Below, in pieces: positions 1 to 64,000 of a stretch of DNA of 64,000 nucleotides. Every line of letters begins with the position of its first letter. Position 1 is the first letter of the stretch. The position numbers were made by a program, and so were the translations under genes. Origin of the DNA: Thauera sp. 28 (GTDB lineage: Bacteria > Pseudomonadota > Gammaproteobacteria > Burkholderiales > Rhodocyclaceae). The stretch covers positions 62,001-126,000 of the forward strand of contig NZ_AMXA01000005.1 of NCBI RefSeq assembly GCF_000310145.2. The letters run 5' to 3'. The notes below the pieces were generated by a model. The model did no database searches and was not told the origin of the DNA. It was given only the letters and a program-made list of their open reading frames with translations.

Positions 1-100
1 CGGCGGTGGCGGCGAGTTGGGCGTCTTCGGGCGCCTCCGCAGGCTGGGGCGGCACCGCTTCGCGCGCGATGTCCTCGATCGGGGGCAGTGACAGGCTCAT
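1..100 (-). CDS. N-terminus of a protein cut by the window edge, possibly TelA-like
   Basis: The reading frame starts at an ATG at position 100 with a strong GAGGAG ribosome binding site upstream and runs off the left edge. Only about 33 residues are visible, beginning MSLSLPPIEDIAREAV and rich in Pro, Ala and Glu. The gene begins 17 bases after the stop of the coiled-coil membrane protein behind it, so the two are probably co-transcribed. A low-complexity acidic start next to such a membrane protein recalls toxic-anion resistance (TelA) loci, but that is a guess from context; the conserved part of the protein lies outside the window. Confidence 0.55.
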   Translation of the reverse strand, partial: MSLSLPPIEDIAREAVPPQPAEAPEDAQLAATA

Positions 101-116
101 TGCAACACTCCTCGGT

Positions 117-1052
117 TCAGGGCTGGCGGCCGTACAGACCGGCACGCTCGGCAAAGCGGCGCAGCTCTTGCAGCGCCTGCTCCATGTTGCCCGCACTGCC
201 GGACTGTGTGCGGCCAGTGTCGATGCGGGCGACCGCGACCGCAACATGGTCGAGCGCGGTGAGCGCGGCCTCATTGCCGGCGGCAATCTCGGCCAGCCGG
301 CGCTCGGTCTCATCGGCAATCGCCAGCCGGCGCTGCAGCGCTTCGCGCTCGGTGGGATTGAGGCGCGCGGGGGCGCGCTCGAGACGCTCGCGCACGAAAT
401 CGGCATCCAGGCCGGCGCTGCCGTGCACCAGCTCGACCATCGCACCCAGCCCGGCGCTGGCCTCGCGACCTACCTCGGCGACCAGGCCACGGGCGCGCTC
501 GTAGGTGAGCTCGCGCGTATCGAACTTGTCGTCCAGCACGGCGAGCGCGCGCTGGTAGCGGGTGAACAGGCGGTCGGCCTGCACGGCGAGGTCGGGGCGG
601 CGCAGGCCGACAAGCTCGCGCTTGACCTCCCACAGCTGCAGCACCACCGCATCGGCGTTGGTAGGCGCGAGGGCGGGATCGAGGGTAAGCAGGTCGCGCT
701 CGCGGTGCGCCTGGGCCAGTTCGTCGCGCTGGCGCTCCCGGATAGCGGCACGTTCGCGCCCCGCCCGTGCCGCACGCCAGCGCCACCAGCGCCGCTCAAG
801 GAAAAGCGCTGTCGGCACCGCGACCAGACCGGCGAGCCAGCCGCCCAGGCTGGCACCGAACCCACCCCACAGCGAGGTCAGGAACAACAGCATCGCCAGC
901 GCAGGCATCGCCACCGCGTAACGCAGGATCACCTGCCAGCGCGTGGCAAGCTCTTCCGGCACGGCCAGGCGCGGATCGTACAGCCCGGCCACGAACCAGG
1001 GCACGAAGGTGACGAACAGGCCAAAGGCAAAGCCCTGCAGGAATTCGAACAT
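117..1052 (-). CDS. Membrane-anchored coiled-coil protein of unknown function
   Basis: The 311-residue protein has two or three hydrophobic segments in its first 85 residues (MFEFLQGFAFGLF start, then AVAMPALAMLLFL and a glycine-rich segment). A long, charged, Arg/Glu-rich helical region follows to the C-terminus. No catalytic motif is visible. The topology suggests an inner-membrane anchor with a cytoplasmic coiled coil. It sits directly upstream of the truncated gene at the window edge, and similar two-gene units occur around TelA/XpaC-type proteins. That link is an inference only. The start is the first in-frame ATG and has the expected hydrophobic N-terminus. Confidence 0.7.
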   Translation of the reverse strand: MFEFLQGFAFGLFVTFVPWFVAGLYDPRLAVPEELATRWQVILRYAVAMPALAMLLFLTSLWGGFGASLGGWLAGLVAVPTALFLERRWWRWRAARAGRERAAIRERQRDELAQAHRERDLLTLDPALAPTNADAVVLQLWEVKRELVGLRRPDLAVQADRLFTRYQRALAVLDDKFDTRELTYERARGLVAEVGREASAGLGAMVELVHGSAGLDADFVRERLERAPARLNPTEREALQRRLAIADETERRLAEIAAGNEAALTALDHVAVAVARIDTGRTQSGSAGNMEQALQELRRFAERAGLYGRQP

Positions 1053-1176
1053 CGATGCCTCCGCTTCCCGGCGCCCGGGTGCCCTCAGGTCGGTCCGTTC
1101 TTCGCCTCGGCGGGCGAGGCGCCCTGATCCGAGCGTTCGTTGTGGCGCCTGGCGATGGCCGTCTTCCGTCGCCCGC

Positions 1177-1806
1177 TCAGCCGCGCAAGGCGGGGTTGAG
1201 CGTATACGTGCCTGTCAGCTTCGCCTCGGCGAGCACATGGCCGGCAATCGCCGCACGCACGTCCTGGCCCGTGAAGCGCCCATCCACGGCACAACGCGGG
1301 ACGTCCAGCGCGTAGAGCGTGAACACGTAGTGGTGGATGATCTCGTCGTTCCAAGGCGGACAAGGGCCGTCATAGCCGTGGTAGTCGCCCTTCATCGCCT
1401 CGTCACCGGCAAACCAGGCAGTGTAGTCATTGACGCCGTGGCGTGCGCCGAGCGCAGTCTCGGGCCCGGGCTTGCCGCCGGGCGTGACCTCGCCCGAGAA
1501 ATGGCCGGCGTCGATCGCGCGCAGGTCGGCGGGCAGGTCGACCACCACCCAGTGGAAGAAATCGACACGCGGCAGGCTGGCGGGCACGCTGCGCCCCTCC
1601 TGATTCACGTCGTCACCCTTGCTGGGCACATCGGGGTCGTGGCAGATCAGCACGAAGGACTGCGTACCCGCCGGCACCTCTGCCCACGACAGCTGCGGAT
1701 TGCGGTTGCCGCCCAGGCAGACGTGACCTTCGTCGGCCGGAATGCAGAACGCGAACTCGCCCGGGATGGGGGCGCTGTCGGTGAAGCTCTGGCTGCTCAG
1801 TTTCAA
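1177..1806 (-). CDS. YbhB/YbcL-type PEBP (Raf kinase inhibitor-like) protein
   Basis: The 209-residue product carries the phosphatidylethanolamine-binding-protein fold signatures: an HDPDVP ligand-site segment, HWVVVDLP, and a YHGYDGPCPPW region near the end. Bacterial members of this family are soluble proteins of poorly known role. A TTG start at 1806 is chosen because GAGGAG lies about six bases upstream and the protein then begins KLSSQSF, the usual N-terminus. The open frame upstream of it overlaps sppA and has no family similarity. At 209 residues it is longer than E. coli YbhB (158), mainly through an internal loop. It lies 76 bases downstream of sppA and may be co-transcribed with it. 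Confidence 0.85.
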   Translation of the reverse strand: MKLSSQSFTDSAPIPGEFAFCIPADEGHVCLGGNRNPQLSWAEVPAGTQSFVLICHDPDVPSKGDDVNQEGRSVPASLPRVDFFHWVVVDLPADLRAIDAGHFSGEVTPGGKPGPETALGARHGVNDYTAWFAGDEAMKGDYHGYDGPCPPWNDEIIHHYVFTLYALDVPRCAVDGRFTGQDVRAAIAGHVLAEAKLTGTYTLNPALRG

Positions 1807-1882
1807 GGCTGTCTCCTCGCTGGTTGAAGCTTGTTGGGAAGGCTGTTCGGCATCGCAGGCGCGCACATCACGGGGCCGCGCC

Positions 1883-3733
1883 TCAGGGCGCCTCGCACAG
1901 GCAGTGCAGGTACATGTGCTGAGGATCGTTCCAGCGCAGCAGTTCGCCCGCCGCGGTCTGCACCTCGTCGATGACGAGCGCGAGCGCCCCCGGACGCGAG
2001 CCACCGCCCAACTGCAGGCCAAGTTCGATGCCAAGCTCCTCGCCAGCACGCATCAGGCGGCGCAGCAGGCGCTGCTCGAAGGATTCGCGGGCCTCGGGCC
2101 ACACCACCTCGTAACGCTCGATGCCTGCACGCCGCGCTGCCGCATCGACCGCCGCCTGCAGGCCACCGAGCTGGTCGACGAGGCCAAGCTCGGCCGCCGC
2201 TGCACCCGTCCACACCCGGCCACGCGCAACCGCATCGACTTCGTCGGGGGTCATGCCACGCGCCCGCGCGACCGTCTCCAGGAAGCGGCGGTAGCCGTGC
2301 TCGATGCTGAGCTGCATCGCATCGGCTGCCACCGGATCGAGCGGCCGGCGCGGGTCGAGGGCGCCAGCCAGCGGCGCGGTGGCCACGCCATCGACGCCGA
2401 TACCCAGGCGGCGCAGCGGCTCGGCAAACTCGGGGAACATGCCGAAGATACCGATCGAACCGGTCACGGTGGCCGGCACTGCCCAGATCTCGTCGGCCCC
2501 GGCCGCAATCCAGTAGCCGCCCGAGGCGGCGACCGAACTCATCGAGGCGATCACCGGCTTGCCCGCCTGACGGGTGAGCTCGAGCTCGTGGCGAATGAGC
2601 TCGGACGCCCAGGCGCTGCCGCCGGGGCTGTCGATGCGCATCACCAGGGCCTTGATGCTGTCGTCCTCGCGCACCGAGCGGATCAGGCGCGCGAAGGTGT
2701 CGCCAGCCACTACGCCGGAAGGCTCCATGCCATCGACGATGGTGCCCTGGGCGACGATGACGGCGATGCGCTCGTCCGCGCTGTCTGCCTCCTGGCCGAC
2801 CAGTGCCAGGTAGCGGCCGACGCCGATGCGGCGGATGTCATCATTGTCGGGATCCTTGCCGACCCGTTCGATGAGGCGGGCGCGCCATTCGTCGCGGGTG
2901 CTGAAACGATCGACCAGCCCGGCAGCCAATGCCGCCTGCGCCGCATCACCGGCGCTCGCAGCGAGCGCGTCGCGGATACCGTTTACATGCGCGTCGACCG
3001 CCTCAGGGCTCAGCTTGCGGCTGGCGGCGATGTCGTCGCGCATCACCTGCCACAGGCCTTGCAGCAGATCGCGCGAGGACTCGCGATCCTCATCGGACAT
3101 GTCGCTGCGGGTGAAGGGCTCGGAGAAGGACTTGTACTCGCCAACGCGGAACACATGCACCTTCACGCCGAGGCGATCGAGCGCGTCCTTGAAATAGGTG
3201 CCGTAGCGCGCCAGGCCGCGCAGCAGTACGAAACCGTCCGCCGACAGGTGCAGTTCGTCGGCCACCGACGCAAGGTAGTACTGCGACTGGGTGAAGCGTT
3301 CGCCGCGCGCCAGCACGGGCTTGCCCGAGGTCTTGAAGTCCTCGATGGCGGCACGAAGCTCGGCGAGCTTGGACAGGCCACCACCAACCAGTTCGTCGGT
3401 CTCGATCACCAGCGCGGCAATGCGCTTGTCGTCGCGGGCCGCCTTCACCGCCTCGACCAGGTCGGCAAGCCGCATCTGGCCGGCCGGCGCGCCGCCAGCG
3501 CGCAGCAGCGCGAGCGGCGGCTCGAGCGCGGCCTGCTCGACGATCATCCCCACCGGACGCAGTACCAGCGCCGAGCCCTCCCGCACCGCCGGCTCGGGGC
3601 GCAGGAAAAAGGCGACGAGGGCGCCGATGCCGAAGATCATCAGCGCATAGAAGGCGCCGCGCACGACGAGGTCGAGCAGGCGCACGAACATGCGCAGCAT
3701 GTTGAAGAGAAAGCGGAACAGGCCTCGTATCAC
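1883..3733 (-). CDS. sppA: Signal peptide peptidase SppA, 67-kDa type (protease IV)
   Basis: The 616-residue membrane-anchored serine protease of family S49 degrades cleaved signal peptides at the inner membrane. One transmembrane segment lies at about residues 25-45 (FYALMIFGIGALVAFFL). Two tandem S49 domains follow. The catalytic Lys is in the first domain (VGEYKSFSEPF) and the catalytic Ser in the second (SSVAASGGYWIAAG), with the DSPGGSAWAS oligopeptide-binding segment between them. Its length matches the double-domain E. coli type. Downstream of trmB on the same strand with a short gap, so a shared transcript is possible. Confidence 0.95.
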   Translation of the reverse strand: MIRGLFRFLFNMLRMFVRLLDLVVRGAFYALMIFGIGALVAFFLRPEPAVREGSALVLRPVGMIVEQAALEPPLALLRAGGAPAGQMRLADLVEAVKAARDDKRIAALVIETDELVGGGLSKLAELRAAIEDFKTSGKPVLARGERFTQSQYYLASVADELHLSADGFVLLRGLARYGTYFKDALDRLGVKVHVFRVGEYKSFSEPFTRSDMSDEDRESSRDLLQGLWQVMRDDIAASRKLSPEAVDAHVNGIRDALAASAGDAAQAALAAGLVDRFSTRDEWRARLIERVGKDPDNDDIRRIGVGRYLALVGQEADSADERIAVIVAQGTIVDGMEPSGVVAGDTFARLIRSVREDDSIKALVMRIDSPGGSAWASELIRHELELTRQAGKPVIASMSSVAASGGYWIAAGADEIWAVPATVTGSIGIFGMFPEFAEPLRRLGIGVDGVATAPLAGALDPRRPLDPVAADAMQLSIEHGYRRFLETVARARGMTPDEVDAVARGRVWTGAAAAELGLVDQLGGLQAAVDAAARRAGIERYEVVWPEARESFEQRLLRRLMRAGEELGIELGLQLGGGSRPGALALVIDEVQTAAGELLRWNDPQHMYLHCLCEAP

Positions 3734-3787
3734 GCCTTGGGGTCCTTGCTCGGATGGGTCGGTCGGGCTGCGTCGGTGGGGGCAGGA

Positions 3788-4522
3788 TCAGTCGCTACGA
3801 CGGCGATACACCAGGTCCCACACGCCGTGTCCCAGCCTGAGACCACGGTTTTCGAATTTCGTCAGCGGGCGATAGTCGGGTCGCGGCGCGAAACCGTCGG
3901 CGGTGTTCTGCAGCAGGGGTTCGGCCGAGATGATCTCGAGCATCCAGTGCGCGTAGTCCTCCCAGTCGGTTGCGCAGTGGAAGTAGCCGCCCGGAGCGAG
4001 CTTCTGCGCCACCAGGGCGACGAAGTCCGGCTGCACGATGCGACGCTTGAAATGCCGCTTCTTGCGCCAGGGGTCGGGGAAGAACAGATGCACACCCGCG
4101 AGCGCGCCGTCGGCGATCATGTCGCGCATGACCTCGACCGCGTCGTGCTGCATGATGCGCAGATTGCCCAAGTTGCCCTCGGCGATCAGCTTGCACAGCG
4201 CACCCACGCCAGGGGTATGGACTTCGATGCCGAGGAAATCGCGGTCGGGCATCGCCGCAGCGATGCGCGCCGTGGTCTCGCCCATGCCGAAGCCGATCTC
4301 GAGGATCTTCGGCGCCTGGCGTCCAAAGGCCGCATCCAGATCGAGCGGCCCGACGCGGTAGTCGATACCCACCTTGGGCAGCACCTCGTCGAGGTAGCGC
4401 TGCTGCGCCTCGGACATGCGCCCCTGGCGCAGCACGAAGCTGCGGATGCTGCGGCTGGAGAAGCGGTGCTCGGGGCTGTCGCGGCCGATGATCTCGACCT
4501 GCGCGTTGTGCGTCTCGCTCAT
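3788..4522 (-). CDS. trmB: tRNA (guanine-N7-)-methyltransferase TrmB
   Basis: The 244-residue SAM-dependent enzyme makes m7G46 in the variable loop of tRNAs. The SAM site is [12 protein letters not shown], followed by GIEVHTPG. The family signature is [14 protein letters not shown]. The C-terminal PLTKFENRG segment is also typical. The ATG at 4522 overlaps the thiG stop codon (ATGA), which argues for translational coupling and fixes the start. A longer frame upstream runs through thiG in another frame and is not real. Confidence 0.95.
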
Positions 4523-5304
4523 GAACCGATCAGCCCCTGGGTCGGCGAGCTCGGGTCGGCCGAGTAGAACTTGCGTGGCATGCGCCCGGCGAGGAAGGCC
4601 TCGCGTCCGGCCTCGACCGCCTTCTTCATCGCACTCGCCATCAGCACCGGACGGCCGGCGGCGGCGATCGCAGTGTTCATCAGCACGCCGTCGCAGCCAA
4701 GCTCCATGGCGATCGCCGCATCCGACGCGGTACCCACGCCGGCATCGACCAGCACCGGCACCTTGGCGTTGTCGATGATCAGGCGCAGGTTCCAGGGGTT
4801 GAGGATGCCCATGCCGGAGCCGATCAGCGAAGCCAGCGGCATGATTGCGCAGCAGCCGATGTCTTCCAGCATCTTCGCCTGGATGGGGTCGTCGGCGCAG
4901 TACACCATGACGTCGAAGCCATCCTTGACCAGGGTCTCGGCGGCTTTCAGCGTCTCGGGCATGTTGGGGAACAGGTTCTTGGGGTCGCCAAGCACCTCGA
5001 GCTTCACCAGGGCATGGCCGTCCAGCAGCTCGCGCGCCAGTCGCAGCGTGCGCACCGCGTCGTCGGCGGTGTAGCAGCCGGCGGTGTTCGGGAGGATGGT
5101 GAACTTCTCCGGCGGCAGCACGTCGAGCAGATTGGGTTCGCCCGGGTTCTGGCCGATATTTGTGCGGCGGATGGCGACGGTGACGATGTCGGCGCCGCTG
5201 GCGTCGATGGCTTCGCGCGTCTCGGCAAAGTCCTTGTACTTGCCGGTGCCGACGAGCAAGCGCGAACCGTAGGCCTTGCCGGCGATGACCAAGGGGTCGT
5301 TCAT
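4519..5304 (-). CDS. thiG: Thiazole synthase ThiG
   Basis: The 261-residue TIM-barrel enzyme builds the thiazole phosphate ring of thiamin from 1-deoxyxylulose 5-phosphate, a glycine- or tyrosine-derived imine, and sulfur carried by ThiS. The N-terminal VGTGKYKDF motif is present. The Schiff-base lysine lies in [10 protein letters not shown]. The phosphate site is in [12 protein letters not shown] and the C-terminal [14 protein letters not shown] tail is conserved. It follows thiS by 84 bases and overlaps trmB by four. Neither thiO nor thiE is next to it in this window. Confidence 0.96.
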
Positions 5305-5388
5305 GATGGTATGAGCCTGTGCTGTTCCGTATTGTGGGGATGCGCGCGAGTGGCGCGCCTGGATCTTGTCGTGATCGCCGCGCCGGGC

Positions 5389-5592
5389 TCAGCCGCCGCC
5401 GACCGCGACGACAATTTCGAGCCTGTCGCCGTCGGCGAGTTTCACCTCTGCGTGACGAGCCTTGGGCACGATCTCGCCGTTGCGCTCGACCGCGAGGCGC
5501 TTGCCGGCGAGCCCGCGGGCCTCGAGCAGGGTGAGCACGGTGAGATCGGGAGCCAGCATCTCGGGCTGGCCGTTGAGGATGACCTGGATCAT
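5389..5592 (-). CDS. thiS: Sulfur carrier protein ThiS
   Basis: The 67-residue ubiquitin-like protein ends in Gly-Gly (VAVGGG). The terminal glycine is adenylated and thiocarboxylated to deliver sulfur to ThiG for thiazole synthesis. The internal segment [12 protein letters not shown] is the usual ThiS beta-grasp strand. It is the first gene of a thiS-thiG-trmB minus-strand run. The 185-base space upstream is shared with the divergent metX leader. No THI-box (TPP riboswitch) sequence was seen in it. Confidence 0.93.
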
Positions 5593-5639
5593 GGTGTTCG
5601 GAGGTATCGGCGGGCAAAAATCTTATCACGCCAGCGCGT

Positions 5640-5668
5640 TTGACTTTTGGCTGGCCCGGCGCTAACTT
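5640..5668 (+). promoter_or_regulatory. Candidate sigma-70 promoter for the metX leader
   Basis: A good -35 element, TTGACT (5640-5645), is followed by a 17-base spacer and a weak -10, TAACTT (5663-5668). Transcription from it would begin just before the riboswitch-like structure at 5678. The -10 matches poorly, so the exact start is uncertain. Confidence 0.35.
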
Positions 5669-5677
5669 CCATCCACC

Positions 5678-5733
5678 TAGCGCCGATTTGATCAACAGCT
5701 TGCGGGCGCTCAACAAATACGGCTAAAGCGAGG
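5678..5733 (+). promoter_or_regulatory. SAM-II riboswitch aptamer upstream of metX
   Basis: Hairpin P1 is formed by AGCGCC (5679-5684) and GGCGCT (5705-5710). The loop segment ATTTG (5686-5690) is complementary to CAAAT (5714-5718) downstream, giving the H-type pseudoknot of SAM-II. AGC at 5697-5699 can pair with GCT at 5722-5724. The conserved tail GGCTAAAG (5721-5728) is present. Layout and the conserved bases match the SAM-II class, which senses S-adenosylmethionine and usually precedes metX-type genes. It is followed at once by an intrinsic terminator, so control here is probably transcriptional. Confidence 0.82.
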
Positions 5734-5735
5734 GC

Positions 5736-5774
5736 ACCCAGTCCGCGTTTGCAGCCGACTGGGTTTTTGTTTTT
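5736..5774 (+). terminator. Intrinsic terminator in the metX leader
   Basis: A perfect 8-base inverted repeat, ACCCAGTC (5736-5743) and GACTGGGT (5757-5764), is followed by TTTTGTTTTT. It ends a few bases before the metX ATG and directly after the SAM-II aptamer. It is best read as the regulated terminator of the riboswitch: SAM binding would allow it to form and stop metX transcription. Confidence 0.75.
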
Positions 5775-5778
5775 GCAG

Positions 5779-6915
5779 ATGACGAAGATGATCCCTCCCC
5801 AATCGGTCGGCGTGGTCACGCCGCAGCGGGCCGAGTTCACCACGCCGCTTGCGCTGCGCGGCGGCGGCACGCTGGACAGCTACCACCTCATCTACGAGAC
5901 CTACGGCACGCTCAATGCCGAGCGCAGCAACGCGGTGCTGGTATGCCATGCATTGTCGGGTTCGCACCATGTTGCCGGCACCTACGCCGACGCGCCGCAC
6001 AATGTCGGCTGGTGGGACAACCTGGTCGGTCCGGGCAAGCCGCTCGACACGCGCAAGTTCTTCGTCATCGGGGTGAATAACCTCGGTGGCTGCTACGGCT
6101 CGTCCGGCCCCAACCAGATCAACCCCGCCACCGGCAAGCTGTGGGGCGCAGACTTCCCCTTCGTCACCGTCGAGGACTGGGTGGAGTCGCAGGCTCGCCT
6201 GGCCGACCAGCTCGGCATCCGCCGCTTCGCCGCGGTGGTGGGCGGCTCGCTCGGTGGCATGCAGGCGATGTCGTGGGCGCTGCAGTATCCCGAGCGCGTC
6301 GGCCATGTGGCGGTGATCGCCGCCGCACCCAAGCTCACCGCGCAGAACATCGCCTTCAACGAGGTGGCGCGGCAGGCCATCCTGACCGACCCCGAGTTCC
6401 ACGGCGGCCACTACTACGAGCACGGCGTGGTGCCGGCGCGCGGGCTCAAGCTGGCGCGCATGGTGGGCCACATCACCTACCTGTCCGACGATTCGATGGC
6501 GGAGAAATTCGGCCGCAGCCTGCGCCACGGCCGCAACACCTACAGCTACGACGTCGAGTTCGAGATCGAATCCTACCTGCGCTACCAGGGCGACAAGTTC
6601 GCCGGCTACTTCGACGCCAACACCTACCTGCTGACCACCAAGGCGCTCGACTACTTCGACCCCGCTTTCGAATACGGCGGCAACCTGGACGCAGCCCTGG
6701 CGCGCGCCACGGCCGACTTCCTGGTGGTGTCGTTCACCACCGACTGGCGCTTCTCGCCCGCACGCTCGCGCGAGATCGTCTACGCGCTGCTGCACAACAA
6801 GCGCAACGTCAGCTACGCCGAGATCGACTGCCCGGCCGGCCACGACTCCTTCCTGCTCGACGAGACGCGCTACCACAAGCTGCTGTCGGCCTGGTTCGAC
6901 CGCATAGAGGTATAA
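5779..6915 (+). CDS. metX: Homoserine O-acyltransferase MetX
   Basis: The 378-residue alpha/beta-hydrolase acylates homoserine (acetyl- or succinyl-CoA dependent), the first committed step of methionine synthesis. It has the nucleophile elbow GGSLGGMQA (catalytic Ser), DWRFSPARS with the acidic residue, and the catalytic His in CPAGHDSFL. The N-terminal [10 protein letters not shown] and [11 protein letters not shown] segments are typical MetX. Start ATG 5779 follows the leader terminator; no clear Shine-Dalgarno is visible, and ATG 5788 is an alternative. The length matches the MetX family. metW follows after one base. Whether acetyl- or succinyl-CoA is preferred cannot be told from this reading. 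Confidence 0.95.
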
Positions 6916-6916
6916 G

Positions 6917-7507
6917 ATGACTGCGTACCGCTACGACTACGACGTGATCACCCAGTGGATCGAGCCCGGCGAGAAAGTGCTCGACCTCGGCTGCGGCGAC
7001 GGCGAACTACTGCGTCACCTGATGGAGGTCCGCCAGGTCCAGGGCTATGGCGTGGAGAACGACCCCGACAAGCTGCTCGGCAGCGTGAGGAACGGGGTGA
7101 ATGTGATCCAGATGGACCTGGAAAAAGGCCTCGTCGGGCTCGAAGACGGCTTCTTCGACCACGTCATCATGAGTCTGTCGCTACAGGCCATGCACAACAC
7201 CCAGGGCATCCTGCGCGAAATGCTGCGCGTGGGCCGCGAGGCGGTGGTGAGCTTTCCCAACTTCGGCTACTGGCGCCACCGCCAGAGCATCCTGAACGGC
7301 CGCATGCCGGTATCGGAGAGCCTGCCGCACCAGTGGTTCAACACGCCCAACGTGCGCTTCTTCACCATCGCCGACTTCGACGCCCTGTGCGAGATCAATG
7401 GCATCGCGGTGCGCGAGCGGCTGGCCTTCGACGAGGGCAAGCTGGTGCTGGAGGAACCCAACTTCCTCGCCAGTGTTGCGGTCTACCGGCTCGGCCTCGA
7501 GCGCTGA
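6917..7507 (+). CDS. metW: Methionine biosynthesis protein MetW
   Basis: The 196-residue protein has a class I SAM-methyltransferase fold with the motif VLDLGCGDGELL at about residues 18-29. MetW partners MetX in many proteobacteria and is required for, or stimulates, homoserine acylation. The gene begins one base after the metX stop, so the two are translated from the same riboswitch-controlled message. A strong hairpin lies just after its stop. The fold and the pairing with metX make the call secure; its catalytic role, if any, is unknown. Confidence 0.95.
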   Translation: MTAYRYDYDVITQWIEPGEKVLDLGCGDGELLRHLMEVRQVQGYGVENDPDKLLGSVRNGVNVIQMDLEKGLVGLEDGFFDHVIMSLSLQAMHNTQGILREMLRVGREAVVSFPNFGYWRHRQSILNGRMPVSESLPHQWFNTPNVRFFTIADFDALCEINGIAVRERLAFDEGKLVLEEPNFLASVAVYRLGLER

Positions 7508-7510
7508 AAC

Positions 7511-7540
7511 GAACTGCGGGGGCAGCCGCCCCCGCAGTTC
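7511..7540. terminator. Perfect 13-bp hairpin after metW
   Basis: GAACTGCGGGGGC (7511-7523) and its exact complement (7528-7540) flank a 4-base loop. It lies four bases after the metW stop and 30 bases after the end of the convergent gene. There is no T-tract on the plus strand, so it may act as a bidirectional or Rho-assisted terminator. Confidence 0.6.
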
Positions 7541-7570
7541 CTTACCCGCAGCAGCCGGGTGACCTGTCGT

Positions 7571-7888
7571 TCAGCCCACCACGAACGAAACGACGTCGAC
7601 ACGAACGGCAGGACGGTCAAGCGCCGCCGCAACGACGACGGCAAACTTCTTGGCCCACTCGGCGCCCTGCTCGAAACGGCTCTCGCCGCCGTACTTGGCC
7701 ACGTTGAGGATCATGTCGAGCACGAGCACCTTGCCCATCGGGTTCGACGGCGTACACTCGAGCGCCTCGAACTCCTTGGCCAACCAGCCACGCGCCTGAT
7801 CCTTGGTCACGGCGGCAACCTCGCTCTCGTGCAACGAGAACTCATACTCACGCTCGGCGCCGAAAACGACGGTCACGTTATAGGACAT
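7571..7888 (-). CDS. Conserved-looking small protein of unknown function
   Basis: The 105-residue product begins MSYNVTVVFGAEREYEF. The start at 7888 is set by an excellent GAGGAGGAAG ribosome binding site; the frame continues upstream but has no further credible start. It is soluble with no signal peptide, cysteine motif or recognised domain. The alternating hydrophobic/charged pattern suggests a compact alpha/beta fold. It stands alone between the metW terminator and the divergent GGDEF-EAL gene. I do not recognise the family. Confidence 0.75.
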   Translation of the reverse strand: MSYNVTVVFGAEREYEFSLHESEVAAVTKDQARGWLAKEFEALECTPSNPMGKVLVLDMILNVAKYGGESRFEQGAEWAKKFAVVVAAALDRPAVRVDVVSFVVG

Positions 7889-8089
7889 GCAGACTTCCTC
7901 CTCGAAGCATTGGGTTCGACTGCGCGCATTGTTGGGGCAGATCGCCCCTGATTGCAAGAAAAGTACGGAATTGTGTTGACCTTGTCCGCTTCCGCCCTCC
8001 GCGGGTAACAGCCACCCCTTCATCGGCACGCTCTGGCAAACTGCCGGCGGGCGCATACGCGCCCCACCCGAAGACGCCCTCTAGCCGCC

Positions 8090-10249
8090 ATGCCGCATCA
8101 AACCCCGGACCCCTCGCTGCCCGCCGAGCTGCAGATCGCCTACCTGGGCGGCGTGCTCGACCACCTGCCGCAAGGCATCAGCGTGTTCGACGCCGAACTG
8201 AAGCTGCTGTACTGGAATGCCCACTTTCTCGAGGTGCTCGACCTGCCCGCCGACGCGGTCCATGCCGGCGTACCGTTCGAGGATCTGATCATGTTCCCGG
8301 CTTCGCGCGGCGAGTACGGCCCCGGCGACCCGGTCGAACATGTGCGGGCGCGCAAGGCACTGGCGCTGCGCTTCGAAGCACATCGTTTCGAGCGCACCCG
8401 GCCCAACGGACGTACCCACCTGGTCTCGGGCGAACCCCTGCTGATCGACGGCCAGCTGGCCGGCTTCATCACGACCTACACCGACATCACCGACCGCAAG
8501 CGGATGGAAGAGGCGCTGCAGATCAGCCATGCCCGCCTCAGGAGCATCATCGACAACATTCCCGGCGGCGTCACGCTGTTCGACGACAACCTGCAGCTGC
8601 TCGCGTGCAACGATATGCTGCGCCGACTGCTCGATTTCCCAGACGCCCTGTTCGCCAATGGCCTGCCCTCGCTCGAGACGCTGTTCCGCTTCAACGCCGA
8701 ACGCGGCGAGTACGGACCTGGCGACCCCGAGATCATCGTACGCGACCTGCTGGCGCGCGCGCGCCAGCGCATTCCGCACATCTTCGAGCGCGTGCGCCCG
8801 GATGGCACCGTGCTGCTGATCCAGGGCCAGGCACTGCAGGATGGCAGCTTCGTCACCGTCTATACGGACATCACCGAGCTGCGCCGGGCCGAGGAGCGCC
8901 TGAACCATCTCGCCCACCACGACCCGCTCACCGGGCTCGCCAATCGTCTCACGCTCGACGAACACATGCGCATGCGGGTCGCCGAGGGCACGCGCGACCA
9001 GCGCCGCTTTGCCGTGCTCTTCCTCGACCTCGACCGCTTCAAGACCATCAACGACTCCCTCGGCCACCAGATGGGCGATGCCTTGCTGGTGATGGTTGGT
9101 CGTCGCCTGCACGCCGCGGTGCGACAGACTGATCTCGTCGCGCGCCTGGGGGGCGACGAGTTCGTCGTCGTACTGAGCGCGGTCGAACAGGAAGCAAGCA
9201 TCGCCCACGTCGCGGCGAAGATCCTTACCGCGCTCTCCGCGCCCTACGTCGTCAATGGCGAAGTGCTGCACGCGCCACCCTCGATCGGCATCAGCGTGTT
9301 CCCAGACGACGCACAGGACGCGGTCTCGCTGCTGCGTAACGCCGACACCGCCATGTACCACGCCAAGGCCCAGGGGAGAGCCAACTACCAGTTCTACTCC
9401 GAAGAGCTCAACCGCTCGGCGATGGCACGCCTCGATCTCGAGCGCAAACTGCGCAACGCCGCTGCAGGCGGTGAGTTCGAGCTCTGGTACCAACCCCAGT
9501 ACCGCGCGTGCGACGGCCAGGCGATCGGCGTCGAGGCCTTGCTGCGCTGGCGCCACCCTCAGGACGGATTGATCCCACCCGACCGCTTCATCCCCATCTG
9601 CGAAGACAACGGGATGATCCTCGACATCGGCCGCTGGGTCATGGAGAAAGCCTGCGCTCAGCTCGCCAGCTGGCGCAACGCCGGGCTTGCGCCACTGCGC
9701 ATGGCGATCAATGTCTCTGCCCGCCAGCTGCGCGACACGCGCATCATCGATCTGCTCAGGGCGCAGATCGAGCGTCACGGCATCGGACCGGGCGAACTCG
9801 AGTTCGAGGTCACCGAGAGCAGCGTGATGGAGCGGCCCGACGAAGCCGCTTTCATCCTCGGGCGGATCAAGGCGCTCGGTGTCAGCCTGGCGATCGACGA
9901 CTTCGGCACGGGGCATTCCTCGCTCGCCTACCTCAAGCGCTTCCCGCTCGACCGCCTGAAGATCGACCGCTCCTTCGTATCGGACATCGAGCACGATTGC
10001 AACGACGCAGCCATCGTCTCCGCAGCCATCTCGCTCGCCCATGGGCTCGGCCTCGAGGTCGTCGCCGAAGGCGTGGAGTCCGCCGTGCAGTGGGCGCAGC
10101 TGAAGGCACTTGGCTGCGACGAGCTGCAGGGCTATCACTTCTCGCGCCCGTTGCCGGCCGAGCAGCTCGAACCGCTGCTGCGCGCCGCGCTCAACCTGCC
10201 TGCAGCCGGGGCGACACCTGCTGCCCCCCAGGATCCCGCATGCCCCTAG
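8090..10249 (+). CDS. PAS-PAS-GGDEF-EAL cyclic-di-GMP enzyme
   Basis: The 719-residue cytoplasmic protein has two PAS domains (about 15-130 and 145-265), each opening with the pattern GVLDHLPQGISVFD or NIPGGVTLFDDN typical of PAS-7. A GGDEF domain follows (about 275-440) with an intact RLGGDEFVVVL active site. An EAL domain (about 455-700) has VEALLRWRHP, FEVTESSVM, DDFGTGHSSL and EVVAEGVES. Both catalytic sites look intact, so it could make or degrade c-di-GMP. The sensory input is unknown. It overlaps the next gene by ten bases, which suggests co-transcription. Confidence 0.93.
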   Translation: MPHQTPDPSLPAELQIAYLGGVLDHLPQGISVFDAELKLLYWNAHFLEVLDLPADAVHAGVPFEDLIMFPASRGEYGPGDPVEHVRARKALALRFEAHRFERTRPNGRTHLVSGEPLLIDGQLAGFITTYTDITDRKRMEEALQISHARLRSIIDNIPGGVTLFDDNLQLLACNDMLRRLLDFPDALFANGLPSLETLFRFNAERGEYGPGDPEIIVRDLLARARQRIPHIFERVRPDGTVLLIQGQALQDGSFVTVYTDITELRRAEERLNHLAHHDPLTGLANRLTLDEHMRMRVAEGTRDQRRFAVLFLDLDRFKTINDSLGHQMGDALLVMVGRRLHAAVRQTDLVARLGGDEFVVVLSAVEQEASIAHVAAKILTALSAPYVVNGEVLHAPPSIGISVFPDDAQDAVSLLRNADTAMYHAKAQGRANYQFYSEELNRSAMARLDLERKLRNAAAGGEFELWYQPQYRACDGQAIGVEALLRWRHPQDGLIPPDRFIPICEDNGMILDIGRWVMEKACAQLASWRNAGLAPLRMAINVSARQLRDTRIIDLLRAQIERHGIGPGELEFEVTESSVMERPDEAAFILGRIKALGVSLAIDDFGTGHSSLAYLKRFPLDRLKIDRSFVSDIEHDCNDAAIVSAAISLAHGLGLEVVAEGVESAVQWAQLKALGCDELQGYHFSRPLPAEQLEPLLRAALNLPAAGATPAAPQDPACP

Positions 10250-11529
10250 CCCGTCCCGCCTGGCTCACCGCCCTGCTCAACCGGCGGATGCTGATCTGCA
10301 TCTTCACCGGTTTCGCTTCGGGCCTGCCGCTCTACCTGCTGCTCAACCTGGTGCCGGCCTGGCTCAAGACCGAGGGCCTGTCGCTGAAGGCGATCGGCGC
10401 CTTCGCACTGATCCAGTTCCCCTACACCTGGAAGTTTCTGTGGGCGCCCCTGCTCGATCGCTACGGCATCCTGCCCTGGCTGGGGCGGCGGCGCAGCTGG
10501 ATGTTCGTCTCCCAGCTCGGCCTGCTGGCGTCCATCGCCTGGCTCGGCCAGCTCTCCCCGGTCGACCACCTGGCGCTGGTGGTCGGCCTCACGGCCGCGC
10601 TGGCGCTGCTGTCGGCGACCCAGGACATCGCGCTCGACGCCTTCCGCCGCGAGATCCTGCCCGATGCCGAGTTGGGGCTGGGCAACGCGATCCACGTCAA
10701 CGCCTACCGCATCGCCGGCCTCGTACCAGGCTCGCTGTCGCTGATCCTGGCCGACCATCTGCCGTGGAGCCAGGTGTTCGTGATCACCGCCGCGTTCATG
10801 ATCCCCGGCCTGGCGATGACGCTGCTGGTGAAGGAGCCGCTCGCCGCGGCCGGCACGCCGCGCACGCTGCGCGACGCCGTGGTCGAGCCCTTCCGCGAGT
10901 TCTTCGGCCGCCACGGCGTGCAATCGGCGCTGCTGGTGCTCGCCTTCCTGTTCTTCTACAAGCTCGGCGACTCGCTGTGCACCGCGCTCGCCACGCCCTT
11001 CTACCTCGACATGGGCTACAGCAAGACCGAGATCGGCGTCATCGCCAAGAACGCCGGGCTGTGGCCGATGGTGATCGGCGGCATCCTCGGCGGCATCTGG
11101 ATGCTCAAGCTCGGCATCAACCGCGCGCTGTGGATCTTCGGCGTTGTGCAGTTCGTCACCATCCTCGGCTTCGTCTGGATGGCCTGGCTGGGCCCGGGCG
11201 AGTCCACGCCGGCACGGCTGGTGGTGCTCGCCACGGTGATCGCCGGCGAGGCGATCGGCGCCGGGCTGGGTACCACCGCCTTCGTCGCCTTCATGGCGCG
11301 CAGCACGCATCCGGCCTACACGGCCACCCAACTGGCGCTGTTCACCAGCCTGATGGCGGTGCCGCGCACCTTCATCAACGCCACCGCCGGCTGGCTGGTC
11401 GAAGCGCTGGGCTGGACCAACTTCTTCTGGCTGTGCTTTGCGCTTGCGGTGCCGGGCATGCTGCTGCTGTTCAAGGTCGCGCCCTGGCACGGCGATCGCA
11501 CCCCGCGCACGGAAGCCGCCACCGCCTGA
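10240..11529 (+). CDS. AmpG-type MFS permease (muropeptide transporter family)
   Basis: The 429-residue polytopic protein has about 12 hydrophobic segments. It opens with the AmpG pattern FTGFASGLPLYLLLNLVPAW, followed by PYTWKFLWAPLLDRY and a GRRRSWM cytoplasmic loop. An ATQDIALDAFRREIL segment is also characteristic. AmpG imports GlcNAc-anhydromuropeptides during cell-wall recycling. Start ATG 10240 is inside the end of the upstream gene; the longer frame upstream of it is only a shadow of the EAL domain. The substrate is inferred from family only. Confidence 0.88.
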   Translation: MPLARPAWLTALLNRRMLICIFTGFASGLPLYLLLNLVPAWLKTEGLSLKAIGAFALIQFPYTWKFLWAPLLDRYGILPWLGRRRSWMFVSQLGLLASIAWLGQLSPVDHLALVVGLTAALALLSATQDIALDAFRREILPDAELGLGNAIHVNAYRIAGLVPGSLSLILADHLPWSQVFVITAAFMIPGLAMTLLVKEPLAAAGTPRTLRDAVVEPFREFFGRHGVQSALLVLAFLFFYKLGDSLCTALATPFYLDMGYSKTEIGVIAKNAGLWPMVIGGILGGIWMLKLGINRALWIFGVVQFVTILGFVWMAWLGPGESTPARLVVLATVIAGEAIGAGLGTTAFVAFMARSTHPAYTATQLALFTSLMAVPRTFINATAGWLVEALGWTNFFWLCFALAVPGMLLLFKVAPWHGDRTPRTEAATA

Positions 11530-11536
11530 AGCCACC

Positions 11537-12262
11537 GTGACATCCGTGCGCCTTCCCTCCCGTCTCGGCGAGTTCCTCGCTGGCTGTCGTGACGAATCGC
11601 CGCTGCTGCTGGGCGTGGCGCCCTTCGGCATGATCTACGGCATCGCCGCACTCGCCGCCGGCGTGCCGGCCTGGATCGCGCAGCTGGCCTCGGCGGTGGT
11701 CTTTGCCGGCGCCGCCCAGCTCGTCATCGTACAGATGCTGGCAGCGGGCGCAGGCTTCGTGCCGATCGCGCTCACCTCCGGCCTGCTCAACCTGCGCCAC
11801 ATGCTCTATAGCGCCTCGATGGCGGAATACGTGCGCCACCTGCCGCGGCGCTGGCGCCTGTTGCTCGCCTACGTGCTTACCGACGAGGCCTATGCGGTGG
11901 CCGTGCTGCGCTACCAGCGCCGCGACGCGCCGCCAGCGGACGCGCCCGACTACCGCCACTGGTACTTCCTTGGCGCCGGCTTCACGCTGTGGGTGGGCTG
12001 GCAGCTGTCGACCGCCGTCGGCCTGGTGTTCGGCGCTACCATCCCGCCCGAGTGGGAGCTGGACTTCGCCGTGCCGCTCACCTTCATCGCGCTCCTCACC
12101 TTGCTGCTGCGCGAGCGTGCCGGCCAGGCCGCCGCCGTGGTGGCCGGTGCGGGGGCGCTGCTGTTCGCCGCCCTGCCCTACAAGCTTGGCCTGGTGGCGG
12201 CGATCCTGCTCGGCCTGGTGGCCGGGGCATGGACGGTGCATCGGCTGGAGCGCGCACGATGA
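11537..12262 (+). CDS. azlC: AzlC-family branched-chain amino acid exporter, large subunit
   Basis: The 241-residue membrane protein has AzlC hallmarks: GVAPFGMIYGIAA near the N-terminus, FAGAAQLVIVQM and NLRHMLYSASM. It works with AzlD to export branched-chain amino acids, originally defined by 4-azaleucine resistance. A GTG start at 11537 is chosen, seven bases after the preceding stop; GTG 11546 is an alternative. Its stop overlaps the azlD start (ATGA), so the two subunits are translationally coupled. Confidence 0.9.
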   Translation: MTSVRLPSRLGEFLAGCRDESPLLLGVAPFGMIYGIAALAAGVPAWIAQLASAVVFAGAAQLVIVQMLAAGAGFVPIALTSGLLNLRHMLYSASMAEYVRHLPRRWRLLLAYVLTDEAYAVAVLRYQRRDAPPADAPDYRHWYFLGAGFTLWVGWQLSTAVGLVFGATIPPEWELDFAVPLTFIALLTLLLRERAGQAAAVVAGAGALLFAALPYKLGLVAAILLGLVAGAWTVHRLERAR

Positions 12263-12600
12263 GCAACACCGGCCTGCTCCTGCTGCTCGGCGTCGTCGGC
12301 GTGCTCACCTACCTCTATCGCTACGCAATGATCGGCCTCTTTGCCAGCCGCAGCCTGCCCGTCTGGCTGCATGCGCTGTGCCGCCACATCGCACCGGCGA
12401 GCTTCGCCGCACTGACCGCAAGCGCACTCTTCGTCACCGCTGGCGAAGTCACATTTGCCTTCGACACGCCGCGCCCTTGGGCGGCTCTGGTCGCCGTGCT
12501 GGTGGCCTGGCGCACCCGTAACGTGCTTGCGACCATCGCCGCCGGCATGGCCGCGCTATACCTTTTCAAGTTCCTCGCCAGCCTGCTGCTCGCCGGCTGA
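12259..12600 (+). CDS. azlD: AzlD-family branched-chain amino acid exporter, small subunit
   Basis: The 113-residue protein has three to four hydrophobic helices, with VLTYLYRYAMIGLF early on and the usual WRTRNVLATIAAGM motif. It is the small partner of AzlC and is needed for export. The ATG overlaps the azlC stop by four bases. The gene ends 25 bases before the uracil-DNA glycosylase gene. Confidence 0.9.
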   Translation: MSNTGLLLLLGVVGVLTYLYRYAMIGLFASRSLPVWLHALCRHIAPASFAALTASALFVTAGEVTFAFDTPRPWAALVAVLVAWRTRNVLATIAAGMAALYLFKFLASLLLAG

Positions 12601-12625
12601 TCCCCACCCGACCCAACAGCCACTC

Positions 12626-13348
12626 ATGACCGCACAGCCCCTGATCGACGCAGCCCGCAGCCTCTCTGCGCGGGTAGATGCGATGCGCTTCGCGCCCCCC
12701 GTCAGCCATGTTTACAACCCGCTCGACTACGCCTGGGCGGTGCACCAGCGCTATCTCGAGCGCTTCGGCAGCGGCCGCAAGCGCGTCGTCTTCGTCGGCA
12801 TGAACCCCGGGCCCTTCGGCATGGCCCAGATCGGTGTGCCCTTCGGCGAGATCGCCAGCGCGCGCGACTGGCTCGGCCTGGAAGGCCCGGTCGGCCAGCC
12901 GCGCGAGACCAACCCCAAGCGCCCGGTCGAGGGCTTCGCCTGCGCGCGCTCGGAGGTCAGCGGCCAGCGCCTGTGGGGGCTGTTCCGCACCCGCTTCGGC
13001 ACCCCCGAGGCCTTCTTCGCCGAACACTTCGTCGCCAACTACTGCCCGCTCGCCTTCTTCGAGGGCGGTCGCAACCTCACCCCAGACAAGCTGCCGGCGG
13101 CCGAACAGCGCCCCTTGCTGCAAGCCTGCGACGAACATCTGCGTACCCTTGTCGACACCCTCCAGCCCGAATGGGTGATCGGCATCGGCAACTGGGCGGA
13201 GAAGCGTGCCAGCGAGGCACTCGCCGGCACGGCAGGGCTCAGGTTCGGCCGCATCCTGCACCCCAGCCCGGCCAGCCCCGCCGCCAACCGCGGCTGGGCC
13301 GAGGCAGCGACGCGGCAACTGCAGACACTGGGAATCTGGGCCAACTGA
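12626..13348 (+). CDS. SMUG1-like single-strand-selective uracil-DNA glycosylase
   Basis: The 240-residue protein carries the SMUG1 signature GMNPGPFGMAQIGVPFGE at about residues 56-73, almost the same as the animal enzyme. The second active-site motif HPSPASPAANRGW lies near the C-terminus. SMUG1 enzymes remove uracil and oxidised pyrimidines from DNA in base excision repair. N-terminal NPLDYAW is also family-typical. The ATG at 12626 gives the expected length. Bacterial SMUG1 is patchily distributed and has been found in some proteobacteria, so its presence here is plausible rather than unique. Confidence 0.92.
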   Translation: MTAQPLIDAARSLSARVDAMRFAPPVSHVYNPLDYAWAVHQRYLERFGSGRKRVVFVGMNPGPFGMAQIGVPFGEIASARDWLGLEGPVGQPRETNPKRPVEGFACARSEVSGQRLWGLFRTRFGTPEAFFAEHFVANYCPLAFFEGGRNLTPDKLPAAEQRPLLQACDEHLRTLVDTLQPEWVIGIGNWAEKRASEALAGTAGLRFGRILHPSPASPAANRGWAEAATRQLQTLGIWAN

Positions 13349-13398
13349 TCACGAACCGGCAAGGCTGCGCAAGCCAAAGGCCGGCGCAGCATGGTCAT

Positions 13399-14772
13399 TC
13401 AAGGCGCCAGCGGCAACCTCAGCAGCGCCCGCACCCCCCCCGATGGCGAGGGCTCGAGCACGACCTCCCCTCCATACAGGCGGGCGAGGTCGCGCACGAT
13501 CGCCAACCCCAGGCCCGAGCCGTCAACCTGTTCGTCGAGACGCACACCACGGCCGAACACCGCCTCGCGCACGGCTGCCGGCAGGCCAGGTCCATCGTCG
13601 TCGATGCAGACCTGTAACTGCCCCCCGCACTCGGACGCGCTGAGCTCGACGCGCGTCTTCGCCCATTTGCAGGCGTTATCGAGCAGGTTGCCCAACATCT
13701 CCTGCAGGTCCTGTGCCTCACCGCGGAAGGCGAGCGAATCGGAACACGCCAGCAGTTGCAGCCGCAGATCACGTTCGGCATACACCTTCGCCATCAGGCG
13801 CTGCAACCCCTCCAGTACCGGGCGCATGGGCGTGCGCAGCCCAGGAACGCCGACGGCTGCTGCTGCACGCGAACGCGCCAGGTGGTAATCGACTTGGGTT
13901 CGGGCAAGTCCGACCTGCTCGCGGACGAGGCGGGCAAGCCCCCCATCGGCCGCATCGGCCGCGTTCGCAAGAACGGTGAGCGGGGTCTTGACCGCGTGGG
14001 CGAGGTTGCCGGCTTGGGTACGCGCCCGCGACACGAGCTCCGCATTGCGCGCGAGCACGGCGTTGAACTCGTCGACCAGAGGTTGGATCTCGACTGGGTA
14101 GCGGCCATCGATCGCTGCGCTGCGCCCATCGCGGACCGCCGCCAGGGCTTCCCTCAGGCGCTGCAGCGGACGTAGGCCGAGGCCGACCTGTACAACGACG
14201 GCGAACGCCAGCCCCAGGACGAGTAGGGCCAACGCAACGGCAAGAAGCCGGTTCAAGCGCATCACCGGTGCATCGACGAAAGCCGCGTTGGCGGCGACGA
14301 TCAAGCGCAGCGGGGCATCTGGGGTCGCTGCCGGCCTCAGTACACGCTCGATCATGCGTAGCGGCTCACCGTCGGGCCCCTCGACACGATGTACATGGAC
14401 CTCGCCATCGACAAGCTCGTCACCGGGGACGAACAGCACCACATCCCACAGCGAGCGCGAGCGCAGCAGGCCGCGCCCCTCCGCAGTCAGATCATCGATC
14501 TGCCAGTACAGCCCCGAGTAAGGCCGTGCAAAGCGCGGGTCGCCAAGCGCCATGCGCAGAGCGGCACGGCCGGTGGCATCCACCTCAAGCTGGGCCGCCA
14601 GTTGATCGAGATGAGCGCTCAGTTCCACGTGAAACTGCCGCTCCACATGCTCGTGGAAGAGGCGTGCAAGGCCCCAGCCGGCGACAAGCACCGCCACGCT
14701 CGCCCACACCAGGGTGCCAACCAGCAGCCGCAGACGAAGGGAATCCCGCCAGACGGGCCGGACAGGCGTCAT
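13399..14772 (-). CDS. PhoQ-like sensor histidine kinase
   Basis: The 457-residue inner-membrane kinase has transmembrane segments at about 15-35 and 165-190 around a periplasmic sensor domain of about 130 residues. HAMP-like and dimerisation regions follow, with the phosphoacceptor His in NLAHAVKTPLTVL, N box NLLDNACKWA, and G boxes DDDGPGLP and GSGLGLAIV. The H-box resembles PhoQ. The ATG at 14772 overlaps the regulator stop (ATGA); ATG 14781 is an alternative. A parS-like palindrome lies inside the coding sequence at 14621-14636. Confidence 0.92.
   Translation of the reverse strand: MTPVRPVWRDSLRLRLLVGTLVWASVAVLVAGWGLARLFHEHVERQFHVELSAHLDQLAAQLEVDATGRAALRMALGDPRFARPYSGLYWQIDDLTAEGRGLLRSRSLWDVVLFVPGDELVDGEVHVHRVEGPDGEPLRMIERVLRPAATPDAPLRLIVAANAAFVDAPVMRLNRLLAVALALLVLGLAFAVVVQVGLGLRPLQRLREALAAVRDGRSAAIDGRYPVEIQPLVDEFNAVLARNAELVSRARTQAGNLAHAVKTPLTVLANAADAADGGLARLVREQVGLARTQVDYHLARSRAAAAVGVPGLRTPMRPVLEGLQRLMAKVYAERDLRLQLLACSDSLAFRGEAQDLQEMLGNLLDNACKWAKTRVELSASECGGQLQVCIDDDGPGLPAAVREAVFGRGVRLDEQVDGSGLGLAIVRDLARLYGGEVVLEPSPSGGVRALLRLPLAP
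14621..14636. promoter_or_regulatory. parS-like palindrome within the histidine kinase gene
   Basis: AGTTCCACGTGAAACT is a near-perfect palindrome and matches 13 of 16 bases of the widely conserved parS consensus TGTTTCACGTGAAACA. It encodes part of the segment FHVEL of the kinase, so it may be chance. It is notable because two better copies lie near dnaA. Confidence 0.4.
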
Positions 14773-15431
14773 GGCGGACACACGAGCCGATAGCCCAGGC
14801 CACGCACGGTCTCGATCAGCTCGGGCGGCAGCTTCTTGCGCAGGCGGGCAACGAAGACCTCGATGGTGTTCGAGTCGCGATCATGGTCCTGGGCGTAGAT
14901 ATGCTCGGTAAGCTCGGTGCGCGACACCACCTCGCCGCGGTGATGCATCAGGTAAGCGAGCACGCGGAACTCGTGGCTGGTGAGGCCAAGCAGCTGGCCG
15001 TCCACCGTGACCCGCCCGCCACGGGTGTCGAGGACCACCGCACCGCAGCGCAGCTCGGGGCTCGCCTGCCCTGCCGCACGGCGGATGAGCGCACGCACGC
15101 GGGCGAGCAGCTCTTCCATATGGAAGGGCTTGGTCAGGTAGTCGTCGGCACCGGCGTCAATTCCGGCCACCTTCTCGTGCCAGTCACCACGCGCGGTCAG
15201 GATCAGCACCGGCATGCCCACGCTGGCCGCGCGCCAGCGCTTGAGCACGCTCAGCCCATCGACCTGAGGCAGGCCGAGATCGAGCACCACGGCATCGTAG
15301 GCCTCGACCTCCCCCATGAAGCTCGCCTCGCGGCCATCAGCCGCACTATCTACCACATACCCCGCCGCCTCCAACGCAGCACGCAGCTGCGCGTTCAGAA
15401 GGGGTTCGTCTTCCACGACCAGGATGCGCAT
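14769..15431 (-). CDS. OmpR/PhoP-family response regulator
   Basis: The 220-residue regulator has a receiver domain with the acidic pocket (VVEDEP), the phosphoacceptor Asp in VVLDLGLPQVDG and the Lys in DDYLTKPF. The C-terminal winged helix contains RDSNTIEVFVARLRKKL and ends with RGLGYRL. It is paired with the PhoQ-like kinase by a four-base overlap and follows a PepSY protein, an arrangement common for cation- or envelope-sensing PhoPQ-like systems. Its regulon is unknown. Confidence 0.95.
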   Translation of the reverse strand: MRILVVEDEPLLNAQLRAALEAAGYVVDSAADGREASFMGEVEAYDAVVLDLGLPQVDGLSVLKRWRAASVGMPVLILTARGDWHEKVAGIDAGADDYLTKPFHMEELLARVRALIRRAAGQASPELRCGAVVLDTRGGRVTVDGQLLGLTSHEFRVLAYLMHHRGEVVSRTELTEHIYAQDHDRDSNTIEVFVARLRKKLPPELIETVRGLGYRLVCPP

Positions 15432-15805
15432 CAGCGTCTCTCACCGTGACCTCGCTCGGGCCTGACATCGCGCCCCTTGAGCTTGAGCAGGGTACCGTCA
15501 CGGGCGTCGAGTTCGAGCTCGAGCATCTCGCCACCGCCTCGCAGCAGCTTGAGCTCATACACCCAGCGCCCGTCCTCACGCTCGAGCTCGACCTCCAGCA
15601 CCTGCCCCGGATAAGTGAGCTCGACCTGCTCAAGCAACACGCGTAGCGGCATCACCTCGCCGGCCTCGAAGGCACGCCGCGCGCGCTCATGGTCGTCACG
15701 CCCGTCGGCCCTGCCGGCGGGCGCCACGGCAAGCGCGGCACAGCCGAGGCCCACCGCCAGCAGGCGATGTCCAAGCTGGCGCCGGGTGATGTCTACTGCT
15801 GCCAT
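15431..15805 (-). CDS. Exported PepSY-domain protein of the two-component operon
   Basis: The 124-residue protein begins with an Arg-containing signal segment (ITRRQLGHRLLAVGLGCAALAVAPAGRAD), probably Sec-exported, though a Tat-like RR is present. The mature part has the PepSY pattern: ARRAFEAGEVMPLRVLLEQV, then LEREDGRWVYELKLL and DGTLLKLKGRDV. PepSY proteins act in the periplasm and often modulate kinases or proteases. Its last base overlaps the response regulator start, so it leads the operon. Confidence 0.88.
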   Translation of the reverse strand: MAAVDITRRQLGHRLLAVGLGCAALAVAPAGRADGRDDHERARRAFEAGEVMPLRVLLEQVELTYPGQVLEVELEREDGRWVYELKLLRGGGEMLELELDARDGTLLKLKGRDVRPERGHGERR

Positions 15806-15820
15806 GGTGCCGCCCTCCCC

Positions 15821-16783
15821 CTATGCACGCAGTTCGGCCATCAAGCGACCGAGGTCGATGCTGCGCGCCTGCTCGGCGATCGCAGGGGCATGACTCGACT
15901 GCAGCCCCCTGGCCTGGTCGTAGAGGCTGGCGAAGGTCTGCTTGAGCATCTCCGCATCCAGGGTCCGGCCGCTGCCGTAATAGCGCTGCGCCACCTTGCC
16001 AATGGCCCAGGTGGTGGCAAAGGAGAAGCCGGAGCCTGCGACCTGGCTGCCGATGGCACGGCCTGCGCCGCCAAACACCTTGCCAAGGACACCGCCGAGC
16101 AGCTTGCGGCCGAACTGCTCGACGTACTGCCCGGTCATGCCCACGCCGAGGGTGGCGAGAAAATCGCGGATGTGGCCACGGTCGAGCTCGTAGCCATGCG
16201 CCTTGCCGATGCGATACACGAGGCGGATCTGCAACGGGATGATCGCCATCGAGGCCATCGACTGCGGCAGCAGTTCGAGCGCGCCGTTGAGGATGGCGGC
16301 GTTGAGCGTCATGCGCTCGAGTTCGGCCGCATCCGGAACCACGGACGCGGCAACCCTTGGCGTAGCGCTGGGGACCACATCGTAGCCGGGCAGGACACCT
16401 TCGAGCGGTGCATCGGCCACCGCCTCCGCCTGCACGACACTTTGCTGCGCAGCAGCAGCCTCCAGGCCCAGCGCCGCTGCCAGGCGCGCGAGGAAGGCGC
16501 GCTCGTCCGCGTCGTGGCTACCGTCGGCCTCGCACACCCCAAGCGCGAGCTCGAACGCAAGCTGGCGCAAGCCAGGCTCGGAGAGTGCAGCAACCGCCTC
16601 CTCCAGGACGACACGCCCGAGCAGCACGTCCTGGTACAGCGCAATGAAGTCGATCTGTGTCTCACGGCTCAACGACTCGGCGACCTTGCGCACGTGCTCG
16701 CGCTCGTCGGCGCTCTGGTGACCATCTGCAAAGGCCGCCATCAGGCAGATGGCGACGAGGGAACGGGTCTGCTCGGGATTCAT
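15821..16783 (-). CDS. TerB-like / YcjF-like (DUF697-type) protein
   Basis: The 320-residue protein has an N-terminal TerB-like helical region (about 1-105; ADGHQSADEREHV and EADGSHDADERAF are acidic metal-binding-like repeats). A C-terminal region (about 165-320) resembles DUF697/YcjF proteins, with IIPLQIRLVYRIGKAHGYELD and glycine-rich hydrophobic segments. Such proteins associate with the membrane, but their job is not known. It is 15 bases upstream of the PepSY gene and may belong to the same transcript. Confidence 0.7.
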   Translation of the reverse strand: MNPEQTRSLVAICLMAAFADGHQSADEREHVRKVAESLSRETQIDFIALYQDVLLGRVVLEEAVAALSEPGLRQLAFELALGVCEADGSHDADERAFLARLAAALGLEAAAAQQSVVQAEAVADAPLEGVLPGYDVVPSATPRVAASVVPDAAELERMTLNAAILNGALELLPQSMASMAIIPLQIRLVYRIGKAHGYELDRGHIRDFLATLGVGMTGQYVEQFGRKLLGGVLGKVFGGAGRAIGSQVAGSGFSFATTWAIGKVAQRYYGSGRTLDAEMLKQTFASLYDQARGLQSSHAPAIAEQARSIDLGRLMAELRA

Positions 16784-17002
16784 GAGGGCTCCTGGAAGGA
16801 TCGCGGACGTCGGTACTGCCGTCGCAGGGGCACGGCGGCATCATCAGGCAGCGAGATTATGCGCCTGCACCTGAACGCTGGATGAATGGTCAACGGATCG
16901 GCGGCCGGCGACGGGTCTGACTGAGCAACACGAAGCCGCAGCCGCCGCTGACGACTGCGGAATTGGCGATAATCCTGCCCTCGGAACAACCAGACGCAGG
17001 CC

Positions 17003-17914
17003 ATGATCCGCATCGGCATAGACCTCGGCGGCACCAAGATCGAACTCGTCGCGCTTGCCGACGATGGCCAGGTCCTGTGGCGGCAACGCATCCCCACCCC
17101 GCAGGGCGACTATGCGGCGACCCTGCACGCCATCGCCGACCTGGTACGCCAGGCCGAAAACGCAACGGGCGCCACAGCCACGGTGGGTATCGGCACCCCC
17201 GGCTCGCCCTCGCGCCCTAGCGGCCTGATCCGCAACGCCAACTCGACCTGCCTCAATGGCCGCCCGCTGCAGGACGACCTGCAGGCCCTGCTCGGGCGCG
17301 AGATCCGCCTCGCCAACGACGCCAACTGCCTGGCGATGTCGGAAGCGACCGACGGTGCGGGGGCCGGCGCCGGTACGGTGTTCGCCGCCATCCTGGGCAC
17401 CGGCGTAGGGGGCGGCATCGTGGTCGATGGTCGCCTGCTCGTCGGCGCCAACGCCGTCGCGGGTGAGTGGGGGCATAACCCGCTGCCGCTGCCCACGGCC
17501 ACCGACCTGCCCCTGCCAGACTGTTACTGCGGTCGCCACGGCTGCATCGAAGCCTACCTGTCGGGCCCCGGCATGGCGGCGGACCACCTGCGCCACCACG
17601 GCCAGACATTGGAAGCGGCCGCCATCGCCCGCAACGCCCAGGCGGGAGACGAGGCCTGCACGGCGACGCTGGCGCGCTTCGAGGCGCGCCTGGCGCGCGC
17701 GCTGGCCGGGGTGATCAACCTGCTCGACCCGGACGTGATCGTGCTCGGCGGCGGCCTGTCCGGCATCGCACGCCTGTACGACAACGTCCCGCGGCTATGG
17801 ATACCGCACGTGTTCTCGGACCACATTGCCACCCGCCTGCTGCCGGCCCGCCACGGCGATGCCTCCGGCGTGCGCGGCGCAGCCTGGTTATGGCCGGCCG
17901 CGCGTCGGGTCTGA
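17003..17914 (+). CDS. ROK-family sugar kinase, probably fructokinase (Mak)
   Basis: The 303-residue kinase has the phosphate-1 loop GIDLGGTKIE, ROK signature and zinc-binding residues in GHNPLP and CYCGRHGCIEAYLSG. The catalytic Asp is in NDANCLAMSE. The sequence RNANSTCLNG and GEWGHNPLP are typical of Mak fructokinases and related N-acetylglucosamine kinases. It is a single gene, divergent from the TerB-like gene and convergent with the HD-GYP gene. The exact sugar cannot be fixed from the sequence. Confidence 0.9.
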   Translation: MIRIGIDLGGTKIELVALADDGQVLWRQRIPTPQGDYAATLHAIADLVRQAENATGATATVGIGTPGSPSRPSGLIRNANSTCLNGRPLQDDLQALLGREIRLANDANCLAMSEATDGAGAGAGTVFAAILGTGVGGGIVVDGRLLVGANAVAGEWGHNPLPLPTATDLPLPDCYCGRHGCIEAYLSGPGMAADHLRHHGQTLEAAAIARNAQAGDEACTATLARFEARLARALAGVINLLDPDVIVLGGGLSGIARLYDNVPRLWIPHVFSDHIATRLLPARHGDASGVRGAAWLWPAARRV

Positions 17915-17932
17915 TCGGGCTGCGCCTGCAAC

Positions 17933-20900
17933 TCATGTGGCAGGGAAGCCGGCAAGCAGCGCATCGATATCGACGGCATCGATCTGCGCCTCGGTCATGA
18001 AGCGGCGTGCATAAACAAGATGGCTTCCGGAGCGCAGGAAGAGCGCGAACAGGCCAGGATCGACATGGCCCTCCCGCGCCATGCGCGCCATGATGGCAAG
18101 CGCTTCGGACAGGGTCTTGCCCGCCTTGTAGGGCCGGTCACGCGCGGTCAGAGCCTCGAAGATGTCGGCGACCGCGATCATGCGCGCCGGCAGGCTCATC
18201 TGCGTACCATCCAGGCCCTTGGGGTAACCGCTCCCGTCCATCTTCTCGTGGTGCGAGGCCGCCACTTCGGGCACCTCTACCAGATGCCGCGGCCAGGGTA
18301 GCTGGCGCAGCATGATCTCGGTACGGATGATGTGGGCGTTGATCAGGTAGCGCTCCTCGTCGGTGAGCGTGCCGTAGCACACGCCGAGGTTGTGCAGCTC
18401 ACCGAGGTCGAGCTGCCAGTGCGGCGCTTGCATGCGGAACCCCCAGGGGTTGCCTTCCTCGAAGCGATCCTCGGGGCGACGCGGGACGCGGTGCTCAGCG
18501 CGATCGGCGAGCACCGGTTCGGCGCATGGCAAGGCGACCTCGCCCTCGGCAAGCTTGCGCGCCAGCTCTTCGCCCGACACGCCAAGACGGTCATCGAGCG
18601 TTCTCGTCCAGGTGCGCCCGGCGATGCGATGCAGGCGCGCGACGTCGGCCTCGGCCATCGCCTCGACACCCTGGTTGCAGCGCGCGACGAAGGCAAACTC
18701 CTCGTCGAGCACGGCGAGTTCCGCATCGCAACGGCGTCGCCGCTCGGCGGCCTCGGCGCCGGCAAGAATGTCCTGCAGGCAGCGCAGCTCCGCCTCGCGC
18801 TTGAGCACCTCGAAGCGCATGCGCACCTCGTGGATGCGGTCATAGAGTGCGTGCAGCTTGGTCGCCTTCTCGACCACATACTCGGGCGTGGTGATCTTGC
18901 CGCAATCGTGCAGCCAGGCGGCGATACGCAAGGTTTCCCAGCCACCTTCATCGAGGCTGAAACCAGCGTAGGGGCCGCTGCGCGCATCGCAGGCGGCCTG
19001 GGCAAGGAGACGCGCCAGCTCGGGCACCCGCGCACAGTGGCCGCCCGTGTGCTGGCTCTTGGCGTCAATGGCTCCCGCGACCATCCGCACCAGCGCCTCG
19101 AACAGCGCCTTCTGGGCGGCGATCAGCGCCCTCGCCTCCAGCGTCACTGCAGCCAGCCCAGACAGCGCACCGATGAAGGCGAGTCGGTCATCGTCGGCGG
19201 GTGCATCGAGCAGCAGCAGCATCGCCCCCACCAGTTCATCCTGGCGGTTGAGCAAGGGCACCGCTATTGCGTGCGATACCCCGAGCGCCGTGGCCTGCGC
19301 CTGCAGGCCGAGCGCCTCCAGGTCGTGCGTGGTGAGTGCGGCAGCGCGCGGCGCGCTGGCAGCGAGCGCCGCCGTCATCAACGGGCCGACGCTGCCGAGC
19401 GCACGTGCCGCAACCATCGACCGCCCTTGCGCACGTGCCTGCCCAGGCTGCCCGGCCTCGGCGTCCGTCGCCGCCCACGGCGCGGTCTCCGGCAGGGGGC
19501 GGCCTTCGCCATCGAGGGTCACGGCCGGCGCGAGGTGCCCGTCCGCAGCGAGATAGAGTACGCCGCCCTGCGCGCGCGTTGCCGACAAGGTCTCACCGAG
19601 CAGGCGTGGCAGCAAGCTGTCGAAATCGGGCTCGCCCGCCACCACCGTGTTCAGTTCCAGGAAGCGACGAATGGTGAGCCGCATCCCGTCCATGGTGTCG
19701 CCCAGTACCGCCACCTCGCGGATACGCGACCGCGGCACCCCGACCTGGCCGAAGTTGAAGCGGCGGATGGCTTCGGCCTCGGTTGCCAGGACACGCAGCG
19801 GACGGGCTATCTGCCGTGCCAGGGCCCAGGTCAGCGGTACCGCAATCAACAGCACGAGCGCAGTCACCATCAGCGCGGCGTCGCGTTGCCGATGCGCGAG
19901 CGCCATCAGCTCGCGCTCGGGAATGGCGGTGACGATAAGCTGCGCGGCGCTCTCATCCAGCTGCAGCACGGCTGCACTGAGCAGCCAGTTCTCGCCGTCC
20001 GCGGCAAAGCTGCGCACCAGATGCCCTTCGGGTGCGGCCAGGGCGGCAGCAACGAGCTTGTCCTGGCCCGCGAAAGCCGGGTGCGCGAGGTCTCCAAGAG
20101 TGGGCAGGCCGGGCGCATCGTCCGGGCCCGGCCGTGTGACCATGAGGCTGGTATCGTCCTGAGCCATGACACGCCCGTGCTCATCGACCAGCGCCAGACG
20201 CGTGCCGGGCGTGACCCGCTGCCGCATCAGGTCCTCACCCAGGGTGTGCAGCCGGATGTCGGCGCCAACCACCACGTCCTGGCCCACCACCCTGCGGGCA
20301 AGTGTTACACCCACCTCACGATCCGAGAAGAACAGATAGGGCGGCGTGACCGACAACTGGCCGGCCTGCGGCGCATGCCTGAACCAGTCGCGGTAGCGAG
20401 GATCGAAGTCGCGCGGGTACGTGGGCCGCTCCGATTCGGCAAGCAATGCGAGCCCCTTGTCAAAGTAGAGGTAACGCCCGCGCATGACGCCGCCGTCGCG
20501 GTCAATGCTCTGCACCAGGAAGGCCGCATCGGCTGGCGCAGCGAAACGCGCGCGCTCGGCATCGCTCGCCAGGCGGCGAACAAAGAAGAACTGCCCATCA
20601 CCGTAGCCGACATACACCGAAGACAGCGCCGTCGAGCCCGTCAGCACCGCACGCATCGCCGGCAAGCGACGCAGGCGCTCGTCCAGCGTCCCGGCCTCGG
20701 CAAGCTCATCCTCCTGCAGCAGACGCAGCGCCATGTCCGCGGGCCGCAGCAGCAGATGCAGATTGCCACGAACCTCACGGTTGATGCGTAGCGAAAGGTC
20801 CTGCGCGACGGATGCCATCATGTCGCGCGCCAGATGCTGGCCGATCACGGCCAACAGCCCCCCCACCAGCAGGACGAGTCCGAGCGCAAGGGCAAGGACA

Positions 20901-20935
20901 TGAGTGTGCAGCGGAAAAGTTCGTCCCATGTGCAT
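17933..20935 (-). CDS. Membrane HD-GYP phosphodiesterase with Cache, HAMP and GAF domains
   Basis: The 1000-residue protein begins with a transmembrane helix (about 10-30) followed by a periplasmic double-Cache sensor (about 40-340). A second helix (about 350-370) and a HAMP region come next, then a GAF domain (about 430-600) and an HD-GYP domain. The catalytic residues are all visible: HCARVPEL, LHDCGK, HHEKMDGSGYP. It should hydrolyse c-di-GMP in response to an external ligand. About 200 residues lie between HDCGK and HHEK, far more than in a minimal HD-GYP domain. The start is set by AAGGAG upstream of ATG 20935. Confidence 0.93.
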   Translation of the reverse strand: MHMGRTFPLHTHVLALALGLVLLVGGLLAVIGQHLARDMMASVAQDLSLRINREVRGNLHLLLRPADMALRLLQEDELAEAGTLDERLRRLPAMRAVLTGSTALSSVYVGYGDGQFFFVRRLASDAERARFAAPADAAFLVQSIDRDGGVMRGRYLYFDKGLALLAESERPTYPRDFDPRYRDWFRHAPQAGQLSVTPPYLFFSDREVGVTLARRVVGQDVVVGADIRLHTLGEDLMRQRVTPGTRLALVDEHGRVMAQDDTSLMVTRPGPDDAPGLPTLGDLAHPAFAGQDKLVAAALAAPEGHLVRSFAADGENWLLSAAVLQLDESAAQLIVTAIPERELMALAHRQRDAALMVTALVLLIAVPLTWALARQIARPLRVLATEAEAIRRFNFGQVGVPRSRIREVAVLGDTMDGMRLTIRRFLELNTVVAGEPDFDSLLPRLLGETLSATRAQGGVLYLAADGHLAPAVTLDGEGRPLPETAPWAATDAEAGQPGQARAQGRSMVAARALGSVGPLMTAALAASAPRAAALTTHDLEALGLQAQATALGVSHAIAVPLLNRQDELVGAMLLLLDAPADDDRLAFIGALSGLAAVTLEARALIAAQKALFEALVRMVAGAIDAKSQHTGGHCARVPELARLLAQAACDARSGPYAGFSLDEGGWETLRIAAWLHDCGKITTPEYVVEKATKLHALYDRIHEVRMRFEVLKREAELRCLQDILAGAEAAERRRRCDAELAVLDEEFAFVARCNQGVEAMAEADVARLHRIAGRTWTRTLDDRLGVSGEELARKLAEGEVALPCAEPVLADRAEHRVPRRPEDRFEEGNPWGFRMQAPHWQLDLGELHNLGVCYGTLTDEERYLINAHIIRTEIMLRQLPWPRHLVEVPEVAASHHEKMDGSGYPKGLDGTQMSLPARMIAVADIFEALTARDRPYKAGKTLSEALAIMARMAREGHVDPGLFALFLRSGSHLVYARRFMTEAQIDAVDIDALLAGFPAT

Positions 20936-21123
20936 GAACCGCTCCTTTTGCAGGCATCGTCGCCCCACTGCGACCCACGGGGCAGCTTGGGCGCACCGAG
21001 GCGCAGTAGACATCGCCGCTCATGATGAAGCAATACACCCCACGATGGGGAGCCATGACGACAATTGAACACTGGGGCCCGGGCACGACCGAAGCCACCG
21101 CAAGCCCGCTGCCGCGGTCGCGG

Positions 21124-23304
21124 TCAGACCTCGAGCGGGTCGACGTCGATCTGCCAGCGCAGTTCGCGCGCCGTACGCTGGCGGTAGAGCATCTCGATCC
21201 AGCTCAGCAGAAAAGCCTGCAACAGGCCGCGCTGGTCGGCCTCGATCAGTAGCTGCGCGCGCTCGCGGCGGGCCAGCCGCGTCATGCGCATCGGGACCGG
21301 GTCGTACAGGCGCAATCCCTCGGGCGCAAGCGCCTCGGCCAGGCGCCGCGCATGGCGCAGGAACTCCACGGCATCGTCGAGCGCGGGCGCGTCGGCGCGC
21401 AGCATGGCCTGGTGGGTAAACGGCGGAAAGCCTGCACTGCGCCGCTCCTGAAGTGCCATGCGGGCAAAGGCGTCGAAATCATGGCGGCCAAGGTGCTGGT
21501 AGAGCGGGTGTCCCGGGTACTCGGTCTGGATGAGCACCGTTCCGGGCAGAGTGCCGCGGCCGGCGCGCCCGCCCACCTGCATGAGCTGCTGGAACAGGCG
21601 CTCCGGGGCGCGGAAATCGGCCGCATGCAGCGACGCGTCGGCGCCGATCACACCGACCAGGGTCAGGCGTGGAAAGTCGTGCCCCTTGGCCATCATCTGG
21701 GTGCCGACGAGGATGTCGGCCTCGCCCGCGGCAATGGTATCGAGCAGCTTTTCCCACTGCGCGCGCGTGCGTGCGGCATCACGGTCGACGCGCAGCACGC
21801 GCGCCTGAGGAAAGCGTTCGGCGAGGCGCGCCTCGATGCGCTGCGTGCCGCGACCGAAAGGCTGGATGTCCTGGTTGCCGCAGCTCGGACAGGCGTGCGG
21901 GATCGATCCGTCGCAGCCACAGTGGTGGCAGCGCAGGCGGCGATCGGCAAGATGGACCACAAGGTTGGCCGAGCAGTGCGGACAGCGGCTCACCCAGCCG
22001 CAAGACGGGCACGACAGCACCGGGGCATAACCACGGCGATTGAGGAACACCAGGCTTTGCTCGCCACGCTCCAGGCGTTGGCCGATCGCAGCCTGCAGGC
22101 CCGGGCTGAGGCCTTCGTCGAGCTTCAGGCGCCGCGTGTCGATGCAGTGTACGGCCGGCAAGGTCGCCGCTACCGCGCGCTGGCTCAGGGTCTGCAACGC
22201 ATAGCGCTCGCTGCGCGCGTGGTACCAGGTCTCGAGCGAGGGCGTGGCCGACCCCAGCACGATCGGCACGCCGCGCTGGCGCGCGCGCCACACGGCGACG
22301 TCGCGCGCCGAATAGCGCACCCCCTCCTGCTGCTTGTAGGACGCATCGTGCTCCTCGTCGACCAGGATCAGGCCCAGCCGCGGCAGCGGTGCGAACACGG
22401 CCAGGCGGGTACCTAGGACGATGTCGGCGCGGCCGGTGAGCGCCTGAACGAATCCGCGCGAGCGCGCGCCGTCGGCAAGCGCGGAGTGCAGGCTGACGAC
22501 GTTGGCGGCGGCAAAGCGCTGCGCGACGCGCTGCTCCAGCTGCGGCGTCAGCGCGATCTCGGGTACCAGCATCAACACCTGCTGACCTTGTGCCAGCGCA
22601 TGCGCGGCCAGCCTAAGGTACACCTCGGTCTTGCCACTGCCGGTGACGCCATGCAGCAGCCAGGGCCTAAAGCCTGCCCCACCGCCGACGATGGCCTCGA
22701 TCGCGCGCGCCTGTTCGGCAGTGAGTTCAGGTTGCGCGCCGCTGGCAAGCGCGGCAACACGGCCCTCATCCTGTATTGCAGTCAGCCAGCCACGTCGCAG
22801 CACATCGCCCACCGCCTCGCCGCCAGCCATGGCACGGATCACGCTGCGCCGCCATGGCCCAGGTTCGGCAGCGAGCGCCTGCAGCAGCATGAGCGCCTTG
22901 CTCGGCCGCCGGGCGTCGGCAAGCGCACGCCGGCCGGCCTCGCCGATCTCGAGCAGGGGGTCCTCGTCGGCGTCGCTCACACCGTCGGCGCGACGCAGGC
23001 CAGGCGGCAAGGCCAGTGCAACCACCTCGCCCAGGGGCGCGTGATAGTAGCGTGCAACGAAATCGACCAACGCCAACCAGTCTGCCGGCAGTGCCGGCAC
23101 CTCGCGCTGGATGTGGTGTACGGTCTTGATGCGTGCTGGTTCGACATCGGCCGTGTTGCCGAGGGCGACGATCAAACCGTTGCGATCGCCGCGCCCGAAG
23201 GGCACCTTCACGCACCGCCCGACGTCCGCTTCAGTGGCATCTGCCGCAGCGTAATCAAAGACTTGCGGCAGCGGAACGGGCAAGGCAACGCGGACAATGG
23301 TCAT
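21124..23304 (-). CDS. priA: Primosomal replication restart helicase PriA
   Basis: The 726-residue superfamily 2 helicase reloads the replisome at stalled forks. The Walker A motif is LLHGVTGSGKTEVYL, the DEAH-type box is LILVDEEHD, and SATPSLE is motif III. The zinc-binding cysteines lie in LSCPSCGWVSRCPHC and CHHCG with a second set CPSCGNQD. The 3'-DNA-binding N-terminal domain (VRVALPVPLPQVFDY) is complete. It is preceded by a 389-base AT-rich gap with DnaA-box-like sites. Confidence 0.96.
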   Translation of the reverse strand: MTIVRVALPVPLPQVFDYAAADATEADVGRCVKVPFGRGDRNGLIVALGNTADVEPARIKTVHHIQREVPALPADWLALVDFVARYYHAPLGEVVALALPPGLRRADGVSDADEDPLLEIGEAGRRALADARRPSKALMLLQALAAEPGPWRRSVIRAMAGGEAVGDVLRRGWLTAIQDEGRVAALASGAQPELTAEQARAIEAIVGGGAGFRPWLLHGVTGSGKTEVYLRLAAHALAQGQQVLMLVPEIALTPQLEQRVAQRFAAANVVSLHSALADGARSRGFVQALTGRADIVLGTRLAVFAPLPRLGLILVDEEHDASYKQQEGVRYSARDVAVWRARQRGVPIVLGSATPSLETWYHARSERYALQTLSQRAVAATLPAVHCIDTRRLKLDEGLSPGLQAAIGQRLERGEQSLVFLNRRGYAPVLSCPSCGWVSRCPHCSANLVVHLADRRLRCHHCGCDGSIPHACPSCGNQDIQPFGRGTQRIEARLAERFPQARVLRVDRDAARTRAQWEKLLDTIAAGEADILVGTQMMAKGHDFPRLTLVGVIGADASLHAADFRAPERLFQQLMQVGGRAGRGTLPGTVLIQTEYPGHPLYQHLGRHDFDAFARMALQERRSAGFPPFTHQAMLRADAPALDDAVEFLRHARRLAEALAPEGLRLYDPVPMRMTRLARRERAQLLIEADQRGLLQAFLLSWIEMLYRQRTARELRWQIDVDPLEV

Positions 23305-23693
23305 GGGATGATGGATGACCTTGTAAAAAGGCTTTTGTGTCAGGTGCTTGCAGCACCTTGATGAGACCGGATGGAGAAAACGAAGGTCAAGTCTCTGGGC
23401 CAGAATGGCCCTTTTGGCTTGTCCACAAAAGCTGTGGATAAGTTTGTGGGGAACCTGGGTGAATCAGCCCCAAACCTGCGCCACATAAGGCTTTTCGTCA
23501 CAATGCCTTAACATTGCGCGATTATTTACTCGTTAATTTTCAATAACTTATTGAATGCACCCACAAGCAGCTGGTTAAGCACCCGCCAATGAGGCCGGAA
23601 CCGCTGGATGTGCATAAGTCAAGCACTTTGCGCGCAATATTGTGCTTGACAGGCGGCGACCTGGACGACCCAAGTCGCCGCCCATGACGGCTT
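23305..23693. other. AT-rich intergenic region with DnaA boxes between hemE and priA
   Basis: No gene is seen here. It holds TTGTCCACA (23419-23427), a perfect inverse DnaA box TGTGGATAA (23433-23441) and a looser TGTGGGGAA just after. A strongly AT-rich stretch lies at about 23520-23556. A perfect 9-base inverted repeat GTCAAGCAC/GTGCTTGAC occurs at 23618-23650, and a GGCGGCGAC/GTCGCCGCC hairpin at 23652-23682 close to the hemE stop. It resembles origin-like DNA but is not at the strand switch. Confidence 0.6.
23652..23682 (-). terminator. Candidate hemE terminator hairpin
   Basis: GGCGGCGAC (23652-23660) and GTCGCCGCC (23674-23682) form a 9-bp GC-rich stem 12 bases after the hemE stop. No long T-tract follows, so termination strength is uncertain. 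Confidence 0.4.
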
Positions 23694-24764
23694 TCAGCCG
23701 CGTGCGCGCAGTTCGCGGCTGTAGGCATGCACGGTGTCGACCAGCACGCTGACGCTCTCGGGCGGGGTGTATTGCGAAATGCCATGCCCGAGGTTGAAGA
23801 CATGGCCAGGGTGGTTGCCGTAGGCATCGAGGATGCGCCGGGTTTCCGCAGCTACGGCGTCGGCGGGCGCGAACAGCACGTTCGGGTCGAGGTTGCCCTG
23901 GAGCGCGACCTTGTCGCCGACCATGCGGCGGGCACGGCCGATGTCCATGGTCCAGTCGAGACCCACCGCGTCGCTGCCGATGGCAGCGATCGATTCCAGC
24001 CACAGGCCGCCGCCCTTGGTGAACACGATGCTGGGCACACGCTGGCCGTCACGCTCACGGATGAGTCCGGAGACGACCTGCTCCAGGTAACGCAGCGAGA
24101 ACTCCTTGTACGCGGCTTCGGACAGCACCCCGCCCCAGGAATCGAACACCATCACCGCCTGTGCGCCCGCCTCGATCTGGGCGTTGAGATACTTGACCAC
24201 CGCCTGCGCGGTCACCTCCAGGATGTGGTGCATCAGGTCGGGGCGGCTGTAGGCCATGCTCTTGACCTTGCGGTAGTCGTCGGACGAGCCGCCTTCGACC
24301 ATGTAGCAGGCCAGCGTCCACGGACTGCCGGAAAAGCCGATCAGCGGCACGCTACCGTCGAGCGCGCGGCGGATCTCGCTCACCGCATCCATCACGTACT
24401 GCAGCTCGGCGTGGGGATCGGGCGCGGTCAGGTTGCGGATCTCCCACTCGTCCTTGAGCGGACGCTCGAAGCGCGGACCCTCGCCTTCGGCGAAGTACAG
24501 GCCCAGACCCATCGCATCGGGTACGGTGAGGATGTCGGAGAACAGGATGGCGGCGTCGAGGTCGTAGCGCGCCAGCGGCTGCAGGGTGACCTCGCACGCC
24601 ATCGCCGGACTCTTGCACAGGTTCAGGAAGTTGCCTGCGCGGCGGCGGGTTTCGCAGTACTCGGGCAGATAGCGGCCAGCCTGGCGCATGAGCCAGACGG
24701 GCGTGTATTCGGTGGGTTGGCGCAGCAGGGCGCGCAGGAAGGTGTCGTTCTTCAGGTGGCTCAC
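23694..24764 (-). CDS. hemE: Uroporphyrinogen decarboxylase HemE
   Basis: The 356-residue enzyme converts uroporphyrinogen III to coproporphyrinogen III in heme synthesis. It has the N-terminal [15 protein letters not shown] signature, [14 protein letters not shown] and the [16 protein letters not shown] motif, with the catalytic Asp in FSDI. The C-terminal [14 protein letters not shown] is also diagnostic. A GTG start at 24764 preceded by AAGGA gives the family-standard length; the open frame upstream has no similarity. Confidence 0.96.
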
Positions 24765-24889
24765 GGCGAGTCCTTTGAGGCTGGCAATCTGGCTGAAGGG
24801 GGCTGAAGGCGTGATTATCGCCTTTCCCGCGCCGCTCGGGGCTTGTCGAGCGTCAATCCAGGTGCAGCCGGGGCGCTCCTGGCGCAGGC

Positions 24890-26347
24890 TCAGCGCCGCC
24901 AGAAGGTGGGCGTGAGCACGACGAGGAAGGTGAAGATCTCCAGGCGGCCGAGGATCATGGTGAACGACAGCACCCACTTGTGGATGTCCTCGAGCCCCTG
25001 GTAATTGGACGCCGGGCCCACCAGGCCGAGGCCGGGGCCGGTGTTGTTGAGGCAGGCCACCACCGCGGAGAAGGCGGTGATGAGTTCGAGACCGGTCGCC
25101 GACAGGATCAGCGTCAGGCTGACGATCGACACCATGTACATGAAGCTGAAACCGAGCACCGCGTGCAGGATGGTCTCGGGTACGGGCTTGGTACCGAGGC
25201 GGACCGGACGCACCGCCTGCGGATGCAGCGAGCGCACGATCTCACGGAACACCTGCTTGTAGAGGATCATCGCGCGCATCATCTTGATGCCGCCGCCGGT
25301 CGAGCCCGAGCAGGCGATGAAGCTGCCCAGGAACAGGATCCAGATCTGGGCGAACATCGGCCACAGCGTGTAGTCATAGGTCGCCAGGCCGAGCGAGGTG
25401 GAAATCGACACGACGTGGAAGGCGACATAGCGTAGCGCGGTGGCTGCATCGTCGTGCGCACCATGCTGCATCAGGTACACGGTGAGGAGCACGATGCTGC
25501 CGGCGAGCACGGCGAAGTAGAAGGGAATCTCGGGGTCGCGCAGATAGGGCTTGTAGGTCCGCCGCACCAGGGCCAGGTAGTGGGTGGCGTAGTTGAGACC
25601 GGCAAGGAGAGCGAAGACGATGGTGACGAGTTCGACGTTGAGGTTGGCGAAGTGGCCGATCGAGGCGTCCTTGCTCGAGAACCCGCCCAGGCCTGCAATC
25701 GAAAAAGCATGGATCACCGCGTCCCAGCCCTCCAGCCCCGCCCACCACAGCGCGAAGCCGCAGGCGACGGTGAGCAGCACGTAGGTGATCCACAGGCCCT
25801 TCGCGGTCTCGGCGATGCGCGGCGTCAGGCTGGCGTCCTTCATCGGCGTGGGCACTTCGGCCTTGTAGAGCTGGCGGCCACCGATGCCGAGCAGCGGCAG
25901 AATGGCCACCACCAGCACGATGACGCCCATGCCGCCGATCCAGTGCATGAAGGTACGCCACAGGTTGATCGAGATGGGTAGATCGTCGATGCCGCTGAGC
26001 ACGGTCGCGCCGGTTGCGGTGAGCCCGGACACGGCTTCGAAGTAACCGTCGGTGAAGCGCAGTTCGGGGATGTAGGCAACCAGCGGCAGGGCACCGAACA
26101 CCGGCAGCACCACCCAGCTCGCGGCTACGAGCAGGAAGCCGTCATGCACGCGCAGGTCGCGGCGCCGCGAGCGCGTGGCAGCCCACAGCAGCAGGCCCGA
26201 GACGAAGGTGACGAAGATGCCCTGGTCGTAGGCCAGGGTGGCGCCATCCTCCAGCACCGCGGACACGGTGAGCGGAAAGCCCATGAGCAGGCCGAAGATC
26301 ATGATGATCAGGCCGAGCGCATTGAGCGCGGGGTGGTAAGCGCGCAT
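24890..26347 (-). CDS. trkH: Trk potassium uptake channel subunit TrkH
   Basis: The 485-residue membrane protein has four pore-loop repeats with glycine filter motifs: [37 protein letters not shown] and [13 protein letters not shown]. It imports K+ together with TrkA. About ten hydrophobic helices are visible. It follows trkA by 17 bases on the same strand, so trkA-trkH is one operon. Confidence 0.95.
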
Positions 26348-26364
26348 TCAGGCGGTTCCCTGGG

Positions 26365-27768
26365 TCACAGGAAGGTGAAGCTGACCTGGAACAGCTTCTC
26401 GACCTTGCGCACGAGGTTCTTGCTGGTACAGAAGACAATGACGTGGTCATCCTCTTCGATCACCGTGTCGTGGTGCGGCATGATGACCTCGCTGCGCAGG
26501 ATGCGCCCTTCGTCGTTCTTCACCTCACGCACGAGCGCGCCGATGGTCGCCCCCTTGGGAAGGGAGACTTCCTCGATCATGCGGCCGACGACCTTGGAAT
26601 CCTTGCGGTTGCCGTGGGCGATGATCTCGAGCGCCTCGGCGGCACCGCGGCGCAGGCTATGCACGGCCACGACATCGCCCCGGCGCACATGCGCCAGCAA
26701 GGTACCGATCGAGGTGTGAGCCGGCGAGATGGCGATGTCGATCGGCCCGCCCTGCACGAGGTCGACATAGCTCTTGCGGTTGATCAGCGCCAGTGTGCGG
26801 CGCGCGCCCATGCGCTTGGCGAGCGAGGCCGACATGATGTTGTCTTCCTCGTCGTTGGTCAGCGCGACGAACAGGTCGGTCTCGTCGATGCCCTCGTTCT
26901 CGAGCAGCTTCTCGTCAGTCGAATCGCCGCGCAGCACCAGGGCGTGGGACAGGTGCGAGGCCAGCATCTCTGCACGTACCCGGTTCAGCTCGAGGATCTT
27001 GACGTGGTAGTTCTCCTCGATGGACTGCGCCAGACGGAAACCGATGTTGCCGCCGCCAGCGATCATGATGCGCCGCATCGGCCGGTCCGAACGCCGCAGT
27101 TCGCCCATGACCTTGCGGATGTGCACGGTCGCTGCCAGGCAGAAGACCTCGTCACCGGGCAGGATCACGGTATCGCCCTTGGGGATGATGGGCTCGCCAT
27201 TACGGTAGATGGCGGCGATACGCACCTCGACGTTGGGCAGGTGAAAACGCAGCGCCTTGAGCGGATGCCCCACCAGCGGTCCGCCCTCGAAGGCGCGCAC
27301 GCAGATCAGGCTCACCACCCCGTTGGCGAACTCGAGCACCTGCAGCGCTTCCGGAAAAGCGATGAGGCGCTTGATGTAGTCAGTGACCACCTGCTCGGGG
27401 CAGATCGAGAAGTCGACCGCGAAATTGTGGTCCTCGAGCAGTTCGGGATGGTCGACGTAGTCGGTCGAGCGCAGGCGTGCGATGCGGGTGGGCAGGTTGT
27501 ACAGCGTCTTGGCGATACGGCAGGCGCACAGGTTGGTCTGGTCGGACTGGGTCACCGCGATCAACAGGTCGGCGTCGTCCGCCCCGGCCTCGCGCAGCAC
27601 GCGCGGCGATGCCGCGTTGCCGCACACGGTACGGACTTCGAGCCGTTCGCGCAGCGCAGCCAGGTACTCCTCGCTGGTGTCGACGAGCGTGATGTCGTTC
27701 GCTTCCGACACCAGGTTTTCGGCGACCGACGCACCGACCTGGCCGGCGCCGAGAATGATGATCTTCAC
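26365..27768 (-). CDS. trkA: Trk system regulatory subunit TrkA
   Basis: The 467-residue peripheral membrane protein has two RCK units, each with a Rossmann NAD-binding motif (ILGAGQVGASVAENL at the start and IAGGGNIGFRLAQSI at about 235), each followed by a TrkA-C domain (DTVILPGDEVFCLA and DTVIEEDDHVIVFC). It gates TrkH in response to nucleotides. A GTG start at 27768 with GGAAG upstream is used because the Rossmann motif must begin near residue 5. The open frame continues upstream for 200 codons but that part has no similarity. Confidence 0.95.
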   Translation of the reverse strand: MKIIILGAGQVGASVAENLVSEANDITLVDTSEEYLAALRERLEVRTVCGNAASPRVLREAGADDADLLIAVTQSDQTNLCACRIAKTLYNLPTRIARLRSTDYVDHPELLEDHNFAVDFSICPEQVVTDYIKRLIAFPEALQVLEFANGVVSLICVRAFEGGPLVGHPLKALRFHLPNVEVRIAAIYRNGEPIIPKGDTVILPGDEVFCLAATVHIRKVMGELRRSDRPMRRIMIAGGGNIGFRLAQSIEENYHVKILELNRVRAEMLASHLSHALVLRGDSTDEKLLENEGIDETDLFVALTNDEEDNIMSASLAKRMGARRTLALINRKSYVDLVQGGPIDIAISPAHTSIGTLLAHVRRGDVVAVHSLRRGAAEALEIIAHGNRKDSKVVGRMIEEVSLPKGATIGALVREVKNDEGRILRSEVIMPHHDTVIEEDDHVIVFCTSKNLVRKVEKLFQVSFTFL

Positions 27769-27869
27769 GCTGACTTCCGCATACGAATGTAGGCTGTGGA
27801 TTCTACGCCGCCCGCGGCGCAGGGTCCAAGATTTTGTTGCACCGCAGCAATCATAGCGATAACGGCTAC

Positions 27870-29129
27870 TCAGCCCTCTTCGTGGCGCCGCCCAGCCTGC
27901 AACCCGAGCTGCTTCAACTTGCGGTAGAGGTGCGTGCGCTCGAGCCCGGTCTTTTCGGCAAGCCGCGTCATGTTGCCCCCCTCGAGGCGCAGGTGGTGCT
28001 CGAAGTAGAGACGCTCGAATGCTTCGCGCGCCTCGCGCAAGGGCTGGTCGAGCGGTACCCCGCAGCCACCGGTGGAGAGATCGGGCGGAAGCAGGCGGCG
28101 GACCTCGCCCGCGCCGATCTCCTCCTCCAGCGTACCGAGCGCGAGCGACTTCACTGCGGCGCGCAACTCGGCATATCCCCCTGGCCAGGGCAGATTGCGC
28201 AGCTGGTTCAGGGCTGCCGTGGACAAGCGCCGCAAGGGCACATCGCCGCCCTCGATCAGGTGCAGCAGAAGCTGGCTGGCCAGCTCCGGCAGGTCGTCGC
28301 GTACCTCGGCCAGCGAGGGCGGGGCCAGGCTGACCTCGAACAAGCGGCTCAGCAAGCCCTCCTCCCAACCTTCGGCGACCAGCCCTTCCAGATTGCGCTC
28401 GGTGGCGACCACGAGGCGCAAGTCATAGCGCTCGAGGCGGTCGAGGGCAAAGGCAAGGTTCTTCTGCTGCGCACGCGACAGACGGGCAAGCTCGGACACG
28501 AACAGGACGCCGCCCTGGGTAGCCTGCAGCTGGCTCAGGTCGAGCGGCGCGCTGACAGCGCCCAGGTCCAGCCAGGGGGCATTGCCCGGCTGCACGCTGC
28601 GGGCAACGAGTTCGGCAAGGCTGCCGCTGCCGACGCGCAGCAACAGCACGCGCGAACTACCGGATATCTGCTCGACCCGGCGCTTGAGCTCGCGCAGCGG
28701 CACCGAGCGCGTAAACGCCGACAGGGTCAAGGGAGCGGGCGCCCCCGGGGCTTGCGGCCGTTGCAGCCCACGCTTGACCGCAGCAAGCAGCTTCTGCAGT
28801 GCGATCGGCTTTTCGAGATAGTCGATCGCACCGATACGTGTCGCCTCGACTGCCGTATCGATCGTGCCATGGCCGGACATCATCACCACCGGCATGTTGA
28901 GCTGGCCGTTGGCCGCCCACTCCTTGAGCAGGGTGATGCCATCGGTGTCCGGCATCCAGATGTCCAGCAGCACCATGTCGGGCCGCAACGCATTGCGCGC
29001 CGCACGCGCAGCGGCGGCATTCTCGGCGAGCAGGATGTCGTGGCCTTCGTCGCGCAGGATTTCGGAGAGCAGTTCGCGGATTCCGATTTCGTCGTCAACG
29101 ATGAGTATCTTTGCCATTGTCTTCGTCAA
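27870..29129 (-). CDS. NtrX-like response regulator with a degenerate AAA+ domain
   Basis: The 419-residue protein has a receiver domain (about 6-125; phosphoacceptor Asp in VLLDIWMPDTDG, Lys in YLEKP). A central region follows where a sigma-54 AAA+ domain belongs, and a C-terminal Fis-type helix-turn-helix (LAEKTGLERTHLYRKLKQLGL). The central domain lacks the Walker A GxTGTGKE motif (the place reads LLRVGSGSLAELV) and the GAFTGA loop. It probably cannot remodel sigma-54 polymerase. It overlaps the NtrY-like kinase gene, which points to an NtrY/NtrX pair. Confidence 0.9.
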   Translation of the reverse strand: MTKTMAKILIVDDEIGIRELLSEILRDEGHDILLAENAAAARAARNALRPDMVLLDIWMPDTDGITLLKEWAANGQLNMPVVMMSGHGTIDTAVEATRIGAIDYLEKPIALQKLLAAVKRGLQRPQAPGAPAPLTLSAFTRSVPLRELKRRVEQISGSSRVLLLRVGSGSLAELVARSVQPGNAPWLDLGAVSAPLDLSQLQATQGGVLFVSELARLSRAQQKNLAFALDRLERYDLRLVVATERNLEGLVAEGWEEGLLSRLFEVSLAPPSLAEVRDDLPELASQLLLHLIEGGDVPLRRLSTAALNQLRNLPWPGGYAELRAAVKSLALGTLEEEIGAGEVRRLLPPDLSTGGCGVPLDQPLREAREAFERLYFEHHLRLEGGNMTRLAEKTGLERTHLYRKLKQLGLQAGRRHEEG

Positions 29130-31249
29130 GCTTGTTTGTTTTCAGCCAGGCGCAAGCGGATGCGGACCTCTGCACCGCCGCCCTCGAGGTTGCTCAGGCG
29201 CACGTCGCCGCCATGCTCATCGACGATCTTCTTCACGATCGCCAGACCCAGTCCGGTGCCACGCGACTTGGTCGTGAAGTAGGGCTCGAAGGCGCGGGCG
29301 AGCACTTCAGCCGGAAAGCCGGGCCCGCTGTCACGGAACAGCAGCACAACCCGTTCGCCGTCACGGCGCGTCAGCACACGCACCTCGCCATCATCAACGC
29401 CCGTCACCGCGTCCTGCGCATTCTGCAGCATATTGTGGATCACCTGCCTTAGCTGGGTGCTGTCACCCATGACCGGCGGCAGACCGGTGGCGAGTTCGGT
29501 GCGCACACGCACGGCGGAGCTTTCGTACAGGTGCAGCACCTCCCGGATCAGCGCATTCAGATCGACCGCCGCCAGCTTCGGCGCAGGCAGGCGCGCATAG
29601 TCGCGGAAGGCATTGACCAGGTTCTTCATCGCCTCGACCTGGTTGACAATGGTCGTCGTTGCGCGCTCGAGCATCTCTCGCCCGCTATCGTCCAGGCGGT
29701 CCGCCAGCTTGAAGGCAAGGCGCTCGGCGGAGAGCTGGATCGGCGTCAGCGGGTTCTTGATCTCGTGCGCGAGTCGGCGCGCCACCTCGGCCCAGGCGGC
29801 GGTGCGTTGCGCCGCAACCAGGCTGGAGATGTCGTCGAAGACGACGACCAACCCGCCGCCGCCGACCGCAGGCAGACGCGAGCCGTGGATCAGCAGGCTG
29901 AGCGGCGAGCTGTCCTTCACCGGCAGGTCGATCTGGGTCTGCCAGTCACCCTCGTTGTTGGCGAAGCCCTCGACCAAGGTGTCACGGAAGAGGTCGAGGC
30001 GAGGCCAGTCCTCCAACGCGAGATCCTCGAACCCGGCAAGGTCGTCGGCCAGGATCTGCAGCGCACCATGGTTGGCCGCACGCAGTTGGCCGTCCACCGA
30101 GAAGGCAAGCACACCGGTGGACAGGTGGGCCAGCACGCTCTCGAGGTAAGCGCGGGCGGCTTCGACCTCGGCACGGCTACGCTCGGCCGCGCCGCGTGCG
30201 TCCTGCAGTTGCCGCGTCATGCGGTTGAAGGACTGCGTCAGCACGCCCAGTTCGTCGTTGGCCGGCAGGGCCTGGCGCGGGCTGAAGTCGCCTTGTGCCA
30301 CCGCCTGTGTGCCCTCGGCCAGGATGAGCAGAGGCGCCGCCAGCCGGCGGGCGATGAAGAAGGCGACCGCGAGTGCGGTCAGCAGTGCGAGCAGCAGCGT
30401 GAGGCTGAGCGTGATGGTGTAGATGCGCTTGAGCCCGCTGCGCCCGAGGGTGAGCTGCTGATAGTCACGATAGGCCTCCTGGACAGCCTCGGCGCTGCGC
30501 CCGAATGACTCCGGTACCGGTTGAAGGAGCATCAGCAGATTGGGCTCACCCGCCAGCGTGCGCAGCGGGATGGGGGTGACGACGCGAATCACCAGACGTC
30601 CGTCGGGGCGACTGTCGACACTCTGGAAATGGCGCGACTGGCGGGCCTGGCGCAGTTCGGCGACCGACGGCAGGTCTGGGATGAGGCCATGACTCTGGTC
30701 GGCCGCCGTCGCCACCACCTGGCCATTGGCGCTGATGATGGTTGCGCTGCTGATGCCGCTCTGCTCGCGCAGGCGGTTGAGCAGGGCGGCCGACCCTGCT
30801 CCTGCGCTGGCAACCTCGAGTTCGAGCACCATGTCGTCAGCCTTGTCGCGCACCTGGCTGACGAGGTAGTCGAAGGCGCTCTGGCCCAACGCAATGCCAC
30901 CCTCCAGCGCCGAATCGACGCGTACGTCGAACCACGACTCGATGCTGCGTACGACGAACTGCAAGGACACGCCATACACGAGCACGCCGGGCACCACGCC
31001 CATGAGCGCAAACATCAGCACCAGGCGCATCTTGAGCCGCGAGCCGAACTCCCGGCGGCGGTACTCGCGCCACAGCTGGCGCAGCTGAATGCCGACGAGG
31101 GCAGCCATCGCAACGACCACCGCGCCGTTGAGCGCAAGCAGGAACGGATAGCTGCCTGCAAAGAGCTCGGTATTCGCGCTCGCCGAGGCCAGCAGGAACA
31201 AGGAGATTCCGGCAAGGGCAGCAACGATGACGAGATAGGCGCGTTTCAT
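29126..31249 (-). CDS. NtrY-like sensor histidine kinase
   Basis: The 707-residue inner-membrane kinase has transmembrane helices near 5-25, 33-55 and 75-95, and another at about 275-300 after a periplasmic domain. HAMP (about 300-350), PAS (about 370-470) and the kinase core follow. The H-box is RRLAHEIKNPLTPIQLSAERL, the N-box is MLQNAQDAV, and the G boxes are FRDSGPGFP and GTGLGLAIV. Its stop overlaps the ntrX-like start by four bases. These pairs sense nitrogen, redox or envelope conditions; the stimulus here is unknown. Confidence 0.93.
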   Translation of the reverse strand: MKRAYLVIVAALAGISLFLLASASANTELFAGSYPFLLALNGAVVVAMAALVGIQLRQLWREYRRREFGSRLKMRLVLMFALMGVVPGVLVYGVSLQFVVRSIESWFDVRVDSALEGGIALGQSAFDYLVSQVRDKADDMVLELEVASAGAGSAALLNRLREQSGISSATIISANGQVVATAADQSHGLIPDLPSVAELRQARQSRHFQSVDSRPDGRLVIRVVTPIPLRTLAGEPNLLMLLQPVPESFGRSAEAVQEAYRDYQQLTLGRSGLKRIYTITLSLTLLLALLTALAVAFFIARRLAAPLLILAEGTQAVAQGDFSPRQALPANDELGVLTQSFNRMTRQLQDARGAAERSRAEVEAARAYLESVLAHLSTGVLAFSVDGQLRAANHGALQILADDLAGFEDLALEDWPRLDLFRDTLVEGFANNEGDWQTQIDLPVKDSSPLSLLIHGSRLPAVGGGGLVVVFDDISSLVAAQRTAAWAEVARRLAHEIKNPLTPIQLSAERLAFKLADRLDDSGREMLERATTTIVNQVEAMKNLVNAFRDYARLPAPKLAAVDLNALIREVLHLYESSAVRVRTELATGLPPVMGDSTQLRQVIHNMLQNAQDAVTGVDDGEVRVLTRRDGERVVLLFRDSGPGFPAEVLARAFEPYFTTKSRGTGLGLAIVKKIVDEHGGDVRLSNLEGGGAEVRIRLRLAENKQA

Positions 31250-31857
31250 TGGAACCCCGGCGCTCCGGGCAGGAAGGTCCAGCGCAACCAGTCGGTGCCC
31301 AGGCTCCAGTCACGGCTGCCGATCGCGGTCACCTGGAAGGGCTTGGGCAGCTGGCTGGTGTCGAGTCGAAAACGCAGTGAGGCTTGGTGAGACTGCCCCG
31401 CTTCGAGGGTGTCGAAGTCGGCGACCTGCCAGTTGCGCACACGCTGCATGGTCATCACCGCCGCCTCGAGGCTGTCGAAGCTCTGGTGGAAGCTGCCGAT
31501 CGACAACCGGTAGCTGCGCGTAATGGCGTGGTAGTGCAGCCGGTAATCCAGACTGCGATCGACCACGACCTGATTGAGCCAGTACCAGCGCGGGCGCTCG
31601 ATGAGCAGCTGAGTGGTGAAGTACAGCGACACGCCACGCGAAACGGCATCGACGAGTCGAGGGTTGAGCTCGATGTCGATATCGGCGTTGAGGACATAGC
31701 CCGAATCGCCACGCACGATCTCTGCGTTGCGGATCTCGCTCGAGTCCGCATGCGCGAACACGACGATGACGCTAAGCAGGGCAAATACGATCGTACGCAG
31801 CAGGCGTTCAGGCCTGCTTGCGAAGGAGCGCGTAGTAGAAGCCGTCATGTTCGGCAT
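31246..31857 (-). CDS. DUF4390-family exported protein
   Basis: The 203-residue protein has an N-terminal hydrophobic signal segment (LLRTIVFALLSVIVVFAHADS), with probable cleavage after AHA. The mature part is a single beta-rich domain with RYWYWLN-type features (RPRWYWLNQVVV) and LSIGSFHQSFDSLEAA, the pattern of DUF4390 proteins found between rsmB and ntrYX in betaproteobacteria. The function is unknown. It overlaps ntrY by four bases and rsmB by about 40, so coupling with both is likely. ATG 31848 is an alternative start. Confidence 0.85.
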   Translation of the reverse strand: MPNMTASTTRSFASRPERLLRTIVFALLSVIVVFAHADSSEIRNAEIVRGDSGYVLNADIDIELNPRLVDAVSRGVSLYFTTQLLIERPRWYWLNQVVVDRSLDYRLHYHAITRSYRLSIGSFHQSFDSLEAAVMTMQRVRNWQVADFDTLEAGQSHQASLRFRLDTSQLPKPFQVTAIGSRDWSLGTDWLRWTFLPGAPGFQ

Positions 31858-33187
31858 TGGGCAACAGCTTCAGGTCGGGCTCCCCGCAAACCGGGACACG
31901 TTCGGCATCGGCATGCAGGGCGCAGAAACGGGCGATCTGCCCGGCGTTCTCTTCATCGAAAACCGAGCAGGTGACGTAGAGCATTGTGCCACCCGGGGCC
32001 AGCGTCTGCCAAAGCGCATCGAGGATCTCCGCTTGCTGTGCGGCGAACTGCGCGATGTCGGTCTCCCGGCGCAGCCACTTGATGTCGGGATGCCTGCGCG
32101 CAACGCCGGACGCGGAACATGGCACATCGGCCAGGATACGATCGAAGGGGCGTCCATCCCACCAGCGCTCGACACGCCGGCAATCGGCAACCTGTACGCG
32201 GGCAGTCAGGCCCAGCCGCGCCAGATTGCTGTCGACACGCTGTGCACGCAGCGAGTCGAGCTCGAGCGCAAGCAGCTCGACGTCAGCGCACTCCAGCAGA
32301 TGCGCCGTCTTCCCGCCGGGGGCCGCGCAGGCATCCAGCACCCGCTCGCCCGCAAGCGGCGCAAGCAGCCGTGCCGCCCACTGTGCGCCCGCATCCTGCA
32401 CCGAAAGCAGGCCGTCGGAGAACCCGGGCAGGCGGCCTACGGGCACGGGGCGATCGAGCAGGAGCGCATCGTTATCGAGCCGGCGTACGACCAGCCCGGC
32501 GCCCTCGAGCCCTGCCAGCACAGCGTCGATCGTCGTCCTGCGCGTATTCACACGGATGGCCATGGGCGGACGCTGGTTGCCGGCTGCAAGCGCCGCCTCC
32601 CAACTCTCACCGGCCGAGGCACGCAGGCGGGCGATCCACCAGCGCGGAAAACCGAGCCGGGCCTCCTCATCGGCCTCGGCCCAGGACTCCCACTGATCAC
32701 GCTGACGGAGGGCGTTGCGCAACACGCCGTTGACCATGTTCTTGAGCCCGGGCATCAACTCGTGTGCGGCCTGGACCGCCTGATCGACGACGGTGTGCGC
32801 CTGCTCGGGCCGCTGGCGCAGACGTGTGAGCGCAACCAGCAGCAGGCCATGGATGGCCGGCGCAGGTGGCGTGTGCAGGAGACGATCGAGCACGACGCCG
32901 CTACGGCGAAAATCACGCAGCGTGGACCAGGCCAAGTCGCGCACCGCGCCCCGGGTTGCATCCGGCCACCCCGGATGGGTGGCAAGCATGTGCTCGAACG
33001 CTTCGGTAAGGTTGCCGCCACCAAGCACTGCGCCAACAAGCTCGGCTGCACGCGCCAAGGCCATGGCAAGGCTGTCATCGGCAAGGGTGGTCCGAACGGT
33101 GGCGGAAGCGTCTTGAGGCGGTCTGCGATTGCGCGCGCCCGGCGCGGAGGAGCGCGAAGGGCGCTGATTTCTGGACGGAGAGGTCAC
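31808..33187 (-). CDS. rsmB: 16S rRNA m5C967 methyltransferase RsmB
   Basis: The 459-residue enzyme methylates C967 of 16S rRNA. An N-terminal NusB-like domain (about 35-170) contains RDLAWSTLRDFRR. The C-terminal methyltransferase has the SAM site DACAAPGGKTAHLLE, and the two catalytic cysteines are in DVPCSASG and VTCSVFDEEN. A GTG start at 33187 is used, but the first 30 residues are basic and low-complexity, so translation may begin later. The gene is in a minus-strand run with DUF4390 and ntrYX. Confidence 0.93.
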   Translation of the reverse strand: MTSPSRNQRPSRSSAPGARNRRPPQDASATVRTTLADDSLAMALARAAELVGAVLGGGNLTEAFEHMLATHPGWPDATRGAVRDLAWSTLRDFRRSGVVLDRLLHTPPAPAIHGLLLVALTRLRQRPEQAHTVVDQAVQAAHELMPGLKNMVNGVLRNALRQRDQWESWAEADEEARLGFPRWWIARLRASAGESWEAALAAGNQRPPMAIRVNTRRTTIDAVLAGLEGAGLVVRRLDNDALLLDRPVPVGRLPGFSDGLLSVQDAGAQWAARLLAPLAGERVLDACAAPGGKTAHLLECADVELLALELDSLRAQRVDSNLARLGLTARVQVADCRRVERWWDGRPFDRILADVPCSASGVARRHPDIKWLRRETDIAQFAAQQAEILDALWQTLAPGGTMLYVTCSVFDEENAGQIARFCALHADAERVPVCGEPDLKLLPNAEHDGFYYALLRKQA

Positions 33188-33230
33188 GATCTGGAATACG
33201 GGAGTGGACGCGGGACACGCGCCCCATGGC

Positions 33231-34115
33231 TCAGGCCAGCAAGGCGCGCAGGTGATTGGGCAGGGCAAACTGGGCCCGATAGACAGCCCCGTTCAGATGC
33301 TGGAGCCGGCTGATGCCGCGCGTGGCAATCACGCGCTCGACCTCTTCCTCGCTCAAGCTCAGCGGATCGAGGGTATCGGAGGCACAGGCCAGGCCCCACA
33401 GGCTGCCGTAAAGCGGAATGTACAGGAAATAGGGGCGCACGCAGGCAAACACGGCACGCAGACGCTCGATCAACAGGCGCACCCGCTCCGGCTGGAAGAC
33501 CGGCGTGCCGATATGCAAGCTCAGGGCACCCCCGGGCGTGAGCAGCTCACGACAGGCGCGGAAGAAGGCCTCGGAATAGAGCGCCTCGGCAGGACCGACC
33601 GGATCCGTCAGATCGAGCACCACGATGTCGTAGCGATCGCCGGCTGCAGGCGCGTCCTCGAGCACGTACTTCATGCCGTCGCCAATACGGATATCGACAC
33701 GCGGATCGTCCAGGGCGCCGTGGTGAACGGCCTGGAGATGGCGACGGGAGATGTCGATCACCTTGGCGTCGAGTTCGGCAATCACAACCTTGTCGATCGA
33801 CGGGTACTTGAGCAATTCTTCTGCCGAGCCGCCGTCCCCGCCACCGATGACGAGGGCTCGACGCAAGCCCGCGTGAGCGAGCCCCGGCACATGGATCAGG
33901 TTCTCGTGGTAGTAGAACTCATCGCGCTCCGAAGTCATGAAGCAGCCATCGAGGCGGAACAGGCGCCCAAACCGGGGCGTGTCCCAGACTTCGTAGGACT
34001 GCCACTCCGAATGGCCTCGCTCGAGCAGCCGGCCTGCCTTCAGAAAATAGCCGGCGTCGTCGCACAGAAACTCAGGAATGAGCTCCGGCGGCCACCCTTC
34101 CACATGCACGCTCAC
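33231..34115 (-). CDS. speE: Spermidine synthase SpeE (polyamine aminopropyltransferase)
   Basis: The 294-residue cytoplasmic enzyme transfers an aminopropyl group from decarboxylated SAM to putrescine. It has the spermidine synthase signature LVIGGGDGGSAEELLKY and the catalytic Asp in VVLDLTDPVGPAE. The N-terminal DEFYYHENLIHVP segment is family-standard. The ATG overlaps the speD stop by four bases, so SpeD, which makes decarboxylated SAM, is coupled to it. Confidence 0.95.
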   Translation of the reverse strand: MSVHVEGWPPELIPEFLCDDAGYFLKAGRLLERGHSEWQSYEVWDTPRFGRLFRLDGCFMTSERDEFYYHENLIHVPGLAHAGLRRALVIGGGDGGSAEELLKYPSIDKVVIAELDAKVIDISRRHLQAVHHGALDDPRVDIRIGDGMKYVLEDAPAAGDRYDIVVLDLTDPVGPAEALYSEAFFRACRELLTPGGALSLHIGTPVFQPERVRLLIERLRAVFACVRPYFLYIPLYGSLWGLACASDTLDPLSLSEEEVERVIATRGISRLQHLNGAVYRAQFALPNHLRALLA

Positions 34116-34504
34116 GAGGTGACACCCTGCTCGAGACGACCGCGGACCACCTCGTGGCTGACGATTTCCTCAGGCGCGAGCGCATCGATCACGGCAGCGA
34201 ACACCTGGCGAGCGCGACCGCTGTTGTCACGCGAAAAATTGCACACGTATACATCGAGTGTCACATCGCCAGTTTCCGGCCAGGTATGGATGGCAAGGTG
34301 CGACTCCGCGAGCACGACGGTACCGGTCACCCCGGCAGCGTCGCCCTGCTCGTCCAGAAACTGATAGAAATAGGCGCCCAGCGGTGTCAGGCCCGCATTA
34401 CGGCAGCCTTCCACGCACAAGGCCTCAAGCTCGGCGCGTTCGGTCAGCAATCCAGCAGAAGATCTGCAGCGGTAGATGTCAGCGATGAGATGCAGTCCGT
34501 TCAT
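34112..34504 (-). CDS. speD: S-adenosylmethionine decarboxylase proenzyme (SpeD/SpeH)
   Basis: The 130-residue proenzyme is of the short bacterial/archaeal type. The self-cleavage site is in VLAESHLAIHTWPE, where the Ser becomes the pyruvoyl group. The catalytic Cys lies in VYVCNFSR. It makes the aminopropyl donor used by SpeE, and their genes overlap by four bases. Start ATG 34504 has GAGG close upstream and gives the family length; the long frame upstream of it is not coding. Confidence 0.95.
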   Translation of the reverse strand: MNGLHLIADIYRCRSSAGLLTERAELEALCVEGCRNAGLTPLGAYFYQFLDEQGDAAGVTGTVVLAESHLAIHTWPETGDVTLDVYVCNFSRDNSGRARQVFAAVIDALAPEEIVSHEVVRGRLEQGVTS

Positions 34505-34640
34505 GTCCTCGGTCTTGTTGTACAGGTGACTGAAGCTGAGGATTTTATCATGCGGGGCTAAGGTAATATTTTTGCAAATATTCCCAGCGCTCTGGCGTGC
34601 CCTCGCCCACCCCGCCCCTGGCTGCCTCAGGGTGCACGCA

Positions 34641-34656
34641 TGTTCCACGTGAAACA
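34641..34656. promoter_or_regulatory. parS-like ParB-binding palindrome (downstream copy)
   Basis: TGTTCCACGTGAAACA matches the bacterial parS consensus TGTTTCACGTGAAACA at 15 of 16 bases. It lies 10 bases beyond the end of the TauE gene in the gap next to speD. It pairs with the copy at 35442 within 800 bases and is about 5 kb from dnaA. Confidence 0.85.
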
Positions 34657-34665
34657 CAGCGAGGC

Positions 34666-35436
34666 TCAGCGCAGGAAGGTGTCGTAGGCCAGGCGTGCGA
34701 TCAGCACCGTAACCACGGCCAGGAACATCTTCCTCACGAACACGACGCCGTGCTTCAGGGCCATACGCGACCCAAGCAAGGCCCCCGCAAGGTTGCACAC
34801 CGCCATCACTGCGGCCAGTTTCCACAGCAGCTCGACATTACCCACGAAGAAGGAGATCGCCGCTGCATTGGTGGCGACATTGAGAATCTTGGCGGTAACG
34901 GATGCCCGCAGAAAATCCATGCCCAGGAAGCGGATGAACAGGAAGATCAGAAAGCTCCCCGTTCCAGGACCAAAGAAGCCGTCGTAGAAGCCGATCACAG
35001 CGCCAATCGTCGCTGCAAGCAGCGCCGAACGGGCACCATGAGCGGGCTCCGCCGAGACCGCACCAAGATCCTTGCGGATGAAGGTGTAGGCGGCTACGGC
35101 GACGAGCAGCACGAGGATGAGCGGGCGCAGGATCGCCGGATCCAGGTAGGCAACCGCCTTGGCGCCGTACCACGACCCGACCAACGCGGCGGCAGCGCCA
35201 GGCAGCGCGACCCGCCAGGGTATGCTCACACGGCGCCCGTACTGGATCGCAGCGCTTGTCGTACCGACGATGCTGGCAAGTTTGTTGGTACCGAACAGGG
35301 TTGCCGGCGCCGCGTTGGGCAGCGCCGTGAACAGCGCAGGCAGCTGAATCAGCCCGCCGCCACCCACGACGGAATCCACGAATCCGGCGAACAATGCGGC
35401 AAGCCCCAGGGCCAGGAAGAGGAATTCGATTTCCAT
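34666..35436 (-). CDS. TauE/SafE-family membrane exporter
   Basis: The 256-residue protein has about seven to eight hydrophobic helices. The N-terminal FAGFVDSVVGGGGLIQLPAL and mid-protein IGFYDGFFGPGTGSF motifs are the two repeats of the TauE/SafE (sulfite or sulfoacetate exporter) family. The substrate cannot be read from the sequence. It is bracketed by two parS-like sites, one overlapping its own upstream region, and sits between speD and mnmE on the same strand. Confidence 0.92.
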   Translation of the reverse strand: MEIEFLFLALGLAALFAGFVDSVVGGGGLIQLPALFTALPNAAPATLFGTNKLASIVGTTSAAIQYGRRVSIPWRVALPGAAAALVGSWYGAKAVAYLDPAILRPLILVLLVAVAAYTFIRKDLGAVSAEPAHGARSALLAATIGAVIGFYDGFFGPGTGSFLIFLFIRFLGMDFLRASVTAKILNVATNAAAISFFVGNVELLWKLAAVMAVCNLAGALLGSRMALKHGVVFVRKMFLAVVTVLIARLAYDTFLR

Positions 35437-35441
35437 CGGGA

Positions 35442-35457
35442 CGTTTCACGTGAAACA
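35442..35457. promoter_or_regulatory. parS-like ParB-binding palindrome (upstream copy)
   Basis: CGTTTCACGTGAAACA matches the parS consensus at 15 of 16 bases and contains the complete GTTTCACGTGAAAC core. It begins six bases before the TauE start codon, in the gap between mnmE and that gene, and so covers the place of its ribosome binding site. Confidence 0.88.
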
Positions 35458-35501
35458 TCCGCAGCGGCTCGTACCGATGCGGACGGGCAATCCGGGGAAC
35501 C

Positions 35502-36854
35502 CTACTTGCCGATACAGAAGCGCGAGAAGATCTCGCCCAGCAGATCATCTGCGCCGAACTCGCCCGTGATCTCACCCAGGCGCTCCTGCGCAAGGCGCAG
35601 CTCTTCCGCAAACAACTCGAGCGCTGCAAGCTGCTCACCCGCCGCGCACACGTGCCCGAGCGCCATGCGCAAGGCCTGGAGGTGGCGCTCGCGCGCGAGC
35701 ACGACATCCTCTCCATGCGCGTGCCAGCCCGCGACCCGCAGCAACTCGGCGCGCAGCAGATCGACGCCCTCGCCCGTTCGCGCCGAAACGCGGACCGTGA
35801 CCTGCCCCGCCTGCTCCTCACGGCCAGCAGCCGCCGACACCAGGTCGATCTTGTTAACCACCGTGATGCGCTCAACCCCGCCAGGCAAGCGGCCAGCGAG
35901 CTCATCGTCTCCAGTCGCCGACACGCTGGCATCGACAAGACGCACGATCACGTCCGCACGCTCGATCTCCCGCCAGGTACGCTCGATGCCCAGACGCTCG
36001 ACCGTATCGGCCGTGTCACGCAAGCCTGCAGTGTCGATGACGTGGAGCGGGATACCCTCGATCTGAATGGTCTCGCGCAGCGCATCACGGGTCGTACCGG
36101 CGATGTCGGTGACAATCGCACGCTCCTCACCCGCGAGCTGGTTGAGCAGGCTCGACTTGCCGACGTTCGGTGCACCGACGAGCACGACATTCAGCCCGCT
36201 GCGCAGCAATGCGCCCTGCCCCGCACGATCGAGCAGCGCTTCGAGCTCGCCACGAATACCCTCGAGCCGCGGCATTGCGCGCGCACGCTCGAGAAACTCG
36301 ATCTCTTCCTCGGGAAAATCCAGCGTCGCCTCGACCAGCATGCGCAGATCGACCAGACGATCGACGATACGATGCACTTCTTCCGAGAAGCGCCCGGACA
36401 GCGAGCGGACCGCAGAACGCGCCGCCGCCGCAGTCGACGCCTCGATCAGGTCCGCCACCCCCTCCGCTTGGGCGAGGTCCAGCTTGCCGTTCAGGAAGGC
36501 CCTGCGGGTGAACTCCCCCGGCTCGGCAAGACGTGCACCCAGCCCCAGGCAGCGCTCAAGCAGCAGCTGCATGACCACCGGGCCACCATGGCCCTGCAGT
36601 TCGAGAACGTCCTCGCCAGTGAACGAGGCAGGAGCGGGGAAGTAGAGCAGGATACCCTCGTCGATCGGCCGACCTTCGCCATCGACAAAGCGGGAAAACT
36701 GCGCCAGCCGGGGTTGCGGCTGGCGACCGCACAAGGCCTGCGCAAACCCCAGCAGGCCGGAGCCCGAGACACGAACGACGCCGATGCCACCGCGGCCCGG
36801 CGCCGTCGCGACTGCGGCGATGGTGTCAGGCGCTCTTGGCGGCAGCCTTTCCAC
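35502..36854 (-). CDS. mnmE: tRNA modification GTPase MnmE (TrmE)
   Basis: The 450-residue enzyme acts with MnmG on wobble uridines (cmnm5U34). The N-terminal domain opens [21 protein letters not shown] in family style, though split in the text by a short leader [10 protein letters not shown]. The G domain has [32 protein letters not shown] and NKID. The C-terminus FCIGK holds the catalytic Cys. It overlaps the 3' end of yidC by 29 bases. MnmG and the usual rsmG-parA-parB genes are not in this window. Confidence 0.96.
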
Positions 36855-38487
36855 TCTCGATCATCCGCGTGACCTGCCACTGCTGGGCGATCGACAACAG
36901 GTTGTTCACAACCCAGTACAGCACCAGGCCGGACGGGAACCACATGAACATGAAGGTGAAGATGATCGGCATCGCCATCATCACCTTGGCCTGGATCGGG
37001 TCCGGCGGCGTCGGGTTGAGCTTCATCTGGACCAGCATGGACGCGCCCATGATGATCGGCAGGATGAAGTACGGATCCTTCGACGACAGATCGGTGATCC
37101 AGCCCAGCCAGGGTGCGTGCCGCATCTCGACGCTGCCCAGCAACACCCAGTAGAGCGCGATGAACACCGGGATCTGAACCAGGATCGGCAGGCAACCGCC
37201 AAGCGGGTTGATCTTCTCGGTGCGGTAGAGATTCATCATCTCCTGCTGCATCTTGGCCTTGTCGTTACCGTACAGCTCCTTCATGCGCTGCAGGCGCGGA
37301 CCGAGCACGCGCATCTTCGCCATCGACTTGTAGCTGGCTGCCGACAGCGGGAAGAACACCAGCTTGATCGCCACCGTGACCAGGATGATCGCCCAGCCCC
37401 AGTTGCCGGTCAGGCTATGGAACCACGACAGCACCCAGAACAGCGGCGCCGCGATCACCGTCAGCCAGCCGTAGTCCACCACCAGGTCGAGCCCGGGGGC
37501 GATGCTCTCGAGCTTGTCCTGCTCCTGCGGCCCGGAATACAGACGCGAACCGATCGTCGCCGTGGCGCCCGGCTCGATGCTGGCCACCGGTACGATGAGG
37601 CCCGCCGAGTACAGACCGCCACCGATCGAACGCGCGAAGTACTCGCGCTGTACGCCCTGCTCGGGCAACCAGGCGCTAACGAAGTAATGCTGCACCATCG
37701 CCACCCAGCCATCGGCAGTGGCCGCCGGCAACTTGGCCTTGCCGCTGGCGATGTCGTCGAAGTCCACCTTCTGGAACTTGCCGAGGTCGGTGTAGAAAGC
37801 CGGCCCGGTGAAGGTATGCACGCCAAAGGCCTCGACCTGCTCGGCCGGATTGCCGTCGCGGGTGAGCTGGAAATACGCATGCGGCGAGATCGGCTGACCA
37901 CTCTCGTTGACGATCTCGTAGGCCACGTCGATCAGGTAGCTACCGCGATGGAAGGTCATCACCTTGGTGACCTGCACGCCGTTCTGCTCGGGCGCGCGCA
38001 GTCGCAGTTCGACGCGGTCTTCGCCATCCTTGAGCACCAGTTCGCTCGCAGGCAGCTCGAACATCGTGCGATGGTTGGGCAGGCCGTCACCGATCAGGCC
38101 TGCCTGCGCTGCGTACTGGTGGCGCGAGCCATCGTCGAGCAGCACGAAGCTGTCTTCGCTCTTCGCGCTCGCGCGATGCTGCTTGAGCTCGAGGCGAACG
38201 ATGGCGCCACCCTGCGCGGAGACCTGCGCACGCAGCAAGTCGGTCTCGACCACCGTGCGGGCAACCGCCGCCGCGGCAGCCGTAGCCTGCTGCTCGCCAG
38301 GCACAGCCGCCTGCCCGACACCGAGGTTTGCCGAGGGCGTCGGCACCGAACCGTCCGTCGGCGCGGCCGCGCCTGCGGCGGCCTGCTGCACCGTGGGTGC
38401 GGGCTGGTTATGCTTGATCCAGCCATCCCACAGCATGACGAGGGCGAAGGAGAAAACCAGGAAGAGGAGTAGGCGGCGTTGATCCAT
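36826..38487 (-). CDS. yidC: Membrane protein insertase YidC
   Basis: The 553-residue inner-membrane insertase has an N-terminal helix (about 5-22), then a large periplasmic domain (about 60-330). The C-terminal core has five helices, with [17 protein letters not shown] and [22 protein letters not shown] as typical YidC segments. A basic tail ends at AAKSA. It is the third gene behind rpmH in the order rpmH-rnpA-yidD-yidC-mnmE, as in most proteobacteria, and overlaps mnmE. Confidence 0.97.
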
Positions 38488-38507
38488 CGGAATCGGTCTG
38501 TCTCAGG

Positions 38508-38717
38508 TCAGGGAACGGGATCATACCCGCCCGGATTGAAGGGGTGACAGCGTCCCACCCGCCGTGCGGCCAGCCAGCCGCCGCGCAGCGCGCCGTGACG
38601 CTGGATCGCCTCGATCGCGTACTCGGAACAAGTGGGATGAAAACGGCAATTGCGCCCCAGCATCGGGCTGATCGCATAGCGGTAGAAGCGCAGCAGGGCG
38701 ATCATCAGGGTCTTCAT
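38508..38717 (-). CDS. yidD: Membrane protein insertion efficiency factor YidD
   Basis: The 69-residue protein begins [18 protein letters not shown] and has the YidD signature [15 protein letters not shown] followed by [12 protein letters not shown]. It is a small amphipathic membrane-associated protein that helps YidC-dependent insertion. It overlaps the 3' end of rnpA by four bases and ends 20 bases before yidC. Confidence 0.96.
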
Positions 38718-39076
38718 TGCCGGGGCAGCCTTTGCAGCAGAGCGAGCAGGTCAAGGTTCAGTTCCGCACGGGTGGCCTTGGCCACCGGCGCATGCAGCCT
38801 GACGACGAGATCCATCGCAGGCAGACCTTCACGATGACGCCTGAAGGTTTCGCGCGCAATACGCTTGACCAGGTTGCGCACATTGGCACGCTTGGCCAGC
38901 TTCTTGGCGACCACCACGCCGAGGCGGGCCGTGTCGAGCTCACTGGGCCGGTAGTGGAGCATGTAGAAGCGGCCGCGCAACGCCCGCCGAAAAGCAAAAA
39001 CGGATGAATACTCATCCGTTTTGTGCAATCTGTGAGCGCTGCGGAAACCCTGGTCAGCGCCCGTGGGCAACGTCAC
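38714..39076 (-). CDS. rnpA: Ribonuclease P protein component RnpA
   Basis: The 120-residue basic protein pairs with the RNase P RNA to mature tRNA 5' ends. The family signature is [16 protein letters not shown], preceded by [15 protein letters not shown] start at 39076 is chosen: it lies one base after the rpmH stop and gives a normal length, whereas the longer frame would overlap rpmH. The 15 or so residues before the conserved [13 protein letters not shown] are extra and the true start may be slightly later. Confidence 0.93.
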
Positions 39077-39077
39077 C

Positions 39078-39212
39078 TCAGACGGCGAGGCGATGACGGC
39101 CCTTGGCACGACGTGCGCGGATGACCGCACGGCCGCCACGGGTCTTCATGCGGACCAGGAAGCCGTGGGTGCGCTTGCGACGGACGACGGAGGGCTGATA
39201 AGTGCGTTTCAT
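39078..39212 (-). CDS. rpmH: 50S ribosomal protein L34 RpmH
   Basis: The short frame encodes 44 residues: [18 protein letters not shown] at the start and [11 protein letters not shown] at the end, the universal L34 sequence. It is a structural protein of the large ribosomal subunit. The ATG is at 39212. It begins the rpmH-rnpA-yidD-yidC-mnmE unit and faces dnaA across 286 bases. Confidence 0.98.
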
Positions 39213-39244
39213 GATCGGACTGCCAGTGTTAGGTCAAACGCGAG

Positions 39245-39273
39245 AGTTAAATGGATAATCCCATGTTTGTCAA
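39245..39273 (-). promoter_or_regulatory. Candidate promoter for rpmH
   Basis: On the minus strand a consensus -35 TTGACA (39273-39268) and a 17-base spacer precede TTAACT (39250-39245). Transcription would begin about 25 bases before the rpmH ATG. A DnaA-box-like TTATCCATT overlaps the spacer. Confidence 0.5.
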
Positions 39274-39293
39274 TAAGAATTTTTGACCCAGCC

Positions 39294-39324
39294 TGTGGAT
39301 AAGTCGCTCTTGCGGGTTTAGAAT
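39294..39324 (+). promoter_or_regulatory. DnaA box and candidate dnaA promoter
   Basis: TGTGGATAA (39294-39302) is a perfect inverse DnaA box. A -10-like TAGAAT lies at 39319-39324, and a poor -35, TGGATA, lies 17 bases upstream, inside the box. This layout would let DnaA repress its own gene. No other strong promoter is seen before the dnaA start. Confidence 0.5.
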
Positions 39325-39498
39325 ACAGCTCTTCGCGTGCCTCCGGGTAGCCTCAGCACCCGGGCCCAACAATGCCGCCGCAAGAGCGCAAGCTGGCACG
39401 ACACCCCGCCCACGCCGCCTTCCGGCACCGCAAACCCGCGGTACGGTACCGGTATTTTCGTCTTCAACTGCAAGCTCGCCATTACCCATCGCGCCTCC

Positions 39499-40998
39499 GT
39501 GACTCAAGATCTCTGGTCCTTCTGCCTGTTGCGCCTTGAACAGGAGCTGCCCCAGCAGCAATTCAACACCTGGATCAAGACCCTGCGGGCCGAACTTGGT
39601 GACGGCAGCGCATGGACGCTGATTGCGCCCAACCGCTTCGTGCTGCAGTGGGTGCGCGAGCGCTACCTGCGCCGCATCCAGGAACTGGGCGAAGAGCATG
39701 CGGGGGTCCCGGTCCAGATCGAACTCCAGCTCCCGCCGGCAGGCAGCGCCCCGGCCAAGCGCAGCCCGTCGACAAGCCCCGCAGCCAGCGTCGCAACGCC
39801 TCCGGCCGGCGCTATCCAGGCCAGCGCAGACACCACGGCAAGCACGCCAGCAGCCGAACCGGCGCCCATCGACAATACGGCGTCCGACACCGCAACGGCC
39901 GTGCGCCGCCGCAGCGTCGCGAGCGCGACCGGCACCCGCGACGCCGAGCCCGCCAGCGGCCTCGAACTGGCCTACGACAAGACCCGGCTCAACCCGGACT
40001 TCACCTTCGACACCCTGGTCACCGGCCGCGCCAACGACCTCGCCCGCGCCGCCGCCATGCAGGTGTCGCAGAACCCGGGCACGTCCTACAACCCGCTGTT
40101 TGTTTACGGCGGCGTCGGCCTCGGCAAGACCCACCTCGTACACGCCATCGGCAACGCGGTGTTCCGTCACAACCCGCGCGCGGTCATCCGCTACGTGCAC
40201 GTCGAGGACTACTACGCCGACGTGGTGCGCGCCTATCAGCAGAAGAGCTTCGACGCCTTCAAGCGCTACTACCGCTCGCTCGACATGCTGATCATCGACG
40301 ACATCCAGTTCTTCAACAACAAGAACCGGACTCAGGAAGAGTTCTTCCACGCCTTCAACGCCCTCACCGAAGCGCGCAAGCAGATCGTCATCACCTGCGA
40401 CACCTACCCCAAGGACATCCAGGGCCTGGAAGACCGCCTCATTTCCCGCTTCGACTGGGGTCTGACCGTGCAGATCGAGCCGCCCGAGCTGGAGATGCGC
40501 GTCGCCATTCTCAAGAAAAAGGCCGAGGCGCTGCGCGTGCTGGTCGACGATGACGTCGCCTTCCTGATCGCCAAGAACCTGCGCTCCAACGTGCGCGAGC
40601 TCGAGGGCGCGCTCAACAAGGTGGTCGCCTACGCCCGCTTCCACGGCCGCCAGATCGGCCTGGAGGTCGCCAAGGAGGCGCTCAAGGACCTGCTGCACGC
40701 GCACAACCGTCAGTTGTCGATCGAGCACATCCAGAAGACCGTCGCCGACTACTACAAGATCAAGGTCGCCGACATGCACTCCAAGAAGCGCACGCGCGTG
40801 ATCGCACGCCCGCGCCAGGTGGCGATGTGGCTGGCCAAGGAGCTCACGCCGATGTCGCTGCCGGCCATCGGCGAAGCCTTCGGCGGCCGCGACCACACCA
40901 CCGTGCTGCACGCCTGCCGCACCATCACCGAGCTTCGCCTCGGCGACGCTCAGCTCAACCACGACGTTCACGTGCTCACCCAGGTCCTGCGGGGCTGA
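39499..40998 (+). CDS. dnaA: Chromosomal replication initiator DnaA
   Basis: The 499-residue initiator binds DnaA boxes and melts the origin. Domain I (about 1-80) opens [22 protein letters not shown]; a long Pro/Ala-rich domain II linker follows (about 85-160). The AAA+ domain III has Walker [10 protein letters not shown], Walker [10 protein letters not shown]. Domain IV carries the DnaA signature [17 protein letters not shown] start at 39499 is used because the conserved N-terminus begins there; the open frame upstream is not coding. dnaN follows 47 bases later. Confidence 0.97.
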
Positions 40999-41045
40999 GC
41001 ACACACCCGACACCTCCGATCAACCCAACGACCTGATCTGACGCC

Positions 41046-42167
41046 ATGCTCCTGCTCACCACCACCCGCGATGCGCTCCTGGCCCCGCTGCAGTCGGTTG
41101 CCGGCATCGTCGAGAAGCGCCACACGCTGCCGATCCTGTCCAACGTGCTGATCGAGAAGCACGGCGACCAGCTCACCATGCTCGCCACCGACATCGAGAT
41201 CCAGATCCGCACCACCACCGGCGGCCACATCGGCGGCGAAGACGCCGCGATCACCGTCGGCGCACGCAAGCTGCAGGACATCCTGCGCGCCCTGCCCGAC
41301 TCCGCCGAAGTCAGCCTCACCCTCGACGACAAGCGGCTCACCGTCAAGGCCGGGCGCAGCCGCTTCCAGCTGCAGACCCTGCCCGCCGCCGACTACCCCA
41401 GCCTGACCCCGCCCACCGACGCCGCCGCGCGCCTGTCGATCAGCCAGCGCGCATTCAAGCGCCAGCTCGCCCAGGTCTCGTACGCCATGGCGCAGCAGGA
41501 CATCCGCTACTACCTCAACGGCCTGCTCATCATTGCCGACGGCGGCGAACTGCGCATGGTTGCCACCGACGGCCACCGTCTCGCCTACGCCGCGTCCGAC
41601 CTCGACGCGCCGCTCGGTTCTGAACACGCGCAGCGCTACGAAGCCATCCTGCCGCGCAAGACCGTGCTCGAACTCGCCCGCCAGCTCGCCGACAACGACG
41701 ACCCGCTCGAGATCGTGCTCGCCGGCAACCAGGCCGTCTTCCGCTTCGGCCCCATCGAACTCGTCACCAAGCTCATCGACGGCAAGTTCCCCGACTACGA
41801 GCGCGTCATCCCGCAGGCCCACCCCAAGCTCATCAGCTTCGCCCGCCAGCCCCTGCTCGGGGCCCTGCAGCGTGCAGCCATCCTCACCAACGAGAAGTTC
41901 CGCGGCGTGCGCATGGTGCTCGAAGACGGCATCCTCAAGATCGTCTCCACCAACGCCGAGCAGGAAGAGGCCATGGACGAGCTCGAGATCGACTACCAGG
42001 GTGACAAGCTCGACATCGGCTTCAACGTCACCTACCTGCTCGACGTGCTCAACAACCTCTCGTCCGAGACCGTGGACTGGCGCTTCAACGACGGCAACTC
42101 CAGCGCCCTGATCACCCTCCCGGGCAACGACAAGTTCAAGTACGTCGTAATGCCAATGCGCATCTGA
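41046..42167 (+). CDS. dnaN: DNA polymerase III beta sliding clamp DnaN
   Basis: The 373-residue ring-clamp subunit tethers Pol III to DNA. It opens MLLLTTTRDALLAPLQSVAGIVEKRHTLPILSN in part, with ATDGHRLAYA at mid-protein and the C-terminal YVVMPMRI that forms the clamp-binding end. Three repeated clamp domains are evident. It lies between dnaA and gyrB on the same strand, the conserved order; recF is missing between dnaN and gyrB in this genome. Confidence 0.97.
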   Translation: MLLLTTTRDALLAPLQSVAGIVEKRHTLPILSNVLIEKHGDQLTMLATDIEIQIRTTTGGHIGGEDAAITVGARKLQDILRALPDSAEVSLTLDDKRLTVKAGRSRFQLQTLPAADYPSLTPPTDAAARLSISQRAFKRQLAQVSYAMAQQDIRYYLNGLLIIADGGELRMVATDGHRLAYAASDLDAPLGSEHAQRYEAILPRKTVLELARQLADNDDPLEIVLAGNQAVFRFGPIELVTKLIDGKFPDYERVIPQAHPKLISFARQPLLGALQRAAILTNEKFRGVRMVLEDGILKIVSTNAEQEEAMDELEIDYQGDKLDIGFNVTYLLDVLNNLSSETVDWRFNDGNSSALITLPGNDKFKYVVMPMRI

Positions 42168-42173
42168 CCCCCT

Positions 42174-44830
<2,657 letters not shown>

Positions 44831-44892
44831 TCGTTTGTAGCAGCGACCATAAACTGGCAAATGGCTAGCCAATTATTGGCAGACGGCCAGGA

Positions 44893-44928
44893 AGGGCGGG
44901 CGAATCCGATGGGTTCCCCGCCCTTTTT
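44893..44928 (+). terminator. gyrB: Intrinsic terminator after gyrB
   Basis: AGGGCGGG (44893-44900) and CCCGCCCT (44917-44924) form an 8-bp stem followed by TTTT. It lies about 60 bases past the gyrB stop. Confidence 0.8.
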
Positions 44929-44946
44929 CCCACTCATACCCATTGT

Positions 44947-45001
44947 GAGCAGATGACTCATAATCCCTTGGTGCCGATTTCGACTCTCGGGGCGCCCGCC
45001 A
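44947..45001 (+). pseudogene. Degenerate tRNA-Met(CAT)-like 3' fragment, possible attachment site
   Basis: The segment begins in the D-arm-like GAGCAG, continues through an anticodon-loop-like GACTCATAATCCC with CAT in the anticodon place. A T-arm-like CCGATTTCGACTCTCGG follows, and it ends GGGCGCCCGCCA. The 5' acceptor half is absent and the stems do not pair fully, so it is not a working tRNA. Such 3' fragments are usual junction marks of elements that integrate into tRNA genes. It sits exactly at the left edge of the accessory region. Confidence 0.55.
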
Positions 45002-45006
45002 GAACT

Positions 45007-45038
45007 GAAACAGCCAACCTTTCGGGGTTGGCTGTTTC
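45007..45038. terminator. 12-bp hairpin at the island boundary
   Basis: GAAACAGCCAAC (45007-45018) and its exact complement (45027-45038) enclose an 8-base loop. It lies between the tRNA-like fragment and the end of the OLD ATPase gene and could terminate transcription from either side. Confidence 0.6.
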
Positions 45039-45082
45039 GTTGGTTTCACCGTGTCGCCACTGTCGACAGCGTCACCTCCTGC

Positions 45083-47041
45083 TTAATTAAGAAACCGATT
45101 TACTTCCTTGAAGACAATTTCGAATTGTTCGAGCGACTTAGTGACTTCGGGGCTGTCACCATCCAACATTTCTGGGTGGCGCAGCAAGAATTCTGCCGGT
45201 AGATAGTGCCCAAATTCAGGGAAATCAGCCGGAAGTGTCTTGCAGAAGGCCTCAACCTGCTTCACGAGTCGAGGGCTTCCATTCGCGGCTGCCACTGCCT
45301 TCTCAGTAGTGAGAGCATGACTTCCATCCAGGCCGATAGCCCTGCCAACCAAGTTGCAGTAGAAAGCGGCATCGAAGAAGTCCTCGACATCACTTTCCGA
45401 TTTCCCGGTAAAGTCGGTCGCGGTGAGTACACGCCCTGACTGCAGAATCTGACTTTGGCGTAGGCGCTCAACCTTGGCCTTGTCGCCGGAACCGTAGTCA
45501 CATAGGACGGCGATATTCAAGTTATTTCCACTGAAGAGGGATGCGAAGGACGTGACCTTGTCCAGCCCTCCGGTTGGACAAATAGTCCATCGATTGTCCA
45601 AACCAATCCGCCCCCTCGACTGCAATGCCCTCGAAAGCACTTGTAGGTAGACGACGTCCGAAGGGCCTTCCACCAGTAGGCAATGCTTACCGACGAACAA
45701 GGACTGGGTAATCTCATAGCCAAGATGGGCTTGCAGTGGAAACAAAGTATCTTTGTCCACCGAGAGCACGTCAGCCGACACTTTTGTCCCCTTTACCAAT
45801 GGCCGCCTAGGATCGCGGTAATCGACGACATCCTCAACCACCCGCACATCAGCAAGGCGCTGCGCTGGGACCATAAAGGGTGAATGAGTCGTGTAAATGA
45901 CTTGGTGCTCAGGAAGAATTCGGCTTTCGATGTAGCGCAGCAAATCTGACTGTGCTTTGCCGTGTAACGTAAGTCCTGGCTCATCCAACAGGATGATGGC
46001 TTTGCCCGTATTCTTCTTGAGTTGCTTAAACTGAGACAAGAAGGAGAAGAACCAGACAAAACCAGCACTACGCTCCGACAAGGGCACAGAGGCACGGTGA
46101 TGTTTGTTCTCGATTCGGACTTTTGCAACTGTGCCGCTATTGAAGGGAGCGGGATCTTCCGCCCTGCCTTGGTTTAGTTCGATCTTTACCGACAGCGCCT
46201 CATTCTGACTCCAGAACTCGAAAATCTCATCGGTGATGTCGTTGGAGGCACCTTCGCATTGCGCGACCAAATCTTCATATTTGGTCGCGTCTCGCAATTC
46301 CTCGATCGTGGTTCCCGCATATTCCAGGAAATCCAAGAAAATCCGATCACCGATGCTGACGCTGTTGTTTTGCTTATCAGATGCCAGCTTGTTGAGCGAA
46401 ACCTCCCCCGACATCCGTTCGAAGTGGGATGTGTAGAACAACTGGGGCTTGCGCTTCGCTAGAAGGTCTATCGCAGCGCGAACTGCAGACCCATCACGAA
46501 ACTTGGTCAGTGCCTGCAAGAGCGCCTCTTGCGCAGCCGATCTTTCTTGCTGCTCTTTCAGGATAGTCAGGGCATCTTGGGATTTTTCCGCACTACGGAG
46601 GATCCCCTTGTCCTTGCTGGTTAATCCATGCCTTGCTTCAAGATTGGCAAGGCACTTCTTCTCGTCGAGCGGCACAAGCCAGGTCGTCCCCTTGCGCCCT
46701 ATGTAGCTGGTGATTTCTATTTCTCTTCTGTTGAGTACACCATCACCAAGCAATTCTTCAAGGTCTGCAATATCAGCATCGTCGAGCTGCCACCATGTTC
46801 TTGCCACAGGAGACTCACCATTCCTATGGCGCTCGTCAAACTTGCTCAGGTATCGACGGGGATAGTCGCGAGTGCGGTCATAGGAAAAATCGTCAATCGG
46901 GTCAAGACCATGAATCGCCTTGAGGATAGCTGTCTTCCCTGCCTCGTTTTTACCAACGAGACAAGTCATGTCACCAATTTCGAATACTCCGCTGTCTTCA
47001 ACAGACCGGAAGTTAGTCACCTGCACTTTCGCTAGTTTCAT
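45083..47041 (-). CDS. OLD-family ATPase with TOPRIM nuclease domain
   Basis: The 652-residue protein opens VQVTNFRSVEDS and has an ABC/SMC-type ATPase: Walker A VGKNEAGKTAIL (about 29-40), a signature-like LSERSAGFVWFF (about 330) and Walker B IILLDEPGLTLHG. A TOPRIM domain follows (about 450-640), with the acidic site in LLVEGPSDVVYLQ and LCDYGSGDKAKV. This is the plan of OLD and GajA-type nucleases, which act in phage defence. No UvrD-like GajB helicase is adjacent. Its base composition is clearly more AT-rich than the flanking genes. It lies 53 bases downstream of hsdR on the same strand. Confidence 0.88.
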   Translation of the reverse strand: MKLAKVQVTNFRSVEDSGVFEIGDMTCLVGKNEAGKTAILKAIHGLDPIDDFSYDRTRDYPRRYLSKFDERHRNGESPVARTWWQLDDADIADLEELLGDGVLNRREIEITSYIGRKGTTWLVPLDEKKCLANLEARHGLTSKDKGILRSAEKSQDALTILKEQQERSAAQEALLQALTKFRDGSAVRAAIDLLAKRKPQLFYTSHFERMSGEVSLNKLASDKQNNSVSIGDRIFLDFLEYAGTTIEELRDATKYEDLVAQCEGASNDITDEIFEFWSQNEALSVKIELNQGRAEDPAPFNSGTVAKVRIENKHHRASVPLSERSAGFVWFFSFLSQFKQLKKNTGKAIILLDEPGLTLHGKAQSDLLRYIESRILPEHQVIYTTHSPFMVPAQRLADVRVVEDVVDYRDPRRPLVKGTKVSADVLSVDKDTLFPLQAHLGYEITQSLFVGKHCLLVEGPSDVVYLQVLSRALQSRGRIGLDNRWTICPTGGLDKVTSFASLFSGNNLNIAVLCDYGSGDKAKVERLRQSQILQSGRVLTATDFTGKSESDVEDFFDAAFYCNLVGRAIGLDGSHALTTEKAVAAANGSPRLVKQVEAFCKTLPADFPEFGHYLPAEFLLRHPEMLDGDSPEVTKSLEQFEIVFKEVNRFLN

Positions 47042-47094
47042 ATTCGCCCCTTAATCCGATTCAAAATTCTGTATCCGCCCGCTCATGACAGTCC

Positions 47095-50067
47095 CTACGC
47101 ACCAGCGAAAAGAGCTGCACTTCCGGCCGAGGCCAACAGTCTCGACACGCTCGCATCAAACGCCCGCTTGAAATCGGGGTCCGACGCGTACCGCTTGTAG
47201 AGGTCCAGTTCCCGCCGCCGCTCCACGCTGATCGCCTGTTGGATCAGGCGCTCCAGCGCCAGCTGCCGGTTCTGGTTGTCGGGGTTGTCTTCGACCTGCG
47301 CCTTGTAGTCGGCATGCTTCATCACATGCTTGGCGATGTTGATGAATTTCACCCGCTGCTCTTCCGGCGTGGCCTCCCAGCCCGCGAAGTGGCGCTCGTT
47401 GAAGGCGCGGACGATCTCGTCGAGTGGGTCTTTGTCACCGTCGCCGAAGTGGCCGCCACGGACGTTCGGGTTCTGGGGATCCAGCTCCGTTTCCGAAGCG
47501 TCCAGCCCGATCTTCGCCTCGAGGCGTGACCTTTCCAGCCCATACGTGGAAAGATCAACGCTGTTCAGCAGTTCATCCAGCTTGTCCTGATCCGGGTCCT
47601 TCACCTTCAGCTTCGGGATCAGGAATTTCAGGAACCAGTGCAGCATTTCCCAGTTCGCGTTGTTGAACGGGATGATGGCAGCCACCTGGGCGTAGATCTT
47701 CACGAACTGCTTGGCCTTGATCTTGAAGTCGATGCGCTGCTCGTCGTCGAGGTCGGTCTCGAAGCGGGCCACGACGGTATCGATGATCGGGTGCAGTTCC
47801 TCCGCTTCCGCGCTGGCGAAGAATTTCTCATTGAAGGCCAACACCTCCGACCAGTCGTGGATGCCGAAGCCGTCCAGCGCGTCCTTGAGATCGTGCAGCA
47901 CGTTCACGTCGGTCGGTTCGCTGAGGCTGGTCGCCGTGTAGAACGGGTCGAACGCGGCCTTGATGTCGTCCACCGTGTTGTAGAAGTCGAGCACGAAGGT
48001 GTCGGTCTTGCCCAGCTTCCAGTTACAGCGGTTCAGCCTTGAAAGCGCCTGCACCGCCAGCACCCCCTGCAGCTTCTTGTCCACGTACATGGTGTGCAGC
48101 ATCGGCTCGTCGAAGCCGGTCAGGTACTTGTTGGCGACGACCAGAATCCGGTAATCGTCCTTCTCGAACGCCTCCGGCAGGTCACGCGCGGGAATACCGT
48201 TGAGCCCGTCCTCGGTGTACTTGATGCCATCGACAGTCTTGTCTCCCGAGAAGGCCACCAGTGCCTTGAACGGCGCATTCGCCTCCTGGAGGGCAGCGCG
48301 GATTGCAAAGAAGTAACGGACGGCGCACTCGATGTTGCGCGTGACGACCATCGCTTTCGCCTTGCCCTTGAGCTTCTTGGCCTGCCAGATCTTGCTGATG
48401 AAGTGATCGACCATGATCCTGGCCTTCACGTCGATGGTCCGGGGGCTGGCCTCGACGAACGCCTTGAGCTTCTTCTGCGCCTTCGCGGTATCGAACAGCG
48501 GGTTCTCCTCGACCGACTTCTGAACCTCGTAGTAGCTCTTGTAGGTCGTGTACTTCTCCAGCACATCGAGGATGAATTTCTCCTCGATGGCCTGCTTCAT
48601 GGAGTACAGGTGGAAGGGGTAGAACTTCCCGTCCGCGCCTTGCCGCCCGAACTTCTCGAGCGTGGCCGGCTTCGGCGTGGCGGTGAAGGCGAAGTAGCTG
48701 GCGTTCTTGCTCATCTTGCGCGCCGTCATGGCCGCAAGAATCTGGTCCTGCACATCGACCGGCTCTTCGTCCCCGCTGCCGGTGAGGGTCTCATTCACCT
48801 TGTCGGCCGCAATACCCGACTGGGAGGAATGCGCCTCGTCGATGATGACCGCGAAGCTGCGGTCGGACAGCTGGCCGATGCCGTCCACGATGAAGGGAAA
48901 CTTCTGAACGGTCGTGATGACGATCTTCTTGCCCGCCTCCAGGTTGTACTGCAACTCCGCAGCGCTCTCGCAATGCGCCACGATGTTCCTGGTCTCGGAG
49001 AAGAGCTTGATGTTGTCCTTGAGCTGTTTGTCCAGCACCCTGCGATCCGTCACCACAACCACGGAATCGAACACGTTGGCCGTGCCTGCCGGGTCGTACA
49101 GCTCCACCAGTTGGTAGGCCAGCCAGGTGATCGAATTGGACTTGCCAGAGCCTGCGGAATGCTGGATCAGGTAGGTCTGGCCGACGCCATGCTGTCTGGC
49201 GTCAGTAAGGATGCCGCGCACCACGTCCAGTTGGTGATAGCGCGGGAAGAACAGTGCCTTGCGCTCCTTGCCGGTCTTCTTGTCCTTCTCGACAGTGAAC
49301 TTGGCGAACTGCTCGATGATGTTCGTGAGACTGCGGCGCGGCAGGATGTCTTCCCAGAGGTAGGCCGTCCTGTGGCCTTTCGGGTTGACCGGGTTGCCCT
49401 TGCCGAAGTTGAAGCCCTTGTTGAACGGCAGAAAATTGCTGTCATTTCCGGCCAGCTGGGCACACATGTAGGCCTCGTCCGGGTCGACCGCGAAGTGGAC
49501 CAGACAACGGCCAAACTCGAACAGCGGCTCACGCGGGTCGCGGTCGCTGCGGTACTGCCTGATCGCGTGATGAACGTTCTGGCCGGTCCAGGGGTTCTTC
49601 AGCTCCAGCGTGGCAATCGCCAAGCCATTGACGAAGAGCACCATGTCCACCGACTTGAAGGTGTCGCTGCTTCCCAGGCCCTGGCTGTAATGCACCTGCC
49701 GGGTGACGCTGAAGATGTTGGCCGCAAAGTTGGCGACGACTTCCGGGTTCAGGTCGTTGTAGGGCAGCCGGTAGAGCAGATCGAAGTGGGCATCATCGAT
49801 GTCCAGCCCCTTCTTCAGGAGGGCCAGCACGCTGTCCTTCTTGATCTTCTTGTTCAGCCGCTCCAGCAGCAGGCGCTGCCAGTTCGGGCGATCCTTCAGC
49901 TTCGCCAGTTCCTTGGGCTGGGTGGCTTCGAGGAATTGCCAGAAGAGTTTGCCGTCGATGGCAAACTCCCTGTTGAAGTCAGCCGGATTGCCGATGCAGT
50001 AGCCGTCCTTGGCGAGGGCGTTTTCGATGTGCGTTTCGAGCGCTTTTTCGTTTGTTCGGCTGACCAT
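47095..50067 (-). CDS. hsdR: Type I restriction endonuclease subunit HsdR
   Basis: The 990-residue motor and nuclease subunit cleaves DNA after ATP-driven translocation. The N-terminal PD-(D/E)xK nuclease has VDMVLFVNGLAIATLELKNPW. The helicase has Walker A IQHSAGSGKSNSITW, DEAH box VIIDEAHSSQSG, SATP-type FAFTATPKP, and the late motif LSRLNRCN. It begins nine bases after the hsdS stop and belongs to the hsdM-hsdS-hsdR operon. Confidence 0.95.
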   Translation of the reverse strand: MVSRTNEKALETHIENALAKDGYCIGNPADFNREFAIDGKLFWQFLEATQPKELAKLKDRPNWQRLLLERLNKKIKKDSVLALLKKGLDIDDAHFDLLYRLPYNDLNPEVVANFAANIFSVTRQVHYSQGLGSSDTFKSVDMVLFVNGLAIATLELKNPWTGQNVHHAIRQYRSDRDPREPLFEFGRCLVHFAVDPDEAYMCAQLAGNDSNFLPFNKGFNFGKGNPVNPKGHRTAYLWEDILPRRSLTNIIEQFAKFTVEKDKKTGKERKALFFPRYHQLDVVRGILTDARQHGVGQTYLIQHSAGSGKSNSITWLAYQLVELYDPAGTANVFDSVVVVTDRRVLDKQLKDNIKLFSETRNIVAHCESAAELQYNLEAGKKIVITTVQKFPFIVDGIGQLSDRSFAVIIDEAHSSQSGIAADKVNETLTGSGDEEPVDVQDQILAAMTARKMSKNASYFAFTATPKPATLEKFGRQGADGKFYPFHLYSMKQAIEEKFILDVLEKYTTYKSYYEVQKSVEENPLFDTAKAQKKLKAFVEASPRTIDVKARIMVDHFISKIWQAKKLKGKAKAMVVTRNIECAVRYFFAIRAALQEANAPFKALVAFSGDKTVDGIKYTEDGLNGIPARDLPEAFEKDDYRILVVANKYLTGFDEPMLHTMYVDKKLQGVLAVQALSRLNRCNWKLGKTDTFVLDFYNTVDDIKAAFDPFYTATSLSEPTDVNVLHDLKDALDGFGIHDWSEVLAFNEKFFASAEAEELHPIIDTVVARFETDLDDEQRIDFKIKAKQFVKIYAQVAAIIPFNNANWEMLHWFLKFLIPKLKVKDPDQDKLDELLNSVDLSTYGLERSRLEAKIGLDASETELDPQNPNVRGGHFGDGDKDPLDEIVRAFNERHFAGWEATPEEQRVKFINIAKHVMKHADYKAQVEDNPDNQNRQLALERLIQQAISVERRRELDLYKRYASDPDFKRAFDASVSRLLASAGSAALFAGA

Positions 50068-50076
50068 GTCTTTCCC

Positions 50077-51339
50077 TCAAGCCTGAGCCTTGCCCATCAC
50101 ATACGAGGCCACCAACGTAGTCTTCAATTCCCTAAGCAACTGAATGGCTCTCTCTTCCTGGGCAATAGCCGAGTCAATCTTTCTAGTTATCTCATCACAG
50201 TAGCTGACAATCTCTTGCTGCTCGTGCAATGGGGGGCAAACTGTTTGAACGCTGTAAAAGTCTTTCGTATAAAGCGGCATCATCCCATCGACAACTCCGT
50301 ATACGACGGAAGAGAACTGCTCACACATCCACTTTGTGTGAAAAAGCAACTCAAAGTACGGAGGAAATGCCTTTTTCGTTGGCCGAAAAACCGTGTAGTT
50401 GTTCGTGATAATCCCTCTAACTTTTGCAGCCCAAAAAACGCCAAGGTGAGCTTTGTATTTATTGAGGACAAGATCACCCACATGGCAAAGTTTGAACTCA
50501 TCGAAACTCTGGGCCTGCGTAGAGTGCTCGGCCATCTGGTCAGTTGGGACTAATCCATTTCTCTGAGTTACAGAGAGCTTCTGCTCGCTTCCGTCCCGGT
50601 CGCGTCTGGTTACCTCCCTGAACAAGTACCTGCATGGCAACTCTTCCCAATTCTTTGGTATATTTTTCAGCCACTTAACCGAGCTTTTCCGGAGTTCTAC
50701 TTGTTCATTCAATCCAATCAACACCGCCCGGCTGATCAACCCCTCTCTTTGCTCGCCCAATAACTCAATCAGCCGCTCCTTCTTAGCAATCGCGGCATCG
50801 ACCTCGGCAACTTTCTGGTCTAGGAAGGCAACGATACGGTCTTGTTCGTCTCGCGGCGGCAGTGGAACAGGAAGGCGCTTGAAATCCCAGAAGTCGATGT
50901 TCTGACGAAGCCCCGAGCCCATGCCGTAAAAGACCTTCAGTGCGTCGTAGCTCTCCAGAAGTCGAAACACATACGCCGGGTTGATTTCGGGATGGCACCT
51001 CAAGCCCAAGTAGGCTGAGGTGATCATCCCTTTGTCTTTGGCGTAACCGACTCGCAGGCTGGTTTGATCGTTTTGCAAGTCAGTGGTACGGATGACGATG
51101 TCGCCTGGCTTGATGAGCTGGTAGCTCTCGAACGACTCCGGCACCAAGCCTGTCAGCTTCTCTTCGGGCTTGATCACAATGCGTCCATAGCTCAACGACA
51201 GCACCGTTTTTTCCACCAACCCCTTGTTGCGATCCTTGTTCTCCTTGAAGCAGGTGAAGCCGGGGCGGACATCCCAGTGCGTAGGGATCTCCCCAAGCCA
51301 TTCCACCCCGCTCGACTTGTAGCTCTCATAACGCTGCAT
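50077..51339 (-). CDS. hsdS: Type I restriction-modification specificity subunit HsdS
   Basis: The 420-residue DNA recognition subunit has two target recognition domains and two conserved helical spacers. TRD1 opens WLGEIPTHWDVRPG. The first conserved region is LPVPLPPRDEQDRIVAFLD, and the second is PPLHEQQEIVSYCDEITRKI. The target sequence of each half cannot be deduced. The start at 51339 overlaps the stop of the DUF1016 gene (ATGA). The TRD2 half is visibly more AT-rich than the rest of the operon. Confidence 0.93.
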   Translation of the reverse strand: MQRYESYKSSGVEWLGEIPTHWDVRPGFTCFKENKDRNKGLVEKTVLSLSYGRIVIKPEEKLTGLVPESFESYQLIKPGDIVIRTTDLQNDQTSLRVGYAKDKGMITSAYLGLRCHPEINPAYVFRLLESYDALKVFYGMGSGLRQNIDFWDFKRLPVPLPPRDEQDRIVAFLDQKVAEVDAAIAKKERLIELLGEQREGLISRAVLIGLNEQVELRKSSVKWLKNIPKNWEELPCRYLFREVTRRDRDGSEQKLSVTQRNGLVPTDQMAEHSTQAQSFDEFKLCHVGDLVLNKYKAHLGVFWAAKVRGIITNNYTVFRPTKKAFPPYFELLFHTKWMCEQFSSVVYGVVDGMMPLYTKDFYSVQTVCPPLHEQQEIVSYCDEITRKIDSAIAQEERAIQLLRELKTTLVASYVMGKAQA

Positions 51340-52424
51340 CACGCCTCTCCCTCGCTCTGCGCGACCCATTCCGCCAGCCGCCGCTGCAGCTCGTCCTTGC
51401 TGGGCAGATACAACTGATATTCGGCGGCGTGGATGTTGGCATCGGGCGGCAGGGTGATTTCCACCAGTGCGTCGTTTTTCTGGTGGCACAGGATGATGCC
51501 GATGCTGCGGTTCTCATCGGCCGTCTTCACGTAGCGGTCGAAGTAATTCACGTACATCTGCATCTGCCCCAGGTCCTGATGCGTCAGCTTGTTACGTTTG
51601 AGGTCGATGAGCACGTAGCAGCGCAGTAGCCGGTTGTAGAAGACCAGGTCGACGTAGAAATGGTCGTCGTCGAACGTGAAGCGCTTTTGCCGCGCCTCGA
51701 ACAGAAAACCTTTGCCCAGTTCCAGCAGGAACATCTGCAACTGGTCGATGATGGCGGTTTCCAGCTCGTGCTCGGAGTAGGCGTGCCGCTCGGGCAGGTT
51801 GAGGAACTCGAGGACGTAGGGGCTCTTCAGCACGTCGGCGGGTTTGGCGATTACCTGACCGGACCGGGCCAGGGCGCGCACTTCGTCGGTGTTGCGGCTC
51901 AGGGCCAGGCGCTCGTAGAGCGATGCGGCGATCTGGCGTTGCAGCTCGCGCACGCCCCAACTGTTGGCGTGCGCTTCGATCTCATAGAAGCGCCGCTCGT
52001 CCTCGCTCTTGAGCGCCAGCAGGGTCACGTAATGCGACCAACCCAGGCGGAAATGTCCGAGCAAGGGCGCGAGCCAACCGGTGGCATCGCCGGTTTGCAC
52101 CAACCAGGCAGATTGCGCAGACGCTGTCTGCGCAATCTCGCGATAGGCGAGGTAGAAGCGGCGGCATTGCTCGAGGTTGCGCTTGGAGAATCCCGGCCCC
52201 AGGCGCTCGGTAAGCTGCTTGGCCAGATTGTCGAGCAGACGTTTGCCATACAGCTCGGCGCGCGACGCCGCACCGTCCTCGAACTCGACGATATGGCGCC
52301 CGAACAGCCAGTTGCGCACCACCAGTGCGAGGTCGACCGAACGCGCCGCCTGCTGTTGCAGCAGGGTATGCGTGTGCGCCAGCGCGCCGAGCAGTTCATC
52401 CAGCGTGGCGGGGTTCGGGCTCAT
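51339..52424 (-). CDS. DUF1016/YhcG-type PD-(D/E)XK nuclease-domain protein
   Basis: The 361-residue protein has an N-terminal helical DUF1016 domain (about 1-160) with GPGFSKRNLEQCRRFYLAYRE. A C-terminal YhcG domain contains the nuclease motif FYVDLVFYNRLLRCYVLIDLK with catalytic D and D-x-K. Proteins of this type are often found beside or inside restriction-modification and toxin loci. Here it lies between hsdM and hsdS with four-base overlaps on both sides. It is therefore probably part of the operon's regulation or activity, but its role is unknown. Confidence 0.9.
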   Translation of the reverse strand: MSPNPATLDELLGALAHTHTLLQQQAARSVDLALVVRNWLFGRHIVEFEDGAASRAELYGKRLLDNLAKQLTERLGPGFSKRNLEQCRRFYLAYREIAQTASAQSAWLVQTGDATGWLAPLLGHFRLGWSHYVTLLALKSEDERRFYEIEAHANSWGVRELQRQIAASLYERLALSRNTDEVRALARSGQVIAKPADVLKSPYVLEFLNLPERHAYSEHELETAIIDQLQMFLLELGKGFLFEARQKRFTFDDDHFYVDLVFYNRLLRCYVLIDLKRNKLTHQDLGQMQMYVNYFDRYVKTADENRSIGIILCHQKNDALVEITLPPDANIHAAEYQLYLPSKDELQRRLAEWVAQSEGEA

Positions 52425-54769
52425 GTGCGCCCCTTCACGAAGCTCACGAGTTGCTTGAGCAAGCCATCGGTTTCCGCCTCGAGGGCGAGGATTTCCGCTG
52501 TGACTTCCTCCAGGCTGCGCAGCGGCTTGTGCTGGTAGAAATACTTGTTGAAGCTGATTTCGTAGCCGATCACGGTCTTGTCGATGGCAATCCAGGCTTC
52601 ATCGACGTGCGGACGCACTTCGCGGATGAAGTAGTCGTGAATCACGCTGGATGCGGACAGTCTGGTATCCGGCGCCAACGGTACGTTCTCGGTGTCGCGC
52701 AACTCGCTGTCCGGCTCGTACTCGATGTATCCACCGGCCGCCGCCATGTAGCCGTAGTCGCCCAGCTTGTCGCGAGTCGTGCCGAGTTGGTTGAGCAGCT
52801 CATCCAGCTTGCCGGCGTCGAGCTTGTGGACCTTCTTGATCACCTTCTCGGCTCGTTCGTCACGCCAGCTCACCGCGTTGAGGATTTGCTTCCGGGCTGT
52901 TGCAGGCAGCTTCAAACCCAGTGCCTTGAGGGCGTCGTCGGCGATGACCTCGAAGTGGTTGAAGTCGAGGAACTCACCGAAGCCGACCTTCTCGGCCAGT
53001 TGCTGCGCCGCATGCAAGAGCTCGCGTTGCGTGCGCCACGTCGCTTCGGACAGCAGTTCCCTGCGGTTCTTGGGCGAGAGGGCGATCTCTTCTCTTTCGA
53101 GGTGCGCTTCGATGGCCTCGGTGTGCGCCTTCAGGCCGGCATAGACCTCGTCGCCATACTTGCCGTACACCCACTCCATGATGTCCTGCATGCCCGGGGT
53201 GAAGCGCAAGGTTGCGATGCGCTCGGGCGTGAATTGTGCAGCCAGTCGCAACGGGCGCTCGACCGTGACCTTGTAATAGCCGAAGTCGCGGTTGTTGAAG
53301 ACTTTGGAAATGCCGTCACTCGGCATTTCCAAGTACAGCTGGGTGATCTGGTGGATGTGTTCGTCGGTGAATTCGCAGTTCTTTTCACCGAGGTTCTTGC
53401 GCAGCTTCTGGTACAGGTTGCTGGCATCGATCAGCTGCACCTTGCCCTTGCGCTTGTCGGCCTTGTTGTTGGAAAGAACCCAGACGTAGGTGGTGATGCC
53501 GGTGTTGTAGAACAGGTTGTTCGGCAGCTGGATGATGGCTTCGAGGTAGTCGTTCTCGATGATGTGGCGGCGGATGTTGCTCTCGCCGCTCCCCGCATCC
53601 CCGGTAAACAGGGCGGAGCCGTTGTGGACGGACGCGATGCGCGAACCCATCGGGCTGTCGCTGCGTCGCTTCATCTTGTTGACCATCTCCATCATGAACA
53701 GGAGCTGGCCGTCCGAAGAGCGCGGGATCGCGGGGTAGAAGTCGTGTTCGTCCCCGGTGTAGTCGGACAGATTGACCTGGAAGCGATGGTCGATCACGTC
53801 CTTGCCGTCGACGATGCTCTTCTGGTCGCTCTTCCAGCTCTTGCCGTAGGGCGGGTTGGTGAGCATGAAGTCGAAGCGCGTACCCGAGAAATCGTCGGTG
53901 GCCAGCGTGGAGCCGAACTTGATGTTCTCGGGGTCGTTGCCCTTGATCATCATGTCGGACTTGCAGATGGCGTAGGTCTCCGGGTTCACTTCCTTGCCGT
54001 AGAGGAACACGCCCACCTTCGCTTTGACCTCGCCGTCGGGATCGGTGATGAAGTCCTGCGACTCGGTGAGCATGCCGCCGCTGCCGCAGGCCGGGTCGTA
54101 GATGGTCAGCGGGTTGGGCAGTTGATCCTTGACCGGAATGAAGACCAGATTGGTCATGAGCTTGATCACTTCACGGGGTGTGAAGTGCTCACCGGCCTCT
54201 TCGTTGTTTTCCTCGTTGAACTTGCGGATCAGTTCCTCGAAGACGTAGCCCATGCCCAGGTTCGACAGCCCCGGCTGGGTACGCCCATCCGGGCCTTTGC
54301 GATCGTTGGGGCTGAGGTTGATCTCGTCGGAAACGAACTTCTCGATCACGTCGTGCAGCACGTCCGACTGCGCCATCTTGCGAATCTGGTTGCGCAGGTC
54401 GAACTTCTCGACGATCTCCTTCACGTTGTCCGAGAAACCATCGAGGTAGTTCTTGAGGTTGGCTTCCAACTGAGACGGGTTGCCCAGCAGCGACTTCAGG
54501 GTGAAGCGGGAGGTGTTGTAGAACACGTAGCCCGATGCCTCGCGCAGTCCATGCGGATCGAGGTCGGCCATTTCAGCGTCTTCACGCTGGAAGCGGATCT
54601 CTTCGAGAACCGCCTCCTTGCTGGGCTCCAGCAGGCAGTCCAGCCGGCGCAGGACGAACATCGGCAGGATGACGTCGCGGTACTTACCACGCACGAAAAC
54701 ATCCCTGAGGCAGTCGTCAGCGATTGACCAGATGAAGCTGACGATCTTGTTGTGTACTGAGTGATCCAT
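52421..54769 (-). CDS. hsdM: Type I DNA adenine methyltransferase HsdM
   Basis: The 782-residue protein methylates adenine at the site chosen by HsdS. The SAM-binding motif is IYDPACGSGGMLTES and the catalytic motif is MLTNPPYGKSW. An N-terminal helical domain (about 1-170) and a long C-terminal extension (about 500-780) complete it; the size is above the ~500-550 of short HsdM types, consistent with the long subfamily. Start ATG 54769 has AAGGA upstream. It is the first gene of the hsdM-DUF1016-hsdS-hsdR run. Confidence 0.95.
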   Translation of the reverse strand: MDHSVHNKIVSFIWSIADDCLRDVFVRGKYRDVILPMFVLRRLDCLLEPSKEAVLEEIRFQREDAEMADLDPHGLREASGYVFYNTSRFTLKSLLGNPSQLEANLKNYLDGFSDNVKEIVEKFDLRNQIRKMAQSDVLHDVIEKFVSDEINLSPNDRKGPDGRTQPGLSNLGMGYVFEELIRKFNEENNEEAGEHFTPREVIKLMTNLVFIPVKDQLPNPLTIYDPACGSGGMLTESQDFITDPDGEVKAKVGVFLYGKEVNPETYAICKSDMMIKGNDPENIKFGSTLATDDFSGTRFDFMLTNPPYGKSWKSDQKSIVDGKDVIDHRFQVNLSDYTGDEHDFYPAIPRSSDGQLLFMMEMVNKMKRRSDSPMGSRIASVHNGSALFTGDAGSGESNIRRHIIENDYLEAIIQLPNNLFYNTGITTYVWVLSNNKADKRKGKVQLIDASNLYQKLRKNLGEKNCEFTDEHIHQITQLYLEMPSDGISKVFNNRDFGYYKVTVERPLRLAAQFTPERIATLRFTPGMQDIMEWVYGKYGDEVYAGLKAHTEAIEAHLEREEIALSPKNRRELLSEATWRTQRELLHAAQQLAEKVGFGEFLDFNHFEVIADDALKALGLKLPATARKQILNAVSWRDERAEKVIKKVHKLDAGKLDELLNQLGTTRDKLGDYGYMAAAGGYIEYEPDSELRDTENVPLAPDTRLSASSVIHDYFIREVRPHVDEAWIAIDKTVIGYEISFNKYFYQHKPLRSLEEVTAEILALEAETDGLLKQLVSFVKGRT

Positions 54770-54862
54770 AAGTCCTTGTGACACTCCCGTGCTTTACGGA
54801 TTGCTGTTTTGTCTTTGCGAGCAGCTGTCGAGTCCGCTCGGCGGAAGCCGTTGCGAGACCGA

Positions 54863-55972
54863 TCAATGATTCAAGAGACCTCGATCGCCCAGCCAGTACC
54901 CCGCCCGCAGCTTCCGATCGAAACTGAAAACGTGTTCTCCAGGCTCCTCGTCACAGCATCCGATCAAACGGTTGAAGTGGCCAAGCCCGCCCTCCCGTAG
55001 CGACACGGTGCCTCCACACAGCGGGCAATCCGCCATATACCGCACCAGGCGCAGGTTGTAACCACGCGACCGCCCTGGAAGCACCGTTGCCTTGGGATCC
55101 CAGACGAGCTCGACCTGACACTCCTTCTCCGAGAACGGATAAAAGAGCGGCGAGGCCATGATGATGAATCGATCGTAGAGCCGGATCAAAGGCCGCAGCA
55201 GAAACCAGAAGAAAATTGCCGCAACGACCATTAGCTCCCACTCGAGCGCACCGTCGACGACACGCATCAGCGCAATCAACACGGGCAGCGCCGTTACCAA
55301 CACCATGAGTCCGAGGCCGATCGCCGGGACATAGCGCCGCACGCCATCGATGCGCATGCTCGCTTCGCCCTGGCGGCGGAACAGCAGCGGCCACAGAAAC
55401 AGGCGCCCGAGGAGCGAGAACCGCAGACTCGACCGGTCCTCACGGTACCGAAGCACAAAAGGCTGCTTCTCATAGTCCGCTGGCAGGGTCGGCAGCGCCG
55501 TGCTGGCCCCGAAAGGACGCCATTCGAGACGATAGGCCGACGAGCGCCCGCCCTCCGACTTGTCCTTGGTCGGCCACAGAAGCCCGGTGAAGCCCGCCTT
55601 CCGCGCGGCGTCGGTGAAGCGTCCCTGCAGCTCGGCGAACGACTGCTCCAACGCAGACCAGTGTGGGTTCACCCGCTTGCGTGCCTTTTCGCTGGTCAGG
55701 TCATCGAATGGTTTGCCGCGTGCATCGAGCGCCCAACGCCAAAGCTCCTGGGTGTTGAGGGAACTCGGCTCGATGCCGTCCTTGCCATCGCCCTGGTACT
55801 GGGTCAGCAGCGCACGCAGTAAGTCCCAGAACGCGTCGCGGTAATCCGAGCTGCGGTCAGGATCCACGAAGCGCAAAAGCCACTGCGCAAACTCGACGCG
55901 CTTCGGCAACGGGCAGGCGCCCTCGCACTGAGGGGTATCGGACAGATCGCTCATCGGGCTCCCGGCAGACAT
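54863..55972 (-). CDS. Unrecognised membrane protein with a C-terminal zinc ribbon
   Basis: The 369-residue protein has a soluble N-terminal domain (about 1-190) with a Cys pair near the start (QCEGACPLPKR). Two hydrophobic helices follow (about 215-265: GLGLMVLVTALPVLIALM and LMVVAAIFFWFLL). A C-terminal cytoplasmic domain holds CPLCGG and a later CC pair, as in a zinc ribbon, and ends with WLGDRGLLNH. I do not recognise a family. It lies 93 bases upstream of hsdM with its own direction the same, and its GC content is typical of the region. Confidence 0.75.
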   Translation of the reverse strand: MSAGSPMSDLSDTPQCEGACPLPKRVEFAQWLLRFVDPDRSSDYRDAFWDLLRALLTQYQGDGKDGIEPSSLNTQELWRWALDARGKPFDDLTSEKARKRVNPHWSALEQSFAELQGRFTDAARKAGFTGLLWPTKDKSEGGRSSAYRLEWRPFGASTALPTLPADYEKQPFVLRYREDRSSLRFSLLGRLFLWPLLFRRQGEASMRIDGVRRYVPAIGLGLMVLVTALPVLIALMRVVDGALEWELMVVAAIFFWFLLRPLIRLYDRFIIMASPLFYPFSEKECQVELVWDPKATVLPGRSRGYNLRLVRYMADCPLCGGTVSLREGGLGHFNRLIGCCDEEPGEHVFSFDRKLRAGYWLGDRGLLNH

Positions 55973-56085
55973 GACGTGATTCTAGCAGCGAACCGTCCGC
56001 CAACCGGTTCCAGACCGTCCGGATCCAGCAGCCACGCGGGTTTGCGTACCTAACCTGACCTCTCCGTTCAACCCAGGAGAAGGTC

Positions 56086-56316
56086 ATGCTGGAAACCCTC
56101 GTTCTACACATCGCCGGCGAGCGCGTCACGCTCCGCTGGCTCCCCTCTGGCGATCTCGCTGTTTACCACCGGCCCGCCGAGCACGTGCGTGCGCTCGTCG
56201 AACCCATCTGCCGCAATCGTGGCCACTGGAACAGCGAGTACAACAACTGGATCGTCTTCCGTCAGTTCCGCGCAGCCGTCGTGTGCGAACTCGAAGCGGA
56301 GGCCGACCATGTCTGA
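56086..56316 (+). CDS. Small protein preceding the CoiA-like nuclease
   Basis: The 76-residue product starts MLETLVLHIAGERVTL with a strong AGGAGAAGG ribosome binding site. It contains a HWNSEYNNWIVFRQFRAAVV segment. It overlaps the next gene by eight bases, so the two are coupled. It is soluble with no signal peptide. I do not recognise the family; it may be a regulator, antitoxin or nuclease cofactor. Confidence 0.7.
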   Translation: MLETLVLHIAGERVTLRWLPSGDLAVYHRPAEHVRALVEPICRNRGHWNSEYNNWIVFRQFRAAVVCELEAEADHV

Positions 56317-57082
56317 ACGGACGCTTCACGGCTTGGACTTCGGGCTCGACCACACAGGGCGGATGCGCGGAATCGACGAGGTGGAGCAGGGACTCGCCTG
56401 CAAATGCGAATGCCCGGAGTGCGGAAGTCCGCTTGTCGCCAGAAAGGGGGCTGTGCGCGTGCATCACTTCGCGCACCAAGGAGAGAGCTGCACCACCGGC
56501 GCCGAAACCGCGCTCCATCGGATGGCCAAACAGATCGTGGCGGACGAGCGTCGTCTCGTCGAACCCGGACGGGACACGCCGACAGTCTTCCGCGACGCCG
56601 CGCTACCGGATGAAATGTACTGGCCCGGCCGGCGCCCCGACGTCGTTCTCTTGACCGAGTCGATGACCCTGCATGTCGAGGTGACCGTAACCCATCGATG
56701 TAGCCCCGAAAAGCTGGAGGAGATCGTTCGTACAGGAATCCCGACCATCGAGCTTGACCTCTCGACGGCCTATCGGCGCAAGCGCCTGGGTTGGACGATC
56801 GAGCAGCTTACCGATCGTCTCGTTCACGATCCTGCGATTCGACGCTGGCTCCATCTGCCAGAGCCAGCAGCGGAGAAGGAGTGGCGAACAACCACCCCTG
56901 AGACGCAGACTCAGACCAAGCCCGCAGTCCCCGTCACCAGCACACGGACGTCCCGCATCTACGCCCCCTTCGAAGGCACGTTGCTCGTATTCGATCCTTG
57001 GTATGGGCTAGTGCCACGTGATCCCGTCGCACGCGCTCAGCTCATCCGCGAACTGGATGCGCGGCGGTCCACCGAGAAATAG
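56309..57082 (+). CDS. CoiA-like / PD-(D/E)XK nuclease-type protein with zinc-finger N-terminus
   Basis: The 257-residue protein has CKCECPECGSPLVARKG followed by VRVHHFAHQG, the Cys4/His pattern of competence protein CoiA and related nucleases. A PD-(D/E)XK-like core follows, with RRPDVVLLTESMTLHVEVTV. A Pro/Thr-rich linker (about 210-235) precedes a final short domain. CoiA-type proteins act in DNA uptake and recombination, while other members of this fold act in defence islands. It is translationally coupled to the 76-residue protein. Confidence 0.75.
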   Translation: MSERTLHGLDFGLDHTGRMRGIDEVEQGLACKCECPECGSPLVARKGAVRVHHFAHQGESCTTGAETALHRMAKQIVADERRLVEPGRDTPTVFRDAALPDEMYWPGRRPDVVLLTESMTLHVEVTVTHRCSPEKLEEIVRTGIPTIELDLSTAYRRKRLGWTIEQLTDRLVHDPAIRRWLHLPEPAAEKEWRTTTPETQTQTKPAVPVTSTRTSRIYAPFEGTLLVFDPWYGLVPRDPVARAQLIRELDARRSTEK

Positions 57083-57242
57083 ACGCAGGGCGGCGAGCTA
57101 CGACGGGTCGAAAACGTGCGGCACCATCGGCGGGCGCGACCCACCAGAGAACACGCCAAGCCTGCGGCTCCTCGCCCTGCAACCCCCTCCGGCCGCCAGA
57201 AAGCTTGGCCGTATCATCGTTTCTGCGAAAAAATCAGGATCC

Positions 57243-57339
57243 TTTCACCGTATTCGAGAATCGGTTGGTGGGGGGTTCTCATCGAAGAGTGAAATTTCCG
57301 GCGCCGCTGTCGGTGGAACCGTTTCACCGTATTTGAGAA
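57243..57339. repeat. Short direct and inverted repeats, possible insertion-element ends
   Basis: TTTCACCGTATTCGAGAA (57243-57260) recurs as TTTCACCGTATTTGAGAA (57322-57339), one mismatch in 18. Between them TTCTCATCGAAGAGTGAAA (57276-57294) reads as an imperfect inverted copy. Such patterns fit the multiple terminal repeats of some insertion sequences, but no transposase is present and the element was not identified. Confidence 0.55.
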
Positions 57340-57348
57340 CCTACCTAC

Positions 57349-57453
57349 CTGTCGGGCACTGCACGTGAGCTGATCCGCAATCCGGCGACCGAGGCCTTCT
57401 TCGGCCCGGTCAGCTATTGGGAAACGATCGTCAAGATCAGCATCGGCAAGTAG
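57349..57453 (+). pseudogene. VapC-type (PIN domain) toxin remnant
   Basis: A frame without a start codon encodes LSGTARELIRNPATEAFF and then VSYWETIVKISIGK before TAG. The alignment of ARELI..NP..E..F and the W-E-x-x-I-K segment is that of PIN-domain VapC toxins, in which the glutamate is part of the metal site. Only about 34 residues survive, immediately after the short repeats. No VapB antitoxin gene is visible. Confidence 0.65.
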
Positions 57454-57460
57454 CGCCCGT

Positions 57461-57652
57461 CCCAAGCCGACGATCGACTACCTAAGCGACTGGGCCGCGG
57501 CCAATAGAGGCTGGCGGTGCAAGTACTACAAGCCCGACACCGACGAGGCCCAGTTCGCCCCCACACCGGCCACCGAGAAAGCGCTCGCCGGGCTAGCGTG
57601 GCTGAGGGAGCGCCAGCTCGTCGGCGCCAGACGCCCGTTTGCGGCAGGATGA
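57461..57652 (+). pseudogene. DUF3375 (JetA/Wadjet-type) gene remnant
   Basis: A frame from about 57461 without a credible start encodes IDYLSDWAAANRGWRCKYY, then TPATEKALAGLAWLRERQLVGA, and stops at TGA 57652. The order DYL..W....G.lrkyY......P......TPATEKAL.WL..L..r.fVG is that of the N-terminal part of DUF3375 proteins, the JetA subunit of Wadjet plasmid-defence systems. The remainder and the jetBCD partners are absent, so it is a relic. The identity rests on my recollection of the family pattern. Confidence 0.6.
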
Positions 57653-57741
57653 ACTATCCTGATTCCATACCATGACGTTGGCGAGGCGGCATGGCGCATG
57701 TCGCACTGCCGCCTGCCGCGGGCAACCGGGAGGGAATAGCG

Positions 57742-59013
57742 ATGACGCCGTCTATTGGAACCCAGCTTCAATCGTTCTCGCGACGCACATGCAGCCGCAT
57801 CCAGCCTAGGCCATGGGAAACGGCGGCCCGAACGCTGGCGCTGGTCGTAATGGCCCTGCTGAGCATCGGCAGCGCCCAAGCGGACACGGCGCGAACCGCT
57901 GAAGCAGGCCCTGCAAGCGAACCGACGCGGCCCCTCGCCTACGTGGCGCTGCGCAATGCAGCAGCGGTACTCGCGCTCGACATCGACAGCGGCAAAACCG
58001 TAGCGCGCATCCCAGTCGGGCCTCTGCCGCTGGGGACCACAGCAAGCCGGGACGGAACGCGGGTGGCCGTGGTGACGCGTGAACGCACGGCAGTCGAACT
58101 GATCGACACCCGCACGCAGACAGTAATCGGCCAGTGGCTCTTTCGCGATCTGCTGCGCACGGCTTACGAGGCCAAGCTGAGCACCGCCGGCCTGTCCGAC
58201 CCGACCGAAGGGCAGATTGTCTCGGTACTGTCGCGCTACACCATCGGCTCGGTGATCCTGTCGGGCCGGGGTGACACGCTGTTCGTGATCGGCAGGGAGG
58301 GCACCATCCTGCGCTTCGACGTCGACAGCGGCAAGGCGGACATGTTCGGCTTCCAGCTCGGGATCTCACCGGAGTTCCAGGCCCTGTTCGGACCGAGCCT
58401 GCACATCTTCGATGCGGTCGGCAGACTGTCTGCCGACGACCGGCGACTGTTCGTTCCGGATGCGAACCGCAACGGCATGATGATCCTGGATGCAGAGAAA
58501 CTCGAGGTCATCGGCGAACTGCCCGGGCTGATATACGGTAACTTCGACCTCGCCCGGGACGACAGCCTGCTCGCCATGCTCGCCTTCCACTTCGACGTGG
58601 CCGACCTGTCCGCCTTCACCGTTCGTCGTGTCGGCCGGGCCGATTACAACCCGACCCACGGCGGCTTCGCCGGCGCAACCTCCTCGGCCCACTGGCCGGT
58701 CGCCCTTTCCCCGGACGCGCACATTCTTTACGCGCCCCGGAACGACGCGCTGGGCCGGGGAAGCGCAACCAAGCCCACCATGGTTGTCGCGCTCGACACT
58801 CGCAGCGGCAAGCGGCTCGCAATGCGCCACATCGGCGATCAGCCCACCGACGGCCTGGCGGTGTCGCCCGACGGCCGTCGCGTAGTGGTCGTGGCGCCGG
58901 CGAGCAATGCCGTGCATGTCCTCGATGCGCAGAGCCTTGCGCCGATCAGGGTGATCGAGGTGGGGCCGACACCGCAGGCGGGGGTGCACTTCGTCGTCAG
59001 TGCGGGCAAGTAG
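57742..59013 (+). CDS. Exported YncE-like beta-propeller protein
   Basis: The 423-residue protein has a long N-terminal signal region ending in IGSAQADTA (hydrophobic ALVVMALLSIG). Repeats of the YVTN/YncE type follow: PLAYVALRNAAAVLALDIDSG early on, TLFVIGREG, RLFVPDANRNGMMILDAEKL and DGLAVSPDGRRVVVVAPASN. It is probably a periplasmic seven-bladed propeller. The start at 57742 has GGGAGGGA upstream. Substrate or partner is unknown. It stands apart from the restriction genes. Confidence 0.82.
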   Translation: MTPSIGTQLQSFSRRTCSRIQPRPWETAARTLALVVMALLSIGSAQADTARTAEAGPASEPTRPLAYVALRNAAAVLALDIDSGKTVARIPVGPLPLGTTASRDGTRVAVVTRERTAVELIDTRTQTVIGQWLFRDLLRTAYEAKLSTAGLSDPTEGQIVSVLSRYTIGSVILSGRGDTLFVIGREGTILRFDVDSGKADMFGFQLGISPEFQALFGPSLHIFDAVGRLSADDRRLFVPDANRNGMMILDAEKLEVIGELPGLIYGNFDLARDDSLLAMLAFHFDVADLSAFTVRRVGRADYNPTHGGFAGATSSAHWPVALSPDAHILYAPRNDALGRGSATKPTMVVALDTRSGKRLAMRHIGDQPTDGLAVSPDGRRVVVVAPASNAVHVLDAQSLAPIRVIEVGPTPQAGVHFVVSAGK

Positions 59014-59175
59014 TCCATCGCCATCTCGAGCGCCGGAGCAACCTGCGTCTGATTCGCCCCATGAATGCGACCCCCGTCACGGCGGCTTTCGGCTCAAGCG
59101 CTTAGCATTCCCATTTAGCCCAACTGGACCCCCTCGTCATTCTCGCGTCAGAGGACGGCGACGTTCGACTCGGTC

Positions 59176-59876
59176 ATGATCCTGAAAGAAGCCGACCCCA
59201 AGGACTCTCAGCTCACCGCGCTGGAAACCTACCTCGCTGCCCCAGGCGTTCCAGAAGCGACCCGGCAACAGATAGAACGCGAGTTGAAGATTCTCCGCGC
59301 CGGCATCAAGGGCGAGCGCGAATCCGCCTACGACATCGATTTCTACAGCGGCGCGAGCAAGAACCGCATCGTCATCCACGACCTGCGCATCGAGCACAAC
59401 GGCCGCGTCGCCCAGATTGACCATCTCATTCTCAACCGCCTGCTCGAAATCTATGTGCTCGAGACCAAGCACTTCAGCGAAGGCGTGTCGATCAACGAGC
59501 AAGGCGAATTCTCGATCTGGTTTGCGGGCAAGCCGCGCGGCATCCCATCACCGCTCGAGCAGAACGAGCGCCATATCGCGGTACTGCAGGACGTCTTCAA
59601 GACACTCGAAATGCCCACCCGCCTCGGCTTCCGGCTGCAGCCAAGGCAACGGGCGACACGTCCGCAAGCACCAGCAAGCTGACCACCTCCAAGCTCGCCA
59701 AGGCGCTGAACCTGAAGACACCTGAGCTGACCGAGCGCCTGGTCGCCCGCGGCCTGCTGGAGCTACGTGACGGCAAGACCTACATAACCGCAGAAGGCAA
59801 GGCAGCGGGTGGCGAGTTCCGCATCAGCCAGAAGTTCGGCCCCTACTTCCTGTGGCCAGAGAATCTGGCCGTGTGA
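59176..59876 (+). pseudogene. NERD-domain protein, internally deleted and frameshifted
   Basis: The first frame (ATG 59176 to about 59640) encodes a NERD nuclease-related domain: GERESAYDIDFYSGASKNRIVIHDLRIE in part, then QIDHLILNRLLEIYVLETKHFSEG. It shifts into a second frame near 59640-59660, which reads TSASTSKLTTSKLAKALNL and a winged-helix-like end EFRISQKFGPYFLWP before TGA 59876. The middle of the protein is missing, so one gene has lost an internal segment. NERD proteins are suspected DNA-processing enzymes. Confidence 0.75.
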
Positions 59877-60011
59877 CAAAGCGCACTATCGCATGTAGTT
59901 GATCACGCGACCGGTTTCGGATCATCGCGCAGCGATCCTGGAGCGCTCCCCGGGACCATCGCACGAGAGTGATCCTGCGTTTGCAGGAGAAGTGCGCGAA
60001 CGCCTTCGGAA

Positions 60012-60084
60012 GCTCGCGGCTTGCGCCGCTCCTACAGCAGGCCGCGGCGTGCCTCGCCCATGGGAGGGGCGCCAGCCGCGAGCT
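60012..60084. repeat. BIME-like pair of inverted REP elements upstream of the RluA gene
   Basis: GCTCGCGGCTTGCGCCGCT (60012 onward, ending CCTACA at 60036) is the inverse of the unit at 42174. A second copy in the direct sense, GAGGGGCGCCAGCCGCGAG, lies at about 60061-60083. The two face each other and can fold. They end 47 bases before the RluA gene. Confidence 0.75.
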
Positions 60085-60130
60085 TTCCGCGCCGGGCCGC
60101 CTGCTTCACCATGCAATCCCCCGTTCTGCG

Positions 60131-60778
60131 ATGAGCCCGATCGCCATGCCCACCGTCCTCCACCTCGACGATGACCTCCTCGTCGTCGACAAACCTGCCG
60201 GCCTGCTCTCCGTCCCCGCCCGTGGCGCGGACCGCCAGGACTGCCTGGCCGCCCGCATCCAGGCACTTCACGCGGACGCGCTGATCGTGCATCGCCTGGA
60301 TGCCCCCACCTCGGGGCTGGTGCTGTTTGCACGCGGACTGGAAATGCTGCGCCGGATGAGCCTCGCCTTCGAGCAACGTACCGTGGGCAAGCAGTACGTG
60401 GCGGTGGTGCACGGGCACCTCGCACTGGATGAGGGCGAGATCGACCTACCGCTCGGCGAGGACGCCGCCAACCGTCCGCGCCAGATCGTCGACCACCTGC
60501 ACGGTCGGCGCGCGCTTACCCGCTACCGGGTGCTGGCACGCATGGGGGAGGGCGCCGAGGCATGCACGCGCGTGGCGCTCAAGCCGGTGACCGGCCGCGC
60601 CCACCAGTTGCGCGTCCATCTGCTCGCCCTCGGCCACCCCATCCTGGGCGATCCGCTCTACGCGCCGCCCGCCAGCGTCGCACACTTCGTGCGCATGCAC
60701 CTGCACGCCACCCACATCGCCTTCATCCATCCGCGCACCCGGGTACCACTGCAGTTCGAAAGTCCGGTACCGTTCTAG
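60131..60778 (+). CDS. RluA-family pseudouridine synthase
   Basis: The 215-residue enzyme isomerises uridine in rRNA or tRNA. The catalytic Asp lies in VHRLDAPTSGLVLFA. The N-terminal LVVDKPAGLLSVP and the C-terminal GRAHQLRVHLLALGHPILGD are RluA signatures. No S4 domain is visible, which is usual for RluA itself. Start ATG 60131 gives the standard length. The exact RNA target is not evident. Confidence 0.92.
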   Translation: MSPIAMPTVLHLDDDLLVVDKPAGLLSVPARGADRQDCLAARIQALHADALIVHRLDAPTSGLVLFARGLEMLRRMSLAFEQRTVGKQYVAVVHGHLALDEGEIDLPLGEDAANRPRQIVDHLHGRRALTRYRVLARMGEGAEACTRVALKPVTGRAHQLRVHLLALGHPILGDPLYAPPASVAHFVRMHLHATHIAFIHPRTRVPLQFESPVPF

Positions 60779-60925
60779 GCTGGCCGGGAAGATCGCCGCA
60801 TGCGAAATGCGCGTCTCGATCCGCGCACCTGCGCATGCAGGCACCGGATTTGCTTCGATGACAGCGCGCCCGCCTGCGCGGCAGCGCCCCCACCCGACCC
60901 GCCTCATTTCAGTGCTCATCCAACC

Positions 60926-61378
60926 ATGAACCGCACCGACACCGATCACCAGGCCTCCAGCGCCTGCTTTGCCTACGGCTCGCTGATGTGCGACGACATC
61001 ATGACCGCCGTCTGCGGCACCCGCAGCACTCGGCGTCCCGCCACACTGCACGGCTACCGCCGCCGTGCGGTGGTCGGCGCGACGTACCCCGGTGTGGAGC
61101 CGAACGCCGATCACCGCGTACAGGGCGTGCTCTACCTCGAGCTCCCGGACTCAGCATGGCCGCGCCTGGACGGCTTCGAGGGCGAGGAGTACGAGCGCCG
61201 CATCGTCGAGGTCGAGATGGCCGACGGATCTCGCCTGCGGGCGTGGACCTACGTCTTTCGCCCTTGCTTCGCGCACCGGCTGGCGCCAGACGACTGGGAT
61301 TACGAGCACTTCCTGCGCGAGGGCAAGGCGCGCTTCGTCGCCGACTATATCGGCTTCGACACCCTGCAGGCACGATGA
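60926..61378 (+). CDS. Gamma-glutamylcyclotransferase-fold (AIG2-like) protein
   Basis: The 150-residue protein begins with the AIG2/GGCT signature ACFAYGSLMCDDIM and has RVQGVLYLELPDSAWPRLDGFEGEEYERRIVEV in part, including the acidic residue of the active site in GEEYER. These proteins cleave gamma-glutamyl amines or related peptides. It overlaps the next gene by four bases. The substrate is unknown. Confidence 0.88.
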   Translation: MNRTDTDHQASSACFAYGSLMCDDIMTAVCGTRSTRRPATLHGYRRRAVVGATYPGVEPNADHRVQGVLYLELPDSAWPRLDGFEGEEYERRIVEVEMADGSRLRAWTYVFRPCFAHRLAPDDWDYEHFLREGKARFVADYIGFDTLQAR

Positions 61379-61896
61379 GCAACCGCCGCGCACCCGCCTA
61401 CCTCGCCGGCTACCCGCCCGCACTCGTGCATCAGGTGACGACCCTGATCGAGCAGGGGCGCTTCGCCGACGCCATGCGCAAGCGCTACCCCGACGCCCAC
61501 ACCGTGCGCTCGGACAATGCGCTCTACGACTACGTGCAGGCGCTCAAGGCCGAGCACCTGCGCAGCGCGCCACCGCTCGGCAAGGTGCGCTTCGACAACA
61601 GCCTGCACGTCATCCACGGCGCGCTCGGCACCCACACCGCCATCTCGCGCGTGCAGGGTGCGCGCCTGCAGGCCAAGCGCGAGATCCGCGTCGCCACGCT
61701 GTTCCGCGCCACACCGGAGGCCTTCCTGCGCATGATCGTGGTCCATGAGCTGGCCCACCTGCGCGTGCGCGAGCACGACAAGGCCTTCTACCAGCTCTGC
61801 CAGCACATGGAGCCCGACTACCACCAGCACGAGTTCGACCTGCGCGCCTATCTCAGCTATCGCGATGCGGGTGGCGAGGCGCTGTGGGGGGCCTGA
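61375..61896 (+). CDS. YgjP-like zinc metallopeptidase
   Basis: The 173-residue protein contains the zinc motif VVHELAHLRVREHDKAFYQ, an HExxH with a further His. This is the layout of YgjP/WLM-type M48-like peptidases. It is coupled to the AIG2-like gene (ATGA overlap). The substrate is unknown. The protein is soluble with no signal peptide. Confidence 0.88.
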   Translation: MSNRRAPAYLAGYPPALVHQVTTLIEQGRFADAMRKRYPDAHTVRSDNALYDYVQALKAEHLRSAPPLGKVRFDNSLHVIHGALGTHTAISRVQGARLQAKREIRVATLFRATPEAFLRMIVVHELAHLRVREHDKAFYQLCQHMEPDYHQHEFDLRAYLSYRDAGGEALWGA

Positions 61897-62031
61897 GCGC
61901 CGCACACGCTCCCGGCCTGCCGGTGTCCGCTCCGCAAGAATCGGGTTGCACCTGCCAGGCGCGTCGCCATACTCGGGGCCAGCCGGGCTAGGCGCGCTGC
62001 GCGCCTGGCCGCCACCCACCGGGAGGACACC

Positions 62032-62895
62032 ATGGATGCACTCGACCACCACGCACGCCATTACGACACCGTGGCACGGGCGATCGCCTACCTCCGCGCC
62101 CGCGTCAGCGATCAGCCCGGGCTGGACGAAGTCGCCGCCGCCGTACATCTCAGCCCCGCGCACCTGCAACGCGTGTTCACCGAATGGGCAGGCATCTCGC
62201 CCAAACGCTTCCTGCAGCACCTCACCAAGGAATACGCACGCACACGCCTGCGCCAAGCGCTGGATATCCTGTCCGTCAGCGCCGAGGCCGGGCTGGGCAG
62301 TCCGAGCCGGCTGCACGACCTGATGGTGAGCTGCGAGGCCATGACTCCGGGCGAGATCAAGACCGCCGCACGCGGTATCGACATCGGCCACGGCATCGCC
62401 CCTACGCCCTTCGGCGCCGCGCTGGTGGCGTGGACACCACGCGGCGTATGCCACTTCGCCTTCCGCACGACCGACGACGCAGCCCTGCTTGCCGGACTGC
62501 GGGCCCAATGGCCGGCCGCCAGCCTGCACCGAGACGACGAGGCCGCCAGGCGCCTGATGCACGAGATCTTCCCACAGGCGCCAAGCCGCGGCCGCGTGCA
62601 TGTGGTGCTGCGCGGCACGAACTTCCAGATCAAGGTCTGGGAAGCGCTCATCCGCATCGAACCCGGCCACATCCTGTCCTACGGGCAGCTCGCACACGAA
62701 ATCGGCTTGCCACGCGCCGCACGCGCAGTCGGCACGGCGCTGGCGGCCAACACCATCGGCTACCTGATCCCCTGCCATCGCGTCATCCGCGACAGCGGCG
62801 AAACCGGCGAATACCGCTGGGGCAGCGAGCGCAAGCTGGCAATGCTCGGTCGCGAGGCGGGCTATTGCGCGACTGAGGACAGACGTTCTCACTAA
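62032..62895 (+). CDS. Ada-type methylated-DNA-protein-cysteine methyltransferase with AraC HTH
   Basis: The 287-residue protein has an AraC-type helix-turn-helix region (about 15-110; LDEVAAAVHLSPAHLQRVF and GISPKRFLQHL). An O6-alkylguanine-DNA methyltransferase domain follows (about 120-285), with the acceptor Cys in IPCHRVIRDSG. The N-terminal zinc-binding domain of E. coli Ada, with its methyl-phosphotriester acceptor Cys, is missing. It repairs alkylated guanine by suicidal transfer and may also regulate genes. Confidence 0.93.
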   Translation: MDALDHHARHYDTVARAIAYLRARVSDQPGLDEVAAAVHLSPAHLQRVFTEWAGISPKRFLQHLTKEYARTRLRQALDILSVSAEAGLGSPSRLHDLMVSCEAMTPGEIKTAARGIDIGHGIAPTPFGAALVAWTPRGVCHFAFRTTDDAALLAGLRAQWPAASLHRDDEAARRLMHEIFPQAPSRGRVHVVLRGTNFQIKVWEALIRIEPGHILSYGQLAHEIGLPRAARAVGTALAANTIGYLIPCHRVIRDSGETGEYRWGSERKLAMLGREAGYCATEDRRSH

Positions 62896-62927
62896 GGACA
62901 GCGCTGTCCCAGCGCACACTCTCAAAT

Positions 62928-62960
62928 GCTTGCGGCCCCATCATTGACGGGGCCGCAAGC
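62928..62960. terminator. 12-bp hairpin between the Ada-type and PEP-CTERM genes
   Basis: GCTTGCGGCCCC (62928-62939) and its exact complement (62949-62960) flank a 9-base loop between two convergent genes. It has only short T-runs on either side, so it probably serves both as a bidirectional terminator. Confidence 0.7.
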
Positions 62961-62994
62961 TCAATACTGAGGACTCGTCACAGATCGACGATCC

Positions 62995-63855
62995 TTAAAC
63001 CCACCGGCGACGCAACAAGCCAAGCAGGCTGAGGCTAAGCCCGGCCAAGGCCAGAGAGCCCGGTTCGGGGATCTGCACCGGCGCGGTCGTGATCATCGCT
63101 GCGAACTGGACCCGCGTCGTCGCATCCTCCGGCGTCACGAAGCCCAGGCACGGACTGCCGGTGGGCAAGCTCTGAGCGTTGAACACATAGTCACAGGCCG
63201 TCTGCGGCAGCGGATTGAGACCGCTCGTCAGCTCGAAGAAGCTGATGAAGTACTGCTGATCGATGCCGTCGCCGGTGTCATAAGTGAACATGAAGTTCAG
63301 CGCGTCACGGTCGAGCACGAAAATGTCGCCGCAGCCGTTCAGGTTGACCCCGACGCCGTTCGCCCCACCGTCTGCACAGGGGTTGGCGCCATTGGGCGTT
63401 TCCTCGAAGTAGACATTGAAGGTCTGCGTCACCGACGGCAATCCCGGCCCTGCAGGCACCAGGGGCGTCAAGGTCAGCGTCGACGCGATTGCGAAGCGCT
63501 CCGGGCGCGGGCTACCGGCCACGATCGGGTTGTTCAAGTGCGACAGGAAGATGTTGCCCACGGCGGCACCGTTGGTGTCCACAGAGGTGACAGCCGGACT
63601 GTTGGTGATATCGACACCGCTCTGCGGCCCCGTGGAAGGGCTTGGGTCGCCCCAGCGCAGCTGATGGTCGGTAACCGTCGTCCCGGCATCACCGAAGCGC
63701 CAGACGATGGAACTCGCATCGAACTTTGCATCAACCGTCACCTGCCATTGCGTGACGATAGCTGCCTCCGCAAGCGGCGCGGACATCATCCCGACCGAGA
63801 AGCCGGCGATTGCCAGCGCGATCAGGTGTGGCTTGGTGGTTTTGCGCGTGCCCAT
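62995..63855 (-). CDS. PEP-CTERM-anchored secreted protein
   Basis: The 286-residue protein has an N-terminal signal peptide (HLIALAIAGFSVGMMSAPLAEA). The C-terminal tripartite PEP-CTERM signal is QIPEPGSLALAGLSLSLLGLLRRRWV: the PEP motif, a hydrophobic helix and a basic tail. The middle is Thr/Asn-rich with few charges, typical of surface proteins sorted by exosortase. An LSHLNNP motif is close to the THxN family signature. It is likely processed by an exosortase and may be linked to exopolysaccharide or floc formation. No exosortase gene is in this window. Confidence 0.92.
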   Translation of the reverse strand: MGTRKTTKPHLIALAIAGFSVGMMSAPLAEAAIVTQWQVTVDAKFDASSIVWRFGDAGTTVTDHQLRWGDPSPSTGPQSGVDITNSPAVTSVDTNGAAVGNIFLSHLNNPIVAGSPRPERFAIASTLTLTPLVPAGPGLPSVTQTFNVYFEETPNGANPCADGGANGVGVNLNGCGDIFVLDRDALNFMFTYDTGDGIDQQYFISFFELTSGLNPLPQTACDYVFNAQSLPTGSPCLGFVTPEDATTRVQFAAMITTAPVQIPEPGSLALAGLSLSLLGLLRRRWV

Positions 63856-63891
63856 GACGATCTCCGTTATCCGAGTACCCGATCAAAGTCA

Positions 63892-63907
63892 AGCATCAAC
63901 TAGGCCA
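63892..63907 (-). promoter_or_regulatory. Candidate sigma-54 (RpoN) promoter for the PEP-CTERM gene
   Basis: On the minus strand TGGCCTAGTTGATGCT has the GG and GC dinucleotides separated by exactly ten bases, with T-rich flanks. It agrees with the TGGCAC-N5-TTGCT sigma-54 consensus at about 8-9 of 11 constrained bases. It would start transcription about 25 bases before the PEP-CTERM gene start. Confidence 0.6.
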
Positions 63908-64000
63908 GACTTAATTTTTCTTTAATATTCATGTGCTTGACAAAATAACCGGGGGCTCTGGCAAACCCGACTGTAAAAATACTCGACAATCGAGCGCAGT

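Follow-up and report, generated by a model that had tools for sequence, protein, structure and literature searches.

The metX-metW pair of the 64,000-nt stretch of Thauera sp. 28 DNA analysed here (the window) is preceded by a short leader, which the initial annotation read as a SAM-II riboswitch coupled to an intrinsic terminator. The question is whether this leader belongs to the SAM-II class and how it could control the genes behind it. The leader is very likely a betaproteobacterial-type SAM-II riboswitch that attenuates the transcription of metX-metW, and this reading is supported by the aptamer match, the covariation of P1, the terminator, the gene context and the enrichment of P2 complements across the branch. 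The genes and the host are as named at first: MetX reaches 673 bits to NF047916 (homoserine O-succinyltransferase MetX), MetW reaches 240.6 bits to TIGR02081, and the closest named MetX (97%) is that of Thauera phenylacetica, a betaproteobacterium. The aptamer lies on the same strand as metX-metW and 5′ of it, that is, in the methionine gene context of SAM-II, the control itself being predicted. The features are collected in Table 1.

Table 1. Predicted features of the metX-metW leader and its genes (window coordinates)
Feature	Positions	Strand	Basis or remark
Likely promoter, TTGACT 5640-5645, 17-nt spacer, TAACTT 5663-5668	5640-5668	+	by eye, unscored
P1 5′ strand, AGCGCC	5679-5684	+	RF00521 alignment, covariation
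L1, GAUUUGAUCAACA, third strand of the SAM-II triplex	5685-5697	+	RF00521 alignment; role as described in PMC5352136
P2 5′ strand, GCUUGC	5698-5703	+	RF00521 alignment, A1
P1 3′ strand, GGCGCU	5705-5710	+	RF00521 alignment, covariation
L3, CAACAAAUACG	5711-5721	+	RF00521 alignment
P2 3′ strand, GCUAAAGC, SAM pocket side	5722-5729	+	RF00521 alignment, A1
Tail, GAGGGC, SD-like, kept in Thauera and Azoarcus relatives	5730-5735	+	aligned leaders
Intrinsic terminator	5736-5774	+	8-bp stem ACCCAGTC 5736-5743/GACTGGGT 5757-5764, loop 5744-5756, T-tract TTTTGTTTTT 5765-5774; -16.3 kcal/mol
metX	5779-6915	+	start at ATG 5779 or, with greater likelihood, at ATG 5788, which is in frame and conserved
metW	6917-7507	+	TIGR02081

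The aptamer and its Rfam score

The search with the SAM-II model of Rfam (RF00521, SAM_alpha), which the initial annotation had proposed, gives a significant match at window positions 5670-5743 (E 3e-4 in a scan restricted to 301 nt), yet its 26.7 bits remain under the curated cut-off of 36 bits, a threshold set by the curators that is no structural feature. Formally, this is the outcome that the annotation had itself named as a refutation. A scan of the full 64-kb window at the gathering threshold returned no match, and a match to RF02932 (11.9 bits, E 5.2) was dismissed as chance. When the whole 4.3-Mb genome is searched with RF00521, the window element ranks second (E 0.001) behind C25:23012-23090(-), which exceeds the cut-off with 37.7 bits, and these two sites stand clear of the third-ranked one (E 0.35).

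Among 61 related genomes, its own included, 45 contain an RF00521 match at E<=0.05 and 9 pass the cut-off; within the genus, a match was read from the tables in 27 of 29 genomes. Since only 70 of the 184 genomes that match at E<=0.01 in a sample of 399 Burkholderiales pass the cut-off, and since the branch has kept its pocket letters and a P1 that covaries, together with its terminator and its place before metX, the score under the cut-off is not decisive; the low value is typical of a coherent branch, and these counts show that the Rfam cut-off hides many betaproteobacterial SAM-II members. The low score is probably due to the absence of the long P2a helix, where the window element has a 4-nt gap against the RF00521 model and departs most from the alphaproteobacterial consensus. 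According to the accessible text of PMC6061858, a P2a of 5 bp occurs in 60% of SAM-II riboswitches, that is, a long P2a is not universal in the class.

A model of the branch itself (R1) was built from 59 aptamers, and it scores the window element, a member of its training set, at 80.3 bits. R1 matches 302 of the 399 Burkholderiales genomes (taken as the same draw as for RF00521) at E<=0.001, a count that covers the superfamily including the metK-type sister described below rather than one branch. Of 80 named metX loci, 74 carry an R1 match of at least 60 bits before metX; in the remainder, the match is weak in L269 and absent in L255, L257, L259, L271 and L273. Both R1 and the metK-type model R2 were partly trained on genomes that were later searched with them. 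In this collection, a metagenome assembly labelled Thiobacillus (L229/L230) shares the metX leader of Zoogloea oleivorans over the stretch compared, which is probably a label error.

The structure was examined in alignment A1, which keeps 59 of the 75 distinct aptamers after the removal of near-duplicates and of the aberrant rows L045:454-521 and L097. The P1 stem described at first is present in the window and is supported by covariation: four of its six pairs show two-sided changes, and the covariation score of 36 cells, against a shuffle mean of 10, was reached by none of 500 shuffles. The pseudoknot helix P2 is paired in 96.9% of cells and five of its six pairs are invariant, an invariance that is partly fixed by the selecting regular expressions, in which CTTGC and CTAAA are set; given this near-invariance, the case for P2 is made by the match to the known class and not by covariation. 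The letters GAUUU, CUUGC and GCUAAA, which we take to be the SAM-contacting nucleotides of the pocket, are nearly invariant across the 59 sequences, and GGCTAAAG was found on inspection at 5721-5728. The match in its proper place and strand, the pocket letters and the P1 covariation bear out the assignment to the SAM-II class.

The pairing of ATTTG with CAAAT, which the annotation took for the pseudoknot, was rejected. These strands are L1 and L3, without covariation between them; the extended helix GCCGAUUUG/CAAAUACGGC (the same letters with flanks, 9 bp) has no two-sided pair change, and two of its pairs are broken, in 35 and 21 of the 59 sequences, respectively. The helix is nonetheless present in the minimum free energy fold. 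In SAM-II, L1 and L3 are described as packing on P2 and P1 (PMC5352136). The unconstrained fold of 5672-5775 is unexceptional (z -1.21; 28 of 200 shuffles fold equally well or better). Judged from its sequence, the window element would be a SAM-II-type aptamer of ordinary kind, predicted to bind SAM.

Proposed attenuation of metX-metW and its alternatives

Immediately 5′ of P1, TTGAC(a/t) and a TA-rich box recur by eye across the aligned named leaders; a consensus promoter scan returned no promoter. At the other end of the aptamer, the perfect 8-bp hairpin and T-run reported by the annotation are present. Of 75 metX leaders (the window's and those of named loci), 69 have a hairpin with T-tract, against 34 of 750 dinucleotide shuffles; a simple terminator scan, limited to loops of 3-8 nt, found none. 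As for the start codon, GCAG stands between the T-run and the ATG at 5779 chosen in the annotation, yet the start of metX is likely ATG 5788, which is conserved in the genus, and several relatives are without the first ATG. It was rightly noted that no Shine–Dalgarno (SD) sequence accompanies the start: ATG 5788 pairs with the 16S tail at -0.1 kcal/mol, and none is seen before ATG 5779.

In the proposed mechanism, transcription would start a few nucleotides 5′ of P1. When SAM is abundant, it would bind the L1/P2 pseudoknot and keep P2 closed, the terminator would form, and RNA polymerase would halt before metX. With little SAM present, P2 would open, and its strands (mainly GGCUAAAGCG) would base-pair with the terminator in its loop and 5′ arm, by which the terminator would be delayed and metX-metW would be made. 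SAM as the ligand, the OFF logic and the transcription start are thus predictions for the window leader. The protection of P1 has been reported to be independent of SAM, and that of P2 and L1 to require it (available text of PMC10907184), so P2, being the ligand-dependent helix, would be the one worth competing with. According to PMC6061858, as far as its text was available, the majority of SAM-II riboswitches are transcriptional.

The terminators of the branch bear on this proposal. At p<=0.05, the terminator complements the P2 5′ strand in 38 of 113 distinct leaders and the P2 3′ strand in 42, each against 3 of 74 control terminators; either strand is matched in 72 of 113 leaders against 6 of 74 controls, where the leaders are related and the counts are therefore not independent events. 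The controls are 74 other terminators from the window and the fetched loci, selected at stricter settings than the leaders (stem of 6 rather than 5, 6 rather than 5 T, energy below -9), and they may include terminators of metK-type leaders, which were left in. Long complements to GGCUAAAGCG or its like are CGUUUUAGCC (L085), CGCUUUAG (L007) and CGUUUUGGC (L026, L038), and CGCAAGCUGA in L076, L081 and L090 is complementary to UCAGCUUGCG. Complementarity to the P1 3′ strand was found in 5 of 113 leaders and 4 of 74 controls, and a pairing of the P1 side with the terminator arm was rejected as a general antiterminator (only 5 of 69 leaders at p<=0.05). A best-of-three-probes statistic, dominated by the GC-rich P1 probe, gave 15 of 113 leaders at p<=0.05, and in nine Zoogloea-like terminators, complements of the P2 3′ strand were not enriched (p 0.36 to 0.93).

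These complements, which are new here for betaproteobacterial SAM-II terminators, point to an antiterminator that competes with the SAM pocket. The branch thereby gains a concrete and testable switching rule: the terminator mimics the partner of the SAM-pocket helix. In the window alone the complementarity is insignificant (P2 3′ strand, -8.7 kcal/mol, p 0.12; 5′ strand, p 0.79; P1 3′ strand, p 0.13), the imperfect pairing being GGCU..AAA..GCG with CGCG-UUU-GC-AGCC, and the chances that the window's own leader uses such an antiterminator appear to be about even.

Another way of control would be a distant SD sequence, in which GAGG at 5730-5733, beside P2, serves a start codon that lies 46-55 nt further on; in read-through mRNA the gap would be bridged by the terminator hairpin, and SAM would block translation too, which could be combined with attenuation. 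The S. meliloti metA leader is described as operating in this manner (accessible part of PMC9373788). Moreover, among the 74 leaders scored for 16S pairing (81 sequences less 7 that lacked a match to the aptamer regex or a start motif), each of the 44 that carry the GAGG tail pairs weakly with the 16S end locally (+1.0 to -3.7 kcal/mol), and the 30 without GAGG span +0.2 to -6.6 kcal/mol and hold all six at or below -4.5. However, this contrast tracks lineages (Thauera and Azoarcus versus Zoogloea and Tepidiphilus), and on reading, some leaders of other families, such as L085 and L094, carry both a GAGG tail and a purine-rich site before a start, so a distant SD is considered rather unlikely, if the strongest of the alternatives.

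It is less probable still that the aptamer affects only translation or RNA stability behind a constitutive terminator that mainly yields a short leader RNA. In S. meliloti, the metA terminator is reported to lower expression in both media, with an antiterminator that could not be predicted (same part of PMC9373788), and the antiterminator pairing of the window is itself weak; against this, the P2 complements enriched in the terminators of the branch argue for attenuation. A SAM-II-like aptamer that has decayed, or that has a ligand other than SAM, would suit the score under the cut-off and the short P2a, and is made very improbable by the retained metX context and by pocket letters that hardly vary over the 59 sequences. 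Chance resemblance without any riboswitch, for which the same score and the unexceptional unconstrained fold could be cited, is negligible in view of conservation, covariation and context.

A sister element before metK

In addition to the SAM-II sites above, R1 finds two further sites in the genome, C25:22893-22959(-), immediately behind the C25 SAM-II, and C41:22838-22920(-). The latter, outside the window, precedes metK (L135 4839-4921(-)) and consists of CCGCCGAGTTAA..GACAACTTGC..GGGCGG, an inserted hairpin, ACTGCTAAAGCGTCGG, a terminator and an SD sequence, with no relevant Rfam match at E<=10. A search of 25 genomes of the genus, in which 21 metK loci were read, showed such a metK-type element before metK at every one of these loci, and of nine loci from other families three have it too. 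Five further metK-type loci were searched in Rfam, four of them giving no SAM-II family match at E<=1; the fifth, L068, reaches 21.4 bits to RF00521. In the metK-type element, P1 and the outer P2a pairs covary; the third strand is mostly GAGUUAA (GAUUUGA in the metX-type), P2a is GAC/GUC, and the inserted hairpin is optional. Some members retain GATTTAA, and the two types intergrade: R1 scores metK-type elements at 26 to 54 bits, some at 57, and the metK-type model R2 scores the window element at 38.5 bits. Of 250 genomes searched in the order, 156 contain R2 matches, a superfamily count whose weak matches include metX-type elements. Among the 38 R2 sites that were read, metK follows 26, two of which were recognised by a variant motif. 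The other 12 have no metK behind them, and nine of these come second in a tandem, after a metX-type element.

According to the available text of PMC4239095, betaproteobacterial metK is under no known methionine regulator, and a literature search over titles and abstract openings met no report of a SAM-II-like metK element in Burkholderia or other betaproteobacteria. The metK sister element without a strong Rfam match thus appears to be new here and is a candidate uncatalogued SAM-sensing RNA. As much speaks for as against a SAM-II superfamily with two branches in Burkholderiales, namely a metX/metZ branch with a P2-strand antiterminator and an uncatalogued metK branch that would supply the missing feedback on SAM synthetase in beta-proteobacteria. 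In this reading, the metK branch also takes second place in SAM-II tandems before other genes and occurs in mobile-looking islands, one of them with a second MetK. The more novel part of the analysis lies in the metK branch and the P2-strand antiterminator rule, beyond the window element itself.

Several side observations concern elements in other surroundings. On C25, an above-cut-off SAM-II with terminator is followed by a metK-type element (L102 9024-9088(-) and 8894-8960(-)); a 55-aa open frame comes next, convergent to brxL (BREX), and no adjoining methionine gene was seen. In another genome (L036, G008:C1), a C5 DNA methyltransferase-like frame was noted by eye 3′ of the same orphan SAM-II. 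In L078, L179, L180, L190, L011 and L119, tandems of metX-type and metK-type elements are followed, also by eye, by a MATE-like efflux protein a few hundred nucleotides on. A mobile-looking island in L101 (G025:C1:2138000-2152000, 5398-9220) holds four elements of SAM-II/SAM-V-like type, all on the same strand and packed into about 2.3 kb; it also encodes a second S-adenosylmethionine synthetase (MetK) and small uncharacterised proteins, and has a weak ribbon-helix-helix match. SAM-V-like matches under the cut-off of 41 bits occur at L079 600-666(-) (33.4 bits) and L101 6972-7040(-) (27.1 bits).

Relation to known systems

SAM-II (RF00521; PMC1273637) shares with the window element P1, L1 with GAUUUG, P2 with CUUGC/GCUAAAG, the methionine gene context, a promoter expected right before P1 and a terminator after P2; the window element differs in its score below the cut-off, in having no long P2a and in a CGAGGG tail in place of AGGCC. 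Terminators behind SAM-II in general (PMC1273637) and in beta-proteobacteria (PMC2258182) are already found in the accessible text of these papers. SAM-V (RF01826) and the tandem SAM-II/SAM-V arrangement (PMC9481103, in the text available) have the same kind of pseudoknot core and a short P2a; unlike the attenuator preferred here, they are described as translational, and RF01826 gives no match to the window at E<=10. The S. meliloti metA SAM-II leader resembles the window in the order of GAGG after the aptamer, terminator and used start codon, and differs in being alphaproteobacterial, in belonging to metA and in an SD-to-start distance of 74 nt, against 46-55 nt here (PMC9373788, part consulted).

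Closest in context is the metXZ element of PMC4239095 (Leyn 2014). In the portion of that paper available, SAM_alpha is given for Rhizobiales and Rhodobacterales only, and a separate novel metXZ element is described in beta-proteobacteria, with metXW or metZ leaders, six named conserved regions, a terminator and a suspected antiterminator. The window likewise has a metXW leader of betaproteobacterial origin, behind which come a terminator hairpin and its U-tract. Unlike the window element, the metXZ element is reported apart from SAM_alpha and its region 3 is given no partner; from that text we read region 3 as the 5′ strand of P2, and region 6 as its 3′ strand. Regions 3 and 4 were suspected there as antiterminator partners, whereas regions 3 and 6 (as read) are enriched here and P1 is not. 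In the papers searched, largely outside subscription journals, no published statement equating the metXZ element with SAM-II was found.

A third relative is Bp2_287 (RF02424, 'Burkholderia sRNA'), which is modelled on the opposite strand and whose consensus resembles the reverse complement of the window element (GCUUUAGC, GCAAGCUG, UCAAAUCG). RF02424 scores 15.9 bits at window 5646-5850(-) and 35.6 bits at L020 1475-1595(+), both below its cut-off of 70. The paper that first described it (PMC3521395, available text) locates it upstream of methionine genes and proposes that it is a cis element. On the basis of these likenesses, Bp2_287 on the opposite strand, SAM_alpha and the metXZ element are inferred to be one element seen in three ways, and if so, three separate entries would become one.
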